45,581 nucleotides of DNA, taken from contig JAPOTE010000005.1 of NCBI GenBank assembly GCA_026709335.1, forward strand, positions 1 to 45,581, in the 5' to 3' direction. This DNA comes from Bacteroidota bacterium. Its GTDB lineage: Bacteria; Bacteroidota; Rhodothermia; Rhodothermales; Bin80. Below, piece after piece: positions 1-45,581 of this stretch (positions are counted from its first letter, which is position 1; each line of letters starts with the position of its first letter). The notes beneath the pieces were generated by a model, which was given only the letters and a program-made list of their open reading frames with translations, made no database searches and was not told where the DNA came from. The translations under genes and the position numbers were made by a program.

Positions 1-47
1 TAACCTCAATTTATTAGTAAAATGATTATCTTACATGGGATTTTCGT

Positions 48-149
48 ATGCATACCTTTGAAAGGTTTTTTCGAGGGCGTAGTCAAAGGCTTGTTTCGCT
101 TGATGATATGGAAAAAAATAATTTTAGCAAAGGGAGCAGGGATAGATGA
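48..149 (+). pseudogene. VapB/AbrB-like antitoxin remnant (C-terminal part)
   Basis: A 33-codon stretch from an ATG at 48 to a TGA at 147-149 reads FERFFRGRSQRLVSLDDME near its start. This resembles the C-terminal tail of antitoxins encoded just before PIN-domain toxins. The frame is closed upstream by a TAA at 18-20, so the DNA-binding N-terminus is missing or out of frame. The stop overlaps the ATG (146) of the PIN-toxin relic in an ATGA arrangement, which is typical of translationally coupled toxin-antitoxin operons. The antitoxin assignment leans mainly on that position and overlap. It could also be chance ORF sequence. Confidence 0.35.
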
Positions 150-747
150 CAGGTCATGACACCAAACCAATGTTTTGATCCGTTATCTCGTTCAAGATGA
201 TAAAATCTAAAGTACAATCGCGTCTACAGTCATAGATGGTTTAAGTCAAGACATCCCGGGTTTTGTCAGCTCTGGCGTACTGGCTGAAATGAGCTGGATC
301 CTGAGTGTCTCATATAATTTTGATCGCGAAGAAATTGGTAATGTGATTGAAGCATTATTGCGCTCCCATGATCTTGTCTTCGAAAATACCGAGACAAATC
401 ACCGGGCTCTGGCAAGCTATCGTGATGGATCTTCAGTTGATTTTGCTGATACCATGGTCGTTGAAACCTCTGGCAGCCCGTGGATAAGGCCAAATAAATT
501 TAGATGGCAGTTTTTGATGCTGACCTTGCATGATTTGACAGACAAATTGATAGATAAAATGCACTACAAGTAGCGATTTTTGAGCGTTTTGGGAGCAAAA
601 ACGAAGATTTTTATTCAATTCAGGCTGTCCCATTTCTATATGGGACTTTATCCACGGGCTGCTAAGCTGTCAGGTACCCTAGAAATTTTGGCGTTTGATA
701 AGAAAGCTACGCGTGAGAGTGGAATGTATTTGCTCGACACCTCATGA
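146..747 (+). pseudogene. VapC-like PIN-domain toxin, broken and interrupted
   Basis: In one frame the sequence reads NVLIRYLVQDD (169-201), an in-frame TAA at 208, then VIDGLSQDIPGFVSSGVLAEMSW and SYNFDREEIGNVIEALL, followed by SVDFADTMVVE. This is the order of a PIN RNase: an N-terminal acidic beta strand, the AExxW helix, and the FADT acidic cluster. The typical C-terminus, AFDKKATRESGMYLL, reappears at 691-747 in the same frame after a 190-bp insertion (473-662). The N-terminal DTN motif is also shifted by a small frameshift near 160-168. With a stop, a frameshift and an insertion, the gene cannot make a full toxin. In the family, VapC cleaves RNA and is neutralised by VapB. Confidence 0.7.
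473..662. mobile_element. 190-bp MITE-like insertion with 15-bp terminal inverted repeats
   Basis: Positions 473-487 (gcagcccgtggataa) are the exact reverse complement of 648-662. They bound a 190-bp segment lying between the two halves of a PIN-domain gene, where it displaces the sequence between the FADT motif and the FDKKA tail. The interior holds no transposase-sized ORF and contains a short hairpin (gtcccat / atgggac, 627-646). Short length, perfect terminal repeats, lack of coding capacity and position inside a gene fit a miniature inverted-repeat transposable element. I see no clear target-site duplication next to the ends, so the exact boundary or family is open. No second copy was noticed in this window. 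Confidence 0.6.
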
Positions 748-781
748 ACCTATCTATTTTGTATAAAGCAACCGTCCAGGG

Positions 782-949
782 ATGCTGAATAAGAGTTTAG
801 CACACTTGGAATCTATCAAGGTTGAAAGATCTTCCTTGTGGGATTATGAAGGGGGCAAGGAAGGGATTAAGTATCGTTTAGTTAAACGGATGAGTAGCCA
901 CTGTCTGACTACTCGTAATGAGCTAACATACGCCATAATAATGCATTAA
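782..949 (+). CDS. small hypothetical ORF upstream of menB
   Basis: An ATG at 782 opens a 55-codon frame ending at a TAA at 947-949, ten bases before the menB ATG. The product (starting [20 protein letters not shown]) is hydrophilic and I do not recognise it. It has no signal peptide or membrane segment. It may be a short gene, the tail of a decayed gene, or chance. The stretch between the vapC relic and menB otherwise shows only a weak gagtag/ctactc inverted repeat around 891-914. Confidence 0.2.
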
Positions 950-959
950 TTTTTTGAGT

Positions 960-1847
960 ATGTCTACAAAAAAGAAACATCATTTTACTTATCGTCCGCT
1001 CGTGGAAGGTCCAATTGAATGGGAAAATATTGGCACATACTCAGATATTCTGTATGAACAGGGAATTCCTGATACGGATACTGCAGGTATTTCTAAGATC
1101 ACGATTAATCGACCAGAAGTACGCAATGCATTTCGGCCACTCACTGTCAGTGAGATGCAAGATGCTTTCGCAAGAGCACGGGATGATGCATCAACTGGAG
1201 TAATAATTTTGACTGGGGCAGGTCCCGATGCATTTTGTTCTGGCGGAGATCAACGTATTCGGGGAGATCATGGATATGCAGAAGAGGCTACGGGTGCCCA
1301 ACGTTTGAATGTATTGGATTTGCAAAGACAAATTCGAACCTGTCCCAAACCAGTGATTGCTATGGTGGCAGGATGGGCTGTGGGCGGAGGACATGTTCTG
1401 CATGTCATCTGCGACCTTACTATTGCTGCTGATAATGCCAAATTCATGCAGACGGGGCCCAAAGTTGGATCTTTTGATGGTGGCTATGGAGCTAGCTATC
1501 TTGCCCGTCATGTGGGTCAAAAAAAAGCAAGAGAGATCTGGTTTTTATGCAGGCCCTATAATGCCTCGGAGGCTTTGCAAATGGGCTTGGTTAATACAGT
1601 TGTTCCACTCGGTGATTTAGAACTTACTACCGTGCGGTGGTGCAGAGAAATTCTCATGAATTCAAATATTGCCATTCGCATGCTGAAGGCAGGATTTAAT
1701 GCAGACTGTGATGGCCAGGCAGGTCTACAAGAATTGGCAGGGCATGCGACAATGCTGTTCTATATGACAGAAGAGGGACAAGAAGGAAGAAATGCATACC
1801 TGGAAAAGCGGCCGCCAAATTTTGACAGCAATGGATACAAGCCATGA
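960..1847 (+). CDS. menB: 1,4-dihydroxy-2-naphthoyl-CoA synthase
   Basis: MenB closes the second ring of menaquinone by turning o-succinylbenzoyl-CoA into 1,4-dihydroxy-2-naphthoyl-CoA in the cytosol. The 295-residue protein has the crotonase fold. Visible signatures are the AFCSGGDQR oxyanion-hole loop (about residue 90), the AVGGGHVLH segment, and [20 protein letters not shown] followed by [12 protein letters not shown], all hallmarks of MenB rather than general enoyl-CoA hydratases. I chose the ATG at 960; a TTG at 954 would add two residues, and no strong ribosome binding site decides between them. Its last four bases overlap the menA start (ATGA), so the two are probably translationally coupled. 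Confidence 0.95.
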
Positions 1848-2728
1848 ATGAAAACCGGCTGAATGCATGGGTTTTAGCCTCGCGCCCAAAGACGCTACCC
1901 GTTGCAATCGCGCCGATCATCATGGCATCTGCAATGTCATGGGAAGATAGAGGTTTTAACCTTGGGGCTGCCATAGTTGCTTTGGTCTGTGCACTTTTGA
2001 TCACAATTGGGACCAATTTCTGCAATGATTATGCTGACTTTGCAAGAGGTTCAGATACCGCTGACCGGAAAGGGCCTACACGAGTCACGCAAGCAGGTCT
2101 ACTCCCGTCACGTCAGGTTAGAATTGCTACTTACATAGTCTTCGCCCTGGCGATAGTAATTGGAATGTACCTGATTTATCGGGGTGGATGGATCGTTCTT
2201 CTTATTGGGCTTGCTTCTATATCTGCCGGGATCTCCTATACATCTGGACCGTGGCCATTTGGATATAAAGGACTGGGAGATCTATTTGTTTTGATTTTTT
2301 TTGGCCCAGTGGCAGTTGGGGGTACCTATTATGTTCAGACACTGGCAATTACCTCAAATGTAATTATTGCAGGTTTGGCGCCTGGACTATTGGCGACGGC
2401 AATCCTGGTGGTCAATAATATTCGAGATGTAGATGAAGATCGTGCAGCAAATAAAAAGACTTTGATAGTTCGTTATGGGAAAACATTTGGGATTTGCTTT
2501 TGGACGGTATGTGTAGTCATTGCAGCTTTATTACCCTTTGCACTAATTTATATTGCAGGTAACCATTTATGGGCTGGGCTTACGGCATTAATACTGATTC
2601 CGGGTGTTCGCATCCTGCACGGGCTCATCACAATTCAAGATTCCAGGCTCCTGAATCCGCTTCTGCCTCAAACGGCACTATTATTACTAGGATACAGTAT
2701 AATTTTTTCACTTGGATGGATACTTTGA
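1844..2728 (+). CDS. menA: 1,4-dihydroxy-2-naphthoate polyprenyltransferase
   Basis: MenA attaches the polyprenyl tail to dihydroxynaphthoate at the inner membrane, giving demethylmenaquinone. The 294-residue protein has about eight hydrophobic helices typical of the UbiA superfamily. Both aspartate-rich motifs are present: [11 protein letters not shown] near residue 61 and NNIRDVDED near residue 191, which bind the Mg-diphosphate of the prenyl donor. The N-terminal [14 protein letters not shown] is typical of MenA. It starts inside the end of menB with an ATGA overlap, indicating an operon, and its end overlaps the longest possible upstream frame of the next methyltransferase gene. Confidence 0.95.
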
Positions 2729-2765
2729 TAACGATAGGAGGCGAGAAATCTCTAACTTGAGTGTC

Positions 2766-3278
2766 ATGAAAAAAAGCAACAAAACACTTGAAAGAAGATT
2801 CACCAATTCGCTCAATTTTCTTCATTCTACTTCCTCTCCACCAGCTCGTATTCTTGATCTGGGTACCCCCAATGAGCTCGGACGCCGAATACAGAGTGCT
2901 GGATATGAAGTGCAAAATACCGAGGGAGATCTTGAATCGGTCGAGTCAATCGGGGAAGATGCAGATGTTGTGACTGCGTTTGAGATTCTTGAACATCTAG
3001 TATCTCCATATAATGTCTTGAGAGCTATAAAGGCACCTCGGCTTGTTGCGACTGTCCCACTTCGATTATGGTTTGCAAAGGCATACCGCAATCCAAGTGA
3101 TCCGTGGGATAGGCATTTTCATGAGTTTGAGGATTGGCAGTTTGATTGGCTTCTGGAACACGCAGGATGGAAAATTGTGCGAACTGAAAAATGGACCAGT
3201 TATGGCTCATGCACTGGTATTCGACCTCTTCTTCGCCGATTTACACCTCGTTACTATGCCGTTGAAGCTATTCGCTGA
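2766..3278 (+). CDS. small class I SAM-dependent methyltransferase, substrate unknown
   Basis: A 170-residue protein with an abbreviated Rossmann methyltransferase fold: ILDLGTPNELGRRI (motif I), then DLESVE and ADVVTAFEILEHLVSPYNVL, the usual post-I/II helix with the EHL signature of type-11 methyltransferases. It follows menA directly and so could belong to the quinone operon, but it lacks the features of the UbiE/MenG C-methyltransferase and is much shorter, so I do not call it menG. The ATG at 2766 is favoured. A frame open from 2712 overlaps menA, and an AGGAGG at 2736-2741 sits far upstream, nearer a TTG at 2757. The gene runs toward menC, with 43 bases between the ends. Confidence 0.75.
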   Translation: MKKSNKTLERRFTNSLNFLHSTSSPPARILDLGTPNELGRRIQSAGYEVQNTEGDLESVESIGEDADVVTAFEILEHLVSPYNVLRAIKAPRLVATVPLRLWFAKAYRNPSDPWDRHFHEFEDWQFDWLLEHAGWKIVRTEKWTSYGSCTGIRPLLRRFTPRYYAVEAIR

Positions 3279-3321
3279 GCGTATCTGATTAGTGCCTGTG
3301 AGAAGGCTATTAGTCTGTGAA

Positions 3322-4359
3322 TTAAAGTTCAACTACCTGCTTCAGGAAGGCTATATCTATATCACGCTCTTTGATTGAAGGCATATCTGGTTGTAGAATT
3401 GGGCTATGCAGTGGAAGTTGTTTCTTGAACACATCACGTTCAAATACTTGATAGGTATCCAGGCCGTGTATTTCATCGGGAATAGTTCTCGCTAATTCTA
3501 GAAGTTTCAACATCCCAATGCCGGATTCATATGAAGAGCTAATGATGCATCGAGTGTGATCAGTTTCCGCCTGTTGTATCTCCGTAGCAGTTTTAGTGAT
3601 TCCTCCTGAGAGAGTTGGTTTCAGAACGTATATGTCAGCCAGCTGCTTATACAGAGCAGCATCGGGTTCACGAAGCGTTTCGTCCAAGGCAAGGGGAATA
3701 TGGCTTGAACTTGTGAATGTTTTAAGCTCAGTCTTATCCCTCAGTGGTTCTTCAATATATCCTAGGCTCAGACTACGTGTACTATAGAGAAATTCCTTAG
3801 CTGTTTTCAGAGACCATCTACGGTTTGCGTCAATACGTATTTCAAGTCCAGGATTGTTTTCATAAACCTCATGTATGAACGCAAGATCGTGCCCCAGACT
3901 CTGTTTTCCGACTTTAATCTTAACAGCTTTAGAGCCATGATTATCCTTAAAATTGATTGGTTTATTTTGCTTATAATCCTTGCTGTCCAGTAATTTGCAG
4001 CATGCAACCGGTAACAGTTTACTTTTGGACTTGCTTCTGTCTTCAGGGCCAAGGTCATACCAAGCAGATTCAAAACCAAATTGTACTGAAGGATGAGCCA
4101 GTAAAATGGAGGATTTGAACAGATCTATCTCGCGGTTTCGCAATAGTCTTACAAGCCAAACTCCCTGAATTTCTGCGTCCATGAGTGATTCGCGGCTAAA
4201 TCCGGGGAGGGGAGCAATTTCTCCCCAGCCTTCTTTTTCCGATCGTTTAAGGCATAGTAGCAGTCCTTCGCGATACGAATGAAATTTATCTTGCCATGCG
4301 ATAGGGGTTACTAATGGTAGACAGTATCGGTACAGCCTGATTGAGTCGATAAAATCCAT
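3322..4359 (-). CDS. menC: o-succinylbenzoate synthase (enolase superfamily)
   Basis: MenC dehydrates SHCHC to o-succinylbenzoate in menaquinone synthesis. The 345-residue protein shows the enolase-superfamily barrel: KIKVG (catalytic KxK region), RIDANRRW, YIEEPL and ALDETL carrying the three metal-binding acidic residues, VLKPTLSGG with the second catalytic lysine, and SSSYESGIG near the C-terminus. The spacing and the SSSYESGIG motif favour MenC over dipeptide epimerases, and the neighbouring menB, menA and menE support it. The gene lies on the opposite strand to the other men genes. This suggests an inversion or local rearrangement of what is often one operon. Confidence 0.9.
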   Translation of the reverse strand: MDFIDSIRLYRYCLPLVTPIAWQDKFHSYREGLLLCLKRSEKEGWGEIAPLPGFSRESLMDAEIQGVWLVRLLRNREIDLFKSSILLAHPSVQFGFESAWYDLGPEDRSKSKSKLLPVACCKLLDSKDYKQNKPINFKDNHGSKAVKIKVGKQSLGHDLAFIHEVYENNPGLEIRIDANRRWSLKTAKEFLYSTRSLSLGYIEEPLRDKTELKTFTSSSHIPLALDETLREPDAALYKQLADIYVLKPTLSGGITKTATEIQQAETDHTRCIISSSYESGIGMLKLLELARTIPDEIHGLDTYQVFERDVFKKQLPLHSPILQPDMPSIKERDIDIAFLKQVVEL

Positions 4360-4480
4360 TTTGTGAAGCTTTGATATTTAACTGAGCAGGATAAGTTGCC
4401 AAAAGACTTCCATCTTTATCGAGAAACAGAGCATAATTCGACGAGTATATCAGATAAGAAAAATTCGGGTAATCCTCAAA
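4286..4480 (-). other. coding-like open frame without a start, upstream of menC
   Basis: On the minus strand a frame free of stops runs from 4480 down to a TAA at 4286-4288, overlapping the first codons of menC in another frame. It has no standard ATG. Its translation contains NYALFLDKDGSLLATYPAQL, which looks protein-like in composition and may be the tail of a decayed gene that once preceded menC. I do not recognise the family. Confidence 0.2.
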
Positions 4481-4853
4481 TTATCAAGCCGGTTTACGAT
4501 ATTGAATTTGATCTAAGCTAGACCAAATGGGAGAAAAAAGAGTCAGTAATTCTACCCTATCGGGAGGAGATGTTGCGGGATAAGTTGATGAATTCTCGCT
4601 TTCTCACTTCTTTTCTAAACTATTTTTTCAGGAAAAAGAAGGCTCATCTACCTGGTGCTAAACTATTACATGTCGTAAAGATAGGATTTTGTCCGGCTCC
4701 GAACTGCTATTTGACTCCAATCCTCTTTCTCCACATGAGCCTGGATAAATCTTACCGTCATAGAATTCTGGAGAAGATATTGCCTTCTTGTGCCCTGAAA
4801 TCTGAGCGGTATTCTTCAAGGGGCATGTATGTGATCTCAAGATTTTGGAACGC
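4360..4853. other. menC-menE intergenic region with decayed menE 5' sequence
   Basis: This stretch separates the divergent menC and menE. A + frame opens at an ATG at 4570 and ends at 4857. Its last part reads ALKSERYSSRGMYVISRF, matching the kind of sequence expected at the N-terminus of an acyl-CoA ligase (a YS-x-R-x-x-x-x-x-x-S-R-F type helix), but out of frame with menE. The first part is not recognisable. The region therefore seems to hold a frameshifted and partly deleted menE 5' end plus any promoter for both genes. No clear terminator or riboswitch is visible. Confidence 0.4.
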
Positions 4854-6089
4854 ATGAACAGTGTGGGAATCTGTCTTAAAACAAGCTGGCAGGCAATTGA
4901 AGCAATAATGGGCTGTATGCAAGCCGGAATGCAGGTATGTATACTTAATGTAAATTGGCCGGCTATTTCTGTAGATGGGGCTTTGCATAGGCTAGGGATT
5001 GAGAATGTTCTGACTACACGAACAGATCTGAGGGCACGCTCTTTGGGTATTTCCACCTTTCGGATAGATAGGATTCAACAGTATCAGGTCAGAAATCTTG
5101 ATATCAATGCAACAACTATTTTGCATACATCTGGATCATCGATTGAGCCTAAAGCTGTATTGCATTCTGTGCAAAGCCATATTTTCAGCGCGAACAGTGT
5201 CATCACAAATCTGAATTTGGGAGATACAGATCGCTGGCTATTGAGCCTACCAATTTGGCATGTTTCCGGTATGAGCATTGTCTTTCGGTGTTTAATAGCT
5301 GGCTCAGAAATCATAGTTCTACCCCCCGAAGCATCACTCTTTGAATCATTGTCAAAGTATCGAATTACTCATGTATCGATGGTTTCTACCCAGTTAATGC
5401 AGGTGATGAATCAGGCATGTCCTGCGAGTTTACGTGCCGTCATCCTGGGAGGAGGACCTACACCGGCTCATGTGGTAGAAAGAGCAATAAATAATGGTTG
5501 GCCGATTCAAACCACCTATGGAATGACTGAAACCAGCTCTATGGTAACCCTTAGTGATAAAAATTTCTCTATTAGCTCTTCCGGGTATGCATTGCAGGGA
5601 TACGACGTAAAAATTGCAACAGACCGTGAAATTCTCGTTCGCAGCCCAGCAGTTTGTTCCGGATATTTGTACGAGGGAAAATTACAGAGTGTAGTAGATG
5701 AAGATGGGTGGTTTCATACTGGTGATTTGGGTCAGTTGAATGGAGCAGGGGAACTCTATGTGCAGGGTCGTAAAGATAATATGTTCATCTCAGGCGGTGA
5801 AAATATTAGCCCTGAAGAGATTGAACACATTCTTGGCAGGTTTTCCAAAGTGAAGGAAGTGATTGTAGTCCCTGTACCGGATGCAAAATATGGTCAGCGC
5901 CCAGTAGCATTTATTCGTGGATTATCAGAATTCGGGGGCTTACGAGAATTCCTAGAAGATCATTTACCAAAATATCAAATCCCGATCTGTTATACATGGC
6001 CTGATCGCATCCCGTCAATCTCTTTCAAGCGAAATCGAAAATCATTCAGTAAACTAGCTATTCAACTCCAAGAAAATTCGTCACTGTAA
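4854..6089 (+). CDS. menE: o-succinylbenzoate-CoA ligase, 5'-truncated or frameshifted
   Basis: MenE activates o-succinylbenzoate to its CoA thioester for MenB. The ANL-superfamily core is intact: the P-loop-like HTSGSSIEPKAVLHS, PIWHVSGMSI, TTYGMTETSS (adenylate binding), DGWFHTGDLG, GRKDNMFISGGENISPEEIE, and a C-terminal SFKRNRKSF at the position of the catalytic lysine. The protein begins directly at NSVGICLKTSWQAI, about 50 residues later than normal ligases. N-terminal-like sequence lies just upstream in another frame (to 4857). Either a frameshift and deletion near 4840 has damaged the gene or the residual protein starts at TTG 4845 or ATG 4854. The motif set fits MenE; context makes it likely. 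Confidence 0.8.
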   Translation: MNSVGICLKTSWQAIEAIMGCMQAGMQVCILNVNWPAISVDGALHRLGIENVLTTRTDLRARSLGISTFRIDRIQQYQVRNLDINATTILHTSGSSIEPKAVLHSVQSHIFSANSVITNLNLGDTDRWLLSLPIWHVSGMSIVFRCLIAGSEIIVLPPEASLFESLSKYRITHVSMVSTQLMQVMNQACPASLRAVILGGGPTPAHVVERAINNGWPIQTTYGMTETSSMVTLSDKNFSISSSGYALQGYDVKIATDREILVRSPAVCSGYLYEGKLQSVVDEDGWFHTGDLGQLNGAGELYVQGRKDNMFISGGENISPEEIEHILGRFSKVKEVIVVPVPDAKYGQRPVAFIRGLSEFGGLREFLEDHLPKYQIPICYTWPDRIPSISFKRNRKSFSKLAIQLQENSSL

Positions 6090-6487
6090 CAGCAGTACTC
6101 AATCAAAGATCTCGGAAGTCGGTGACCTGAAATGCCATTCGGATAGTTACGGGGATTTGTATCGACTCACACCTCCAAACATGGATGGTATGTATACATC
6201 TGATATTCGCGCACGAAAGGCATTCTGGAAAACACTAATTCACCTAGGATCCTCGTACTGATACGATATGATCCAATCCTTTCCTTTTTGGCTACAATAT
6301 GATCCACCTCTAATTTCTGAATTGAAAATCCAACATTGCATCAGTTACACTTGCCATATTGGCTCCAAATAGCATTCTTTTATTCTCAGCACAGTCATAT
6401 GGTGTCTTGCCCAAGCTATGCTGAGTGAGTAGATTTTTGCATCTTATCCGTATATTCTTACTGATCATGAATTATTTGAGTGAATAG
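6090..6487. other. non-coding or decayed region after menE
   Basis: No convincing intact gene. A + frame without a start runs through 6106-6260 (contains YGDLYRLTPPNMDGMY) and a second short frame follows (contains PFWLQYDPPLISELKI). Both look protein-like but are too short and too broken to assign. No terminator, tRNA or repeat was found. Confidence 0.3.
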
Positions 6488-6727
6488 TGGCCGAATCTTG
6501 GAATTTACTGCAACAGGAGTCTGATTTTTTTTGAACAAAATCGAAACGAGCTACTTCTAAAATACCCTAAACGTGTACTGTTGATTTATGGCGAAAAAGT
6601 TGAGGGTAACTTCACAACAGTACAAGAGGCGATTACGGAAGGTGTACGAAAATTTAGCATCGAACCTTTTTTAGTACGCAAGTCTGGTGAGAGTGAGCTA
6701 GCAGTTTCAATACAGCACTATCGTTGA
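6488..6727 (+). pseudogene. DUF5678-like small protein, start lost
   Basis: An open frame from the stop at 6485 to the TGA at 6725-6727 reads FFEQNRNELLLKYPKRVLLI, then GEKVEGNFTTVQEAITEGVR and EPFLVRK. This pattern (a residue-rich helix, YPxRxLLI, GEKVEG, then EPFLVR) matches the small DUF5678-like proteins often encoded directly before a retropepsin-like protease. No in-frame ATG precedes the conserved part; only weak CTG or ATT codons are available. The stop is followed 10 bases later by the ATG of the retropepsin relic, preserving the usual two-gene arrangement. The family's function is not known to me. Confidence 0.6.
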
Positions 6728-6737
6728 GGTTGTTGGG

Positions 6738-7165
6738 ATGCCAATAATTACAATTAGGTTCGAGGGTGTTAGTACAGACTCCGATAGAAATGAAAGAGAA
6801 CTTGTGGCATCTGAATCGTTGAGGTTAAGAGGGCCATGTATGGATGAAACATTAACCTTTTCTGATGCACAACAAAAAGCCGTAATCGGATTAAACCCTA
6901 AGGAAACTGTTACGAGTTGCACGAGAGTTATTCTGTTTGATGCTGGTGCAAGCAACAGCTGTTAAGGATAGCAAAAGAATTGGGCCTTGCTACCGTAGGC
7001 AAAGCAAATATGATCTCAGCTTCTCATTTTAATGTTAATATAGGTCAAGCTGTGTGAGCAAATCTGGAATCTCAGGGAATAGTTACATTGACTGGAAGAG
7101 ATATTATGGCATTGAGAGCTTTGTTTTATCATGGCATTGCTGGATCTATGACGTTTTTCATATAG
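6738..7165 (+). pseudogene. retropepsin-like aspartyl protease, frameshifted
   Basis: The ATG at 6738 opens a 75-codon frame ending in ILFDAGASNSC. The related-family active site is DTGAS, so the catalytic triad region is present but its threonine reads alanine. A frameshift near 6960 moves the rest to another frame: AKELGLATVGKANMISAS, a nonsense codon at 7055-7057, then ITLTGRDIMALRALFYHG-like sequence (VTLTGRDIM) ending at 7163-7165. The GRD-hydrophobic tail corresponds to the second conserved part of clan AA proteases. With a shift, a stop and an altered active site it is very probably dead. Intact members are single-domain, dimeric proteases of unclear bacterial role. Confidence 0.65.
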
Positions 7166-7523
7166 CGTAGGACTTGCCTACCCAAATCTGAAAATTATTG
7201 GCTACTCCCGGCATGTATATATATAATTCCAACGAATTTTGGGCCAATCCCTTCAGTCAAGATGAAATCCCGAAGCAACTCCCAGCATAAGAGGCACTTA
7301 TATATCACGTACAAGGGGGGGGGACGGATACCATAAACTGGTTAGACGAAAACCCTAGTAATTTGTAAAATGCAGTTTTCAGAGAACATGGATATAGACC
7401 ATATCAAGCAAATCATCTAAGCACAAGAAAATATGTTACGTCTCAATAGCCTAAGCGGCTACTGATCAGATAAATTTCATCGTTGTACAAAAGTCAATCG
7501 ATAGTGAATAAGTGCAATTACTC
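7166..7523. other. gene-free region before the FAD oxidoreductase
   Basis: No gene recognised. It contains an uninterrupted run of nine G at 7315-7323 and AT-rich stretches. Promoter elements for the downstream redox genes presumably lie near its end, but none is clear enough to call. Confidence 0.4.
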
Positions 7524-9140
7524 ATGCTTACAAGAAGAGACTTCATTCAACTTTCAAGTGGTGGGCTACTGACACTGCCTCATTTTAACCGTGAATGGGA
7601 GACAGATATTGCAATCATTGGCGGAGGAACGGGAGGGTGTGCGGCTGCACTTGCTGCCTTGAGAATGAATAAAAGAGTAATTCTTACCGAAGAGACAGAT
7701 TGGATTGGGGGGCAGTTTACACAACAGGGCGTTCCGCCAGATGAGCATCAGTGGATTGAATCACAAGGGGCAACCGATAGCTATCTGAAATTCAGAAATC
7801 AAATCCGTGACTATTATCGGAGATTCTATCCATTAACAAATCGTAATGCAGAATTGTTGAACCCGGGAACATGCGGAGTTTCCAGACTATGCCATGAGCC
7901 TCGAGTTGCGCTTTCGGTCCTGAATGACTGGATGGCCCCCTACCTTAGCAGCGGTCAACTCAAAATATTTCTAAATGTGCGACCAACTTCTGCAGAGGTA
8001 AATGGTGATCGGATTCGGTCTGTTCAAATATCATCAATGCAGGGAGTGATCCGAGCCAAATACTTTATAGATGCAACTGAAGATGGTCTACTTCTTGAAT
8101 TGTCCCAGACGGAATATATTTCAGGAGCTGAACCAGATACTGGTGAATTGCATGCCTCTACCCGACCAGGTCCTGATAATATGCAGGCTCCGACATGGTG
8201 CTTTGCGATGGATTACGATCCTGGTGCAGATCATACGATTGACAGGCCAGAGTCGTATGACTACTGGCGCGACTATGTCCCCCCGATTGATCCTCCTTGG
8301 CCAGGTAAGCTTTTTAGCCTGACTTACACCCATCCGTATACCCTTGAGCCAACGACAGCTTCATTTGACCCTAGACTAGGGGCAGAAACGGAGAATTTCA
8401 ATTTATGGGTCTATCGGAGACTGATTGATCCCGGATTATTTACATCAGAAACATACCGGGGTGGAATCTCATTGGTGAACTGGCCACAGAATGATTACAT
8501 CAATGGAAATTTATTTGGCAACGCAGAGAGTGAATTCCACCGACAGGCTGCTCGTGACCTGAGCTTGTCATTTTTTTACTGGCTCCAGACTGAAGTTCCT
8601 CGCGAAGACGGGGAACAGGGTTGGCCCGGATTAAGATTGCGAGGCGATCTGTTGGGAACAGCAGATGGACTCGCAAAGGCTCCTTATTTACGAGAATCTC
8701 GCCGAATTCACTCGGAATTCATCGTAACAGAACATCATATTGGAGAGGAAGCTCGGGCAGGAAACCCGAGGGCTGAGCAATTTAATGATTCCGTAGGTGT
8801 TGGCAGCTACCGTATTGACCTGCATCCCTCCACAGGTGGAGATAATTATATTGACGTACCCTCTCTACCATTTGAAATTCCCTTGGGGTCCCTCATTCCG
8901 ATTCGTATGGATAATTTACTGCCTGCGGCCAAAAACATCGGAGTTACTCATATAACAGGTGGCTGCTATCGCTTGCATCCCGTTGAATGGAATATTGGTG
9001 AATCGGCGGGTATTCTTGCTGCATGGTGTATTGCCAAATCGGTGTCCCCCAGAAGTGTCCGTGCAAATCATCTGCAAGATTTTCAAGATGATTTAGTGGC
9101 ACAGGGGATCCAGTTAAGATGGCCGGAATCTATATACTAG
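7524..9140 (+). CDS. Tat-exported FAD-dependent oxidoreductase
   Basis: A 538-residue flavoprotein of the FAD_oxidored type. The N-terminus MLTRRDFIQLSSGGLLTL carries a twin-arginine motif and a hydrophobic stretch, so export of the folded, FAD-loaded enzyme is likely. The dinucleotide fold follows: DIAIIGGGTGGCAAALAAL and VILTEETDWIGGQ, the latter typical of this family. The C-terminus has the second FAD segment (NLLPAAKNIGVTHITGGCYR and WNIGESAGILAAWC). I use the ATG at 7524; a GTG at 7512 adds four residues. It is followed three bases later by the membrane cytochrome gene, suggesting one transcript. Substrate is unknown; electron exchange with the downstream cytochromes is inference. Confidence 0.85.
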   Translation: MLTRRDFIQLSSGGLLTLPHFNREWETDIAIIGGGTGGCAAALAALRMNKRVILTEETDWIGGQFTQQGVPPDEHQWIESQGATDSYLKFRNQIRDYYRRFYPLTNRNAELLNPGTCGVSRLCHEPRVALSVLNDWMAPYLSSGQLKIFLNVRPTSAEVNGDRIRSVQISSMQGVIRAKYFIDATEDGLLLELSQTEYISGAEPDTGELHASTRPGPDNMQAPTWCFAMDYDPGADHTIDRPESYDYWRDYVPPIDPPWPGKLFSLTYTHPYTLEPTTASFDPRLGAETENFNLWVYRRLIDPGLFTSETYRGGISLVNWPQNDYINGNLFGNAESEFHRQAARDLSLSFFYWLQTEVPREDGEQGWPGLRLRGDLLGTADGLAKAPYLRESRRIHSEFIVTEHHIGEEARAGNPRAEQFNDSVGVGSYRIDLHPSTGGDNYIDVPSLPFEIPLGSLIPIRMDNLLPAAKNIGVTHITGGCYRLHPVEWNIGESAGILAAWCIAKSVSPRSVRANHLQDFQDDLVAQGIQLRWPESIY

Positions 9141-9143
9141 CGA

Positions 9144-9719
9144 ATGACGCGTTTGCGCACCCGCTACATACGATTGCCTAGGAACCAGCGAAGATTGGTT
9201 GCAATTTTACTGGGGGGTTTTTCTGTACTTCTGGTCAATAGTCTATTCTTGTATTTGGTAGAGGGGTCCACTGCATTCCTCTACATGTCCAATGTGTTGC
9301 TTCACATTGGACTAGGTACATTATTTACTTTCCCATCGGTAGTTTTCATCGCACTGCATCTGATGAGGATGCCGTTACGAAGCAACTGGAAGGCAACTAT
9401 AGCTGGAACCGTAACAGGAGCCTCGCTGAGTGCACTTTTGTCGTCAGGCTTTGGGCTTGTATTCCTAGGTTCTACCTGGGCAGGGAGTATACTCTTGTAT
9501 GTTCACGTAATTTCTATTTTCACTGCATCCATTGGGTTTGTTATCCACATCTCTCTGAAAAAGGGTATACGATATCAGTTTCTGGAATGGGGCCATGCAT
9601 TTCGATCGGGAGGGTTTTATGTATGGAGGCACCCATTATCACTTACCCTGCTAATCGGGCTTACCATCACATTTCTGGTTGGACTTGTACCCTGGCTACA
9701 GGGAGGCGATTCAATCTAA
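9144..9719 (+). CDS. cytochrome b-like integral membrane protein (N-terminal half of a split gene?)
   Basis: A 191-residue protein with about five membrane helices (roughly residues 18-39, 44-73, 84-109, 113-138, 164-185). Four histidines sit in two helices: H54 and H72 in helix 2, H121 and H135 in helix 4. The 14-residue spacing in helix 4 is that seen in cytochrome b-type bis-histidine haem binding, so a di-haem membrane anchor is plausible. It ends in a TAA at 9717-9719, but the same reading frame continues without another stop into the multiheme cytochrome c that follows. The two ORFs may therefore be one gene carrying a nonsense codon or read-through site. Confidence 0.65.
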   Translation: MTRLRTRYIRLPRNQRRLVAILLGGFSVLLVNSLFLYLVEGSTAFLYMSNVLLHIGLGTLFTFPSVVFIALHLMRMPLRSNWKATIAGTVTGASLSALLSSGFGLVFLGSTWAGSILLYVHVISIFTASIGFVIHISLKKGIRYQFLEWGHAFRSGGFYVWRHPLSLTLLIGLTITFLVGLVPWLQGGDSI

Positions 9720-9743
9720 TTAGACGAGATAGACAGAAACCCC

Positions 9744-11813
9744 TTGGCTGCATCTCAGGCTGTCCTTGCACATGAGAAGTATCTAAGTGATGATGATTTG
9801 GGGAGATCCGAATCCTGTGGGCAACAGGGATGTCATCCAGACATTGTTGCCCAGTGGGAGGCCTCCGCTCACCGCTTTTCCTCCTTCAATAACCCGTATT
9901 ATCGGAAGAGTATCGAGGCGTTGATTGAGCGAGGTGGTAATGAACCTGCCCGATGGTGTGCATCCTGCCATGATCCACTCGTACTATTTACGGGGCGTTT
10001 TACGGATGATCAACTACTGGATTTTGAACATCCAACGTCCACTGCAGGGATTACATGTTTGTCATGCCATGCAATTGAGGCTTTGAGGGACGTTAAGGGA
10101 AATGGCAGATATGTAATTTCTGTACCGGACGAATATCCGTTTGCCAGATCCAATGATGATACTCGCCAATGGGTTCACAATACACTTGTAAGGGCTAAGC
10201 CAGGTCCTCACAGAGAAGCTATGCTCAAATCTGTTCATCAGACAATGGAATTCTGTGGTAGCTGTCACAAGGTAGGATTACCAGTTGAGGTTAATAATTA
10301 TCGGTGGAAACGAGGTCAGAACGAATACGACGCATGGCACAATAGTGGAACAAGTGGAAATACTGTACGATCGTTTTATTTGCCAAAAGAGCCCCAAACC
10401 TGCATTGACTGTCATATGCCATATGTTGTGTCTGACGATCAGGGAGGTTCGGATGGATTCATTCGCAGTCATACGTTTGCAGCCGCAAACACTGCAATTC
10501 CAGAGCTAATGGACTATCCTGATCAGGTAGAGGAGGTACAAAAATCTCTTCAGTCTTCTGCTTCGGTGGATATCTTTGCAATCACTGTTGATGGTAGAAC
10601 TTACGGTCCAAATGATCAAATACCGTTACTCAAACCAGGCTCTGAGGTAATGGCCACCATAGTTGTTCGTAACCGTCGGGTGGGCCATTTACTTCCAGGA
10701 GGAACAAATGACTCCAACGAAATGTGGCTTGAATTTTCTGTAATGGATACATCGGGAATAAGTATTCTGATTTCAGGTGACTTGGATCCAGAAGGAAGAG
10801 TCGATTCAACTGCGCATTTCTGGGGAGCAGTACAGGTAGATCGAGCCAGCCAGGCAATTAACAGAAGAAATGCTCAGGACTGGGTTGCAACCGTCTATGC
10901 AAACATGATTGGACCAGGTACAGCACATACCGTGCATTATGCCTTTCGTGTTCCCCCGGGATCTCCTATTGGCATATTCTCTGCTCAGTTGTACCATCGT
11001 AAATTCAAGTGGTATTTCCATAACTGGACCTTCCGTGGTCGGATAGCACCTGAGCAGCCAGACTCATTGGCTCGAAAAGAAGTGGACTTGCGAAAATGGG
11101 AGCTGGGGCCTGGCGAGACACCGACCATTCCAGTAACACTTATGGCGTCAATTCAACGCTCCATTGACCGTCCACCAGACATCACGCATCCTTTATGGGA
11201 GCGCTGGAATGATTATGGAATAGGGCTCTTTATTGAAGGAGATACGCGTGGTGCGTTGCAGGCGTTCAGCCAAGTTTCACGCATAGCACCTGAAAGTCCA
11301 GAGGGGCCGATTAATTTGGCACGTGTATACCTTGACGAGGGCAACTTAGGAGAGGCTGAGTTACAGCTTGAGGAAGCAGAGAAGAGACGACCCGGATATC
11401 TCAAGACTGCCTATTTTCGCGCTGAAGTATTGAAAGGGAATGGCTATTATGAGGAGGCGCTTGCCGAGTGGATGACTGTCTACAAGGTGTATCCGAATGA
11501 TCGAGTACTTCTACTTTCAATTGCACGAATCCATTACTTGATGGAACGATATGAAAGCGCACTGCAGTGGATTGATCATGTTCTTGCAATAGATCCGGAA
11601 GATTTGGGAGGATTGTACAACCGGATGCTGACACTTGGCGCAATGGGAAAATCCGATGAACTTTCGGAAGCACAAAGAATTTATGAATTCTATAAGGAGG
11701 ATGAGACTGCACTTGCTGTCACGGGCCCTTATAAGCAGCGTCACCCATCAGATAACCTTGAAGCTCAGCCAATTCATCAGCATACTTTGAAACTGGTTAA
11801 ACGTCAGCCCTGA
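9744..11813 (+). CDS. multiheme cytochrome c with C-terminal TPR repeats
   Basis: A 689-residue protein with one CX4CH (CGQQGCH, residues 25-31) and four CXXCH haem sites (CASCH, CLSCH, CGSCH, CIDCH) in its first third, a beta-rich middle, and TPR-like helices from about residue 490 to 640 (GDTRGALQAFSQVSRIAPES, YYEEALAEWMTVYKVYP, YESALQWIDHVLAIDPED). Haem c is attached in the periplasm, yet the ORF has no signal peptide. The first usable start is a TTG at 9744. The frame is open back to the TAA ending the membrane protein, whose last helix would export this domain if the two were joined. Its end overlaps the convergent murA by 10 bases. Electron transfer partner is unknown. Confidence 0.85.
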   Translation: MAASQAVLAHEKYLSDDDLGRSESCGQQGCHPDIVAQWEASAHRFSSFNNPYYRKSIEALIERGGNEPARWCASCHDPLVLFTGRFTDDQLLDFEHPTSTAGITCLSCHAIEALRDVKGNGRYVISVPDEYPFARSNDDTRQWVHNTLVRAKPGPHREAMLKSVHQTMEFCGSCHKVGLPVEVNNYRWKRGQNEYDAWHNSGTSGNTVRSFYLPKEPQTCIDCHMPYVVSDDQGGSDGFIRSHTFAAANTAIPELMDYPDQVEEVQKSLQSSASVDIFAITVDGRTYGPNDQIPLLKPGSEVMATIVVRNRRVGHLLPGGTNDSNEMWLEFSVMDTSGISILISGDLDPEGRVDSTAHFWGAVQVDRASQAINRRNAQDWVATVYANMIGPGTAHTVHYAFRVPPGSPIGIFSAQLYHRKFKWYFHNWTFRGRIAPEQPDSLARKEVDLRKWELGPGETPTIPVTLMASIQRSIDRPPDITHPLWERWNDYGIGLFIEGDTRGALQAFSQVSRIAPESPEGPINLARVYLDEGNLGEAELQLEEAEKRRPGYLKTAYFRAEVLKGNGYYEEALAEWMTVYKVYPNDRVLLLSIARIHYLMERYESALQWIDHVLAIDPEDLGGLYNRMLTLGAMGKSDELSEAQRIYEFYKEDETALAVTGPYKQRHPSDNLEAQPIHQHTLKLVKRQP

Positions 11814-13102
11814 CTCGGAGCACCAAATTCGTCGTACTGTTCTCGTCGAATGTCAATCCCACATCTGTTGAGTTTGGATTCTAATCGCTCATAACCTCTA
11901 TCCAGATGATAGATGCGTCCAACATGCGTGGTGCCTTTTGCAATCATTCCGGCAAGTACCAGTGATACGCTAGCTCGTAGATCTGTGCTCATGACTCGTG
12001 TACCCGTGAGTTGCACTCCACCACGGACCAAGACTTGATTGCCAGAGACCCGTGCATCAAGCCCCATTCTGGCCAATTCTGGAATATGGTTGAAGCGATC
12101 CCCATATACCTGATCTGTAACGGTTGCCACCCCTTTTGCACAGGATAGAAGTACAGTCCATTGAGCCTGTAAATCGGTTGGGAATCCAGGATAAATTGCA
12201 GTTTTGATAGAAACGGGTTTGATGGTTTCGGGGGGCGTGATGATTACAGAATCATCATCTATGATACATCCCGATCCTGTATTCTGAAATGCTTCCAGGA
12301 ACTGCTCTCCAAGATGATCAGGGCGAGCATGTGTCAAGCGTATTGGTTTACCGGGCGTACCAGCAATTGCGGATGCAATCATAAATGTACCAAGTTCAAT
12401 ACGATCTGGGCAATTACTGAATTTGATTGGGTGCAATTCTGGAACTCCTTGAACCTCAATTGTGCGTGTTCCAACTCCATCCAATTTTGCTCCCATAGTC
12501 TTGAGCATTTCGCAGAACACGATGATATCAGGCTCGATGGCGGCATTTTCAATACGGCTACCTCCTCGACCTAAGCTGGCTGCAAGAAGCAGGTTAACTG
12601 TGGCACCAACACTTGAAGGTTCAAACCGATAGTTTCCCCCCGGTAATCCGCCTCTCGGTACCTTTGCTACAACATAACCCTCATCCAGATCAATTTCTGC
12701 TCCCAATGCTTTAAGGCCTTCAATATGAAGATCAACCGGTCGAGGCCCCCATGCGCACCCACCGGGTAACGACACCCTCGCTTGACCACATCGTCCAATC
12801 AATGCACCCAACATGTAGAAGGACGCACGCATTTTCTTCACAAGATCATAGGGAGATTCAGGGAATCCGACACGTGTTGCGTCAATTTGAAGTCTGTGAT
12901 TCTTGCGCTCTACAGAAGCACCAGTAATGCGAATCACGTGAGAGAATGTAGTGATGTCGCGCAACTCTGGGATATGATCCAGATATGTAATCCCGTGAGG
13001 AAGAATAGCAGCAGCCATGAGTGGCAGTGCAGCATTTTTGGATGCACTGACGGGGAGAGTGCCTTGTAGCTTTTGGCCTCCCTGAATCACAAGTTTTTCC
13101 AT
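11804..13102 (-). CDS. murA: UDP-N-acetylglucosamine 1-carboxyvinyltransferase
   Basis: MurA transfers enolpyruvate from PEP to UDP-GlcNAc, the first committed step of peptidoglycan synthesis in the cytosol. The 432-residue protein opens with MEKLVIQGG and SASKNAALPLMAA (K22, N23), and carries LPGGCAWGPRPVDLH with the active-site Cys116, the residue alkylated by fosfomycin. YPGFPTDLQAQW and RFNHIPELARMG are further family signatures. Length is standard. It lies alone on the minus strand and its 3' end overlaps the end of the cytochrome c gene. Confidence 0.97.
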   Translation of the reverse strand: MEKLVIQGGQKLQGTLPVSASKNAALPLMAAAILPHGITYLDHIPELRDITTFSHVIRITGASVERKNHRLQIDATRVGFPESPYDLVKKMRASFYMLGALIGRCGQARVSLPGGCAWGPRPVDLHIEGLKALGAEIDLDEGYVVAKVPRGGLPGGNYRFEPSSVGATVNLLLAASLGRGGSRIENAAIEPDIIVFCEMLKTMGAKLDGVGTRTIEVQGVPELHPIKFSNCPDRIELGTFMIASAIAGTPGKPIRLTHARPDHLGEQFLEAFQNTGSGCIIDDDSVIITPPETIKPVSIKTAIYPGFPTDLQAQWTVLLSCAKGVATVTDQVYGDRFNHIPELARMGLDARVSGNQVLVRGGVQLTGTRVMSTDLRASVSLVLAGMIAKGTTHVGRIYHLDRGYERLESKLNRCGIDIRREQYDEFGAPSQG

Positions 13103-13307
13103 AAAGAAATAGTATGATGAAAAAGAGTTATGAATATGGTTTTAGACAACAAAGAATAGAATCCAGCGGAAAATTTTCTGGCTGGAAAGTCACAAGATGT
13201 AAATACACTCAAAGGAGGCAATGTCAGGTTAGCACTGGAAATACATGATGTTCCACTTGAACTTAGTTGGCTTGATCGTTTGCATCAATTTATACATCGA
13301 CTATAAT

Positions 13308-15074
13308 TTACAGCGTCAGTGAAAGGTCAACCAGCGATTTATCCGTAATAATATGGGACAGACCTCTGGGCCCCGACCACTCTGGAATACGATGATCGCT
13401 GTGGAGTCGCATCCGTTGCATGTCTAAAGCGAAAAACACATCATCCAGCGAAGGGGTTGAATCCTTTAAGGCAGGCAACCTGGCCTTAGCTTCTGAAATA
13501 AATCTTTCACTCGTTGCCTCCTCGCCATAGTAGGCACTTTTCCACCAAGTTATGATGCGATCTTGCGACTCGTGAAGAGTAATATTATCTGGCAGGTAAT
13601 CTTTCTTACTGAGATTAGAACTCTTGTTTGCGGGCATAAGATTCCAGAGATCATCGCATGGCCATGCCGCCCATGGAAGGCAGTGGTCAATGTGCATATT
13701 ATTGGAACGCAATTTTTTGCCGGTCCATACGCAATAAATCGATTGAGAATTTAATAACCTTAGAGCACGATTGCGTACTTCCGCCTGATTGCGTTCAGGT
13801 TCATATGGAAGCATCAACTGTCTTAATTGAGATTCCTCTATCTGTCTATTTTGGTTTTTCGCATACTGAAGGATTAGTCGGGTCCATTCCTCTACTAATG
13901 CAGGCTCAATCCAAATGCTATAACGTAGAAGTGCCCGCCAGAGATGAGCAGGAACGATCATTTCCCCGAACTCTGAAAAATAATTTTCGTTCAGTGTAAT
14001 TGAGCTCCCGATTCGAAACTGCCACCTATTCACTCTAAAAATTGGGCTACCATCAGGATAATTAAGGTATCGCACTGGCATTTTTTCGATCGTAGCAGCG
14101 GCATCACGGAGTGCCTGTGTCAAATCTGTTGCGCGGTTCGAGTGTAATGATGCCCCCGGTCGGAGCGATCTGATTTCATATGGATTTGTGATGATTTTTT
14201 CAAGAGCAGCTTTGGCAAACCCGAGTCTATGGCCTCCAAAGTCATTAGTGCCACTTTGTGGCATATTTGCTTTCAGTAATGGCAGATAAAGCTGGAGCCA
14301 GGAAAGCGCCAGGGCCCCCATGGGAATTTTGACATGATCTGCTCCGTCTTCTCGTGCAAGGCCAGGAGAGATGCTGGCCACTCTGCTGAGAGAACGCAAT
14401 AGCGCGAGCTTATAAGTTGATGACTTGTTGTCGAGCAAGACAATACGGCGAATTAATGGTAATGCACCTGTGCCGTCGTCAGGCAAACGAACAATAATTT
14501 GATGCCACCTTACTTGAAGGCGTCCTAAATGGTCTTTGACATCTTCAAATGATTCTATATAAGCTCCATGCCTCTTCGCAAGATGTTCAATCTCAGATTT
14601 AGAAACAGTATGCATGCCCCGCTCTTTCTCACAGGGTATTCGAAGGGAGAATGCGATGACTCCCCGAGGCTTGAGAAGTGATATCAATTTCCGGAAACTC
14701 CGCCCCCGCTCTTTGCTGGGAACAAACATCCATACAGCATTGAGAAGAATCAAGTCAAATGACAAACCCGAACGACTGATCTTAAGATCGGGTAGCCGGT
14801 CGTCAACCAACTTGAAGGAAGATCCGGAATGGAATTGTTTTGCCTGCTTTCGCATGGAAGAAGATGGCTCCACGGCGATCACTTGATGTCCCTTTGACGC
14901 GAGCCAAGCTGCATCCCTACAACTGCCTGCGCCGATATCTAAAATACTGGCTGGTTCTTCGGGAAGGTATGATTCAAACCAGGCATTAAGCCGTTCAGGT
15001 GCAATGGACTCATACATTGTAGCCTGCTGTGAGATAGCAGGTTTTATAAGTGTTGAGTCCTCGCTATTGATCAT
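13308..15074 (-). CDS. class I methyltransferase fused to an HNH endonuclease
   Basis: A 588-residue two-part protein. Residues about 20-195 form a SAM methyltransferase (ILDIGAGSCRDAAWLASKGH, then VIAVEPS, DLILLNAVWMF, LLKPRGVIAFS). There is no DPPY/NPPY or PCQ motif, so it is not a standard DNA adenine or cytosine methylase. Residues about 210-588 begin with DNKSSTYKLALLRSL, the opening of a group of HNH proteins, and end in a zinc-less HNH site: YCVWTGKK, MHIDHCLPW (about 460-468), LWNLMPANKSSN. The nuclease is probably active on DNA. The target of the methyltransferase is unknown. Position beside a broken AAA ATPase gene hints at a defence role (inference). No damage is seen in the ORF. 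Confidence 0.8.
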   Translation of the reverse strand: MINSEDSTLIKPAISQQATMYESIAPERLNAWFESYLPEEPASILDIGAGSCRDAAWLASKGHQVIAVEPSSSMRKQAKQFHSGSSFKLVDDRLPDLKISRSGLSFDLILLNAVWMFVPSKERGRSFRKLISLLKPRGVIAFSLRIPCEKERGMHTVSKSEIEHLAKRHGAYIESFEDVKDHLGRLQVRWHQIIVRLPDDGTGALPLIRRIVLLDNKSSTYKLALLRSLSRVASISPGLAREDGADHVKIPMGALALSWLQLYLPLLKANMPQSGTNDFGGHRLGFAKAALEKIITNPYEIRSLRPGASLHSNRATDLTQALRDAAATIEKMPVRYLNYPDGSPIFRVNRWQFRIGSSITLNENYFSEFGEMIVPAHLWRALLRYSIWIEPALVEEWTRLILQYAKNQNRQIEESQLRQLMLPYEPERNQAEVRNRALRLLNSQSIYCVWTGKKLRSNNMHIDHCLPWAAWPCDDLWNLMPANKSSNLSKKDYLPDNITLHESQDRIITWWKSAYYGEEATSERFISEAKARLPALKDSTPSLDDVFFALDMQRMRLHSDHRIPEWSGPRGLSHIITDKSLVDLSLTL

Positions 15075-15269
15075 ATATATTTCTGAGATAGTGTCAAGAT
15101 CTGAGAGGTTTTCCCATTTTCTCTCTATGTTCTTTCAAGATCTAGACAGCTCTAAAAGATCATTAAACATCTAGCTCTGTACATGGTACCACAATGCGTT
15201 ATTCTTGTTGATATTTCACAGAGCTCGCCAGGTCGATAACAGATTTGTCTGGAAGCAGAAACAAACATT

Positions 15270-15639
15270 ATGAAAATAATCATAAATGATTTGGGCGTAC
15301 TAAAAAGGGCAGCCTTTGAATTGGGTGACCTGACCTTAATTTATGGACATAATAACACTGAAAAAACTTATGCGACTTATGCTCTTTTCGGTTTTTTCAC
15401 AAAACTGGCAGAGATTCATAAGATCCAAAATTTCTGATCAGCAAATAAGAGAACTCGTTGATGATGGCACAACGCAGATTGATATTACAAAACACGCCCA
15501 AAAGGCAAAGAATATTCTTGCGCAGGATTGTCATAGATACACGCAAGAACTGCCTAAGATTTTCGCATCCAATTCAAAATATTTCAAAGAAATCCAATTT
15601 CAAATAGAATTGGAGACAGATTTGAAATCAACCCCTTGA
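15270..15639 (+). pseudogene. AAA-family ATPase (AAA_15/OLD-like) N-terminal remnant
   Basis: An ATG at 15270 starts MKIIINDLGVLKRAAFELGD followed by LTLIYGHNNTEKTYATYALF. This is the N-terminus of an AAA_15-like ATPase in which the Walker A lysine is kept but the preceding glycine reads glutamate (NNTGKT becomes NNTEKT). The frame stops at 15435-15437. The continuation lies in the other frame (SDQQIRELVDDGTTQIDI, then YTQELPKIFASN), and ends at 15639 after only the N-terminal quarter of such a protein. Frameshift plus truncation make it a relic. Members of this family often serve in phage defence. It is divergent from the methyltransferase-HNH gene, 195 bases away. Confidence 0.6.
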
Positions 15640-15884
15640 AGTGTCAATACGAATCTAATGTCCAAACAAAAAGCATACTCAACACAGCATGTAGTGGATG
15701 CCTACGTTCCGAAGCATCGATCAACGGTTTTTGGCCTTGTGTTGGCCCCCAAATATCACTAAATCTATTTTCTCCATTCCGAGTGTACAGGTGTTTTATT
15801 GAGAACATGAAGCTCGGTTATCATGATTTGCAGGTTACTTCATGAGAGAGCAAGCTTTTCAGTAGCTAAACGCCTAGGTTAACA
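15640..15884. other. gene-free stretch before the cysteine desulfurase
   Basis: A 69-codon frame (15636-15845) has a composition that does not look like a conserved protein, and no family was recognised. It may be further decayed sequence from the ATPase locus. Promoter elements for the following housekeeping run are not obvious. Confidence 0.25.
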
Positions 15885-17066
15885 ATGGGGATAACAGAAT
15901 CAAGTATAAAGCCAATCTATATGGATCATGCGGCGACTACGCCGCTGGATCCAGCGGTATTTGAGGCAATGTTGCCGTATCTCACGGAATGCTATGGAAA
16001 TCCATCCTCAGTTCACTGCCTAGGCCGACAGGCACGAGGTGCGATTGAAGAAAGCCGGGGGCGAATTGCACAACATCTCAATACAAAACCTGAGCATATT
16101 ATTTTTACAAGTGGGGCTACGGAGGCCAATAATCTTGCACTTAACATCTTAGGTGCAGAAGAACATCTGATTACGTCAAATATTGAACATAAAGCAATAT
16201 TAGAACCAGCTAAAGGTCTGGAAGCTTCGGGGATTGGAGTTACCTTGCTGACGCCGGATTCAATACTTGGCACTTTGAATGGCACCCAGATTGCAGGGGC
16301 AATCAAGCCGGATACACGCCTTGTTTCAGTGATGTATGTGAATAATGAAACTGGTGCGAGTACACCTCTGAAAGAAATTTCCAGAACCTGCGATGAACAT
16401 AATGTTCTTCTTCATACGGATGCAGCACAGGCAGCAGCGTGGGTTCCTCTGGACACGGAAAGCCTTGATGTAGATATGATGTCCCTCTCAGCTCATAAGT
16501 TCTATGGACCAAGGGGAATTGGTATTCTTTATGTAAGGGATACTGTGGTGCTGAGTCCTCAGATCCTTGGAGGTGCCCAGGAACGGGGACGTCGAGGGGG
16601 GACAGAGAATGTTGCAGCAGCAGTTGGGATGGCAACTGCAATGGATCTGATTGTGGAAGATCAAGATACACATGCGTGTCGCATATATTTGCTTCGACAG
16701 GAATTGCAGGAGCAACTTCTTGTTGAGCTTGGGGATCAACTAATCGTAAATACTCCGCCCAGTTCAGCTCCGCATGTCCTTAATGTAGCATTCAAGCCTA
16801 TGGATGATATTCCCCTAGATGGAGAAATGCTGCTTCTGAACCTAGACCTGGAAGGAATCTATACATCTGCCGGTTCAGCGTGTACCAGTGGAGCCATCTC
16901 TCCAAGTCATGTACTACTAGGACTGGGGGTTCCGGAACATACCGCTCGCGCATCGCTTAGGCTGTCTCTCGGTCGTTCTACTACAAGGGAAGATATTGCC
17001 AGAACCGTGGAATGTATCTGCAACGTTGTAAAAAGAATGCGCGGACAAAGGAGGAATGGAGAATAA
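15885..17066 (+). CDS. cysteine desulfurase (class V aminotransferase, NifS/IscS type)
   Basis: A 393-residue PLP enzyme that would take sulfur from cysteine as a persulfide for Fe-S cluster, thiouridine or other sulfur pathways. YMDHAATTPLDPAV and GNPSSVHCLGR at the N-terminus, TSGATEANNLAL, and SAHKFYGPRGIGILYVR with the PLP lysine at residue 205 are family marks. The persulfide cysteine is in SAGSACTSG (Cys333). The short loop there fits the NifS/IscS class rather than SufS. Which pathway it serves cannot be told from the sequence. The next gene starts 11 bases before its end. Confidence 0.92.
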   Translation: MGITESSIKPIYMDHAATTPLDPAVFEAMLPYLTECYGNPSSVHCLGRQARGAIEESRGRIAQHLNTKPEHIIFTSGATEANNLALNILGAEEHLITSNIEHKAILEPAKGLEASGIGVTLLTPDSILGTLNGTQIAGAIKPDTRLVSVMYVNNETGASTPLKEISRTCDEHNVLLHTDAAQAAAWVPLDTESLDVDMMSLSAHKFYGPRGIGILYVRDTVVLSPQILGGAQERGRRGGTENVAAAVGMATAMDLIVEDQDTHACRIYLLRQELQEQLLVELGDQLIVNTPPSSAPHVLNVAFKPMDDIPLDGEMLLLNLDLEGIYTSAGSACTSGAISPSHVLLGLGVPEHTARASLRLSLGRSTTREDIARTVECICNVVKRMRGQRRNGE

Positions 17067-17709
17067 AGCATTGATTGTATTTGCCCGCTCCCCCAAAGTA
17101 GGTCAAGTTAAATCAAGACTGACCAGCTTGATTTCCCCACGGGAGGCGGCAGAAATTTATCGCGCATTTCTCATAGACAGCTTAAAACAATACGAGTTTC
17201 TCGGTGTCGCCGTACGATTGTACATGTCAGTCAAAAAGCATCTTGATTTTCCTGTTTACGGTGCAACAATTTGGCAACAAGTTGGGAATGATCTTGGTGA
17301 GCGAATGAAGCATGCCTTCAGGGAATCAGCAGAGGCAGGATATGAACAGATCGTGATTATTGGAACAGATCATCCCACTCTACCCGATACCTTTATTCAG
17401 GACGCATTTGATGCACTCTCTCATCGGCCCACCATGAGTATTGGTCCTACAGAGGACGGAGGATATTATCTTCTGGGAATGAATCCCCTCATTAATGATC
17501 TATTTGATGGGATGGTTTACAGCCAGCCGGATGTGTATCGTTTAACTTTAGAACGTGCGTATCATTCAGGCGTCAATGTTGTTGAACTACCGAAGTGGTA
17601 CGATGTGGATACCCCCGATGATTTGAAGAGATTGATGGCGGACGAGAGCTTGGTGCCACAAAATACATTGAAAGTCCTTCAGCAGTTGAGATCAAAATAC
17701 AAGTTGTAA
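17056..17709 (+). CDS. TIGR04282-type glycosyltransferase (DUF2064)
   Basis: A 217-residue nucleotide-sugar-transferase-like protein. KALIVFARSPKVGQVKSRL is the hallmark N-terminus, followed by IIGTDHPTLP (the metal-binding acidic site) and GPTEDGGYYLLGM. The family is named for a role proposed in arsenosugar synthesis, which should not be taken as proven here. A strong AAGGAGG (17048-17054) lies one base before the ATG, an unusually close spacing. The start overlaps the cysteine desulfurase gene by 11 bases. Confidence 0.88.
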   Translation: MENKALIVFARSPKVGQVKSRLTSLISPREAAEIYRAFLIDSLKQYEFLGVAVRLYMSVKKHLDFPVYGATIWQQVGNDLGERMKHAFRESAEAGYEQIVIIGTDHPTLPDTFIQDAFDALSHRPTMSIGPTEDGGYYLLGMNPLINDLFDGMVYSQPDVYRLTLERAYHSGVNVVELPKWYDVDTPDDLKRLMADESLVPQNTLKVLQQLRSKYKL

Positions 17710-17785
17710 ATTCATAAAGAGAGCTTTGCTATCATTCGCTCTATGGTGTCAGTCCAATCCCATCCACAGAATTAACATTCGATAT

Positions 17786-18715
17786 TTGAGTAATCCAGAT
17801 CAACAGATAGTCAAGGTTTTTGGTCCGGCCTCGTTATCTAACTTGGGGCCAGGCTTTGACACATTGGGGTTATGCCTCAAGGGAATTGGAGATGTAGTTG
17901 AAGCTAGCTTTTCTTCAAAGCAGGGCATTTCCATTACCTCTGATGCTGCGATCCCGCTTACTGCTTCAAAAAATACCGCAGGGCGTGCAGCACATCTCGT
18001 GATGACGAAAGCAGCTGATAAGCGGGGGATTCATTTGCATATCAAAAAAGGAATTCCTATAGGTTCTGGAATTGGCGGATCTGCCGCAAGTGCATCTGCA
18101 GGAGCCTGGGCAGTGAATCTTCTCTTGGGAGCGCCATTCAATAAGAGTGAACTGGCCTATGAAGTCCTTGAGGCCGAACGATTGGCAAGTGGGGGAGTAC
18201 TTCATGGAGATAATGCTTTGCCGTCTCTGTTGGGTGGCCTCATACTCACCTCTCCTGTCAGTCCTCTCGACTATCGCCGCGTAAATCTTACCAGAACTAT
18301 GCATTTGGTTGTCGTATTGCCAAAACGTTCAATTCTTACTGCTGATGCCAGAACAATTTTACCCTCGGCTGTGCCAAGAATTGAAGCTATTCATAATGCT
18401 AGTGATTTGGTGTTTATGCTGCATGCGCTGATGGTTGGTGACTGGGAAGTCACTGCTCCATACATGATGCGGGATCGAATTGTGGAGCCTGCACGGGCAA
18501 GTCTTGTCCCATGCTATAATGCAGTACGTGAAGCCGCATTGGATGCTGGAGCATATGCAGTCGCCCTAACTGGTTCGGGTCCAGCAATGTTTGCCATTGC
18601 AAAAGATGAAAAATCAACATCAGAGATATGTGCTGCTATGGTAGAGGCAGCAGGAGAAGGGGCGAACGGTATTGTTACTCAGGCAGATATGCACGGTGCT
18701 CGCCTATGTACATAA
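17786..18715 (+). CDS. thrB: homoserine kinase
   Basis: ThrB phosphorylates homoserine in threonine synthesis. The 309-residue GHMP kinase has FGPASLSNLGPGFDTLGL near its start, the ATP loop KKGIPIGSGIGGSAASAS, and ALTGSGPAMFAI near its end. There is no ATG near the conserved beginning. The TTG at 17786 (MSNPDQQIVKVFGP) gives a normal length; a TTG at 17726 would add 20 residues. It is followed by thrC four bases downstream. Confidence 0.93.
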   Translation: MSNPDQQIVKVFGPASLSNLGPGFDTLGLCLKGIGDVVEASFSSKQGISITSDAAIPLTASKNTAGRAAHLVMTKAADKRGIHLHIKKGIPIGSGIGGSAASASAGAWAVNLLLGAPFNKSELAYEVLEAERLASGGVLHGDNALPSLLGGLILTSPVSPLDYRRVNLTRTMHLVVVLPKRSILTADARTILPSAVPRIEAIHNASDLVFMLHALMVGDWEVTAPYMMRDRIVEPARASLVPCYNAVREAALDAGAYAVALTGSGPAMFAIAKDEKSTSEICAAMVEAAGEGANGIVTQADMHGARLCT

Positions 18716-18719
18716 GTTA

Positions 18720-19970
18720 ATGCGATATGTAAGTACACGGAATAGCGACCAAACCGTTAATTTTTCAACGGCATTATTAAATGGACTCGCACCGGATGGC
18801 GGGCTTTATGTACCACAAACACTTCCAAAATCAAAAACTGAGGCTTGGGAAGCGAGCATGGATTTTCCCGATATGGCAGCACGGATTCTCACACCGTGGC
18901 TGGCCACCCAAGTTTCAGGGGCAGTATTGAAGTTAATTTTGAAGAGGGCGCTGGACTTCCCGGTTCCGCTCGTCAAGGTTGGTGATGTATGGGTATTGGA
19001 GCTTTTTCATGGTCCGACATTGTCCTTTAAGGATTTTGGTGCACGTACGATGTCTCGCCTCATGAATCATTTTGTCAAGGACGAGCCACTAACCATATTG
19101 GTTGCTACCTCGGGAGATACAGGAAGTGCTGTAGCTGACGGATTTGGCAATCTTCCGAATTTACGTGTTGCTGTGCTATACCCTAAAGGGCAGGTCAGTC
19201 CCACACAGGAAAAGCAGCTCATTGTACGCAGGAAGGGAGTGCGAGCATTCGCAGTTCAAGGGACCTTCGATGATTGCCAGTCTATGGTTAAAGAACTTCT
19301 CGTCTCACCTGGGAAATTGAATCTCTCGGCAGCGAACTCAATCAACGTGGGTCGGCTTTTACCACAGATGCTCTACTATTATTGGGCTTTTGCAAAGGGC
19401 AAATGGCAATTTGCAGATGTATGTGTCCCTTGTGGCAATCTAGGCAATCTGACCGCTGGAGTAATCGCACATCTTTGTGGGCTGCCGGTCAGGAAATTTA
19501 TTGCCGCTCATAATTCAAATGATGGATTTCCGAGATTTTTGAGAGGGGATGAGACTCCATTCAAAGATTCTGTACGAACGTTGTCGAACGCAATGGATGT
19601 CGGCCGGCCTAGTAACTTTGAGAGGCTTAAATTTTTATTGTCAGATGAGCGGTTACGATGCATGATCCAAGGACGTTCATGCTCTAATGAAGAAACTTTG
19701 ACGTCAATCAGGCGTGTTTACGAAGAAACCGGATATATTGCAGATCCTCATACCGCAGTTGCACTTGCCGCCGTCCGTGATAATCCGGATCCAGTGATAG
19801 TTTTGTCTACTGCCCATCCAGCAAAATTTTCTGATATCGTCGAACAAGCACTTGGATTTGCTCCCGCATCCGTGCCGGCATTGATAAAACTGGATTCAAT
19901 GCCCACCTGGGTTCAGTCCTTGCCCCCCACAGCCGACTCATTACGCTTGAATTTAGAATCCTGGGACTAA
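18720..19970 (+). CDS. thrC: threonine synthase
   Basis: ThrC converts O-phosphohomoserine to threonine with PLP. The 416-residue protein has the Bacteroidota-type N-terminus MRYVSTRNSDQTVNFSTALLN, then GLAPDGGLYVP, FHGPTLSFKDFGARTMSR with the PLP lysine (K104), VATSGDTGSAVADGF, and SANSINVGRLLPQ. The ATG at 18720 lies four bases after thrB; a longer frame from 18672 would overlap thrB and is less likely. The pair is the usual thrB-thrC arrangement. Confidence 0.95.
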   Translation: MRYVSTRNSDQTVNFSTALLNGLAPDGGLYVPQTLPKSKTEAWEASMDFPDMAARILTPWLATQVSGAVLKLILKRALDFPVPLVKVGDVWVLELFHGPTLSFKDFGARTMSRLMNHFVKDEPLTILVATSGDTGSAVADGFGNLPNLRVAVLYPKGQVSPTQEKQLIVRRKGVRAFAVQGTFDDCQSMVKELLVSPGKLNLSAANSINVGRLLPQMLYYYWAFAKGKWQFADVCVPCGNLGNLTAGVIAHLCGLPVRKFIAAHNSNDGFPRFLRGDETPFKDSVRTLSNAMDVGRPSNFERLKFLLSDERLRCMIQGRSCSNEETLTSIRRVYEETGYIADPHTAVALAAVRDNPDPVIVLSTAHPAKFSDIVEQALGFAPASVPALIKLDSMPTWVQSLPPTADSLRLNLESWD

Positions 19971-19973
19971 TTC

Positions 19974-20678
19974 ATGATTCCATTTACTCCATCAGATTGG
20001 CCTCAAAATGACTTAAGACAGGCGGCCGAGTTACTCTGGAAATGGCATCGTAATGCACGTAGTAACGTACCATCGAGGTCTGTTCAAAATGAGGCTCACA
20101 GGGTTTGTCAAAAATTCGACTTGCCTCTTCATCTAGTTGATTTACAATTGATGAAGCGCAATAGAGACGTCATCGATACAGTTCCCGACCTATTTGATTA
20201 TATGGATTCTCATGTAGGTTCCCATGCGCTTCTATTGGCAAAACTCGCAGGCTACAAAGCGAATTGGGCTGAAACTCCAGTCAAGGAGTTTGGGCGGGCA
20301 ATCTTTCTTACAAGATCTATCTGTTTCCTGAAACAAGATCTTCAACAGGGTAAGCATTACATTCCGATAGATGTCATGAAAGCCCACGGGGTGTCAATAG
20401 CAGATTTAATGAACAGAAGTCCATCACAAAATGTTCGTGCTGTTCTCTGGAAACAGATTGTTTGCGCACGAGATGCATATGCATCCTGTAAAACATTGAA
20501 CAGTGACTTGAACGGATGGTGTCAGCGGCGTTTTCGCCTCTACTGGACTGGCGGATTAGACCTATTGGCTCGTGTTGAATCTCGAAAATTTAATGTTTGG
20601 TCAAAACCACCGCGATTGTCGCTACTACGAAAAACACATGTATATTTGCAAGTATATTCAGGTAAAGTGAGGCGATGA
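19974..20678 (+). CDS. squalene/phytoene synthase-like protein, probably catalytically degenerate
   Basis: A 234-residue protein that resembles the trans-isoprenyl head-to-head synthase fold. The segment HVGSHALLLAKLAG corresponds to the usual GxVG helix, and GRAIFLTRSICFLKQDLQQG followed by KHYIPIDVMKAHGVS matches the second active-site helix and the xRxYxP stretch. Both aspartate-rich motifs that bind Mg-diphosphate appear eroded: the first (DxxxD) is not visible before residue 90, and the second reads SICFLKQD rather than NxxRDxxED. It may have a non-catalytic or altered role, or be early in decay, though the frame is open. It sits three bases after thrC and overlaps purM by four. Confidence 0.55.
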   Translation: MIPFTPSDWPQNDLRQAAELLWKWHRNARSNVPSRSVQNEAHRVCQKFDLPLHLVDLQLMKRNRDVIDTVPDLFDYMDSHVGSHALLLAKLAGYKANWAETPVKEFGRAIFLTRSICFLKQDLQQGKHYIPIDVMKAHGVSIADLMNRSPSQNVRAVLWKQIVCARDAYASCKTLNSDLNGWCQRRFRLYWTGGLDLLARVESRKFNVWSKPPRLSLLRKTHVYLQVYSGKVRR

Positions 20679-21673
20679 CGACTTACAAAGAAGCAGGAGT
20701 TGATATCCATAGAGCCGATCAATCCTTCAGTAAACTCAAACCACTCATCAAATCCACTCACACTCCGGGAGTGGTTCAAGATGTAGGGGGATTTGGTGGT
20801 TTTTTTCAACTTGATCTTGCCAGATGGAAGCGCCCGGTGCTGGTTTCTTCAATAGATGGAGTGGGAACCAAGGTCAAAATTGCGGTACAGGCCGGGGTTC
20901 ATAATACTATCGGAGAAGATTTGGTAAACCACTGCATTAATGATATAGCGGTCTGCGGAGCCGAACCGCTATACTTCCTTGATTATTTTGCAGCCGGTGA
21001 GCTTTCTAATGAGGTTGTTCACGGTGTAATGGAGGGCTTGGTTCGAGCATGTAAAAAGTCTGGCGTTGCTTTGATTGGTGGGGAAACAGCTGAAATGCCG
21101 GGCCTGTACTCACTGACAGATTATGATCTGGCAGGTGTAATTGTGGGAATTGTAGACTCAGATAATGTTATTGATGGTCGCAAGGTTCAGAAGGGTGATA
21201 TACTCTGGGGATTTGCCTCATCAGGAATTCATACCAATGGATACTCACTTGTGCGCAAAGTTCTCGTGGGAACCCTCTCAGGATACTCATTTGACGATCG
21301 TCCAGAACAGTTGGGAGGCAAGAGTATTCAGGAAGAACTTCTGAGTGTACACAAGTGCTATTTACCTCTGATCAGGGACTTAAAAAAGCATGCTCATGCT
21401 ATGGCACACATCACTGGAGGAGGAATTGAAGGAAATACTCGACGCGTTCTTCCCGAAGGGCTTCAGATTCGGGTAAATTATCAAAGTTGGAAGCGACTTC
21501 CTGTTTTTAATCTTATTAAAGAACGAGGTTCTGTTCCGGAGGATGATATGCGTAGCACCTTCAATCTTGGAATTGGCCTCGTTGTCATTACGTCACCATC
21601 AGCCGAGGAGGATGTATTTCGGATTGCTGCCACCCATAAAGAAACACCAATTGCAATTGGTACAGTATACTAG
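20675..21673 (+). CDS. purM: phosphoribosylformylglycinamidine cyclo-ligase (AIR synthetase)
   Basis: PurM closes the imidazole ring in purine synthesis, using ATP. The 332-residue protein has YKEAGVDIHRAD, SSIDGVGTKVKIAVQAG, HCINDIAVCGAEPLYFLDY, ALIGGETAEMPGLY and HITGGGIEGNTRRVLPEG, all standard. The ATG overlaps the stop of the preceding gene (ATGA), so it is probably translated from a shared transcript although the neighbours serve other pathways. Confidence 0.96.
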   Translation: MTTYKEAGVDIHRADQSFSKLKPLIKSTHTPGVVQDVGGFGGFFQLDLARWKRPVLVSSIDGVGTKVKIAVQAGVHNTIGEDLVNHCINDIAVCGAEPLYFLDYFAAGELSNEVVHGVMEGLVRACKKSGVALIGGETAEMPGLYSLTDYDLAGVIVGIVDSDNVIDGRKVQKGDILWGFASSGIHTNGYSLVRKVLVGTLSGYSFDDRPEQLGGKSIQEELLSVHKCYLPLIRDLKKHAHAMAHITGGGIEGNTRRVLPEGLQIRVNYQSWKRLPVFNLIKERGSVPEDDMRSTFNLGIGLVVITSPSAEEDVFRIAATHKETPIAIGTVY

Positions 21674-21737
21674 GCAGGAAACCACATGGCACGGTTTTCG
21701 TTACGGTATCTGATCTATCTATCTATTTATTTTGCTA

Positions 21738-22421
21738 ATGAGTTCAATTATATTGATCTTGGTTTTGAGTTATTTGGCAGGATCTATTCCCGGAAGTGTT
21801 TGGACGGGACAGCTGTTATATGGTGTTGACGTTCGAAAGCATGGCAGCCGTAATGCGGGGGCAACAAATGTTTTCCGGGTACTGGGATGGAAGGCAGGGG
21901 TAGTGTCAACTGTAATTGATGTAGGGAAAGGAGTTTTGGCGGCGGGAGTGATTGCTACGATCCGGATTGATGAACTTCCGACAGCACCTGCCTTTTTACA
22001 GGTTGAATCTGTCATATGCCTCTTGGCAGGTATTTCAGCGATTGTGGGCCACATGTTTCCAGTATGGGCTCGATTCCAGGGTGGGAAGGGGGTTAATACG
22101 GCAGCGGGGGTTCTGTTTGCAATTACCCCGAAGACCATGTGGATTGTTATCGGAGTCTTCGCCCTGGTATTATTTGTTTCAAGATATGTGTCTTTGGCAA
22201 GTATGATTGCGGCAATCATGTTTCCTGCTACGGTTGCTATCCGAATGTTTGTTTTTGATATTGAGGCACTCGATAGGAGTCTTATTCTATTCGGAAGCTT
22301 TTTTGCAATCGCAATCCTGTATGCTCATCGCAGTAATATCCAGAGATTAATTTCAGGAACTGAGAATCAGGTTAGACATTTTCGGTTGGCTCACGGAATG
22401 CGTGGGCGTAATGAGATTTAA
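21738..22421 (+). CDS. plsY: glycerol-3-phosphate acyltransferase
   Basis: PlsY acylates glycerol-3-phosphate at the sn-1 position with acyl-phosphate, in the inner membrane. The 227-residue protein has about five membrane helices and the three PlsY motifs: SYLAGSIPGSVW, KHGSRNAGATNVFR, and GHMFPVW followed by FQGGKGVNTAAG. The ATG at 21738 is preferred to a TTG at 21732. gpsA, which makes its substrate, follows 14 bases later. Confidence 0.95.
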   Translation: MSSIILILVLSYLAGSIPGSVWTGQLLYGVDVRKHGSRNAGATNVFRVLGWKAGVVSTVIDVGKGVLAAGVIATIRIDELPTAPAFLQVESVICLLAGISAIVGHMFPVWARFQGGKGVNTAAGVLFAITPKTMWIVIGVFALVLFVSRYVSLASMIAAIMFPATVAIRMFVFDIEALDRSLILFGSFFAIAILYAHRSNIQRLISGTENQVRHFRLAHGMRGRNEI

Positions 22422-22435
22422 TCTCTATTGGTCAA

Positions 22436-23455
22436 ATGCCTCGCGCAATATCAGTTTTTGGTGCTGGTAGCTGGGGCACTGCACTGTCAGTCAGCCTCTC
22501 TTTGGGAGGTCATGAGGTTACACTTTGGGCACGTAGGCGGGATATTGCTCATGGAATCCTCGAAACGAGACGCAATCCTGAGTATTTACCCTCCGTTCCG
22601 ATTCCATTGTCAGTATCGGTAACCGCTGACATTGTCTCCGCGGCAAGGCATGCCAATTTATGGGTAGTTGCTACACCATCCCATGCTGTCCGTGATCTTG
22701 CGAGAGATTTAGCGGAGCACTGTAATGAGTTGAAGACGGTTATATCTGTAGCAAAAGGCATTGAACGGCAGACAGAGCTTACCACAACTGGTGTGTTGGA
22801 AGATGTTTTGACCCCATCTGTATCAAAAGGGAACCTGGTTGCGCTATATGGACCAAGTCATGCAGAAGAAGTTGCTGCGGGGAAGCCAACTACTTTGGTT
22901 GCCGCATCAAGTGACATGGGTCAAGCCGAAATGGTTCAGGAAATTTTTATGACAAATCGACTCCGTATATACGTAAATAGTGATGTAAGGGGGGTAGAAA
23001 TTGGAGGAAGCGTAAAAAATATCATGGCCATTGCATCCGGGATCAGTGATGGTGTCGGTTACGGGGATAATGCCAGAGCTGCACTGATTACTCGAGGAAT
23101 CGCCGAAATTCAGCGATTGGGAAGCGCCTTGGGAGCTAATCCTTCCACATTTACGGGGCTAACCGGGCTAGGAGATCTAGTAGTCACGTGCACGAGTCAG
23201 CACAGCCGAAATCGACATCTTGGAGAGATGATCGGGCGCGGTGCGACACTTTCCGAAGTAACTGCATCCATGAGTATGGTTGCGGAAGGAGTGAAAACAA
23301 CGGAAGCCGTCTATTCCATAGCACAGCGTCTTGGAATTGAAATGCCAATCACCGAAGCTGTCTATGGAATTCTATTTGATGGACAGCGACCGGATGATAT
23401 AGTGCAACAGTTAATGACTCGCTCTGCAAAACAGGAGGAATGGTTGCGGGAGTAG
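22436..23455 (+). CDS. gpsA: glycerol-3-phosphate dehydrogenase [NAD(P)+]
   Basis: GpsA reduces dihydroxyacetone phosphate to glycerol-3-phosphate for phospholipids. The 339-residue protein has the NAD fold AISVFGAGSWGTALSVSLS, SVAKGIE, YGPSHAEEVAAG, the catalytic lysine in GGSVKNIMAIASGI, and the C-terminal TGLGDLVVTCTSQHSRNR. Its position after plsY gives substrate-producing and substrate-using enzymes in one operon. A weak aaacac/gtgttt hairpin (23477-23504) follows. Confidence 0.96.
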   Translation: MPRAISVFGAGSWGTALSVSLSLGGHEVTLWARRRDIAHGILETRRNPEYLPSVPIPLSVSVTADIVSAARHANLWVVATPSHAVRDLARDLAEHCNELKTVISVAKGIERQTELTTTGVLEDVLTPSVSKGNLVALYGPSHAEEVAAGKPTTLVAASSDMGQAEMVQEIFMTNRLRIYVNSDVRGVEIGGSVKNIMAIASGISDGVGYGDNARAALITRGIAEIQRLGSALGANPSTFTGLTGLGDLVVTCTSQHSRNRHLGEMIGRGATLSEVTASMSMVAEGVKTTEAVYSIAQRLGIEMPITEAVYGILFDGQRPDDIVQQLMTRSAKQEEWLRE

Positions 23456-23595
23456 AATATTAATGTTTGGCCTATGAAACACTTGATCTCCCAGTGGGGT
23501 GTTTTCTCAGTGTTGCAGGGAACGAGCGGAGGCCAACATATATTCGTTTGATTGGGTAGGAATCGGGACTTGGGCCCCGGAGATAATTCGGCATT

Positions 23596-24252
23596 ATGAC
23601 CAAGGGAGATTTGGAGAAAATGGTAGCGGCAGGGGAGAGTTTATATCTTGAATTCAAACATCGCTTACCAGAAAGTGAACGAATAGCTCGTGAAATGGCC
23701 GCACTGGCTAATACCTCTGGAGGACATCTATTGATCGGTGTTGACGATACTGGAAGGTTGATGGGTGTGAAAGACCCCGAAGAGGAATTGTATGCACTCA
23801 AAAATGCACTTGAGATGCACTGCATCCCGTATATTGATTTTCAGCACGAACGTATCAAGGTCAGCCGAACTCGGACGGTCATTGTGGTCAAAGTTCCCAT
23901 GAGTTCTATACGCCCACATTATGTTCAGGAGTTATCTACCCAGCGGAAGTCAGTCTTTGTCAGGTTTGAGGATATGTGCATTATGGCGAGTCATGAGGCA
24001 CGAAAATTAATGAGTTTAGGGCCTAAGTTGGAGGCCACACTGATCACACTTGGTGAGAAAGAACGTGTTTTACTAAAACAGCTTGAAGAAGTAGGGAAGA
24101 TTACTGTGCGCAGTTTTGCCAGGTATGCAAGGATTCATCCTGGAAGAGCGTCTCGAATCATGGTGAGGATGACAAGAGCGCGAATTTTGATTCATCATAT
24201 TGATCTGAATGAGGATTATTTTACCGCGGGTAGCGCCCTGTCAGAAAATTAA
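23596..24252 (+). CDS. AlbA_2 (Schlafen-like) domain protein with winged-helix tail
   Basis: A 218-residue protein. Residues about 8-125 match the AlbA_2/Schlafen core: SLYLEFKHRLPESERIAREM (the conserved EFK), AALANTSGGHLLIGVDDTGRL, and RTVIVVKVP. The remainder, GEKERVLLKQLEEVGKITVR and onward, looks like a winged-helix DNA-binding region. Such proteins are usually called ATP-binding regulators, but the true ligand is unsettled. It precedes susC by about 150 bases on the same strand. A regulatory link to the SusCD pair is inference. Confidence 0.8.
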   Translation: MTKGDLEKMVAAGESLYLEFKHRLPESERIAREMAALANTSGGHLLIGVDDTGRLMGVKDPEEELYALKNALEMHCIPYIDFQHERIKVSRTRTVIVVKVPMSSIRPHYVQELSTQRKSVFVRFEDMCIMASHEARKLMSLGPKLEATLITLGEKERVLLKQLEEVGKITVRSFARYARIHPGRASRIMVRMTRARILIHHIDLNEDYFTAGSALSEN

Positions 24253-24403
24253 CACTTCAGTTTTCAATTGCAGAGGAAGATAATCCCGTAGTCAGAGGCG
24301 GGAGAATGTGTGTTGATTTATTGCTTTTTGTTATATTAATCCGGGTTAGTTCGCTTTTTTAGGGACTTCGATGAATTTCAACAATAACTAAGCTAATTCA
24401 ACT

Positions 24404-27400
24404 ATGCAAAAAATCTTACTGAATTTTAGCGTGTATATTCTGTTTATGTTGCTGGGATTTTCTGCAGCAATTGATAACCTTGCCCATGCGCAAGATCACA
24501 CCGTATCAGGTATTGTGGTGTCGGCTTTTGATAACGAACCTCTACCAGGGGCTTCAGTTCTTGAGACGGGCACTTTGAATGGTACGGCAACCGATGTTGA
24601 TGGAACCTTTTCACTTAATGTCTCCAGTTCTGACGCATCGCTTTCCGTCACGTTTATCGGCTATTTGACTCAGACAATCGCAATTGAGGGTCGGGATTAC
24701 ATCACAATTTCACTTGAAGAGGATACCGGTCTTCTGGAGGAAGTGGTCGTCACTGCCGGAGGTATTGAACGGAAGGAGCGTGCACTCGGTTACTCCGTAA
24801 CCGAGATTGGTGGGGAGGATTTGCGAGAAGCGCGTGAGAATAATGTTGCCAACTCACTTTCCGGTAAAGTTGCAGGCGTCGTTGTTACGAAACCAGCGAC
24901 CGGGCCAGCGGGATCCAGTCGTGTAATTATTCGTGGAGCATCTTCACTTGGTGAAGATAGCCAACCGCTGTATGTAGTAGATGGTGTTCCGATTGATAAC
25001 ACAACTCTTGGAAGCGCCGGAATGTGGGGAGGCAGTGATGGTGGCGATGGGATTGGTTCAATTAATCCTGATGATATTGAAAAAATTTCGGTTCTTAAAG
25101 GACCCTCCGCAGCAGCATTATATGGTACTCGAGCCAAAAATGGTGTCATACTCATTACAACAAAAAGTGCCACCCCTGGAGTGGGATTAGGAATTGAGTT
25201 TTCCAGTAACACCACTTTTGAAAATGTCTTGGTGAATACTGACTGGCAGACTGAATATGGTCAAGGGACAACGGTTCTAGATGAAGATAAGCCTGACACT
25301 TGGCTAGGAGAAAAACCTACATCTGTAGATGAAGCTCTTTCAACCGCAGACGTTTCATGGGGGCCGCGATTTGATGGTAAGCAGTCACTCAGTTGGGATG
25401 GCTCTCAGCAGCCTTATAGTCTTGCCTCTGATCCAGTAAAATCCTTTTACAACACAGGGCTTACTACCACAAATAGTCTGGCTCTGACGACAGCAAATGA
25501 CATCAGCTCCTTACGTATTGGATTATCTCATCTACAGAACGAAGGAATCAGCCCGAATTCCGGTATCACAAGAACTTCGGTTTCGCTGCGAGGTGCTTCA
25601 AAATTTGGCTCCAAGCTAAGTGCTGATGCCAAAATGAATTTGATCCGAGAGTATGTAATCAATCGTCCCAGGCTAAGTGATTCCCCTGGAAATGCTAATT
25701 ACTCCGTCTATCAGTTAGCACGAAATGTTAATGTAGAATCTCTGAAATGCCCCCCCGAAGATCCTCAATGTACTGAATATGGGCAGGATGTTGATGGCAC
25801 CGAGCTACATCGCGGTTTATTTGGAAATACCTTTCAGCAAAACCCTTATTGGGCGGCTCACCAGTATAAGAACCAGGACGAAGATTTACGATTCCTGGGA
25901 TTTGTTTCCTTGGCATATCAGTTCGCGGAAGGCATCCAACTGAGAGGACGATTGGGTGGTGACACATATACGACACGTCGTACAGGACTCACCCCTTGGG
26001 GAACCGCTTACCAGCCTAATGGATCTCAGAACGAACAAGAATTTCGAATCACAGAGATCAATACAGATTTTCTTCTAACAGTTGATCGTAGCATAACGAG
26101 CCGAATTGGAATTCAAGCAACTGCAGGTGGGAATTTATTGTATCGGGAAAGGGAGGATCTTACGCTTTCCGGAAGAAATTACAGTGTTCCAGGTCTAGAG
26201 GTTGTAACGAATCAGGGACAACGTTCTAATGGCTACGGTTATAGCGAGAAGCAGATTAACTCACTCTATGGATCGGCAGAGATCGCCTTGGATGATTTTC
26301 TCTACCTCACTCTTACCGCACGAAATGATTGGTCATCTACACTCCCAACGGAGAATAACAGCTATTTTTACCCCTCTATCGGCGCTAGCCTTGTGCTAAC
26401 AGATGCGCTTAATTTGCCGGATTGGGTCAGTTTTGCAAAACTTCGTGCTTCTTGGGCGGAAGTGGGTGGAGATACCTCTCCATACCAACTTGCGCTTACT
26501 TACGGACTGGGTGGTAGTCATCTTGGTCAGCCTCGTGGAAATATTGCACAGGGAAGTATACCCCTGTCAGGTTTGAAACCTTCATCTACTGTTGGGATCG
26601 AGGGTGGTTTTGATGTGCGATTCCTAGAAAATCGTTTAGGCATAGATTTCACGTATTATAGTGAGAGTGCTACGGATCAGATTCTTTCTACAACGATCTC
26701 GAGTGCCTCAGGATTTGGGAGCCAAGTGATAAATGCGGGCGAAATCTCCAACAAAGGAATTGAATTACTCATCACCACGACTCCTATCCGTCAGGGGGAT
26801 TGGCGCTGGAATTTGGATTTAAACTTTGCACGTAACAGAAATGAAGTTATTGAACTTGTAGAAGGCCAAACTTCACTAGTACTTGGTGAAGCTCGACACA
26901 GAGGAAATTTTGTTACAGCTGATGTAGGAGAACCATATGGGTCAATCAAGGGCCGAAAATATCTTCGTCAAAATGTGCCTTCTGGCGGCTCTGATTGTGA
27001 TTCAACCGGCCCTATTGTTCATGATTCGGACGGATTACCAATACGAACATCTGACCTCTGTGTATTAGGAAACGGCTCTCCTGATCTAAGTGGTGGAGTT
27101 CGAAGTGCACTACGTTGGCGTAGTCTCTCACTCAACATGCTGTTTGATTTTCGTTTTGGTGGAGAACTTTTCTCAGTTACCAACAGTGCTGGATACGTTA
27201 ATGGACTCCATAAAAATACCCTCCAAGGTCGCGAAACAGGATATATCATCGGGGAAGGTGTTGATGAAGCTGGGCAGCCCAATAATGTAAAAGTTGATCC
27301 TCAAGACTATTTTTCCGAAATTGGTGGTGGAACGATTGGTGAGGAATTCGTTTATGACGCCAGCTTTGTGAAGTTACGAGAAGTTCAGATTAACTATAAT

Positions 27401-27604
27401 CTGCCATCACGCTTATTTGCGCGTACGCCGGTCAAGTTTGTTTCTATTTCCCTTGTCGCCAGGAATCTATGGTTGATTCACAGCAATGTGGATAACATTG
27501 ATCCTGAATCTCTTTATAACAGCACGAATCGAGGAATCGGACTTGAGCATTCAGGGGTGCCGCAGACAAGAAGCGTAGGATTCAATCTTAATGTCCGACT
27601 GTAA
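24404..27604 (+). CDS. susC: SusC/RagA-family TonB-dependent outer membrane transporter
   Basis: A 1,066-residue outer-membrane beta-barrel transporter driven by TonB. It has a signal peptide (about residues 1-29, ending AHAQD), a carboxypeptidase-like domain (TVSGIVVSAFDNEPLPGASV), and a TonB box-like region and plug (LEEVVVTAGGIERKERALGY, VANSLSGKVAGVVV, PLYVVDGVPIDN, LKGPSAAALYGTRAKNGVIL), then the long barrel ending in SVGFNLNVRL with an aromatic-poor but hydrophobic C-terminus. susD follows 29 bases later, forming the usual pair. The ligand (glycan, peptide or other) cannot be told, as no glycoside hydrolase or sigma/anti-sigma pair is next to it. Confidence 0.93.
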   Translation: MQKILLNFSVYILFMLLGFSAAIDNLAHAQDHTVSGIVVSAFDNEPLPGASVLETGTLNGTATDVDGTFSLNVSSSDASLSVTFIGYLTQTIAIEGRDYITISLEEDTGLLEEVVVTAGGIERKERALGYSVTEIGGEDLREARENNVANSLSGKVAGVVVTKPATGPAGSSRVIIRGASSLGEDSQPLYVVDGVPIDNTTLGSAGMWGGSDGGDGIGSINPDDIEKISVLKGPSAAALYGTRAKNGVILITTKSATPGVGLGIEFSSNTTFENVLVNTDWQTEYGQGTTVLDEDKPDTWLGEKPTSVDEALSTADVSWGPRFDGKQSLSWDGSQQPYSLASDPVKSFYNTGLTTTNSLALTTANDISSLRIGLSHLQNEGISPNSGITRTSVSLRGASKFGSKLSADAKMNLIREYVINRPRLSDSPGNANYSVYQLARNVNVESLKCPPEDPQCTEYGQDVDGTELHRGLFGNTFQQNPYWAAHQYKNQDEDLRFLGFVSLAYQFAEGIQLRGRLGGDTYTTRRTGLTPWGTAYQPNGSQNEQEFRITEINTDFLLTVDRSITSRIGIQATAGGNLLYREREDLTLSGRNYSVPGLEVVTNQGQRSNGYGYSEKQINSLYGSAEIALDDFLYLTLTARNDWSSTLPTENNSYFYPSIGASLVLTDALNLPDWVSFAKLRASWAEVGGDTSPYQLALTYGLGGSHLGQPRGNIAQGSIPLSGLKPSSTVGIEGGFDVRFLENRLGIDFTYYSESATDQILSTTISSASGFGSQVINAGEISNKGIELLITTTPIRQGDWRWNLDLNFARNRNEVIELVEGQTSLVLGEARHRGNFVTADVGEPYGSIKGRKYLRQNVPSGGSDCDSTGPIVHDSDGLPIRTSDLCVLGNGSPDLSGGVRSALRWRSLSLNMLFDFRFGGELFSVTNSAGYVNGLHKNTLQGRETGYIIGEGVDEAGQPNNVKVDPQDYFSEIGGGTIGEEFVYDASFVKLREVQINYNLPSRLFARTPVKFVSISLVARNLWLIHSNVDNIDPESLYNSTNRGIGLEHSGVPQTRSVGFNLNVRL

Positions 27605-27633
27605 CTCCCGATAACCAGATAATCTAAGATAAA

Positions 27634-29163
27634 ATGACTCAATTAAAAAGATTTTCATTATTTGCTGTTGCCTTGAGTTTGTCTCTTCTGATTGCCTCGT
27701 GTGACTCGGGCTTTGAGGAAATGAACATAAATCCAACGCAAGCCGATCAGATAGATCCTAACTTTAAGTTGACCAATATCCAACTGGGAATAAGCGGTGA
27801 GCGTTATGAAAATTGGCGGACAAACCTAATTTACAGTTCCGTTATGATTCAGCATTTGGCTGCTCTGCCGGGGTACTGGTCGGGGGATAAATATTTCTAC
27901 AATAGTGCCTATTCCTCAGCAATGTGGGATCGCTATTATCCAAATATTGCTAAGAATATAGAAGATCTCCTTGAACAAACCGCAGAGGATCCAGAGTTCG
28001 TGAATATGCATCATATAACTCAGATAGTGCGGATAATCATGTATCATCGCCTCACTGATTTGTATGGAGATATCCCATATTCCGAGGCTGGCAGAGGATT
28101 TATTGACGGGATTACTCATCCCAAGTACGATGCTCAGTCATTCATTTATCCTGACATGCTTTCTAGGCTTGAGGCCGCGACTAATGCATTCAACTCTGGT
28201 AGCCCCTCCTTTGGTGGAGGAGATTTGATTTACCAAGGGGATGTTGAAAAATGGAGGAAATTTGCTAACTCTCTCATGTTGAGATTGGGTATGCGCTTGA
28301 CTGAAGTCGATCCAGGTGCAGCTCAAAGCTGGGTTCAGAAGGCCATTGCTGGTGGAACTATGGAAAGTAATGACGACATCGCCTATGTTCCTCATAACGA
28401 CCCTGCCGGTTGGCCCAACGGAAATGGTCAAGTATTTGGGGCTGATGGAAACCCGCGAATGAGCGAATTTTTCGTCAACTGGATGAAAGATCATAATGAT
28501 CCCCGCTTATTTGTCTACGGTCAAACCCCCGTTGCTGGTGCTGATCCAATAGGTCTGCCAAATGGCCGAATTACCGGTGGGTCGGATCCCAATATTGGGA
28601 TAGAGAATCATGCTAGCTGGGTAAGCTGTGATTCAGGTGCTACGCCATGTGGTATGGATATCTATATGGTTCCCAATGATGTTATCACGGGAACGGATGA
28701 TCCCATGTTTTTCATGACTTACGCCGAAGTAGAATTTCTCAAAGCTGAAGCTGCTGTGCGGGGATGGTACAGTGGAGACGCTGCAACTCATTACACCAAT
28801 GGTGTTCGTGCAGCCATGGAATATCTTGCGATGTATGGTGCTGCAGGAGCAATTTCCAGTGCTGATATTGATGCATATCTTGCGGCAAATCCTTACGATC
28901 CAGCAAATGGATTGAAAATGATAAGTGAACAGATTTGGGCAGCAGTTTTGTTGAACGAATATGAGGCTTATGCTAACTGGAGAAGGACTGGCTATCCCGA
29001 ACTTACGCCAACAAATCACCCGCGTAATGTGACTGGCGGAACCATTCCTCGCCGCTTGCGATATAGAGCACTGGAGGCAGTAGCTAATCCTGAGAATTAT
29101 GCTGCAGCCATCGCTGCTCAGGGACCTGACGAACTTACAACGCGTATTTGGTGGGATAAATAG
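27634..29163 (+). CDS. susD: SusD/RagB-family outer membrane lipoprotein
   Basis: A 509-residue surface lipoprotein that binds the ligand and caps the SusC channel. The signal sequence ends in the lipobox LIASC with the acylated Cys23. YGDIPYSEAGRGF, SLMLRLGMRLTEVDP and FFMTYAEVEFLKAEAA are typical SusD segments, rich in TPR-like helices. It is co-oriented with susC and closes the operon, followed by a strong terminator at 29177-29231. Confidence 0.93.
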   Translation: MTQLKRFSLFAVALSLSLLIASCDSGFEEMNINPTQADQIDPNFKLTNIQLGISGERYENWRTNLIYSSVMIQHLAALPGYWSGDKYFYNSAYSSAMWDRYYPNIAKNIEDLLEQTAEDPEFVNMHHITQIVRIIMYHRLTDLYGDIPYSEAGRGFIDGITHPKYDAQSFIYPDMLSRLEAATNAFNSGSPSFGGGDLIYQGDVEKWRKFANSLMLRLGMRLTEVDPGAAQSWVQKAIAGGTMESNDDIAYVPHNDPAGWPNGNGQVFGADGNPRMSEFFVNWMKDHNDPRLFVYGQTPVAGADPIGLPNGRITGGSDPNIGIENHASWVSCDSGATPCGMDIYMVPNDVITGTDDPMFFMTYAEVEFLKAEAAVRGWYSGDAATHYTNGVRAAMEYLAMYGAAGAISSADIDAYLAANPYDPANGLKMISEQIWAAVLLNEYEAYANWRRTGYPELTPTNHPRNVTGGTIPRRLRYRALEAVANPENYAAAIAAQGPDELTTRIWWDK

Positions 29164-29176
29164 TCATCTTTCAAAG

Positions 29177-29231
29177 AAAATCAAACAGGGGCATCTGGGG
29201 ACCAGAATACCAGATGTCCCTGTTTGATTTT
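29177..29231 (+). terminator. strong hairpin terminator after susD
   Basis: Two 22-base arms (29177-29198 and 29210-29231) pair with one G-U, around an 11-base loop, beginning with AAAATCAAACAGGG. The A-rich 5' side and T-rich 3' end give a U tract in either direction, so it may terminate from both strands. It lies 14 bases after the susD stop. Confidence 0.85.
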
Positions 29232-29387
29232 CGGGAAATTCATGTTTTTATTTTGGATTGATTCCGCTGGATTTCTATCTCTTTTTGAAGTACATGCACC
29301 CATAAAAGCATGTAAGTGCTTTTTGTCAAGCAAGAAGTACACGACTTGGTGGTACCATTTTCACAGAAAGGATATGAGTACTGAATC

Positions 29388-30620
29388 ATGCTAAATACAC
29401 CCGAAGAAATTGAACAGCAATTAGCTGCTGGAGAAGATTCTCTCGTTGAATTCAAGGAGGTAATTCTTGGCTCCAAGGGAGTAAGATCACCTAATTCTGA
29501 AGCATTTGCAGGCGAGATGATTGCTTTCGCAAATGCGAATGGAGGAACTGTTTTATTAGGTGTAGATGATGAGGGAATCGTTCAGGGGCTTCCTGAAACA
29601 CGAATTAAGGATGTAGAAGACTGGGTTATCAACGTAGCTACTAATAATTGTGAGCCGCCAATTGAGCCTGTACTGACTAAACGACGTCTTTCCCGTCCTG
29701 ATGGTAATAGAACCACTGTATTATTAGTGAGGATTCTCAGGGGATTATTTGTTCATGCTACGAATACTGGGCGCCATTATGTACGTGTCGGATCAAGTAA
29801 GCAGATACTTTCTGGCCCTCGACTTGTAAGATTATTTCAGAATCGCGGTCAAGCTATTATTTTTGACGAGCAACCCGTCCCTACCGCAACACAAAATGAT
29901 CTGGATCAAACCAAACTCAAACATTACTTCAAAAGAGGCCCAAAAGCAATAACCTGGATAGATCTTCTTCGAAATACGAGGATCACTTCACCAACAGAAG
30001 ATGGTTTGCTTTGCCCCACCGTGGCAGGTTTATTGATATTTAGTGAAATGCCACAGAACCACTTACCCTCTGCATTTATAGAAGCTGCTGTTTATCGAGG
30101 CACTCGCCGAACATCTGATGAATTAGTACATGCAGAAAGTATCAAGGGTTGTGTTGGCACACAAATTGAAGGTGCAATAAAGTTTGTAGATCGTTTTATG
30201 CTGAGACCGGCCCGTAAACCACTCGGGCGTGTAGATTATCCTCAATTCAACATCCATGCAGTTTACGAGGCCGTTGTAAACGCTGTTGCACACAGAGATT
30301 ATTCTATCAGAGGATCCAAAATACGATTATTCCTTTACTCGGATCGATTAGAAATTTCCAGTCCTGGAGGATTACCGAATACTCTAACCCTGAAGACCAT
30401 GGCATTCCGAGTATTTACGAGAAATCAGTTGTTGGTTAACTTTCTGTCACGGATGATTTCACCAATAACAGGAAATGCATTCCTTGAATCAAGAGGTGAG
30501 GGTATAGAAACGATCCTTGATCTCAGTGAGACGCATTCAGGTCGGGTTCCCGAATACAACTTGTACGGGGATGAATTATTATTGACAATTTGGGGTAAAC
30601 CTTCTCCCCACGAGTCTTGA
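29388..30620 (+). CDS. AlbA_2 domain / HATPase_c_4 regulator
   Basis: A 410-residue protein of the common two-domain type: an N-terminal AlbA_2 (Schlafen-like) domain (SLVEFKEVILGSKGVRSPNS, MIAFANANGGTVLLGVDDEG, RHYVRVGSSKQ) and a C-terminal GHKL-like region (AVVNAVAHRDYSIRGSKIRL, DRLEISSPGGLP, ESRGEGIETIL). These are annotated as transcriptional regulators or RecG-like proteins; the real function is not settled. It is the second AlbA_2 protein flanking susCD. Downstream lies the end of the convergent GWxTD gene. Confidence 0.85.
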   Translation: MLNTPEEIEQQLAAGEDSLVEFKEVILGSKGVRSPNSEAFAGEMIAFANANGGTVLLGVDDEGIVQGLPETRIKDVEDWVINVATNNCEPPIEPVLTKRRLSRPDGNRTTVLLVRILRGLFVHATNTGRHYVRVGSSKQILSGPRLVRLFQNRGQAIIFDEQPVPTATQNDLDQTKLKHYFKRGPKAITWIDLLRNTRITSPTEDGLLCPTVAGLLIFSEMPQNHLPSAFIEAAVYRGTRRTSDELVHAESIKGCVGTQIEGAIKFVDRFMLRPARKPLGRVDYPQFNIHAVYEAVVNAVAHRDYSIRGSKIRLFLYSDRLEISSPGGLPNTLTLKTMAFRVFTRNQLLVNFLSRMISPITGNAFLESRGEGIETILDLSETHSGRVPEYNLYGDELLLTIWGKPSPHES

Positions 30621-30727
30621 AGGAGGTGGAGATCAATAGTCTGCAGAGTCGATTTTCCAGAATATTAAGGGGAAATCACCAGAGCTACTTGACATTCCCA
30701 TTACTCGAATACCCGTCACCAATCTCT

Positions 30728-32434
30728 CTATTTTACGTAATCCAAGTCAATAGATCTGGAGACAGAAATTCCAGTGATCAGATCTGTTACGGTTAATGTG
30801 AGAACAAACGGGCCAGGAGTATCCCATTGGTCAATGTCTATGGAAATATATTCACGAATTGTAGCAGTATACCCCTCATATTCAAAGGAAGTAGTAATAG
30901 GTTCTTTGTTTTCTCCACTCAGTGAGTATTCAATCGTGTAATTCGTTCTGTCCGTTTCATTGAAACGCAGAAAGTAGGATTCGAAATATAGTCCAAGAGG
31001 AATGCCAGAGTAGATTTCTCGATCCACAAGAGGAGTTGCTCCATCAAATGTATTTGCTGACTCAAGCAGAAGTGGTTTCAGATCACTTAATTCAAGTGAA
31101 TCATCATCTGATCTTAAAATATCTATGCCATCTAGGTTCATAACCCCAATGCCCCAGATGGTAGAGGGCTGTGGAGGGATTGAATCGGGTACGGTCCAGT
31201 GAAGAGTCCATTGTAAGGCCATAGATGATGGAGAGCTGAGATCGGAAGTTACCCAGGAATAAACTCGTGGTTCTGTATCAGATCCTTCCGGGAGGTGATA
31301 GCGCCGAATTTGGATATTTCGGGGTTCAAATTCAGAATCTCGGTGTGCAAACCCGATACTTAATATGTAGTCATCCGAAGCTTTCTGTCCCAATTGCCTT
31401 GTACGACGAAGCATAGAACGGCTAGGGCGTAAATCTCGCACATCAAGATTCCAATATGTTTCCAGGCGTGTAGAGCCATCTTCCTGTAAAAAGCGGCTGA
31501 ATCGAACTTGTGGTTTGAGTTCGATTGCATTTCCATAAACCCTGGTTGTGCTGGTAGGGATTGTTTCCTCACGTCGCTTCTGATGTTGATCATCTCTCAT
31601 ACGAGAGTCCATGATAGTCCTTTGAGAAAATTCATACGGACGCAATGGCGCAGAGGTTGGTAATGCAGTATAGTTAGAGACTGCATCATAGACCGTACCA
31701 TAGTGATCATGTTGCATGGCCATTTGTCCGAATATATCTTCCATCCAGGCGAGAAGGACTTCAACTCGTCTGCGCGTTCCCCGAAGATTTGACGGGATCA
31801 GAGATTCAGAGGTAGTAACCCGATATGGTCGACGGCGCGATGTCTGTACAAAAAGGAAATGGGCATCATCGTGAATGCCTCGATAAACCCACAACTCGTT
31901 TCTAGGAAGACGATATTCAATAGGTAAAATCTGTAGCCGTGGATTTAGAAGAGAAATTACAGTTTCTCTCCAGGGCTTACCAAATCTTACGAAGATACGG
32001 CCTCGATCATCTACACCGAGCGAATCTTTGTTATAGGCATAATTACGTTCTGCGTAATAAACTCGATATAAATGCTCTTCAATTCGTTCATTATCAAAAG
32101 TAGCAGGCAAAGGATCTTGTTGACGCCACCACGAAACTATTCGATTGGCATCTTCAAATGAACCTTGACCAGCGATGAGTAAACGACTTGATTTGTTAAC
32201 TTGTAATTGCTCAGGTGTAATCAAAGCAATCCAGCGCAAATGTTTTTTCAGATCTTCTGAATCTCCGGCATTTGGGTCGGCAGCCTGCGCAATCCATTCA
32301 AGATATTTAGTAGAGGCCTCCCCATACAAGGAGATATTTTCTTCCGTGAAGATTTGAGCAATTTCAGCCTCTTGGGCGCAAAGCGATGAAATGATCAATG
32401 ATTGAATCCAACAAATGGAAAGAACGCGTATCAT
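30728..32434 (-). CDS. secreted GWxTD-domain-like protein
   Basis: A 568-residue exported protein. The signal peptide MIRVLSICWIQSLIISSLCAQ selects the ATG at 32434; the longer frame to 32527 would run into the divergent gene. Residues about 110-210 match the GWxTD domain: RIVSWWRQQDPLPAT, EEHLYRVYYAERNYA, DDRGRIFVRFGKPW and LWVYR. The naming motif is degenerate, with DSLGVDDRGR lacking the tryptophan. A beta-sandwich-like C-terminus follows. The domain is found mainly in Bacteroidota, Rhodothermota and related phyla and its function is unknown to me. It is divergent from the CRTAC1-like gene with only 43 bases between. Confidence 0.7.
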   Translation of the reverse strand: MIRVLSICWIQSLIISSLCAQEAEIAQIFTEENISLYGEASTKYLEWIAQAADPNAGDSEDLKKHLRWIALITPEQLQVNKSSRLLIAGQGSFEDANRIVSWWRQQDPLPATFDNERIEEHLYRVYYAERNYAYNKDSLGVDDRGRIFVRFGKPWRETVISLLNPRLQILPIEYRLPRNELWVYRGIHDDAHFLFVQTSRRRPYRVTTSESLIPSNLRGTRRRVEVLLAWMEDIFGQMAMQHDHYGTVYDAVSNYTALPTSAPLRPYEFSQRTIMDSRMRDDQHQKRREETIPTSTTRVYGNAIELKPQVRFSRFLQEDGSTRLETYWNLDVRDLRPSRSMLRRTRQLGQKASDDYILSIGFAHRDSEFEPRNIQIRRYHLPEGSDTEPRVYSWVTSDLSSPSSMALQWTLHWTVPDSIPPQPSTIWGIGVMNLDGIDILRSDDDSLELSDLKPLLLESANTFDGATPLVDREIYSGIPLGLYFESYFLRFNETDRTNYTIEYSLSGENKEPITTSFEYEGYTATIREYISIDIDQWDTPGPFVLTLTVTDLITGISVSRSIDLDYVK

Positions 32435-32477
32435 AATCGTTGGACTTAATGTGATTATTTTCGAAGTCACTGAGAGA

Positions 32478-35400
32478 ATGTTACATCCGTGGAAATATAC
32501 TGTATTCATTTTTAGCCTGATGGCCATAATCGGTTGTACTCAGGAACGTTCATTATTTACACAGATGGAGGAAACCGGTATATCTTTCGAAAATCGTCTT
32601 GTTGAGCAAGACGCATTTAATGTGCTTGAGTATGAATATTTTTACAATGGAGGAGGAGTTGCAGCAGGGGATCTAAACAACGATGGGCTGGTAGATCTTT
32701 ATTTCACCGCCAATATGGCCCCGGATCAACTGTATTTGAATCAAGGAAACTGGTCATTTAAGGAGATTACGGAAGAGGCAGGAATTGTCCACGAACCAAC
32801 CTGGACTACGGGAGTCACCATGGTTGACGTAAATAGTGATGGGTTACTGGATATATATGTGTGTCGCAGTGGAAATGTCAAAACTGATCGGAGGCGCAAT
32901 TCTCTTTACATCAATCAAGGCAACTTCTTCTTCAAGGATGAGGCAGAGGCTTACGGCTTGGATGATCCATCCTATTCCAATCACGCAGCGTTTTTTGACT
33001 ATGACAATGATGGCGATCTAGACATGTATCTGCTGAATCATTCCATACGCAGATATTCTCATTTCGTTGTTGATTATATGCGCGCGCAGCGTGATTCGCT
33101 GGCGGGGGACAAGCTTTTTCGAAATGATAATGGAAAATTTACTGATGTAAGTGAGGAGGCTGGAATTATCGGTAACCCACTGAGTTATGGTTTGAGTGTT
33201 GTTGTGAGTGACATAAACGGAGATATGTGGCCAGATCTGTATATATCTAATGACTACATTGAAGATGATTACCTCTATATAAACCAGAAAGATGGCACAT
33301 TTTCTGAATCAATTCGATACTACTTGACACATACCTCATATGCATCCATGGGAGCAGACATTGCAGATATCAACAATGATTTACACCCAGACATTTTTAC
33401 GTTGGACATGTTGGCTGAGGATAACTATCGTCAAAAAGTGCTAAAAGGCCCAGAAGATTATAATTTCTATACCCAATTACGCATAGATGGGTTTCATGAA
33501 CAATACATGAGGAATATGCTACATTTGAGGCGAGGGCCGGATTACGTTGAAATTGGGCAGCTCTCGGGCGTTTCGAATACAGACTGGAGCTGGGCGCCAA
33601 TTTTTGCTGACCTGGATCGTGATCTTCAAATAGATTTATTTGTAACCAATGGTTATTTGAGAGATTATACGGATCTGGATTTTCTATCAACGACATTACC
33701 GAATGCATCCAGACAGGCCCAGATGCGTGGTGAAGCTGTCTCGGGTTTGGAGATGGTCACTCAGATGCCGACTACGAGAATTCCCAACTACGCATACAGG
33801 GGACACGACGGGATTCGGTTCAAAAATGTTACGAGTGATTGGGGGCTGGATCTGCCAACCCATTCTAATGGAATGGTTCTTGCCGATTTAGACGGTGATC
33901 TTGATTTAGATATAATTATCAATAATCTTAATCAGCCCGCTCTTCTATATCGTAATGAGGCAGAGGAGCAGGGTAGGGGAGCCGGGTTACGAGTCGTACT
34001 AGAGGGGGCACCAGGAAATATCAATGGCATTGGGGCAAAAGTGATAGTCCATGGGAAAGGAAAATCAATTATGCAAGAGGCATTTTATATCCGCGGGTAC
34101 CTTTCGTCTCTCGTACCAAATCTGATTTTTGGAACTGGAGATTGGAAGGAAGTAGATGTAGAAATTTACTGGCCTGATGGTCAGTTTCAGCGACTGAATG
34201 ATGTTACTACTGCGCAGACAGTGTATGTAAAGCATGCCGAAGCAAAATCAAAAAAGATATCAGGTTCTCCTCCTAAGGAGTTTAAGATATTGTTAATGCC
34301 AGATACCCTTTCAGGAATCAATTATTTGCATCAGGAGGACAACTATTCAGATTGGCATCAACACCCTCTGTTACCACGCGATTGGGCGCAAGAGGGACCG
34401 GCTTTAGCAGATGGTGATATCAATGGTGATCAACTCACAGATCTTTTCATAGGGGGTGGGAGGGGGCAGCCAGCAAGTTTATTCCTTCAACAATTGGATA
34501 GTACCTATGTAGAGGTGAGCCTCCCGATATTTGAGGAGCATGCAGAATATGAAGATGTAGACGCTGTTTTATTGGATTTCACGGGAGATGGTCTTCTGGA
34601 TCTCTATGTAGTGAGCGGAGGTGGATCAGATCCAGATTATTGGCAGGATCGAGTTTACATCAATACAGGTTTTGGTGGGTTGATCTATGCTCCGCAAATG
34701 ATCCCTTCAATGGAAACTGTTACCAGTAGTATTGCACCTTATGATTTCGATGCGGATGGTGATTTTGATCTTTTTGTAGGCGGGCTTCATATTCCTGAAC
34801 AATATGGAATTTCCCCACGAAGTTATCTATTGGAGAATACTCAAAACGGTTTTCAAGATGAGACTCAAAATTGGGGGCCCGATTTGCAATATCCCGGCAT
34901 GATCACCACCGCAACCTGGGTAGACATATATGGTGATGAGGTCAAGGAGCTAATCGTTGCAGGCCATTGGATGCCAATTAGGGCTTTCTGTAAATTAAAT
35001 GATTCCGATCATCTTGAAGATTGTAGTAATCTAGTAGGATTGACCGAAACTAGTGGTTTTTGGAATCAAATTATCCCTGCTGATTTAGATATGGACGGTG
35101 ATATTGATCTAATTGCTGGAAATCGAGGCCTGAATACACAAATTCGTATATCTCCTGACCAACCTGCAACATTATATGTAGGAGATTTTGATCGTTCAGG
35201 AACCTGGGAGGTGATATATAGCAACTTTGTAAAAGAACTTGATGTTCCAGTTGCTTCCCGAGATCAGATGGTTGCTCAGTTACCCGAAATTCGGGTACGA
35301 TTTCCGAAATATTCAGATTACGCTGCAGCGACAACAAGTGAAATTCTGGCAGGATATGAGCAGGTACCCGAGTTCCTTAAAGCCGAAAATAGCGCTTCGG

Positions 35401-35747
35401 TAATATTTGAAAACACAGATGAAGGAATATTTGAACTCCGAGTTCTTCCCTTATCGGCTCAGTTTTCTCCGATTCAGGATGCGCTCGTTGCCGATTTTGA
35501 CCTTGACGAGAACTTGGATATTCTTTTTGTAGGTAATGATTATTCAAATCGAGCCGAAGAGGGGCGCATGAACAGTGGAAGAGGTGGTTTATTGTTCGGA
35601 GATGGGAGGCTAGGGTTTACTGATGCAGATCCCAAGGTTTTCTGGATACGACAAGATGCCCGTCGCATCATAAAAGTTGATCAGCGTGTGATTATAGCCA
35701 ATAACCATGATCTATTAGCTATATTCCGCATCTCGGAAGGGAGTTGA
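32478..35747 (+). CDS. CRTAC1-like FG-GAP/VCBS lipoprotein with ASPIC/UnbV domain
   Basis: A 1,089-residue extracytoplasmic lipoprotein. The signal MLHPWKYTVFIFSLMAIIGC has its lipobox cysteine at residue 20, fixing the start at 32478. The body is a chain of calcium-binding FG-GAP repeats with the DxDxDGxxDLY type loop (DLNNDGLVDLY, DVNSDGLLDIY, DYDNDGDLDMY, DLDGDLDLDII, then DINGDQLTDLF, DFDADGDFDLF, DLDMDGDIDLI). Between the two blocks lies an ASPIC/UnbV domain (NGIGAKVIVHG, YLSSLVPNLIFGTG, VDVEIYWPDG). Likely two propellers exposed on the surface. Role unknown. Proteins of this type are frequent near SusCD in this phylum group. Confidence 0.88.
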   Translation: MLHPWKYTVFIFSLMAIIGCTQERSLFTQMEETGISFENRLVEQDAFNVLEYEYFYNGGGVAAGDLNNDGLVDLYFTANMAPDQLYLNQGNWSFKEITEEAGIVHEPTWTTGVTMVDVNSDGLLDIYVCRSGNVKTDRRRNSLYINQGNFFFKDEAEAYGLDDPSYSNHAAFFDYDNDGDLDMYLLNHSIRRYSHFVVDYMRAQRDSLAGDKLFRNDNGKFTDVSEEAGIIGNPLSYGLSVVVSDINGDMWPDLYISNDYIEDDYLYINQKDGTFSESIRYYLTHTSYASMGADIADINNDLHPDIFTLDMLAEDNYRQKVLKGPEDYNFYTQLRIDGFHEQYMRNMLHLRRGPDYVEIGQLSGVSNTDWSWAPIFADLDRDLQIDLFVTNGYLRDYTDLDFLSTTLPNASRQAQMRGEAVSGLEMVTQMPTTRIPNYAYRGHDGIRFKNVTSDWGLDLPTHSNGMVLADLDGDLDLDIIINNLNQPALLYRNEAEEQGRGAGLRVVLEGAPGNINGIGAKVIVHGKGKSIMQEAFYIRGYLSSLVPNLIFGTGDWKEVDVEIYWPDGQFQRLNDVTTAQTVYVKHAEAKSKKISGSPPKEFKILLMPDTLSGINYLHQEDNYSDWHQHPLLPRDWAQEGPALADGDINGDQLTDLFIGGGRGQPASLFLQQLDSTYVEVSLPIFEEHAEYEDVDAVLLDFTGDGLLDLYVVSGGGSDPDYWQDRVYINTGFGGLIYAPQMIPSMETVTSSIAPYDFDADGDFDLFVGGLHIPEQYGISPRSYLLENTQNGFQDETQNWGPDLQYPGMITTATWVDIYGDEVKELIVAGHWMPIRAFCKLNDSDHLEDCSNLVGLTETSGFWNQIIPADLDMDGDIDLIAGNRGLNTQIRISPDQPATLYVGDFDRSGTWEVIYSNFVKELDVPVASRDQMVAQLPEIRVRFPKYSDYAAATTSEILAGYEQVPEFLKAENSASVIFENTDEGIFELRVLPLSAQFSPIQDALVADFDLDENLDILFVGNDYSNRAEEGRMNSGRGGLLFGDGRLGFTDADPKVFWIRQDARRIIKVDQRVIIANNHDLLAIFRISEGS

Positions 35748-35794
35748 GATCAGGCGTTAAACTGTAACTTTCAATGAATATCGTTTGATACGCA

Positions 35795-36427
35795 ATGTGT
35801 GGACGTATTGCGCAAATCGGGTCAGCCGAAGATCTTATTGAATTAATAGGTGTCAAAGAGGGATATGAATCTATTTCAAATATGCCCCCTTCCTACAATG
35901 TAGCACCTGGGAATAAAATTATAGCTGTACTGGTCAACCATACAGGTAATAAATCATGGACCATATTAAAATGGGGGATGTTACCTAACTGGATAAAAGT
36001 GAAGCGTCCAGTGATTAACGCACGTGGAGAAACGATAGCTCAAAAGCCAATGTTCAGGGACGCCTTCCATCAGCGCCGTATCCTGATTCCCGTAGATGCA
36101 TATTATGAATGGAGATTGATTGAAGGGGGCAAGCAGCCATATTGCATCAAAAGGAAAGATCATGCGCCACTATTGCTGGCTGGAATACATAACGATAACG
36201 AATGTGTGATTATTACTCGACCTCCTCGACAGGAAATTGCATTCGTCCATGACCGTATGCCCGCAATTATAAGCTATAAGAGAGCACATCCATATCTTAA
36301 CAATGCAGATATAGCCCATCAGTTTCTCATGATGGAGGATAATGGCCTAGAATTAGATATTTATCCAGTAGCCAAAGGTATTGGCAATCCCACCTTTAAT
36401 AATCCGATCTGTTTAGAGGCAATTTGA
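35795..36427 (+). CDS. yedK: SOS response-associated peptidase (SRAP / YedK)
   Basis: A 210-residue SRAP protein (YedK/HMCES family) that crosslinks to abasic sites in single-stranded DNA through its second-residue cysteine. The protein starts MCGRIAQIG (Cys2), with SYNVAPGNKI, the active-site asparagine in NARGETIAQKPMFRDAF, YYEWR, and the histidine in FVHDRMPAII. Length is standard. The neighbouring peptidase gene overlaps its stop (TTGA), so the two are probably co-transcribed. Confidence 0.93.
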   Translation: MCGRIAQIGSAEDLIELIGVKEGYESISNMPPSYNVAPGNKIIAVLVNHTGNKSWTILKWGMLPNWIKVKRPVINARGETIAQKPMFRDAFHQRRILIPVDAYYEWRLIEGGKQPYCIKRKDHAPLLLAGIHNDNECVIITRPPRQEIAFVHDRMPAIISYKRAHPYLNNADIAHQFLMMEDNGLELDIYPVAKGIGNPTFNNPICLEAI

Positions 36428-37524
36428 TTGTGAGCAATTTAAGCTTAAAATTCAGGATCCCGGAAAATTGGGTTTGGGAACAATTGGATTCCAAAAATGC
36501 TACGGGAATTCTCATTACTCATCTACCTCATATTCGATGGGCGTGTGGATTCACTGGATCGAATGGTTTTCTAATTATCAGGGGAGATGGAGTACATTTG
36601 TTTACGGATCGCAGATATGAAACCCAAGCTGAGCTGGAGGTGTGTGGGGTAGAAATTCATATTGGTAAACATGATCTGATAGACTATGCAAAACAAACTG
36701 GCATTGTTGATTCATCAGATCGATTGATCATCCAGCCAGAATACATAACTATATCAGAACTGAATCACTGGAAAGCAACCGTAAGTGGAATATCACAGCT
36801 TTCTATTGAGAACTTATTAAACAAGTTGATTGCTTTAAAATCTGGTGAAGAGATTGCTGGAATGCGCAAGGTACAGACGGTCTCCGATATTGTGTTCAAG
36901 GAAATACTTCAATACATCCAGGAGGGTATCCGTGAAAATGAATTGGCAGCTATGATTGATTATCGTCATCGGATGCATGGAGCTTCAGGGATGGCGTTTG
37001 ATACAATTGTTGCCTTTGGCTCAAACAGTGCGCTCCCACATGCTCGCCCAACTGACCGAAAATTATGTTTAGGCGATTCCATATTGCTGGATTTTGGGTG
37101 TATGGTAAATGGATTCAGTTCAGATATGACACGAACACTCTGTTATGGTGCCCCTGATGCGGAGTTTTTTGATGCATATAGTTCCGTTCAAGAAGCACAG
37201 GAGAATGCATTTAGTATCACCTGTGCAGAAGTTCGGGCGTCAGATGTTGATTACGCAGCTAGGGCCAGTCTTGCTGAAAAGGGGTATGGAGATTTTTTCA
37301 GTCATAGTACTGGTCATGGTATAGGCCTAGAAGTTCACGAATGGCCTCGTATCTCTGAAAACTCAGATGCTGTTTTACTTCGGGGGTATACCATAACGAT
37401 TGAGCCAGGTATCTATTTGCCGGGTAAATTTGGTATTCGAATTGAAGATACAGTATTGATTGAATCACATAAATGTGAGAGGTTGTCATCTATCGACCAA
37501 GATTTGATTCTAATTGGGTCGTGA
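36424..37524 (+). CDS. Xaa-Pro aminopeptidase (M24B family)
   Basis: A cytosolic metallopeptidase of about 365 residues removing N-terminal residues before proline. The creatinase-like N-terminal domain is followed by the pita-bread domain with the five metal ligands: LLDFGC (Asp), SSDMTRTLCYG (Asp), HSTGHGIGLEVHE (His), TIEPGIYLPG (Glu) and IRIEDTVLI (Glu). The start is either the TTG at 36424 overlapping the yedK stop or the GTG at 36430. The next gene starts directly after its stop. Confidence 0.9.
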   Translation: MIVSNLSLKFRIPENWVWEQLDSKNATGILITHLPHIRWACGFTGSNGFLIIRGDGVHLFTDRRYETQAELEVCGVEIHIGKHDLIDYAKQTGIVDSSDRLIIQPEYITISELNHWKATVSGISQLSIENLLNKLIALKSGEEIAGMRKVQTVSDIVFKEILQYIQEGIRENELAAMIDYRHRMHGASGMAFDTIVAFGSNSALPHARPTDRKLCLGDSILLDFGCMVNGFSSDMTRTLCYGAPDAEFFDAYSSVQEAQENAFSITCAEVRASDVDYAARASLAEKGYGDFFSHSTGHGIGLEVHEWPRISENSDAVLLRGYTITIEPGIYLPGKFGIRIEDTVLIESHKCERLSSIDQDLILIGS

Positions 37525-38805
37525 ATGAGGAAAGTATTAGTGGTAGCATATTATTTTCCTCCGCTTGGGATGAGTGGTGTCCAGCGGGTTGCGGGCTTCG
37601 TACGCCATTTACCAGAATGTGGATGGCAGCCAACGGTGATTACAGCAAAGCCCAAGGGATATTTTGCTTATGATGAATCGCTTTGGTCTTCCATTCAGGA
37701 TGCAGGAATTTCTGTAATACAGACAAAAAGCTTTGATCCTACTCGTCTGTTTCGTTCAGGAGCCACCGTTAAGCTACCAGCGGAATCTAAAAGGAAAGCT
37801 TTAGCTTCTATGAGTAACTGGTTATTTATCCCCGACAACAAGCTGGGATGGATGCCATTTGCAATACGAGCTGGATTAAGGCAAGCAGAGACCACTCATT
37901 TTGATGCAATCTTCTCCAGTGCCCCCCCATATACTGGCCATCTGATCGGGAGTACACTTTCCAAAAAGCTGAAGCTACCTTTAATTATTGATTTTCGGGA
38001 CGATTGGATCGGAAATCCCAGACATAGCTATCCGACAGGTTTTCACCGAAGATTGCATACTTATCAGGAGAGAAACGTATTACTACAATCATCTGCGATC
38101 ACCACAATCAACCGTCCAATTCTGGAAGGCTTAAAGAAACGACATTCTGATATTCAGCGGACTGGCCGAGTTATTCCTCATGGCTATGATGATCAATTAT
38201 ATCCACTCAACAAATCGGATCTCTCCAGTGCGAAATTACGATTTCTATATACAGGGGTATTTTATGATGCACAAGTACCCGATTATTTTTTGCGTGGATT
38301 AAGCGGATTCTTGGTACAAAACCCAGAGATGCGAACCAGAATATCAGCAATTTTTGCTGGTCTTGTACCGGATGGATTCAGCGAATTGATTCGGACACTG
38401 AACTTGGAGGGAATCGTTCAATATGTAGGTTACAAGCAACACAATGAAATTGCTCGATTACACCAAAAAGCAGATATTTTATGGATGACGATTGGTAGTC
38501 GTGCAGGTGCCTCAGGAATTTCAACAGGTAAATTGTTTGAATATATGGGAGTTAGAAAGCCAATATTAGCGTTGGTTCCGAAAGGAACTGCACGTAAAAC
38601 ATTATTGCGCTATGGGGCAGCATATCTGGCTGAACCAGAATGTACAGATGATGTCATTCAAGCGTTTTCTAAGATCATTGATGCTTGGCTGAGCCATAGC
38701 TTTCCTGTTCCCGACGAAGAATATGTTAGGAGCTTTGGTCGCGCTCACCTCACAAAAGCATTATCGCAAGTATTGGATTCTGCAATTGAAAGATCAGTCG
38801 GGTAG
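37525..38805 (+). CDS. family 4-type glycosyltransferase
   Basis: A 426-residue GT-B glycosyltransferase. MRKVLVVAYYFPPLGMSGVQR is the N-terminal signature, IIDFRDDWIGNPR lies in the linker region, and the C-terminal donor site is seen as RTGRVIPHGYDD, KLFEYMGVRKPILALV and the ADILW strand. Probably builds cell-surface polysaccharide in the cytoplasm or at the membrane. The start adjoins the preceding stop, and an anti-sigma-type ATPase and a membrane glycosyltransferase follow, so it may belong to an envelope cluster. Confidence 0.88.
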   Translation: MRKVLVVAYYFPPLGMSGVQRVAGFVRHLPECGWQPTVITAKPKGYFAYDESLWSSIQDAGISVIQTKSFDPTRLFRSGATVKLPAESKRKALASMSNWLFIPDNKLGWMPFAIRAGLRQAETTHFDAIFSSAPPYTGHLIGSTLSKKLKLPLIIDFRDDWIGNPRHSYPTGFHRRLHTYQERNVLLQSSAITTINRPILEGLKKRHSDIQRTGRVIPHGYDDQLYPLNKSDLSSAKLRFLYTGVFYDAQVPDYFLRGLSGFLVQNPEMRTRISAIFAGLVPDGFSELIRTLNLEGIVQYVGYKQHNEIARLHQKADILWMTIGSRAGASGISTGKLFEYMGVRKPILALVPKGTARKTLLRYGAAYLAEPECTDDVIQAFSKIIDAWLSHSFPVPDEEYVRSFGRAHLTKALSQVLDSAIERSVG

Positions 38806-38809
38806 AGGG

Positions 38810-39217
38810 ATGGCGGAGAAACAACTTAACCTGAAAATACCATCAACCTTTGATGAATTGGATCGTGCAGTTGAGACGTTACAAGAATTTATTCCTGGTT
38901 TGGATCTGGATGATGATTTGGCGTATAGGGTTATTCTTTTGGCAAGCGAAGCACTCACCAATGCACTTGAACACGGAAATCAGTGGGATGTCAAGAAAGA
39001 GGCAACGCTTAAATTAGTCAGAGACAGCGATAAAATTGAATTAACTGTAACAGATCAAGGTGACGGGATTCACTGGACACAGCGAGATCCTCTTTCAGAA
39101 GAAAACAGGTTGGCAGATCATGGACGCGGGCAATATTTTATGCAAAAGATGGCAGACGAGGTCCATATAGATCAAGAAAACTGCAAGGTATGTTTGATTT
39201 TTTATCACCAGACTTAA
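38810..39217 (+). CDS. RsbW-like serine kinase / anti-sigma ATPase
   Basis: A 135-residue GHKL-fold protein of the HATPase_c_2 group. The N box is LLASEALTNALEHGN, G1 is VTDQGDGIHW, and G2 is DHGRGQYFM, as in SpoIIAB/RsbW. The ATG at 38810 is preceded by AGAGGG at a good distance; the longer frame from 38723 overlaps the glycosyltransferase. No partner anti-anti-sigma factor or sigma factor is seen nearby, so it may control a protein encoded elsewhere. Confidence 0.85.
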   Translation: MAEKQLNLKIPSTFDELDRAVETLQEFIPGLDLDDDLAYRVILLASEALTNALEHGNQWDVKKEATLKLVRDSDKIELTVTDQGDGIHWTQRDPLSEENRLADHGRGQYFMQKMADEVHIDQENCKVCLIFYHQT

Positions 39218-39346
39218 CTCCTGTTCTACTGTTAGCATATGACGTATAGAGCAACTGTCTTCGATAGCGCTCGTTAAGGGATCGATTGATCGCAAATTTC
39301 AGGGCATATTCGATATGTGGTTGAATACTCCAGGAGTTGATTGAGG

Positions 39347-41227
39347 ATGGTCGATCACACCTCAAAGAATGTCGAGTTGCCAAGTTCAGTTTGGCGGTGG
39401 CTCTGTCACATAGGGCTCTGCGTATCAATCTTTGCTTTAGCATTTGTGGCAGCCGATCGTGCTCACATGTCACTCATGTTAGCACTGACAGTATGTGGTA
39501 GTATTTGCTGGTTCTTCTGTTGGCGAATCGGTGGTTTCAGGCTGAAAACAGTCTTACTGTATTCGGTGCTCTTCCGTCTATTACTTTTCGGGCTTCCACC
39601 TTCCCTCTCGGATGATGCATATCGGTATATATGGGACGGACTGATTCAGCAAGAAGGAGGAAACCCCTATGAATTTTCGCCCGAAGATGTACCTTTCACG
39701 GACCTTCAAGAAGACCTTGTATATGAGAGATTAAATTCCCAATCCTTTATAAGTGTATACCCACCGGTTTCCCAGATTATATTCCGATTGGGTACCGAAT
39801 GGCACAGACCAAACAGTTTTCTGAGCTATTATTTGATTAAGGGGATACTCATTTTAGCCGAGTTACTGGCTGTTTTCCTACTTGCCCGTATTGTTTCAAG
39901 TGGATTTGTCTTGTTTTATGCGTGGAATCCCGTAGTCATTATGGAAACTGCCGGGCAAGCTCACACGGAATCGGCAGTTCTATTGGCCTTAGCACTGGTA
40001 ATATATCTAACGAAAAAGAATCACAGTCGATGGGCGTCTGTTTTTCTTTCTGTTGCGGGGTGGATCAAATTATATCCATTTATTTTTTTCCCATATCTAT
40101 GGAGGCGATTTGGCTGGCGTTCTGTTTGGCCGGGAATCATTGTGTTGATTCTTCTTGCCCTGCCATATGCTGCTCCATATGTACTCACCAATGTAGCAAG
40201 TTCTCTCGATCTATATGCCCGCTATTTTGAATTCAATGCTGGGCTTTATTACTCGATCAAGGCAGGAATGCAATGGCTGACGGGAGATGACTGGAGCAAG
40301 CAACTTGGTCCTTTTTTACGAATGATATTTCTGTGTGGCCTTCCTGTACTATATGTCACAGATAAACTTCAGAAGTGGTCGCTGGCTCAGGCAATGCTCA
40401 TTACAACGGGGTGTTACTTGGTCCTCACTACAACGGTTCATCCGTGGTATTTACTCATTCCATTGTTTTTAACTGCAAGTTTGCAAACTTATGGGTGGCA
40501 CTGGATCTGGCTTTCCATATGCTCCATGGGGACCTATCTACTATACACTGATGGGCCGTATTGGATTTTTGTAATTGTAGGTTGGGCAGGGTGGGGGATC
40601 TTGGGAATCGTTCGGTATGCACCCAAATGGATACAAAGCATCATGCGTTCACGAGCTAGGATAAAGTTCAGAAAAATCTGGCCGTTTTTTCCAAAAATCA
40701 GTGGCCCTGCGATCGTATTGGATCTGGGATGTGCAGAAGGATACTTGGGGGAACATATTCAAAGCGAATTGGGAGCCAGTGTACTACTTGCTGATATTAC
40801 TTCAATGAACCGTACGCAACTTCCTCATTTCTTGCTTCATCCGGGATCGTTACCATGGCCGCCGAAGCATTTTGATGTAGTTCTTCTTTACTTTGTATTG
40901 CACCATGCAGAAGATGCTGAACGATTATTATCCGAAGCAATGCGTATATGTCGGGGTAGGGTAATTGTAGTTGAATCCGTTTATAACACAAAGTTACAAC
41001 TCAAGTATTTGATGGTTTTGGATCGCTTGTTCAATCGCTTGAGATCATTTGGTAAAATGAATTCTCAGGAGAAATACTTACATTTTCGTACGTCACAGGA
41101 ATGGCGCAAGTTATTCCATAAACACAAGGCCAATCTCATTGCAGAATTCAAGAGTGGCATAGGCCCACTTACAACAGCCGGGTTTATTCTCCAAACAAAT
41201 CCTATACAACGTAAATGCATCGACTAA
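39347..41227 (+). CDS. GT-C membrane glycosyltransferase fused to a class I methyltransferase
   Basis: A 626-residue fusion. The first 430 residues are a multi-helix GT-C-type glycosyltransferase of the mannosyltransferase/GT87-like group, with the acidic lumenal motif PSLSDDAYRYIWDGLIQ and the NPYEFSP stretch that follow the first helices; it would use a polyprenyl-phosphate sugar. Residues about 455-626 are a type-11 methyltransferase (IVLDLGCAEGYLGEH, LLADITSMN, DVVLLYFVLHHAEDAERLL). The fusion suggests glycosylation and methylation of the same surface glycolipid (inference). The TTG at 39341 is a possible alternative start. Confidence 0.85.
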   Translation: MVDHTSKNVELPSSVWRWLCHIGLCVSIFALAFVAADRAHMSLMLALTVCGSICWFFCWRIGGFRLKTVLLYSVLFRLLLFGLPPSLSDDAYRYIWDGLIQQEGGNPYEFSPEDVPFTDLQEDLVYERLNSQSFISVYPPVSQIIFRLGTEWHRPNSFLSYYLIKGILILAELLAVFLLARIVSSGFVLFYAWNPVVIMETAGQAHTESAVLLALALVIYLTKKNHSRWASVFLSVAGWIKLYPFIFFPYLWRRFGWRSVWPGIIVLILLALPYAAPYVLTNVASSLDLYARYFEFNAGLYYSIKAGMQWLTGDDWSKQLGPFLRMIFLCGLPVLYVTDKLQKWSLAQAMLITTGCYLVLTTTVHPWYLLIPLFLTASLQTYGWHWIWLSICSMGTYLLYTDGPYWIFVIVGWAGWGILGIVRYAPKWIQSIMRSRARIKFRKIWPFFPKISGPAIVLDLGCAEGYLGEHIQSELGASVLLADITSMNRTQLPHFLLHPGSLPWPPKHFDVVLLYFVLHHAEDAERLLSEAMRICRGRVIVVESVYNTKLQLKYLMVLDRLFNRLRSFGKMNSQEKYLHFRTSQEWRKLFHKHKANLIAEFKSGIGPLTTAGFILQTNPIQRKCID

Positions 41228-41242
41228 TTATCTCATAAATCA

Positions 41243-42193
41243 TCAATAGTTATTGCTTTTAGATAGGATGTTATCTATTGTATCTTCTAGCGATTGATGA
41301 ATATTAACATTTTGATATGATTGATATCGGCGAAACCAAGTCATTTGCCTTTTTGCGTAACGCCGGCTATTTCGTTTAATTAGTTCTACCATGTGGTTCC
41401 AAGTAGAAAGGCCATCTAAATAGGAGAGTGGTTCTTGGTATCCGATTGATTTTAAGGCAGGAAAAGTTGGATCTATATTTAGAGTACGTATCCGGCGAAC
41501 TTCGTCAATGAGTCCATCTTCAAGCATATAATCAACTCGATTTTCAATTCGCTGATAGAGGGTAGGGCGGTCAAGTGTAAGTACGGTAACACAATACTTA
41601 TGCTGGGGAGGTGCGGGTTTTCTCTGTAATTCAGATAGGGGGGTGCCGGCAATCTCATAAACCTCAAGTGCACGAACTACTCGAGCAGTTTTCGAGGGAT
41701 CCATTGTCTTGGCTGACTGTGGATCTACTTTGCAGAGTTCTTGATAGAGAGCATTTTTTCCAATTTTTATGAGACGTTCTTCAATGTCTGCTCGTACGGT
41801 TGGATTAGAAGATGGTACTGGGGATAAACCATGTACAAGTGCATGGAGATACAATGTCGATCCGCCGACAACAATTGGAGTGCGGCCATTTTCGAAAATT
41901 TTATTAATTCGTTTTGAAGCCTGCTCAGCAAATAACCCCGCTGAATATGGTTCGCCTAGGCTTAGTTCGTCAATGAAATGATGGGGAATATTCGCCAATT
42001 CGTGGCTTGATGGTTTCGCTGTTCCAATTGACAACTCCTTGTAAATTTGACGGCTATCGGCAGATATAATTTCGCCATTCAGGATTTGAGCTAACTTCAG
42101 TCCTATGGCGGACTTTCCGATCGCAGTGGGGCCTGCAATTACATGAATTGGTGCAATTGCAGCAGACTTAGTAGGTAGGGAGGCTTGGGTCAA
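41243..42193 (-). CDS. miaA: tRNA dimethylallyltransferase
   Basis: MiaA adds an isopentenyl group to A37 of tRNAs that read UNN codons. The P-loop is IHVIAGPTAIGKSAIG, with ADSRQIYKELSIGTAKP, HHFIDEL, VGGSTLYLHALVHGLS and KRQMTWFRR as family signatures. There is no ATG at the conserved start. A frame open to an ATG at 42256 would overlap the rhodanese gene by 89 bases; the TTG at 42193, overlapping it by 26, gives a normal 316 residues and is preferred with low certainty. It runs toward the GT-C fusion, 15 bases apart. Confidence 0.95.
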   Translation of the reverse strand: MTQASLPTKSAAIAPIHVIAGPTAIGKSAIGLKLAQILNGEIISADSRQIYKELSIGTAKPSSHELANIPHHFIDELSLGEPYSAGLFAEQASKRINKIFENGRTPIVVGGSTLYLHALVHGLSPVPSSNPTVRADIEERLIKIGKNALYQELCKVDPQSAKTMDPSKTARVVRALEVYEIAGTPLSELQRKPAPPQHKYCVTVLTLDRPTLYQRIENRVDYMLEDGLIDEVRRIRTLNIDPTFPALKSIGYQEPLSYLDGLSTWNHMVELIKRNSRRYAKRQMTWFRRYQSYQNVNIHQSLEDTIDNILSKSNNY

Positions 42194-42515
42194 TTTCCTT
42201 GCTCCATGCAAGAGTTCCTCCACGAAGATTTTTGGCGTTCGTGTAACCGGCAGCATTCAAGAATCTGACGACTTGGGCAGAGCGGCCGCCAGATCTGCAA
42301 TGCACTACAATCAGGCTATCTTCCTGATGCTTTTCAATTTCATCCATTCGATCTGCGATCTGTTTTAGAGGAATCAAGTAGCCTCCTAGGTTTGCAGTGG
42401 AATATTCCCATTCTTCCCGAACATCTAGAAGGAATGGTTTCTGATTATTATCAATGAGATGTTTCAATTCCCAGACTGTGACTTCAGGAACATGATCTTC
42501 AGATAATCCCGCCAT
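42168..42515 (-). CDS. single-domain rhodanese (sulfurtransferase)
   Basis: A 115-residue rhodanese-like protein carrying the active-site loop VVHCRSGGRS with the persulfide cysteine, LLDVREEWEY and GGTLAWSKEIDPSLPTY at the end, as in GlpE/PspE types. It could relay sulfur from the cysteine desulfurase or act in detoxification; neither is shown. The stop overlaps the start of miaA, so the two are likely on one transcript. Confidence 0.9.
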   Translation of the reverse strand: MAGLSEDHVPEVTVWELKHLIDNNQKPFLLDVREEWEYSTANLGGYLIPLKQIADRMDEIEKHQEDSLIVVHCRSGGRSAQVVRFLNAAGYTNAKNLRGGTLAWSKEIDPSLPTY

Positions 42516-42603
42516 TGACTCGCTTTTAGTAAGCTAACGAAGGACTAATAGGCTTGTTCTTGAACATAGGTCAAGAATTGAATAGCTTAGTGAAGCAGGT
42601 CGT

Positions 42604-43440
42604 TTATTCTCCGACTTTGATCAATAGGCGGCAATGATCACTTGGTCCCCATTCTTCAGGATTATTTAATGCTTGTACAGAAATTTCCTTGTGAAATCCC
42701 CTTGACGCAAATACATAATCCAGTTGCCTCGTTGCAGATAATGGCTTCTCGCTTATGGTATGATAGGTTGGAACATTCTTTGTGTCAGGTGACAAATAGG
42801 ATGGGATCTCAGTAATAGGGCGTCCATTTGGAAGTTGCGGCCCTAGAAACTCTAGGCCAAGTGCTTCCATTCGCGCCCAAACCGTGCGCTCTCGCTCGGC
42901 CATTATATGTCTATCCCAAATCAAATTAAGATCACCAGCTGCCAAAATTCTGTGATTTGAAGGATCATCATGACCGATAAATGCTGATAAATCCGATATT
43001 ATTCGGTGTGCAGATGTATCGGATTGCCCAACCTTCCACTTGGTGTTTGTACTGGGGTGCGGCATCATCCAGCGCGCATACATAGAAACTACAATGAAAG
43101 GCTTTTGCTGATGATCACATGGAATTACCTTAGCTATTGCACTCGTGCCAATACCACTCGTGGCCACAGTATTCTCTTCAACCCCACTTATTGGTGGAAC
43201 CTGTTGAAACCATTGAATATCAACACGATCGGATAATTTTACTACCAGTGGCCAGCGATCATATAACTTTTTGTCCCATAGAATTTTGCTGTCGTATTGA
43301 AAAAAATCCAATGAAACAATCGGTGGGTTTCCACACTCCTGTAGCAGAGCAACATCTGCTTTTCCTTCATTTGCCATTTGTTGAAGGGTATGCCAAGGTT
43401 TTTTTTTCTTCGCAATATTCCAACAGATTATTTGAATCAT
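42604..43440 (-). CDS. endonuclease/exonuclease/phosphatase (EEP) family protein
   Basis: A 278-residue metal-dependent phosphoesterase of the EEP superfamily. IQIICWNIAKKKKP (Asn), VALLQECG (catalytic Glu), AAGDLNLIWD (Asp, Asn) and WGPSDHCRLLI (Asp-His) give the complete active site in the right order. No signal peptide is seen, so it is probably cytosolic. The substrate could be DNA, RNA, or a phospholipid head group; the sequence does not tell. It precedes the rhodanese by about 90 bases on the same strand. Confidence 0.85.
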   Translation of the reverse strand: MIQIICWNIAKKKKPWHTLQQMANEGKADVALLQECGNPPIVSLDFFQYDSKILWDKKLYDRWPLVVKLSDRVDIQWFQQVPPISGVEENTVATSGIGTSAIAKVIPCDHQQKPFIVVSMYARWMMPHPSTNTKWKVGQSDTSAHRIISDLSAFIGHDDPSNHRILAAGDLNLIWDRHIMAERERTVWARMEALGLEFLGPQLPNGRPITEIPSYLSPDTKNVPTYHTISEKPLSATRQLDYVFASRGFHKEISVQALNNPEEWGPSDHCRLLIKVGE

Positions 43441-43734
43441 TCGAATTTCATATATTTGTCTATGATTTAATAATGTGAATTTACAGATTTCTTTTTGTTG
43501 GAGATGTATAAATTATTAGGGGGAGTGTGTCAAAGTTAGTGGGGATTTGGCGCGAATTTCTGGGTTCTAGAGGTGAATTGGTGAATGGTTTTCTTGTATC
43601 GACGAAACGTCGAGTCAGCATCTTCCATTCCCAGCCTTTCTTGATTGGATTCAGGGATCGTTTTTCAATGTCCAGGCACGCGGTTGCCCCTAGCGTTGCC
43701 GTTGATTCGAGTTCCGCGAGTAGGGATCTGACTA
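43441..43734. other. intergenic region, decayed
   Basis: Upstream region of the EEP gene and 5' side of the decayed locus. A 71-codon + frame (43527-43742) shows no recognisable family. The stretch at 43640-43740 is more GC-rich than its surroundings, with the sequence reading as protein-like on neither strand. Confidence 0.3.
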
Positions 43735-44110
43735 ATGCCTGATAATTATTCCTTAGGTGAACTAGAAAAGTTCATTTCCAAGTTAATTCCCAACGGAGAT
43801 CCCGTTTGGCCACGAGCAGTGAGCTATATTGACGAAATTCCCCAAGAAGATCGAAAATTTAAGCCTCACAAAGAACTCAGAGCCCAGATTCGTGCCCGGC
43901 TCGCAATCCGCCATAGTCCAAGATCCTTAGGAATGGCAATAGGAGCAGGTGATCTGAACGCAGGTTGATATAGGAGAAAAGTTTCATGAATGGTTACACA
44001 GATTATTCTGTGAAAATCTTTGATCGGATGATGATCTAGAAGCACTCCTTTTTATGTTGGGATTTCTTGAACCACAGAAATATTTAAGATATACAGAAAG
44101 GCTTCGATAG
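43735..44110 (+). pseudogene. frameshifted hypothetical gene
   Basis: An ATG at 43735 opens MPDNYSLGELEKFISKLIPN and runs to GAGDLNAG, stopping at 43968. One frame over, the sequence continues VDIGEKFHEWLHRLFCEN, has a TGA, then resumes DDDLEALLFMLGFLEPQKYL to a TAG at about 44110. The two halves read as one hydrophilic protein of roughly 125 residues, broken by a frameshift and a nonsense codon. I do not recognise the family. It lies next to a Doc/Fic relic, so a toxin-antitoxin or plasmid-type origin is possible. Confidence 0.45.
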
Positions 44111-44257
44111 GGAATTCAACTCAAACTCATCTCACAAGATGACAAATCACATAATCATTCAATATTACATAATTATCCTTATGTTTCATTGAGCATGATT
44201 ACGAGTTAATCATTATGCGTGTGTAGTACCGTAATACTACGTAAACGATGCGGCTAA

Positions 44258-44506
44258 TTGATCGACGCAACCATATTCAACCATCCTTTTATAGACAGCA
44301 ATAAACGTACAGCTCTGTATCTTTCTCAGCTACTCCTGAACAGAAGCGGATATTATTCTTTTGATGTATGCGATTTTGAACTCTATGGGAAAATTGTACT
44401 CCTCACTAAAGGCGAATCTCGAAATATTTGTATCTGGTTGAGTTTCCATCTCGTCAAAATCAACTCACATCAATACATTGCACATAAGTATTATTCAATG
44501 CCTTGA
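44258..44506 (+). pseudogene. Doc/Fic-type toxin remnant (C-terminal half)
   Basis: The frame reads LIDATIFNHPFIDSNKRTAL, containing the Fic/Doc active-site motif (HPFxDxNKR; Doc proteins have HxFxDANKR), followed by a helix with LNRSGYYSFDVCDFELYG and a short tail. In Doc the motif transfers phosphate to EF-Tu; in Fic it transfers AMP. Only about the last 80 residues are present. The region before has a stop (TAA) directly in front of LIDA and no recognisable N-terminus, so the gene is decayed. Confidence 0.55.
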
Positions 44507-44544
44507 AGTGTAAGGAATGGCATATAACATGCTCACTACTTCTG

Positions 44545-45426
44545 ATGCTTGTACCAGTTAATTCTCAACGTACCAGCCAAGCTGATGATGATCTGCATCT
44601 TATCAGCCTGTGGCTACAAGGAAAAAGCCCACATTCTCAGGAGGCATACTCTCGTGATCTTACACAATTCGTGGACTTTATAGATTTGCCACTGAGCGAT
44701 ATCAAAATACAACACTTTTGGGATTGGATGGATCATCTCAAAGAAAAAGGTGCTTTACCTGCAACACAAGCCCGCAAACTTGCCGCCGTCAAGAGCCTAT
44801 TCAGTTTCGCTTATAGAATTGGATATTTACGTTTCAATGTGGGCGGAGCCATTACTCTGCCCAATATTCCTGAAAAGCTAAGTGAGCGCATATTATCAGA
44901 AGATGATATTACAAAAATTTTTGCCCAAGCAAGCACATTGCGAAATCGTGTTCTACTTAAACTTTTCTACGCGTCTGGCGCACGTGTATCGGAATTGACC
45001 AATCTTTACTGGGGAGCGGTGATACCACGTAATAAGAATAAACAAGGTCAAGTCACTTTGCTTGGGAAAGGCAACAAGACCAGAACCCTCTTGCTCCCTG
45101 AAAAAGTTTGGACTGAGTTGATGGAGTTAAAATCAGAAGCTACTACTGCCGAATTCAATCTACCAGTCTTCCAATCGCGTAAAGGAGGCCCACTTTCTAG
45201 GCAACAGATTTGGAGAATTGTTCGGGATGCTGCAAAGAGTGCTGGATTCAGTCAGAATATCTCGCCACACTGGCTACGCCATGCTCATGCCTCTCACGCA
45301 CTTGATCATGGAGCGCCTGTTCATCTGGTCAAGGAAACTCTCGGACATCAATCGCTAACGACTACGAGTAAATATGCTCATGCTCGTCCAGATGAATCTT
45401 CCTCAAAGTATCTAAAAATTGATTGA
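44545..45426 (+). CDS. XerC/XerD-type tyrosine recombinase
   Basis: A 293-residue site-specific recombinase with an N-terminal SAM-like domain (HSQEAYSRDLTQFVDFIDL) and a C-terminal catalytic domain. All catalytic residues are visible: Arg in GARVSELTNLYW, Lys in LGKGNKTRTLLL, His-x-x-Arg in SPHWLRHAHASHAL, and His plus the nucleophilic Tyr in LGHQSLTTTSKYAHA. It could be the chromosome dimer-resolving XerC/D or a mobile-element integrase; isolation next to relic genes favours the latter, not proven. The ATG at 44545 is my choice, with an in-frame TTG at 44503. Confidence 0.88.
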   Translation: MLVPVNSQRTSQADDDLHLISLWLQGKSPHSQEAYSRDLTQFVDFIDLPLSDIKIQHFWDWMDHLKEKGALPATQARKLAAVKSLFSFAYRIGYLRFNVGGAITLPNIPEKLSERILSEDDITKIFAQASTLRNRVLLKLFYASGARVSELTNLYWGAVIPRNKNKQGQVTLLGKGNKTRTLLLPEKVWTELMELKSEATTAEFNLPVFQSRKGGPLSRQQIWRIVRDAAKSAGFSQNISPHWLRHAHASHALDHGAPVHLVKETLGHQSLTTTSKYAHARPDESSSKYLKID

Positions 45427-45434
45427 TCAGCCAC

Positions 45435-45473
45435 GGCATGGTTATGCCACTGAGCACATCGCTATAGTGGCAT
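45435..45473. repeat. nested short inverted repeats after the recombinase gene
   Basis: ggcat (45435-45439) pairs with atgcc (45444-45448), and atgccact (45444-45451) pairs with agtggcat (45466-45473), so the central arm can fold with either side. It starts nine bases after the recombinase stop. It may be a terminator or part of a recombination site; there is no T tract. Confidence 0.4.
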
Positions 45474-45503
45474 GCAAACATTCTCCATCTCTCCCCTACC
45501 CTA

Positions 45504-45529
45504 CCCTTTAATAGGCCTTTCTTAAAGGG
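45504..45529. repeat. inverted repeat near the window end
   Basis: ccctttaa (45504-45511) and ttaaaggg (45522-45529) form a perfect 8-base stem with a 10-base loop. It could terminate the recombinase transcript, although a T run is absent. Confidence 0.4.
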
Positions 45530-45581
45530 AATTATAGTGAATAGTTGAAACAATCTCAGATTTTTTGCGTAGAAGTACCTA

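Follow-up and report, generated by a model that had tools for sequence, protein, structure and literature searches.

A methyltransferase-HNH nuclease fusion as a candidate single-gene defence protein in Rhodothermales

It is proposed that the gene at 13308..15074 (-) of the 45,581-nucleotide stretch analysed here (the window, which is the whole of contig C49 of its genome; JAPOTE010000005.1 of GCA_026709335.1, Bacteroidota; Rhodothermia; Rhodothermales; Bin80) encodes a single-gene, horizontally spread defence (conflict) nuclease, in which an HNH domain would cut DNA and a methyltransferase would not methylate DNA bases in the usual manner; we give this reading a probability of about one half. 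Nuclease-methyltransferase defence proteins exist. The present fusion is probably an undescribed one. PADLOC-DB 2.0.0 contains no specific model for it and yields partial matches only, to mad2 for the methyltransferase half and to PtuB, Cas9 and PDC-M01B for the HNH half, and the RefSeq annotation of plasmid copies is class I SAM-dependent methyltransferase. We found no description of a methyltransferase-HNH protein, or of an HNH protein paired with a methyltransferase-HIT (MTase-HIT) protein, in the open-access literature, and the combination together with its HIT relatives appears to be undescribed. Genomes and loci are denoted below by our own G and L numbers.

Domain organization of the fusion protein

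The gene has an ATG start and 588 codons with no internal stop, and the AF2 model of its 588-aa product has a pLDDT of 88.9 and a pTM of 0.84. The initial annotation had described a Methyltransf_11-like half and an HNH half in one intact ORF, recognized by the motifs ILDIGAGSCRD, MHIDHCLPW and LWNLMPANK; all three are found in the product, and both domains score above their Pfam cut-offs, Methyltransf_11 (PF08241) at residues 45-142 (E 6.3e-12, 46.4 bits against 21.2) and HNH_4 (PF13395) at residues 448-495 (E 7.5e-6, 26.3 bits against 22).

Residues 1-189 (14508..15074, -) are a class I SAM methyltransferase of the small-molecule/tRNA type, as indicated by Methyltransf_11 and VIA-align. The SAM-binding motif I (ILDIGAGSCRD with its flank) lies at residues 43-54 (14913..14948, -), and D46, G48, G50, R53, D54 and E69 are identical in all 66 aligned members. 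VIA-align of the AF2 model matches this half to solved class I methyltransferases including CypM, UbiG and TehB, at Z about 20, and by both fold and sequence it matches methyltransferases of small molecules, tRNA or peptides, with no DNA methylases among them. Scanning of the methyltransferase half found the DNA-methylase motif IV ([DNS]PP[YFW] or PC) in none of the 66 members, as had been claimed from the single sequence, and the protein is thus not an ordinary type II restriction-modification (R-M) fusion. It resembles type II R-M fusions in having a methyltransferase and a nuclease in one protein and differs from them in the missing motif IV; the fusion is, moreover, old and conserved, with invariant active sites.

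The HNH nuclease domain with its helical tail occupies residues 431-571 (13362..13784, -). Its catalytic pair D463-H464 (13683..13688, -) aligns with the IDH motif of Cas9; D463, H464, N478, N487 and K490 are identical in the 66 fused members, and D463-H464 is also invariant across all 58 rows of an alignment that includes unfused relatives. Modelled alone, this half has a pLDDT of 92.1 and a pTM of 0.90, and its best solved matches are Cas9 HNH domains (Z 7.4, 107 residues, 3.5 A); its sequence profile reaches a Cas9 chain at E 7.9e-7, with the D-H and N-x-x-K residues aligned. Sequence, fold and the D-H...N...N-x-x-K pattern are therefore common to both, but the fusion differs from Cas9 in having no recognized RuvC, guide-RNA or PAM domain, and it scores 23 bits with the Cas9 equivalog TIGR01865 against a cut-off of 100. 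No RuvC domain is present among the Pfam matches of the protein. A RuvC ahead of the HNH core was considered, as the Cas9 alignment begins before the core, and is not claimed, the model being helical there.

Between the two halves lies a middle domain (residues 190-430, 13785..14507, -) with a 'KSSTYKxALLR' segment, which is common to the unfused HNH relatives and has no secure match by which to assign its fold. The reading as a sulfur-binding domain (SBD) was not adopted: the fold match, to the SBD of SprMcrA (7cc9; Z 5.9, 133 residues, 4.4 A, 8% identity), is weak, and the profile comparison with SBD-HNH proteins is negative (hhalign probability 7% or less). The NF045808 model for phosphorothioate (PT)-DNA-binding HNH nucleases finds no match in the fusion up to E 1. 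The type IV modification-dependent HNH nucleases (SBD, SRA, EVE or wHTH with HNH; NF045808) share the order of an N-terminal domain followed by HNH, but there is no middle-domain profile similarity, and the fusion carries a methyltransferase.

Descent, spread and genomic location

Our scan of genome_contigs for relatives returned 433 loci, the best 80 of which were inspected for coverage. Nearly all of these 80 match the query at full length, from about residue 20 to 570, and two shorter ones (L059, L065) run into a contig end. Sixty-six members align end to end, and nine plasmid records carry the fusion over at least 80% of its length. Such full-length copies in many independent genomes and on plasmids exclude an assembly join of two genes, and they likewise dispose of the notion that the two halves are always separate in homologs. 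Four congeners have full-length copies of 68-72% identity, and other members of the order copies of 39-49%; of the ten genomes in the genus, five carry a complete copy and one more, G003, only the methyltransferase part, which breaks off at a contig end. The fusion was not found in IMG/VR viral contigs or in phage records, the sole match in the latter being a methyltransferase-only relative in Escherichia coli phage phi458. This relative (35.8% identity) and a partner ORF form Orf2-Orf3 near the phi458 integrase (L101:2336-3519), and of 5426 complete E. coli genomes 29 have it at no less than 99% identity. A decayed fusion is seen in G164 (L114:1501-2249), where the middle domain is gone and the methyltransferase and HNH parts are in different frames.

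A single branch of the HNH-half tree (SH-aLRT 99) separates all 48 fused rows from the 10 unfused relatives, which fits the descent of all fused proteins from a single fusion event. The whole-protein tree includes seven phylum labels, an approximate number of phyla because some labels come from MAG titles that are unreliable (e.g. 'Bordetella parapertussis' bins). In this tree the genus of the window groups with gammaproteobacterial MAGs and away from other Rhodothermales copies; the nearest relatives outside the genus being gammaproteobacterial, the tree points to transfer of the fusion between phyla. Across the gene as a whole, pN/pS between pairs of congeners is 0.19-0.30, synonymous sites being near saturation in most pairs, and both halves are constrained. 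Together with the catalytic sets invariant in 66 members, this indicates that both halves are under purifying selection.

The gene is located in a variable accessory site (13103..15884) between murA (11804-13102, -) and a cysteine desulfurase gene (15885-17066, +). The occupants of this site differ among congeners: in G002, G004 and G006 it is empty, with murA and the cysteine desulfurase gene about 480 bp apart; in G008 it is occupied by AbiEi and AbiEii; in G003 there is an AbiEi whose DNA is 95-97% identical to that of G008; and in G009, where the site is seen from the murA side only since the cysteine desulfurase gene is on another contig, murA has a split N6/N4 methylase and a BglII-type endonuclease after it. 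The gap is thus an accessory hotspot in the genus (window 13103-15884; L212, L213, L221). G001 has beside murA a 266-aa ORF (L220:4702-5499, -), cut at the stretch end and without Pfam or PADLOC match, which its position marks as a candidate unknown defence gene. In G002, G004 and G007 the MTase-HNH gene is elsewhere, adjoining carbohydrate genes, so that at least two places are occupied by it within the genus. The broken AAA ATPase that had been noted beside the gene in the window is confirmed as a frameshifted N-terminal remnant (15270..15639, +), the pieces of which, in two frames, match PDC-M47A (E 8e-20 and 3e-19) and PD-T4-4_A (2e-15 and 6e-11). PD-T4-4 is an anti-phage system that was discovered by experiment (PMC9519451).

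Elsewhere the fusion is mostly solitary. Sixty-four of 82 fused genes have no same-strand ORF within 150 bp downstream, no constant operon partner was found among the loci compared, and in many genomes the surrounding genes are ordinary; among special neighbours, an HNH_2-type nuclease cluster recurs most often (7 loci), and a plasmid copy is near mcrC and a DUF3578 (McrB-like) gene. Large proteins are encoded directly downstream of the fusion in Azospirillum (L078:9968-12418, L091:9962-12412) and are called 'hypothetical' in A. oryzae. The nearest ORFs matched 131 PADLOC models and ORFs at least 4.5 kb away (94 in each set) matched 10, the models being redundant and hence not counts of proteins; the comparison is only suggestive of defence enrichment. 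The 94 nearest neighbours include at least two with a match to the PADLOC model SspD. The selection and the defence role suggested in the initial annotation fare differently: purifying selection stands, and the defence role, favoured by the hotspot and the PD-T4-4-like remnant, is one that we infer, given a neighbour comparison that is suggestive only and a mostly inconstant partner.

Split relatives paired with a methyltransferase-HIT protein

Other Rhodothermia encode unfused HNH proteins, about 390 aa long, in which the middle domain and the HNH domain of the fusion recur, and in G079, G083, G090, G101, G118, G157 and G216 their gene is overlapped or directly adjoined by an MTase-HIT gene. 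The methyltransferase part of the latter resembles TIGR04096 (dnd-related methyltransferase) without reaching the cut-off of that model (E about 1e-13 to 1e-16); the HIT part scores above its Pfam cut-off. The class and phylum samples contain 19 full-length MTase-HIT genes, one of which (G086) is cut by a contig end, and an HNH gene adjoins all 18 that have a readable neighbour. Fifteen of these HNH neighbours are of the TYK kind, two of them being the fusion itself (G038 and G214, the only genomes in which the fusion is followed by an MTase-HIT gene), and three are of an unrelated KPLLL kind. A HIT gene alone, a Nudix gene or a MazG-like gene is also seen beside such HNH genes.

A profile built from fused members only matches the closer HNH genes at 9e-55 to 1e-28 (L124 at 9e-55, L131 at 6e-37, L223 at 4e-42) and the farther TYK genes at 1e-6 to 1e-16; KPLLL-kind HNH proteins and HNH-HIT fusions gave no score with it. 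The HNH + MTase-HIT loci of Rhodothermia and other Bacteroidota are therefore like the window's gene in an HNH half that is homologous over its full length in the closer ones and in the pairing with a methyltransferase, but unlike it in that they encode the methyltransferase separately, as a member of a different, TIGR04096-like subfamily with a C-terminal HIT, which the window lacks. Since relatives of the HNH half are recurrently paired with MTase-HIT, the fusion looks like a wider HNH + methyltransferase (+HIT) module condensed into one gene. The window has no MTase-HIT gene at the locus, and its genome has no match at E 1e-15, so that what is concluded from the split relatives may not carry over to it; a TIGR04096 search was silent in this genome and in the controls alike.

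The two-gene arrangement (L124, L131, L137, L223 and others) looks like a further candidate for a defence module, itself undescribed, and includes an unrelated SBD-like HNH kind, genes of which take the same position next to MTase-HIT in G080, G113 and G217. Direct HNH-HIT fusions with another HNH domain were also observed (L190:785-1765, -; L191:1501-2472, -; L228:1-967, -; L229:877-1872, +).

Proposed function and alternative explanations

A role in defence is suggested by the location, spread and architecture of the fusion. Cas9 HNH cuts DNA, and the HNH domain of the fusion, with its Cas9-type fold and catalytic residues, would do the same; the middle domain probably aids DNA recognition or binding. 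The likelier substrate of the N-terminal methyltransferase is a small molecule, a nucleotide or the end of a nucleic acid; alternatively, this domain may be a SAM-dependent switch that restrains or arms the nuclease. In the wider module, an HNH nuclease would be paired with MTase-HIT or with nucleotide hydrolases of the HIT, Nudix or MazG-like kind, and this recurrent pairing with methyltransferase and nucleotide-hydrolase partners suggests that a small molecule, nucleotide or nucleic-acid end exerts control. HIT proteins handle adenylylated substrates. It is tempting, and for now rather doubtful, to group the fusion with its split relatives as a defence superfamily that has so far gone undescribed, where a non-DNA methyltransferase controls the HNH nuclease, often with a HIT partner that hydrolyses nucleotides, and where DNA cleavage is gated by a small molecule or nucleic-acid end that has been methylated or adenylylated.

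Two described systems offer partial parallels. PD-lambda-5, a defence protein, bears the label 'methyltransferase' and has been interpreted as a compact RM+Abi system (PMC9519451), but the paper makes no mention of an HNH, which sets it apart by description. Thoeris type II uses ThsC, a HIT protein, as a defence accessory (PMC8565338), but the fusion has no TIR or NADase parts, and only its split relatives have the HIT.

A self-contained abortive-infection or toxin-antitoxin protein, whose methyltransferase would silence a host-killing HNH domain until infection, would agree with a single, patchy and mobile gene and with the use of the same site by AbiE toxin-antitoxin genes in congeners; a purely structural antitoxin would, however, have no need of the intact SAM site, and we regard this explanation as unlikely. 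An RNA-acting enzyme, in which a tRNA-type methyltransferase is coupled to an RNA-cutting HNH, would account for the top PHROG match, a tRNA methyltransferase family (E 3.9e-11), and for CmoM among the fold matches, and the handling of adenylylated substrates by HIT proteins would suit it as well. The HNH half is, however, nearest to the HNH of Cas9, a DNA cutter, and kinship of class I methyltransferases at such depth says little on the substrate, which makes this possibility quite improbable. The mostly solitary gene with ordinary surroundings in many genomes could also be one for DNA repair, stress response or metabolism, a non-defence role that we consider very unlikely in view of its patchiness within the genus, its different chromosomal sites, its spread across phyla and the site shared with defence genes. 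Least credible is a compact type IIG-like R-M enzyme that marks host DNA by its methyltransferase and cuts unmethylated DNA by its HNH, for which a methyltransferase and a nuclease in one protein with both active sites conserved would speak, but which is opposed by the lack of motif IV in every member, by fold and sequence matches that are not DNA methylases and by a target-recognition domain that is nowhere recognized in the protein.

The defence nuclease proposed here appears to be new in the combination of its parts, a methyltransferase without DNA-methylase motifs being joined to a Cas9-like HNH. In the known methyltransferase-nuclease defence pairs, a methyl mark on DNA separates self from non-self; if the fusion is a defence system, its methyl group or nucleotide signal must serve otherwise, for example in gating or protecting the nuclease.
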